Of a stretch of 12,223 nucleotides of DNA, positions 1 to 12,223 are shown in pieces. Every line of letters begins with the position of its first letter. Positions within the stretch are counted from its first letter, which is position 1. This stretch comes from Candidatus Poribacteria bacterium (GTDB taxonomy: Bacteria; Poribacteria; WGA-4E; B28-G17). The stretch spans positions 1 through 12,223 of the forward strand of contig QNBQ01000016.1 in assembly GCA_003645735.1 (NCBI GenBank), read 5' to 3'. The position numbers and the translations under genes are program-made. The notes below the pieces were generated by a model, which worked only from the letters and a program-made list of their open reading frames with translations, did no database searches and had not been told where the DNA came from.

Positions 1-412
1 CCCCCAGCCCGGCCCTCGATCCCCTCAAGGCGGCCATCGCCGCCGAGCAGATGCCGGCGAAAAGCGCTTTCTTCGGGTCGATCCCCTCCGGCAGCCTCTG
101 CCAAGGCTCCTCCCCCACGTCCAGCTTGGCGATCGAGGCGTGGCCCTTCCCGCAGAGGATCAGCTCGCCCACCTCCGGATCGGTCACCTCTTCGCCTCCG
201 GCGATCACCTCGCCCACCGCCATACGGCCCGCTCTGAACGGATACTCGGTCTCCTCCAAAGCGGCGTATGCCGCCAGCTCCTCGACGGGGTCTATCAGGG
301 TGTAGTGGGTTTTGAGGAGGATCTCGGTCGGCGAGAGGGAGCTCTCGTCGATCGTAAACTCCTCCAGCTCCACGTCGAACCTGTTCACGATGACCACCCT
401 TCTGCCTACCAC
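1..412 (-). CDS. MDR-family (alcohol dehydrogenase-like) oxidoreductase, N-terminal part, runs off left edge
   Basis: This is the first 137 codons of a gene leaving the window on the left. The start is GTG at 412, with GGAGGT 6 bases upstream; translation begins VVGRRVVIVNRFDVELEEF. Visible features fit the GroES-like N-terminal half of medium-chain dehydrogenases/reductases: a segment reading EILLKTHYTLIDPVEELAAY (the place where many relatives have S-P-G-T-E), then YPFRAGRMAVGEVIAGGEEV, then VGELILCGKGHASIAKLD, then LPEGIDPKKALFAGICSAAM. The NAD(P)-binding Rossmann half is not visible. I see no classical GHE zinc-ligand motif, so it probably belongs to the non-classical branch that contains BchC-like and other SPGTE-type dehydrogenases. 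Substrate is unknown. It has its own promoter (445-473) and diverges from the AI-2E gene. Family membership is fairly secure; the exact reaction cannot be given. Confidence 0.75.
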   Translation of the reverse strand, partial: MVGRRVVIVNRFDVELEEFTIDESSLSPTEILLKTHYTLIDPVEELAAYAALEETEYPFRAGRMAVGEVIAGGEEVTDPEVGELILCGKGHASIAKLDVGEEPWQRLPEGIDPKKALFAGICSAAMAALRGSRAGLG

Positions 413-444
413 CCCTTCACCTCCCCCTGAAGCTTCGGGGAAGG

Positions 445-473
445 ATTATACACCCCCTTCGAGGTCGAGTCAA
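445..473 (-). promoter_or_regulatory. Sigma70-type promoter for the MDR dehydrogenase gene
   Basis: On the minus strand, -35 TTGACT (473-468) is followed by a 17-base spacer and a perfect -10 TATAAT (450-445). The expected transcript start near 438 gives a leader of about 26 bases that carries the GGAGGT ribosome site before the GTG at 412. Eleven of twelve hexamer positions match consensus. Confidence 0.8.
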
Positions 474-474
474 G

Positions 475-503
475 TTGAAATGCCGGTTCCGATTTGCTAT
501 CCT
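475..503 (+). promoter_or_regulatory. Sigma70-type promoter for the AI-2E permease gene (and probably der)
   Basis: -35 TTGAAA (475-480), spacer exactly 17 bases, -10 TATCCT (498-503). The predicted transcript start falls at about 509-511, which is the ATG of the downstream gene (510). No SD-like sequence precedes that ATG, which fits a leaderless mRNA. Its -35 box is one base away from the -35 box of the divergent promoter. Confidence 0.6.
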
Positions 504-509
504 TTAAAC

Positions 510-1730
510 ATGGACGAGGCGAGGCTGAAAGGGCTTGTCCTCCTCATCCTGACCCTTGTCGTCCTGAGCTCCGTCCTGATCGCCTTCGGCCTCTCCCTGA
601 GGGAGGTTTTGAACCCGGTGGTGCTTTATCTGAGCGGGCTTTACCTGCTGCTGCCTTACAGGCGGACGGAGCTGGGCGGCAGGTTGATTGTCCTGATGAC
701 GGCGCTCCTGGCGGTCTGGGGGATCTACAAGCTGAAGGGGACGTTGGCGCCGTTCATCGTCGGGCTCGGCTTGGCCTACATATTCGACCCCGTGGTGGTC
801 AAGCTGGAGCGATACATACCGCGGGCGGCGGGCATAGCGCTGGTGATGCTGGCGCTTGTGATCTTTGTTCTGGGCGTGGCTTTCTTCGTGGCCTTCCCGG
901 CGGTCAAGCAGCTGATAGGCTTTTCCGAGCTGGTCTACAGGTTCTACACGGAGAGGGTCGTCCCCTATCTGAGCAGGGCGGGGGTTGAGGCGGAGGAAAA
1001 CCCGTTGAGGAGGGCGTTGGACGCGATCGTCGTCGATTTCAAATCGAAGGCGCCCCAGATCGCGGCCTCCGTCGGCGGCTACGCCTTCAAGCTCTTCAGC
1101 AACGTCGCAAGCGCCCTGTTGAGCATTCTGGGGTTCGTGGTCGTGCCGGTGATAACGTTCTACCTGCTGAGCGAGATAAAGGCGCTCAGGGGTCTCGCAT
1201 CCAGGGCGATCGATAGGAGCGGGCGGGGCGGGCTTATAAGGGAGTTCCTCAGGGACGTCGACGAGAGCCTCTCGCAGTTCCTGAGGGGACAGCTGGCCGT
1301 CTCGTCGCTGGTAGCCCTGCTTTCGGCCTTCGGGCTGTTCATCATAGGGCTTCTGGGGCCGAGCGATCTGCGGAACTACGCCCTGTTGATAGGGATAATC
1401 GCGGGGATAGCCAACATGATACCGTTTGTCGGGGCGATACTGGGGATGATCCCGGCGGTCCTCATCTGCCTCACATCGCCGGGATACAGGTGGTATTTCC
1501 TCGTGGCGGCGATCGGATGGCTTATGCTGGTTCAGTTCGTGGAGGGGAACTTCATCTCGCCCAAGCTGATGGGAAGAAGGCTGAACATCAACCCCGTCCT
1601 GATCCTCGTCGCCGTCTTCATAGGGAGCGACCTGATAGGACCTATGGGCGTTCTTCTGGCCATACCGGGGGTATGCGTGGTGAGGGCGGGGTTCAGGACG
1701 CTGTTTAAGGCGGTCAAAGCGGAGGGGTGA
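510..1730 (+). CDS. AI-2E family permease (PF01594-type membrane transporter)
   Basis: This 406-residue polytopic inner-membrane protein belongs to the AI-2E transporter family. Family members include exporters of autoinducer-2 (TqsA) and cation/proton antiporters, so the substrate is not known from sequence. There are hydrophobic segments at about residues 8-28, 36-49, 59-72, 80-92, 107-130, 198-221, 262-282, 289-303, 305-322, 328-345 and 361-398. Family hallmarks are LAPFIVGLGLAYIFDPVV (79-96), PVITFYLLSEIKAL (213-226), ANMIPFVGAILGMIPAVLI (301-319) and the stretch from VEGNFISPKLMG through LNINPVL (344-364). The reading frame is open back to 312, but that part overlaps the control region and lacks a ribosome site. 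ATG 510 matches the promoter position and the start of hydrophobicity, so I chose it. It ends 6 bases before der and is probably cotranscribed with it. Confidence 0.85.
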   Translation: MDEARLKGLVLLILTLVVLSSVLIAFGLSLREVLNPVVLYLSGLYLLLPYRRTELGGRLIVLMTALLAVWGIYKLKGTLAPFIVGLGLAYIFDPVVVKLERYIPRAAGIALVMLALVIFVLGVAFFVAFPAVKQLIGFSELVYRFYTERVVPYLSRAGVEAEENPLRRALDAIVVDFKSKAPQIAASVGGYAFKLFSNVASALLSILGFVVVPVITFYLLSEIKALRGLASRAIDRSGRGGLIREFLRDVDESLSQFLRGQLAVSSLVALLSAFGLFIIGLLGPSDLRNYALLIGIIAGIANMIPFVGAILGMIPAVLICLTSPGYRWYFLVAAIGWLMLVQFVEGNFISPKLMGRRLNINPVLILVAVFIGSDLIGPMGVLLAIPGVCVVRAGFRTLFKAVKAEG

Positions 1731-1736
1731 TCGAAG

Positions 1737-3098
1737 ATGGAGCTGCCCAAAGTGGCGATAATCGGAAGGCCGAACGTGGGGAAGTCCTCGATATTCAACA
1801 GGATCATTAGGAGGCGCCTGGCGGTGGTGCACGACCAGCCGGGCGTCACGAGGGACAGGCTGTATGCCGAGGTGGAGTGGAACGGCAAGAGGTTCACGCT
1901 GATAGACACCGGCGGGCTGGACCTCTCATCGGAGGAGAGGATCGTCAACCTCGTCAGAAAGCAGGTTCAGCTTGCCATAGATGAGTCGGACGTGTTGATA
2001 TTCGTCGTCGACGTCAAGGACGGCGTGACGCCCCAGGACGAGGACATAGCCAACATGCTGAGGCAGATCGAAAAGCCGGTCATCCTGGCCGTCAACAAGG
2101 TGGACAACGATAAGAGGGGGATGGACGTGGGGATTTTTTACCAGCTGGGCATAGGCGACCCGCTCCCGATCTCCGCCGCGCACAACAGGGGGATAAAGGA
2201 GATGCTGGACAGGGTTGTGGAGCTGTTGCCGGAGGTTGAAGAGGAGGCCGAGGAGCCGGAGGGGGATGAGGGGATAAAGATCGCCGTCGTGGGCAGGCCC
2301 AACGCCGGTAAATCCTCGCTGATAAACGCGATCCTGGGCGAGGAGAGGGTGATCGTGGACGAGGAGCCGGGGACCACCCGCGACGCCATCTCCATCACCT
2401 TCTACAGGGGCGACCAGAAGTTCACCTTCGTCGACACCGCCGGGATGAGGAGGAGGGCCAGGATAGAGACCGATCTGGAGCGATACTCGGTCAAGAGGGC
2501 GTTGAGGGCGATAGAGAGGAGCGATGTGGCCTGGCTGTTGGTTGACTGCACCCAAGGGCTGGTTCACCAGGACAAGGCGATAGCCAGGTTCATCCACACC
2601 CGCGGCAGGGCGTGTATAATCGTGGTCAGCAAATGGGATCTGGCGATGAAGAGGAAGGTCAAGCAGGAGGATTACGAACAATACATCCGCCAGATCTTCC
2701 CGCACATGAGCTACGCCCCGATCATCTTCACCTCCGCTACCGCACACCTCAACCTCAACAAGCTGCTCGATCTGACGGTCAAGGTATACACCGATTACTC
2801 GACCCGCCTCCCCACCCATCAGCTCAACGTGTTGCTCAGACAGCTGGTGTCCGAGTATCAGCATCCCATCGTATCCAACAAGCGGCCCGTCATGAAATAC
2901 ATCACCCAGATAGACGTCAAACCGCCCACCTTCCTCATATTCGCCACCCATCCCGACCTCATAAAATCCGACTACGAGCAGTATATCCTGAACGGGATAA
3001 GGCAAGCCTTCGGCGGGCTTGAGGGGGTGCCTCTGAGGGTCGAATACAGGGACAGCAGGGCCACCTCCAAGAACAAAAAGAAAAAGGGCGCCCGTTAA
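1737..3098 (+). CDS. der: Ribosome biogenesis GTPase Der (EngA), double-GTPase
   Basis: Der is an essential GTPase that assists late assembly of the 50S ribosomal subunit. The 453 residues are a normal family length with two consecutive G domains and a KH-like C-terminus. Domain 1: G1 GRPNVGKS (10-17), G3 DTGG (57-60), G4 NKVD (120-123), G5 SA (146-147). An acidic linker (about 166-178) follows. Domain 2: G1 GRPNAGKS (186-193), G3 DTAG (233-236), G4 SKWD (298-301), G5 SAT (333-335). The KH-like domain covers about 350-440, and the protein ends in a lysine-rich tail. The usual Asn of the second G4 motif is Ser here. The ATG is preceded by GGAGGGGTGA at 1721-1730, which overlaps the end and stop of the permease gene, suggesting cotranscription and perhaps coupling. 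Identification is secure. Confidence 0.97.
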   Translation: MELPKVAIIGRPNVGKSSIFNRIIRRRLAVVHDQPGVTRDRLYAEVEWNGKRFTLIDTGGLDLSSEERIVNLVRKQVQLAIDESDVLIFVVDVKDGVTPQDEDIANMLRQIEKPVILAVNKVDNDKRGMDVGIFYQLGIGDPLPISAAHNRGIKEMLDRVVELLPEVEEEAEEPEGDEGIKIAVVGRPNAGKSSLINAILGEERVIVDEEPGTTRDAISITFYRGDQKFTFVDTAGMRRRARIETDLERYSVKRALRAIERSDVAWLLVDCTQGLVHQDKAIARFIHTRGRACIIVVSKWDLAMKRKVKQEDYEQYIRQIFPHMSYAPIIFTSATAHLNLNKLLDLTVKVYTDYSTRLPTHQLNVLLRQLVSEYQHPIVSNKRPVMKYITQIDVKPPTFLIFATHPDLIKSDYEQYILNGIRQAFGGLEGVPLRVEYRDSRATSKNKKKKGAR

Positions 3099-3099
3099 A

Positions 3100-3127
3100 C
3101 TGAACCGTCGAAGGCCCCGTCTAAAAT
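3100..3127 (+). promoter_or_regulatory. Possible weak promoter for the Spy/CpxP-like gene
   Basis: In the 56-base gap after der, a good -10 TAAAAT (3122-3127) sits 16 bases after a poor -35 CTGAAC (3100-3105). A transcript start near 3134 would leave a short leader with the GGAGGG site at 3143-3148. The gene may equally be read through from der. Confidence 0.3.
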
Positions 3128-3154
3128 TGTGACCAACCAAGAGGAGGGAACGCC

Positions 3155-3682
3155 ATGAGAGGTAAGGCTTTGTTCGGAGTTTTATCCCTTTTGCTGGTCG
3201 CCTCGCTGCTGACCCTGATGGTCAACGCCCAGGTGAGGGAGCGGGTCAGGCCCCCTCAACCGCCGCCGGGTCAAGGGGTCCCGCCTGAGGAGAGGTTCAA
3301 GAGGGCCTTTGAAAGGGCGCTCGACAGGCTGAAGCTGACGGAGGATCAGAAGAAGGCCGTCATGGAGCTTGTGAACGCCAAGCTGGAGGCGAGCCGAAAG
3401 GCGAGGGAGGAGGTCAGGGAGCTGAGGAGGCTGGCCAGGGACAGGAGCGCCCCCGAGGAGGAGCTGAGGAAGGCGCTGATGGAGTTCAGGAAGAGGAGGC
3501 TCCAGGAGAGGAAGAGGATCCTCGACATGGAGGAGAAGCTGATCGAGGGCCTGCCGGCCAGAGCCGCCCTTCAGCTGACGGTGATAGGGGTTTTGGAGAA
3601 CGGCCTGCCCTTCCCGCCTCAGCTCGGCGGGCCGCTCCGGAGACTACGGTTCCAGCGCGAAAGGCAAAGGCCCGGAAGGTGA
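3155..3682 (+). CDS. Small secreted Spy/CpxP-like helical protein
   Basis: This 175-residue protein starts at ATG 3155 with GGAGGG 6 bases upstream. Residues 1-25 form a signal peptide (MRGK, hydrophobic core, cleavage near VNA-Q), so it should be periplasmic. A proline-rich segment (32-44) follows, then about 90 residues of highly charged Arg/Glu/Lys helix. That helix contains an LTEDQ motif (61-65), which matches the LTxxQ signature of Spy/CpxP-like periplasmic chaperones and metal-stress sensors. A less charged segment ALQLTVIGVLENG (138-150) and a basic tail complete it. The relation to Spy/CpxP is by motif and helical pattern only; length and proline-rich segments differ from the E. coli proteins. 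The function is probably envelope-stress or chaperone-like, but this is inference. It is the last gene of the plus-strand group and is followed by a hairpin. Confidence 0.65.
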   Translation: MRGKALFGVLSLLLVASLLTLMVNAQVRERVRPPQPPPGQGVPPEERFKRAFERALDRLKLTEDQKKAVMELVNAKLEASRKAREEVRELRRLARDRSAPEEELRKALMEFRKRRLQERKRILDMEEKLIEGLPARAALQLTVIGVLENGLPFPPQLGGPLRRLRFQRERQRPGR

Positions 3683-3696
3683 AGGCTTGGGATGGA

Positions 3697-3729
3697 GGGG
3701 ATAGCTCCCCGGTGAGGGGCGCTATCCCC
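3697..3729. terminator. Hairpin between convergent genes, probable bidirectional terminator without a U-tract
   Basis: GGGGATAGC (3697-3705) pairs perfectly with GCTATCCCC (3721-3729). After one T/C mismatch, CCCC (3707-3710) pairs with GGGG (3716-3719) around a GGTGA loop. It starts 14 bases after the stop of the plus-strand gene, and its right arm contains the TAG stop (3724-3722) of the minus-strand deacetylase. Neither side has a T-run, so intrinsic termination may be weak; the hairpin could instead protect 3' ends. Confidence 0.5.
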
Positions 3730-4615
3730 CTCGTCCGAAAAACCTCTCCTTGATCTCCCTCCACCCGATCAGCACGACCCCCTGTTCCTCGACGAACTCC
3801 CTCATCTCCGGGTCGGAGGTGATCAGGTAGTCGTGGTATCTCTTCCTCCAGGAGCCGGCTATGGCGCGCAGCTCCGGCCTGTTAAGCCCGAGGTGGACGA
3901 TCACCTGTGTGACGCCGGGCCTGAGCGATTCGATTAGGGATTTGAACTCCTCCCTGCGCGGCCCCAGCTCCGCCGATCGGAAGCCCGTGACCAGCTCGTC
4001 CAGTATGGGCATCCCCTCCGCGGCGCGCCTCATCCGCTCGAAGATCGGCGCCAAAGCGGGGTTCTCCCCCGCCATGGATCTGGCGAGCTGGGATTGAGGC
4101 GAGACGATCATCGCCGGCAGGCCGAACTCCCGAGCCACGCGGCAGTAGGCCTCGAAGAACTCGGGCGAGGCGTAGATCGTCCCCATATGGGTGTCGATAT
4201 GGGTCGGGTTCATCCCGAACTCCAACGCCCTCTCCACCTGCGCCCTGATCTCCATCTCCACCTCCTCGGGCGTCGCGTGTCTCACTACATCCTCAACCGA
4301 CCTCCACATGAACCCCTCCTCATCGATCAGCCCCGGGACCTTATCGATCGGGGAGACCGGCCTCCACCGGTAATATCGCCACTCGCTCGTGAGCGTGATG
4401 TGTATCCCCAGGTCGAGGTCGGGGTTCTGGCGTGCGCGCCCGGCTATCTCGGGGAACCAGGGGCAGGGGACCATCACGCTGCCGGATGTGACGATCCCCT
4501 TCCCCATCGCGTCGATCGTCGCGTCGTTGACGGCGTGGCACATCCCCACGTCATCGGCGTGGACGATCAGCAGCTTGGAGCCCGGCGGGTAGCCCAGCCT
4601 TTCGGCCAGCGTCAC
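3722..4615 (-). CDS. YdjC/ChbG-family carbohydrate deacetylase
   Basis: This 297-residue cytoplasmic protein belongs to the YdjC/ChbG/HpnK family, metal-dependent enzymes that remove acetyl groups from amino-sugar oligosaccharides or related compounds. The metal/catalytic signatures are present: VHADDVGMCHAVND with Asp21-Asp22, GIHITLT with His72, and THIDTHMGT with His139 and His143. The C-terminal HLGLNRPEL and VLIGWREI segments fit the family barrel. The GTG start at 4615 overlaps the TGA stop of the upstream AOR gene as GTGA. The purine-rich GGAGGGGAG just before it serves as ribosome site, so the two proteins are probably translationally coupled. The frame is open further upstream but runs antiparallel to nothing useful and only repeats AOR codons in another frame. 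The substrate is unknown; an N-acetylated sugar imported by the neighbouring membrane protein is plausible but is inference. Confidence 0.85.
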   Translation of the reverse strand: MTLAERLGYPPGSKLLIVHADDVGMCHAVNDATIDAMGKGIVTSGSVMVPCPWFPEIAGRARQNPDLDLGIHITLTSEWRYYRWRPVSPIDKVPGLIDEEGFMWRSVEDVVRHATPEEVEMEIRAQVERALEFGMNPTHIDTHMGTIYASPEFFEAYCRVAREFGLPAMIVSPQSQLARSMAGENPALAPIFERMRRAAEGMPILDELVTGFRSAELGPRREEFKSLIESLRPGVTQVIVHLGLNRPELRAIAGSWRKRYHDYLITSDPEMREFVEEQGVVLIGWREIKERFFGRGG

Positions 4616-6507
4616 CTCCCCTCCTCCTCGACCGCCCAGAGAAGATCGAGCTCGGCCAGCTTGCCCCTGGTCGGGAAGCCGGTCTTGGGATCCCAGCCAT
4701 ACATCTCGTAGAACAGCTCCAGCAGCTCCTTGAACTTCTCCTTGTCGATCCCCTCGCCCTTCAGGGTGCCGCCCTCCAGGGGGCTGAACAGCCTCTCCGG
4801 CAGGGTGTCGTCCTCCTTCGTGAACCCCTCCCTGTAGTTGAAGATCCTGCCCATGACGGCGGTCCGCTCGCCCACCTTCATCAGCTCCCACAGAGACGTG
4901 TCCCAGCCGGTGACGGCCTGGACGTATTCGACGATCTTGTTTATCGGGAACGGCCCCAGCGGGGCGCCGACGAAATCGCAAACATCAAGGCTGTTGTAGA
5001 GGTTCCAGAGGATCTGGCAGTAGTAGTAGGCCTTCACCTTGCGCGGGCTGAACTCCAGCATCGACATCGGCTCGATCAGCCCCAACGGCTCAAGCGGGCT
5101 TCCCGATTCAGGCCCCAGGTCGGGGAAGAAGACGTCGTGGGGTGCCTCCATGTGGTCGGCGCCGGTGGGGGAGGTGGCGTAGGCGAGGGCGAGCGATTTT
5201 TTGCCCCTCGGCTCGTGCATCGGCACCTCCTGCCCCTTGACGTGCATCGCGAACCTCTCGGCGCCCTTCCCTATCTTCTCGGCCGCCCGTTTGACCCCCT
5301 CGGCCAAGATATCGCCCAGTCCCTCCCTCCTGCAGATCATCTCGACCATCTTGACCATCGCCTCGGCGTTGCCGAACCTCAGCTCCAGCCCGCCGGTGTC
5401 CTCCTTCGTCAGTATGCCGTTCTCGAAGCACTCCATCGCGAAGGCTATCGACACGCCGCATGAGATCGTATCGACCGCGTATTTGTTGCATATCTCGTTC
5501 GCCTTGGCTATGGCCGCGAGATCCCTGACGCCGCACAGCGACCCGAACGATGCGATCGTCTCATACTCCGGCCCGCCGTATTTGGGGTCGACCTTGAACG
5601 GCCCCTCGTCGACCTTGACCACCCGTTTGCAGGCGATCGGGCAGGCGTAGCAGGTGCCCCGTTTGATCAGGATCGTATCCCTCATCCTCTCCCCGCTGAT
5701 ATCGTCCGCGCCCTCGAACGACCCCTCCCTGAAGTTACGGGTGGGCAGGATGCCGTCGGCGCTGAGCCCCCTCACTATCCTGGCCGTCCCCAGGTCGTGC
5801 ATGTCGCCCGGCTGGGGCTTGTAATACTCGCGGTTGAACCATTTGATGATCGAAAGCGCCCTCTCCTTGTCATACATCGGCACCTCGCCCGTCCCCCTCA
5901 CCGCTATCGCTTTGAGGTTTTTGGAGCCCATCACCGCGCCCATGCCCGTCCTTCCGTTGAAGTGGTGCAGCTCGTTCACTATCCCCGCGTATCTTATCAG
6001 CTTTTCGCCGCCGGGCCCTATCTGGGCGATCCTGACCCTCTCGCCCAGCTCCTCCTTGAGGATGTCCGACACCTCGCCGGTCACCTTCCCCCACAGATGC
6101 GAGGCGTCCCTCAGCTCAGCCTTCCCGTCGTGTATCCAGAGGTAGACCGGTTTGGGCGCTTTGCCCTTGATGATTATCGCGTCGAACCCCGCCTTTTTAA
6201 GCTCCGGCGCGAACCATCCGCCCGCCTCCGACTCGCCCAGCCCGCCGGTCAGGGGCGACTTCCCCAAAACGCTCAGCCTGGACGCGCCCGGCATCGGCGT
6301 GCCGGCGAGTATCCCCGTCGCGAAGACGATCATGTTCTCAGGCGAGAAGGGATCGACCCCGGGCTTGAGCTCCCTCAGGAGGTAGTAGAGCGCCAGGGCG
6401 CTGCCGCCCAGATACCTCCGGTATATCAGAGGCTCAGGGGTTTCGACCTCTATCCTCCCGGAGGTCAAATCCACCCTCAAAATCCTGCCTATGTATCCGT
6501 AGCCCAT
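4612..6507 (-). CDS. Aldehyde:ferredoxin oxidoreductase family protein (tungstopterin, 4Fe-4S)
   Basis: At 631 residues this is full length for the AOR family, cytoplasmic enzymes that interconvert aldehydes and carboxylates with ferredoxin using a tungsten bis-pyranopterin and a 4Fe-4S cluster. The cluster ligands are visible: CxxCxxxC at Cys286, Cys289 and Cys293, with the fourth at Cys510 in SLDVCDF. Cofactor-binding landmarks are ATGILAGTPMPGASRLSVLG (63-82), GRTGMGAVMGSKNLKAIAVR (185-204), GGPEYET (311-317), DTISCG (346-351) and TGADHMEAPHD (448-458). No residue expected for activity appears missing. The ATG at 6507 has GGAGGGGG 8 bases upstream. A promoter lies in the 81-base gap before it, although transcription could also continue from the DUF6785 gene. 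It overlaps the deacetylase by four bases. The exact aldehyde cannot be told apart among AOR, FOR, GOR and related branches. Confidence 0.93.
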   Translation of the reverse strand: MGYGYIGRILRVDLTSGRIEVETPEPLIYRRYLGGSALALYYLLRELKPGVDPFSPENMIVFATGILAGTPMPGASRLSVLGKSPLTGGLGESEAGGWFAPELKKAGFDAIIIKGKAPKPVYLWIHDGKAELRDASHLWGKVTGEVSDILKEELGERVRIAQIGPGGEKLIRYAGIVNELHHFNGRTGMGAVMGSKNLKAIAVRGTGEVPMYDKERALSIIKWFNREYYKPQPGDMHDLGTARIVRGLSADGILPTRNFREGSFEGADDISGERMRDTILIKRGTCYACPIACKRVVKVDEGPFKVDPKYGGPEYETIASFGSLCGVRDLAAIAKANEICNKYAVDTISCGVSIAFAMECFENGILTKEDTGGLELRFGNAEAMVKMVEMICRREGLGDILAEGVKRAAEKIGKGAERFAMHVKGQEVPMHEPRGKKSLALAYATSPTGADHMEAPHDVFFPDLGPESGSPLEPLGLIEPMSMLEFSPRKVKAYYYCQILWNLYNSLDVCDFVGAPLGPFPINKIVEYVQAVTGWDTSLWELMKVGERTAVMGRIFNYREGFTKEDDTLPERLFSPLEGGTLKGEGIDKEKFKELLELFYEMYGWDPKTGFPTRGKLAELDLLWAVEEEGR

Positions 6508-6537
6508 ATCATCCCCCTCCGATAGGCTTTCAGATAA

Positions 6538-6567
6538 AGTTTAACCCGAAGGGGACCGCTCTATCAA
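6538..6567 (-). promoter_or_regulatory. Likely promoter for the AOR-deacetylase pair
   Basis: On the minus strand, -35 TTGATA (6567-6562, 5/6 match), an 18-base spacer and -10 TAAACT (6543-6538, 4/6 match). A start near 6531 leaves a short leader containing the GGAGGGGG ribosome site (6520-6513). This would allow AOR to be expressed separately from the upstream membrane-protein gene. Confidence 0.45.
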
Positions 6568-6588
6568 GGATTTTCGAAGGCGGGGTTT

Positions 6589-8520
6589 TCAAAGCGTGTG
6601 GCCCGCCCCGGCGGAGGGCATGTAGACGTTGAGGATCAAGCTGATTATGCTCAGGACGCTCCGGGGGATGAAATCGCCCAGAATCAAGCCGAAGAAGAAG
6701 GGGATGGCCCTCCTGTGGGTTTTCAGGCCGAAGTATCTCAGGATGATCAGCTTGATGAGCCAGCTCACCACGACGGGGAACCAAAAATAACACAGCCCGC
6801 CCCACATCGCGCCCGAGACGACGTAGCCGGAGGGGTGAAGCGGCCACCACAGGAACCTGGCCCTCATCCCGTAGAGGAAGAAGATCGTCGCGAGACCTAT
6901 CAGCATGGAGACCACCGCCCCGACGTTCGTGCCGGTGGGGTATTGGAGCCATCTCTGAAGCGGGTTGAAGCTCTCCCAGCCGAAGTGGCCGATCCACCCA
7001 CGCATCTTGGCCAGCGTCCCGTATCTGTAGCAGATCTGGAGGTATGACCAGAAGGTGGCGATCGCCCCGACCCCTATCGCCAGCGCCATGGCGCCGAAAA
7101 GCCTTCTGTTGTCCATTCCCGTCCTCTCGCCGATCTTGAGCGATTCCACTTGATCGGGCATGCAGTGGGATCTGTGGCATCTGTCGAAGGCGTAGAGGAA
7201 GGTGATGATCGTCAGGTTGTTGCCCCTCAGCCTCCTGGGGCCGAAGATGTCGACCATCATCCCCCTCGGGTTGATCCCTATAACCTCGTGATAAGGAGGC
7301 CCCAGCTCGGCCCTCACCCTCGCTATGGCTATGGCCAGCATGTAGTGGAGCGCGAAGAAGACGAGTATCGCCCAGACGCTCATACCGGCGAGGTAGCAGA
7401 ACATGGCCAGGAAGGCGAAGCTCCCCCAGAACATCCCCGTCAGCGTCCTATAGCTGAACGGCTCGCGCGAATCGTCCATCCTCTCAAGCCCGAATATGTG
7501 TTTGAGGAACGAGATCAGATGCCTCCTCGACACCCAGAGGGCCAGGAGGCCTATCCCTATCCATCCGCCCGAGACCCTCGCGTTTATGTAGAGCGAGCTG
7601 ACGCTCACCCCCATCGCGCTGGCGATCACCCTCTCCATCCTCGAAAGCCAGAAGAAGAACCAGCTTGAGAAGGCCAGATCGAGCGGCATGAAGTATGTCA
7701 GGCCGATCACCGCCAAATTGAACGAGACGCTTATGCTCCCCATCGCGTTCCACGGCCTCTCGGCGAATCGGAACCAGTAGCCGTGGGGGATCTGGGGGAC
7801 GGCGGGGGCCAGGTCGTGCAGGCCGTTCAGCAGCCTGATGAAGGCCGATATACCGAACCCCACCCACAGAAGGTTCGACCTGAAAAAGCCCCTATCCGTC
7901 GCCATGGCGAGCGGCAGCTGGACGAGCGGATAGCTCAGCTTCTCGTTCTCCGCCCACTGCTTCCTGAGGATCGAGGCGATGCACAGGTAGGAGAGGTAGA
8001 GGAAGAAGATGAAGGCCGACCAGACGAGTATCGGCACCGCCCAGGCCCTGATGTGCTCGACTGTATGGAAGGTGGACTCCCCATAGAAGTAGCCCCTCAG
8101 GATCTTCGTATCCGATACGGTGAACCAGGAGGGGATGTATCTCCAGAAGAGGCTCTTCCACTCGTTTTCGGGCGTGGCGAACCAGAAGGGATGGGTCAGG
8201 GTTCCCATCAATATCGCCATCATCGTGTGGCCGGAAATAGAGGGGACCATGCTCACCATGATGTAGATGGTCAGCAGCTCGATCGGGGAGAGGGCGAGCC
8301 TGTCGGAGACCCTTTTGAGAAGCAGGCTTGTGAGGATGAGGAGGAAGAGGATGAAGATCGCGTGTGGGTAGGGGTGGAGGAAGGAGAAGATCGCCTGATA
8401 CCAAAGCTCGCTGGCGATCCCCAGCCAGTAGGCCGTGGCGATTACCAGTATCAGGCCTATGAAAAGCGCCCTTCGGGTGATGCGTCCCCGGGCTTCCGCG
8501 CCCCGGAGCTTATCCCTCAT
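6589..8520 (-). CDS. DUF6785/DUF6784-type polytopic membrane protein, possibly OPT-transporter-like
   Basis: This 643-residue inner-membrane protein has about a dozen or more hydrophobic segments, for example near residues 19-37, 52-68, 80-108, 160-185, 215-232, 262-280, 283-300, 318-332, 361-402, 473-492, 533-550, 565-595 and 606-633. It matches my knowledge of the DUF6785 family with a C-terminal DUF6784 domain, proteins of unknown function that resemble oligopeptide-type transporters. Recognisable conserved stretches are ENEKLSYPLVQLP (191-203), RVRAELGPPYHE (402-411 region), RSHCMPDQVESLKIGE (450-465) and WWPLHPSGYVVSG (558-570). No ATP-binding or signalling domain is present. The ATG at 8520 has no SD site and sits 10 bases after a strong hairpin (see 8531-8555), so its translation may depend on the upstream LamG transcript. 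The neighbours suggest uptake of a carbohydrate-derived compound, but the substrate is unknown. Confidence 0.75.
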   Translation of the reverse strand: MRDKLRGAEARGRITRRALFIGLILVIATAYWLGIASELWYQAIFSFLHPYPHAIFILFLLILTSLLLKRVSDRLALSPIELLTIYIMVSMVPSISGHTMMAILMGTLTHPFWFATPENEWKSLFWRYIPSWFTVSDTKILRGYFYGESTFHTVEHIRAWAVPILVWSAFIFFLYLSYLCIASILRKQWAENEKLSYPLVQLPLAMATDRGFFRSNLLWVGFGISAFIRLLNGLHDLAPAVPQIPHGYWFRFAERPWNAMGSISVSFNLAVIGLTYFMPLDLAFSSWFFFWLSRMERVIASAMGVSVSSLYINARVSGGWIGIGLLALWVSRRHLISFLKHIFGLERMDDSREPFSYRTLTGMFWGSFAFLAMFCYLAGMSVWAILVFFALHYMLAIAIARVRAELGPPYHEVIGINPRGMMVDIFGPRRLRGNNLTIITFLYAFDRCHRSHCMPDQVESLKIGERTGMDNRRLFGAMALAIGVGAIATFWSYLQICYRYGTLAKMRGWIGHFGWESFNPLQRWLQYPTGTNVGAVVSMLIGLATIFFLYGMRARFLWWPLHPSGYVVSGAMWGGLCYFWFPVVVSWLIKLIILRYFGLKTHRRAIPFFFGLILGDFIPRSVLSIISLILNVYMPSAGAGHTL

Positions 8521-8530
8521 CGCACGGGCG

Positions 8531-8555
8531 GGCCGGGGGATAAGCTCCCCCGGCC
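8531..8555 (-). terminator. Strong hairpin between LamG and DUF6785 genes (terminator or attenuator)
   Basis: A perfect 10-bp GC-rich stem, GGCCGGGGGA (8531-8540) with TCCCCCGGCC (8546-8555), closes a 5-base loop. It lies 22 bases after the LamG stop and 10 bases before the DUF6785 start. No T-run follows, so it may only partly stop transcription, lowering read-through from the strong LamG promoter, or may act on translation initiation. Confidence 0.5.
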
Positions 8556-8565
8556 GGGAGGAAGC

Positions 8566-8577
8566 TGGGAATTCCCA
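8566..8577. repeat. 12-bp perfect palindrome immediately after the LamG stop codon
   Basis: TGGGAATTCCCA reads the same on both strands and directly abuts the LamG TGA (8580-8578). It could be part of the 3'-end structure of the LamG mRNA or a protein site. With no loop it would be a poor RNA hairpin, so its role is unclear. Confidence 0.35.
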
Positions 8578-9327
8578 TCATCCCTTCTTCAGCGATCCCC
8601 AGGTGACAGCCAGCTTATCCCCCGGCCACACCGCCATCTCGTTCGATCTCACCTGATAGTTCTGTTTGATCTCCTCGGGGGTCAAAACCCGGTTGTAAAG
8701 CCTAACCTCGTCCACCATGCCGTGCAGCCATCTGCCGTCGTGTTCGCTTCCGACCCGCCTCTCGTTCATGTTCTCGGGGGTCGAGCCGGCGGCCCCCTGG
8801 TCGACGAGCTCTCCGTTCACGTAAAGCTTCAGCTCGTTCTTCTTCGTATCGGTGGTGTAAGCGATGTGATACCACTTCTTCTCCTCACAATCGAACCTGA
8901 TTTTAACGCCGTCGTTCTTGTGCACCTGTATCTGGCGGCTTTCGAACTTGAAGTGAACTTTACCGGGCGCCCACTGCCACGTGGAGACGATCCCCTGGTA
9001 AGTTGGGGCCAGGGTCTCGGCATATGCCCAGCATTCAACCGTCACCTGCTCCCAATCCCCCAGAGGGGGTATCTCGACGTAGCAGTTCGCCTTCCCCTCG
9101 AAAAGCAGGCATTCATCTATGACCCCCTTCACTATCTTCAGCTCCCCCACGATCTTCGCGTCGTTCCCGTTTCCGGACATGTCCTTCACCACGTTGCCGT
9201 CGATGTCGCTTTCATCGAAGGTGTAAAACGCCACAAGGCCGTCCGTGACGAAGCCTTGGGCCTCCGCCGCTCCGAAGGGCCATGAGAGGCTGATCATCAC
9301 CAAAGCCGGGATTAAACCCCTTCCCAT
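8578..9327 (-). CDS. Secreted LamG-domain (concanavalin A-like) protein with C-terminal WG motif
   Basis: This 249-residue protein starts at ATG 9327, with GGGAGGTG 5 bases upstream. An ATG five codons earlier is less well placed because the ribosome site lies after it. Residues 1-23 are a signal peptide ending near AEA-Q. One LamG/concanavalin A-like domain fills about 28-222. It shows LVAFYTFDES, the DMSGNGNDA loop (49-57), VTVECWAYAE (95-104), WYHIAYTTD (152-160), ELKLYVNGELV (165-175) and MVDEVRLYNRVLTPEEI (204-220). Such domains usually bind glycans or proteins on the cell surface. After a short linker it ends in VWPGDKLAVTWGSLKKG (233-249), nearly the same layout as the end of the divergent secreted protein at 9492-10325. 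It is driven by a perfect consensus promoter, so strong expression is expected. The glycan target is unknown. Confidence 0.88.
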   Translation of the reverse strand: MGRGLIPALVMISLSWPFGAAEAQGFVTDGLVAFYTFDESDIDGNVVKDMSGNGNDAKIVGELKIVKGVIDECLLFEGKANCYVEIPPLGDWEQVTVECWAYAETLAPTYQGIVSTWQWAPGKVHFKFESRQIQVHKNDGVKIRFDCEEKKWYHIAYTTDTKKNELKLYVNGELVDQGAAGSTPENMNERRVGSEHDGRWLHGMVDEVRLYNRVLTPEEIKQNYQVRSNEMAVWPGDKLAVTWGSLKKG

Positions 9328-9375
9328 GTTTACACCTCCCAACCCATTCCCCCCTGGTCTGCGTCGTCAATGCCA

Positions 9376-9404
9376 ATTATATTCCTTCCCACAGATCGTG
9401 TCAA
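9376..9404 (-). promoter_or_regulatory. Perfect-consensus sigma70 promoter for the LamG gene
   Basis: On the minus strand, TTGACA (9404-9399), a 17-base spacer and TATAAT (9381-9376): all 12 hexamer bases match and the spacing is optimal. The expected start near 9369 gives a leader of about 42 bases with the GGGAGGTG ribosome site. Confidence 0.9.
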
Positions 9405-9423
9405 CTTCAGCGGTTCCCGCGGG

Positions 9424-9452
9424 TTGAAATCGGACTTTTGGGATGGTAACAT
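9424..9452 (+). promoter_or_regulatory. Likely promoter for the ThuA/DUF4960-like gene
   Basis: -35 TTGAAA (9424-9429), 17-base spacer, -10 TAACAT (9447-9452, 4/6 match). The start near 9459 leaves a leader of about 33 bases containing AGGAGG (9477-9482), 9 bases before the ATG. Its -35 box lies 19 bases from the -35 box of the stronger divergent LamG promoter. Confidence 0.55.
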
Positions 9453-9491
9453 TTCACCGCGCTAAGCTTTGCCGTTAGGAGGGGAGCGATT

Positions 9492-10325
9492 ATGGCCAGC
9501 AGGGCTATAGCCATCATCATAGCGCTCATGGCCGCTCAGGCCCTGGTCTGTGAAGGGGGGACATTTAAGCTCGGCCTGTTGGCCGGCGGGAAAGAGCTGG
9601 GGGAGGTGGCGCAGGCGGCTTACGAGTGGGCCTCTCAAAACTACGACGCGTTGATAATCATCCCCGACGGGAAGGGCGGGTTCACCGACCTCAACGGCAG
9701 GCCCCACAAGCTGACCGAGTTCGCCGTCCTCTGGCTTCACTACTCCCAGACCAACTCGCTGCCAGCCCCGTTTTTGACGGATGAGACGAAGAAGGCCATA
9801 TTGGACTATCTTCAGGCAGGCGGGACGCTCTTCCTGACCGCGTTGGGCCTCCACTACACCTACGACCTGGGGCTTGTGGGCGTTAAGCCCAGGGTCTTCA
9901 GCCCCCTGGGCAAAAACCCTCCCGAGATAGGTGTCGTCCCGACCGATGAGGGCAAAAACCATCCCATCTTCGCCGGGTTCGACACCTCCAAGCCGATCTT
10001 CCTCTGCAGCATGGCCCAAGACGGCTTCACCTCCGATTTCATGAACGTCCCCAACATACCCGGCGAGATCCTGGCAACCAAAACGAGGGGAGGCGGGCCG
10101 GGCGCCGGCGAAAGGCCCCTTGTGGAGTTCGACGTCGGCAAGGGGAAGATCATCACGCTCGGGCATCACAACGCGGTATACACCGATGAAAAATCGGACG
10201 AGGCCCAAAACCTGAGGAAGCTGACCGCCAACATCATCGAATACCTCGCCTCGCATTCCGCCTTCTCGCCGGTCAAACCTGAGGGCAGGCTCCCCGCCGT
10301 CTGGGGGGCCGTCAAGCTTCGGTAG
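9492..10325 (+). CDS. Secreted ThuA/DUF4960-like (class I amidotransferase fold) protein with C-terminal WG motif
   Basis: This 277-residue protein starts at ATG 9492 behind AGGAGG. Residues 1-22 form a signal peptide (hydrophobic core AIAIIIALMAAQALV); a Cys at 20 is not in a proper lipobox. The body has the alternating strand/helix pattern of ThuA-like or DUF4960 proteins with a glutamine-amidotransferase-like fold. The relevant stretches are FAVLWLHYSQTN (77-88), the helix ETKKAILDYLQAGGTLFLTA (98-117), LGLHYTYDLGL, NHPIFAGFD (156-164), and GKGKIITLGHHNAVY (216-230). No catalytic Cys-His pair is obvious at the expected nucleophile elbow, so it may not be an amidotransferase. It ends in VKPEGRLPAVWGAVKLR (261-277), which matches the end of the LamG protein without gaps. 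Its last 14 bases overlap the 3' end of the opposing small gene. Role unknown; a secreted sugar-related function is a guess. Confidence 0.7.
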   Translation: MASRAIAIIIALMAAQALVCEGGTFKLGLLAGGKELGEVAQAAYEWASQNYDALIIIPDGKGGFTDLNGRPHKLTEFAVLWLHYSQTNSLPAPFLTDETKKAILDYLQAGGTLFLTALGLHYTYDLGLVGVKPRVFSPLGKNPPEIGVVPTDEGKNHPIFAGFDTSKPIFLCSMAQDGFTSDFMNVPNIPGEILATKTRGGGPGAGERPLVEFDVGKGKIITLGHHNAVYTDEKSDEAQNLRKLTANIIEYLASHSAFSPVKPEGRLPAVWGAVKLR

Positions 10326-10569
10326 GGATGCCCGGCCGGGGGAGGGGGATCAGATACCACTCCTCCTCCCCCAGATCCAGCCACAGCTCATAAACCCGGC
10401 CGTCGTCGCCTCTGACCCTGTAAACCGCGTAGAGCCTCCCGTCCTCCGCGTCCTGCCTCAGATACGAGGCCAGCACCTCCACCCCGATCTCCTTCCCCTC
10501 GAGGGCGAACGACCTCGGCTCCTGATCCGCCTTGTATCCGGAATAAGCCCTGACCTTGACGGGCCTCAC
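10312..10569 (-). CDS. Small conserved hypothetical protein, 85 aa
   Basis: The GTG start at 10569 overlaps the TGA stop of the TolC-like gene as GTGA, which points to translational coupling. It begins VRPVKVRAYSGYKADQEPRS and continues with short strand-like segments (GVEVLASYLR, LYAVYRVRGDDGRVYELWLD, EEWYLIPL). This looks like a small soluble beta-rich protein with no signal peptide, metal motif or DNA-binding helix. I recall similar short proteins beginning RPVKVxAYxGY in many bacteria, all without known function. The 3' end overlaps the convergent ThuA-like gene by 14 bases. The coupling and conserved look make it very likely real. Confidence 0.7.
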   Translation of the reverse strand: MRPVKVRAYSGYKADQEPRSFALEGKEIGVEVLASYLRQDAEDGRLYAVYRVRGDDGRVYELWLDLGEEEWYLIPLPRPGIPTEA

Positions 10570-11960
10570 CTCAACACCCCCATCGCCTTTTTGAGCGCCG
10601 CCTGGGCGATCTTGTAGTCGTAGTAGGCGTGCACCCTGTTCGTCAGCGCCTGGGCATAGAGGCTCCTCGCCTCGGCAACCTCAATCTCCGTTATCAGCTG
10701 CTGTTCATACCTGCCCAAGGCTGCGTCCAGGCTCATCTTGGCGTTTCTGACCTGCTTGTCCAGCACCTCCAGCGATTTCCTTATCCTCATGAGGTCATAC
10801 CAGCACTCCCTCACCTCAAGCGCGATCTGCCTCTCGAGCGATTCGAGGTTCTCCCTGAGCTTTCTGAGCTGTATCTCCAGCTGCTGAACCCTCCTCTTCG
10901 AGGAGCCGGCGTCGAATAAGGGGAAGGTGAGCTTGGCGACCGCCTGCCAGCTCCTGTAGGATTTGAAATTCTCCCTCTCGCGGAGGTAATCGTCCAGATC
11001 GACGTTGTAGCCGTATTCGGCGGTTATCCTGGGGTATCTATCGAGCTTGGCCACATATACCCCCCATTCCATCGCCTTTATCTGCGCCCTCATCTCCTTC
11101 AGCTCGGGCCTGTTCTCCAAGGCCTTCTTTATCGCCTCCTCAAGCGTGATCTCCTCCGGCTCAAGCCTGCCGGTGACCACGAACCTCTCGTATCCCCTGT
11201 CCTCGACCACCTCTATCTCCGTCCCCGGATCCAGCCCCATCGCCATCGCGAGGTTGGCTTTGGCGATCTTGAGGTTGTTTTGATCCTCTATCAGCTTCAG
11301 CTCGTCGTTCGCCTCCCTGACCTCCGCCGCCAGCACGTCCGCCTCCACCTTATACCCCGCCTCCATGAAGGCCCTCGTCTTCTCCGTGTTCATCCGGGCG
11401 ATCCTCAATATCTCCTCGTCCACCTCGACCAGCTTCTTCATCTTGAGCAGGTTGTAGTAGGCGACGGTCACGTTGTAGATCAGCCGCTGAACCTCCTCCT
11501 CGTATCTGTTTCTGGCCGCCTCCGCCTCGGCCCGCCTCTGGGCCACCTCCGCCTCCCTGTGGCCGTGATCCCAGATCGTATAGCTCGCCCTCAGCCATAG
11601 GTCGTAGTTCTCCTCCTCGAACCCGAACTCGACCTTATCGGAGAACATGTATGTCCCGTCCAGGTAGATCTGGGGGAAGTATCTGGCCCTGGCGTCGTCC
11701 AGGCTCAGCTCGGCCAGCGTCACCTCCATCTCCGATAGCCTCACCCTCGTCGACCTTTTGAGCGCCACCTCTATGCACTCCCTCAGCGTGAGGGGTTTGG
11801 AGAGGTCGACCTCGACCTTCTCCTCCAACTTCCTCAGGAGCGTTTCGAACTTGTCCTCCGCGGGGGATTTCGGGAAGAGGGGGAGACGTGCGAAGGTGGA
11901 TGGGATGATCCATAAAAAAAGGATCGCCGGTGTGAAGGCGAAAACAAATCTCCTCAGCAT
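10566..11960 (-). CDS. TolC-family outer-membrane efflux protein
   Basis: This protein would form the outer-membrane channel of a tripartite efflux or type I secretion system. I chose ATG 11960 (464 residues). GAGGGAG lies just upstream, and the signal peptide MLRRFVFAFTPAILFLWIIP... begins directly there, with cleavage near TFA-R (24-25). An in-frame ATG at 11993 would add 11 charged residues, overlap the permease gene and lacks a good ribosome site. The two OEP repeats typical of TolC are visible. Repeat 1 starts at LTLRECIEVAL (57-67) with YFPQIYLDGTY, and repeat 2 at ITLEEAIKKAL (271-281) with YPRITAEYGYN and FPLFDAG (346-352). Between them lie long coiled-coil helices rich in Glu, Arg and Ala. 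It follows the ABC permease by 25 bases, so both probably belong to one MacAB-TolC-type operon. Confidence 0.93.
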   Translation of the reverse strand: MLRRFVFAFTPAILFLWIIPSTFARLPLFPKSPAEDKFETLLRKLEEKVEVDLSKPLTLRECIEVALKRSTRVRLSEMEVTLAELSLDDARARYFPQIYLDGTYMFSDKVEFGFEEENYDLWLRASYTIWDHGHREAEVAQRRAEAEAARNRYEEEVQRLIYNVTVAYYNLLKMKKLVEVDEEILRIARMNTEKTRAFMEAGYKVEADVLAAEVREANDELKLIEDQNNLKIAKANLAMAMGLDPGTEIEVVEDRGYERFVVTGRLEPEEITLEEAIKKALENRPELKEMRAQIKAMEWGVYVAKLDRYPRITAEYGYNVDLDDYLRERENFKSYRSWQAVAKLTFPLFDAGSSKRRVQQLEIQLRKLRENLESLERQIALEVRECWYDLMRIRKSLEVLDKQVRNAKMSLDAALGRYEQQLITEIEVAEARSLYAQALTNRVHAYYDYKIAQAALKKAMGVLR

Positions 11961-11985
11961 AGCTCTCCCTCGCGTTTCGATCTCT

Positions 11986-12223
11986 TCATTCATATCTCAA
12001 CGCCTCGATGGGGTTGAGCTTGGCCGCCTTTCTGGCCGGGTAAATCCCGAAGAAGATGCCCACGGCGGCCGAGAAGAAGAAGGCCAGCGAGATGGAGTCC
12101 CAGGAGATGGCCGTCCTCCACCCGGCCAGGTGTGAGACGATCCTCGAACCGACCACGCCCAACAGGATGCCTATCCCCCCGCCTATCAGGCTGAGGACGA
12201 GCGATTCTATGAGGAACTGGAGG
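11986..12223 (-). CDS. MacB/FtsX-family ABC transporter permease, C-terminal 78 residues, runs off right edge
   Basis: The 78 visible codons end at TGA 11988-11986. They encode two membrane segments, FLIESLVLSLIGGGIGILLG and ISLAFFFSAAVGIFFGIYPA, joined by a short loop, and the typical ending PARKAAKLNPIEALRYE. This ending is a hallmark of MacB-like permeases (FtsX domain), which form the inner-membrane part of MacAB-TolC efflux or lipoprotein-handling complexes. The TolC gene follows 25 bases downstream, supporting that assignment. The ATPase and the rest of the permease lie outside the window, so a separate LolC/E-like role cannot be excluded. Confidence 0.9.
   Translation of the reverse strand, partial: LQFLIESLVLSLIGGGIGILLGVVGSRIVSHLAGWRTAISWDSISLAFFFSAAVGIFFGIYPARKAAKLNPIEALRYE

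Follow-up and report, generated by a model that had tools for sequence, protein, structure and literature searches.

A near-identical 16-residue C-terminal tail on unrelated exported proteins of Poribacteria, apparently an undescribed address label

Short tail signals on exported proteins are known from the PEP-CTERM/exosortase, GlyGly-CTERM/rhombosortase and LPXTG/sortase systems. Signals of the sortase, exosortase, rhombosortase and MYXO-CTERM kinds have a hydrophobic stretch before a basic end and are served by a dedicated transpeptidase. This arrangement of hydrophobic stretch and basic end is described for GlyGly-CTERM in the cited passages of PMC6219818.

The passages of the type IX secretion literature cited here describe the classical type A domain as a seven-stranded beta-sandwich of about 100 residues, and report that in Bacteroidota different signal classes use different shuttles, PorV serving type A and PorP/SprF-like proteins type B (PMC12618676). 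The type B domain (TIGR04131), which has 150–235 residues and whose genes often lie beside shuttle genes, is together with its PorP/SprF shuttles a precedent for a second signal class with a shuttle of its own in one cell (cited passages of PMC12618676). Smaller signals have also been described: the short C-terminal domains (CTDs) of P. intermedia have 40–55 residues and are modelled to bind PorV (passages of PMC11969387), and the HBP35 signal was placed in the last 22 residues of that protein (passages of PMC11285876, PMC11969387). RgpB needs motif B, which lies outside its last 22 residues (PMC11969387, same passages). In the solved complexes, according to the passages cited, a folded domain buries approximately 1,850 square angstroms in SprA and PorV. 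Type A domains also have a Lys close to their end that hardly varies and that touches PorV, although the authors place the primary role of this residue elsewhere (PMC10994853).

For the phylum studied here, the cited passages of a 2014 study describe Poribacteria as dominant in marine sponges and report TIGR04183-like domains, but no type IX structural genes (PMC3909097), and those of a 2025 paper state that type IX secretion is exclusive to Bacteroidota (PMC12618676). In the excerpts of other literature that pairs Poribacteria with type IX secretion, Poribacteria are mentioned only among other sponge taxa in a list or within the titles of references. No earlier description of a poribacterial C-terminal tag was found among the papers listed by the literature searches, which lay mainly outside subscription journals and preprints.

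The stretch of DNA that we analyzed (the window, 12,223 nucleotides) contains two divergent genes whose products end in similar tails. The features of these genes are as follows.

8578–9327, minus strand: gene of the LamG protein, 249 aa (open reading frame, ATG at 9327; PF13385, E 1.6e-20)
9259–9327, minus strand: N-terminal signal peptide of the LamG protein, approximately 23 residues (hydrophobic-core rule; extent judged by eye)
8587–8634, minus strand: tail tag of the LamG protein, 16 core residues AVWPGDKLAVTWGSLK, then KG and the stop (score 38.9)
9492–10325, plus strand: gene of the DUF4960, ThuA-like protein, 277 aa (open reading frame; PF16324, E 1.8e-09; Foldseek 1t0b)
9492–9557, plus strand: N-terminal signal peptide of the DUF4960 protein, approximately 22 residues (hydrophobic-core rule; extent judged by eye)
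10269–10316, plus strand: tail tag of the DUF4960 protein, 16 core residues PVKPEGRLPAVWGAVK, then LR and the stop (score 34.5)

For the LamG gene we used the ATG at 9327; the list of open reading frames puts a TTG start at 9342. The C-terminal 17 residues of the LamG protein are VWPGDKLAVTWGSLKKG (codons 8631–8581, minus strand; stop at 8580–8578) and those of the DUF4960 protein are VKPEGRLPAVWGAVKLR (codons 10272–10322, plus strand; stop at 10323–10325). These data confirmed the report in an earlier note on this DNA that the two tails are in frame and exactly C-terminal and give an ungapped alignment in which six residues (V, P, L, W, G, and K) are identical, and the Pfam matches given above bore out its statement that the bodies of the proteins are unrelated. 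Its label of the divergent protein as ThuA-like was also appropriate, as the top structural match of the AlphaFold2 model of the DUF4960 protein in Foldseek was 8aa2_G, which belongs to a levan-utilisation complex (E 9.9e-10), and the next was the ThuA-like structure 1t0b (E 4.7e-08). Two further reading frames of the window were recorded. An 85-aa frame on the opposite strand (10312–10569), without a Pfam match, overlaps the last codons of the DUF4960 gene, including the tag. At 3155–3682, between der and a YdjC-like gene, there is a 175-aa protein with a signal-like start and without the tag, which has a weak match to Metal_resist, below the cut-off.

The consensus of the tag is [AP]-V-[EDS]-P-x-[GD]-K-L-A-T-T-W-G-x-[IL]-K, mostly followed by 2–4 residues, with one copy in each of the two window proteins. 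In the 2.64 Mb of the genome to which the window belongs (G000), a DNA pattern for W-G-x-[ILVM]-K had 68 matches versus 19 for the reversed pattern, and a stricter tag pattern had 31 versus 0. A protein set was obtained from 60 contigs of this genome (498 kb), comprising the window, 48 contigs with a pattern match and 11 large contigs without one, on which a simple codon-based caller identified 485 genes, 444 of them with a stop. The earlier note had proposed a search of the predicted proteins, and a position matrix found the tag in 45 of the 444 stop-bounded proteins, a count that does not represent the genome frequency because 48 of the 60 contigs had been chosen for a match. The scores of these proteins were 15.4–44.2 and that of the next protein was 2.8; the null from shuffled tails was 0.05 per set, and no internal copy was present before the last 40 residues in any of the 444 proteins. 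The matrix had been fitted on the same proteins that it scored. Two results are free of both contig selection and matrix fitting, namely the 31 versus 0 matches of the stricter pattern and the use of the unchanged matrix on G083, a genome from another family of the same class. In 733.6 kb of G083 the unchanged matrix identified 27 proteins scoring at or above 11.6, the next one scoring 4.1, and in 400 kb of G083 picked by coordinate alone 12 of 345 genes were tagged.

A pooled set contained 206 tagged genes among 1829, which is not a frequency, as 128 of the tags came from public loci selected by the tag pattern and 45 from the match-enriched contigs of G000. In the first half of the 206 tags the consensus residues were V in 185, P in 137, K in 177, L in 188, A in 130, and T in 155 and 158; in the second half they were W in 205, G in 183 (A in 21), I or L in 186, and the last K in 205. 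Two to four residues lay beyond the last core Lys in 163 of the tags, Arg being the commonest residue there. Since the codons at the conserved residues vary synonymously, selection acts on the peptide, and the signal is one at the protein level. A DNA or RNA element was rejected on the same grounds.

The carriers of the tag have unrelated folds. Pfam searches of 43 of the 45 tagged G000 proteins produced matches to LamG_3 (12 proteins), PD40 propellers (five), sortilin/BNR (three), CBM9 (two), 3-keto-disaccharide hydrolase (two), metallo-beta-lactamase (one), and DUF4960 (one). Among the 25 of 51 NCBIfam families listed for these 43 proteins there was no sorting-signal family, TIGR04183 included. 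By a simple hydrophobic-core rule, 174 of 196 tagged proteins had a signal-peptide-like start versus 431 of 1438 untagged proteins (Fisher 4e-58), with 5'-cut proteins, and untagged proteins without a stop, left out of the counts. The corresponding numbers were 38/42 versus 113/376 in G000, 24/27 versus 165/562 in G083, 108/121 versus 108/333 in the public loci, and 4/6 versus 45/167 in the surroundings of SprA genes. Several of the 22 tagged proteins without a signal-like start resemble proteins whose starts were called late. Lipobox-like starts were found in two of the 196.

The in-frame DNA pattern of the tag occurred in all of 84 Poribacteria genomes, with 18–160 matches each versus 0–7 for the reversed pattern. 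An out-of-frame version matched 1–3 times in each of 21 of these genomes, some of the matches being true tags in another frame. Matches in 99 genomes of another phylum were at background (58 genomes matched, with 0–6 each versus 0–6 for the reversed pattern). When the strict pattern was run on 84,980 species, each represented by a single genome, at least 115 stretches were found; among the 80 loci listed, 79 were titled Poribacteria and one Deltaproteobacteria (G084, a member of the phylum of the 99 genomes). The G084 assembly had two pattern matches versus six reversed. Its contig (L105) codes for the tag at 2600–2700, but in a frame that differs from that of the immediately preceding open frame, and no protein predicted on this contig matched proteins of the analyzed set. 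This stretch may represent a misbinned contig, transfer or a frame error.

Conservation of the tag was also seen among the homologues of the two window proteins. For the LamG protein 353 homologues were found, and the 120 listed all have the tag at their end; for the DUF4960 protein 146 were found, and 119 of the 120 listed have it there. The few homologues that name an organism are mostly from Poribacteria, with two named just "bacterium". In the lone exception among the DUF4960 homologues listed (P0002), approximately 33 more residues come after a tag-like stretch. Across the 120 listed homologues of each protein, the tag was about as conserved as the body (0.72 versus 0.78 for one protein and 0.84 versus 0.82 for the other), with lower values for the signal peptide (0.40 and 0.57) and the residues after the tag (0.35 and 0.46). 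In the AlphaFold2 model of the LamG protein, the block means over residues 231–249 were 53 and 47, versus approximately 97 across most of the body, and pLDDT was below 50 at residues 234–239 and 245–249; in that of the DUF4960 protein it was below 50 at residues 262–277. In these models the tag apparently is disordered behind a complete and confident domain in both unrelated proteins. AlphaFold2 draws a short low-confidence helix at the tag in both. We do not claim an amphipathic helix, as the hydrophobic moment at 100 degrees (0.38) was reached by 12.5% of column shuffles.

Based on these statistics and this distribution, we are nearly certain that Poribacteria truly use the tail as a C-terminal tag for the sorting of Sec-exported proteins. 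Nearly the same over its 16 residues on many unrelated exported proteins, it is apparently an undescribed address label, by which an outer-membrane export machine most likely recognises its proteins. The earlier note had read the tail as a short sorting, anchoring or processing tag, and this reading is supported, as none of the three outcomes that it had named against it appeared: the pattern was not rare, it was not shared to the same extent by cytoplasmic proteins, as judged from signal-like starts, and it was not part of a fold common to the carriers, the tag being disordered in both models. As a one-line rule, the tag picks out much of what Poribacteria export, probably to the cell surface, including many LamG and propeller proteins.

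No machine that might read the tag is visible in the window, as the earlier note had said, and the candidates (SprA, the PorV family and peptidase C25) were found elsewhere in the genome or in its relatives. The SprA loci are as follows.

G000, contig C95 (L210, 773–6715): SprA locus, matched by TIGR04189
G022 (L211, 4892–11404): SprA locus, matched by TIGR04189; 81 further genomes also match

The SprA family TIGR04189 was matched at E <= 0.001 in 83 of the 84 Poribacteria genomes, in 55 of the 55 best ones, and in none of 14 controls. These matches were mostly to one open reading frame of approximately 1900–2300 aa and reached the curated cut-off in one of the 84 genomes; four whole SprA proteins scored 143–183 bits versus a cut-off of 200. 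SprA_N (PF14349) was matched in 78 of the 84 genomes, 30 of them over the cut-off. No solved SprA structure was found by a sequence search. The PorV family was over its cut-off in all 84 genomes, with 8–24 matches each, and had a weak match below the cut-off in one of the 14 controls. PorV-family loci in G079, G083, G022 and G000 (L256–L265 and L293–L312) fall into several conserved paralogue groups per genome, several of which are common to G079, G083 and G022 and in part to G000.

Peptidase C25 was matched at the family level in 83 of the 84 genomes and in none of the 14 controls; G000, which is 76.6% complete, had no match. In G083 a C25 protein of 2082 residues ends in a classical domain, and a PorV-family gene lies 84 bases downstream; PorU of P. 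gingivalis bears a C-terminal domain too (passages of PMC11285876). In G022 the C25 and PorV matches are approximately 3.3 kb apart. TIGR04183 domains were present in all 84 genomes (9 to at least 60 each; 20 in G000) and in two of the 14 controls. The motor part GldM (PF12081) had weak matches in two of the 84 genomes, none over the cut-off. Judged from these sequence matches, a divergent SprA, PorV-family barrels and C25 form a putative type IX core in Poribacteria, without a recognisable GldM. Such a core is thereby indicated in a phylum in which the cited passages of the 2014 study report no structural genes (PMC3909097).

The type A domain (TIGR04183) resembles the tag in several respects: it is the C-terminal part of many unrelated proteins that start with a Sec signal peptide, lacks a membrane helix and has a conserved Lys near its end; in addition, the core of its machine occurs in the same genomes. 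In contrast, the tag has approximately 16–20 residues centred on Trp-Gly, no predicted fold and no TIGR04183 match. Our own HMM of the classical domain, which was built from few seeds and misses many, identified 19 domain-bearing proteins among the 1829 genes (four of them in the G000 contigs), and none of the 206 tagged proteins was among them. A folded beta-sandwich end was absent from both window proteins, whose models have the low-pLDDT tail instead. We found no sequence similarity of the tag to the classical domain, a lack of likeness that was counted against a type IX reading. The tag as the last strand of the classical domain was rejected, there being no convincing tail match by eye. 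Nor were close homologues found in which one of the two signals replaced the other; the bodies of tagged and domain-bearing proteins were similar at the domain level only (26–40% over 85–170 residues). The tagged proteins of G083 have 194–355 aa (median 260, n = 27) versus 57–2114 aa for its classical-domain proteins (median 1195, n = 12; the shortest of them, with 57 residues, is at a stretch edge), so the tag looks like a counterpart of the domain for small proteins. The short CTDs of P. intermedia are like the tag in being a reduced signal beside long ones in one proteome, but have three strands and keep motifs B, D and E (passages of PMC11969387), none of which the tag recognisably keeps by eye.

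No clear clustering of tagged genes around PorV or C25 genes was found. In G083, 15 of 278 genes were tagged in 333.6 kb near PorV or C25 genes versus 12 of 345 in the 400 kb picked by coordinate, and 18 of 417 genes were tagged in 30 PorV regions of four genomes. Four-gene tagged clusters adjoin one PorV copy in G079 and G083, which belong to the same genus; beside the counterpart of this copy in G022 and on a short G000 contig, such a cluster was absent. Tagged genes therefore differ from type B genes, as they have no comparable linkage to the genes of the PorV family. The co-occurrence of tag and SprA does not discriminate, because both are present throughout the phylum.

We consider there to be an even chance that small proteins carry the tag as a second type IX-like signal of minimal size. 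In favour of this are the SprA, PorV-family and C25 matches in the same genomes, the split between small tagged and large domain-bearing proteins, and the precedents of HBP35, the short P. intermedia signals, the separate shuttles of different signal classes and the Lys that contacts PorV. In this type IX reading, a Sec signal peptide would take the protein across the inner membrane, folding would occur in the periplasm, and the outer-membrane SprA translocon or one PorV-family barrel would bind the free, unstructured tail and carry the protein out. The nearly invariant Trp, Gly and Lys of the tag would be the contact residues. After export, the tail may be either cut off, C25 peptidases being present, or used as an anchor. 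The tag would form a further minimal signal class for small proteins, with large proteins keeping the classical folded C-terminal domain. If SprA or PorV does read the tag, the type IX signals described in the cited papers are much larger than this one, and the minimal recognition unit would become testable with a peptide.

Several points weigh against this link: the motif B of RgpB, recognition of a folded domain, the role of the Lys, the lack of likeness to the classical domain, of PorV linkage and of GldM, and the uninformative co-occurrence. On the same side stand the single genome in which SprA reaches its curated cut-off, the failure of a sequence search to find a solved SprA, the lack of a C25 match in the incomplete G000, and the merely domain-level similarity of tagged and domain-bearing bodies. 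Because of these points we put the type IX reading no higher, and regard as a credible, though less probable, alternative that the reader is a dedicated machine or receptor specific to Poribacteria and unrelated to type IX, such as a scaffold in the periplasm or at the surface, to which the tail would dock so that the carriers are assembled or anchored on the envelope. There may, with the same lesser probability, be a separate outer-envelope export or anchoring system in Poribacteria only, standing beside type IX and having its own reader of the unfolded 16-residue tail. Consistent with such a machine are the lack of a known sorting signal among the NCBIfam families listed, the restriction of the loci listed to Poribacteria in 79 of 80 cases with background in the 99 genomes of the other phylum, the tagged genes being without clear linkage to PorV or C25 genes, and the separate coexistence of type A domain cargo. 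Against it, no candidate machine was found, and a search for a family that co-varies with the tag was impossible because the tag is in every Poribacteria genome searched.

The other explanations are far less probable than either of these. The tight distance between the last core Lys and the protein end is what a stability or quality-control tail might have, its free end being recognised by a periplasmic protease or chaperone, but the tag is kept by 239 of the 240 homologues listed, which in our judgement speaks for a signal of destination rather than a degron, and we think this explanation very unlikely. A membrane-inserted processing signal of the sortase, exosortase, rhombosortase or MYXO-CTERM kind, with the tail held in the membrane and cut and the protein then attached, shares with the tag the C-terminal position, Sec-exported carriers and a short basic end (Arg being the commonest residue after the tag). 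The signals of the PEP-CTERM, sortase and rhombosortase systems have a hydrophobic stretch, however, and the 206 tags have none, polar residues being spread along their whole length, making this explanation a little less likely still. Peptides that load cargo into shells are likewise short tails, behind a flexible linker, and the short linear tag with its low-confidence helix in both models is of this form. Their cargo is cytosolic, whereas most tag carriers have signal-like starts and several of the 22 others are probably late-called, and loading into a shell, microcompartment or encapsulin is accordingly lower again in our estimation. Finally, chance or part of a domain fold common to both window families has a negligible probability, being refuted by the matrix statistics, the 84 of 84 genomes, the split between tagged and other proteins in G083 and the disordered AlphaFold2 tails.

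Adjoining pairs of tagged genes exceeded chance, with 11 versus 3.6 expected in G000 and five versus 1.1 expected in G083, as expected of duplicated or co-regulated genes. On one G000 contig (C15; L036, 343–5244), four tagged proteins of 312–350 aa are encoded on one strand within less than 5 kb, and two of their tails are very similar.
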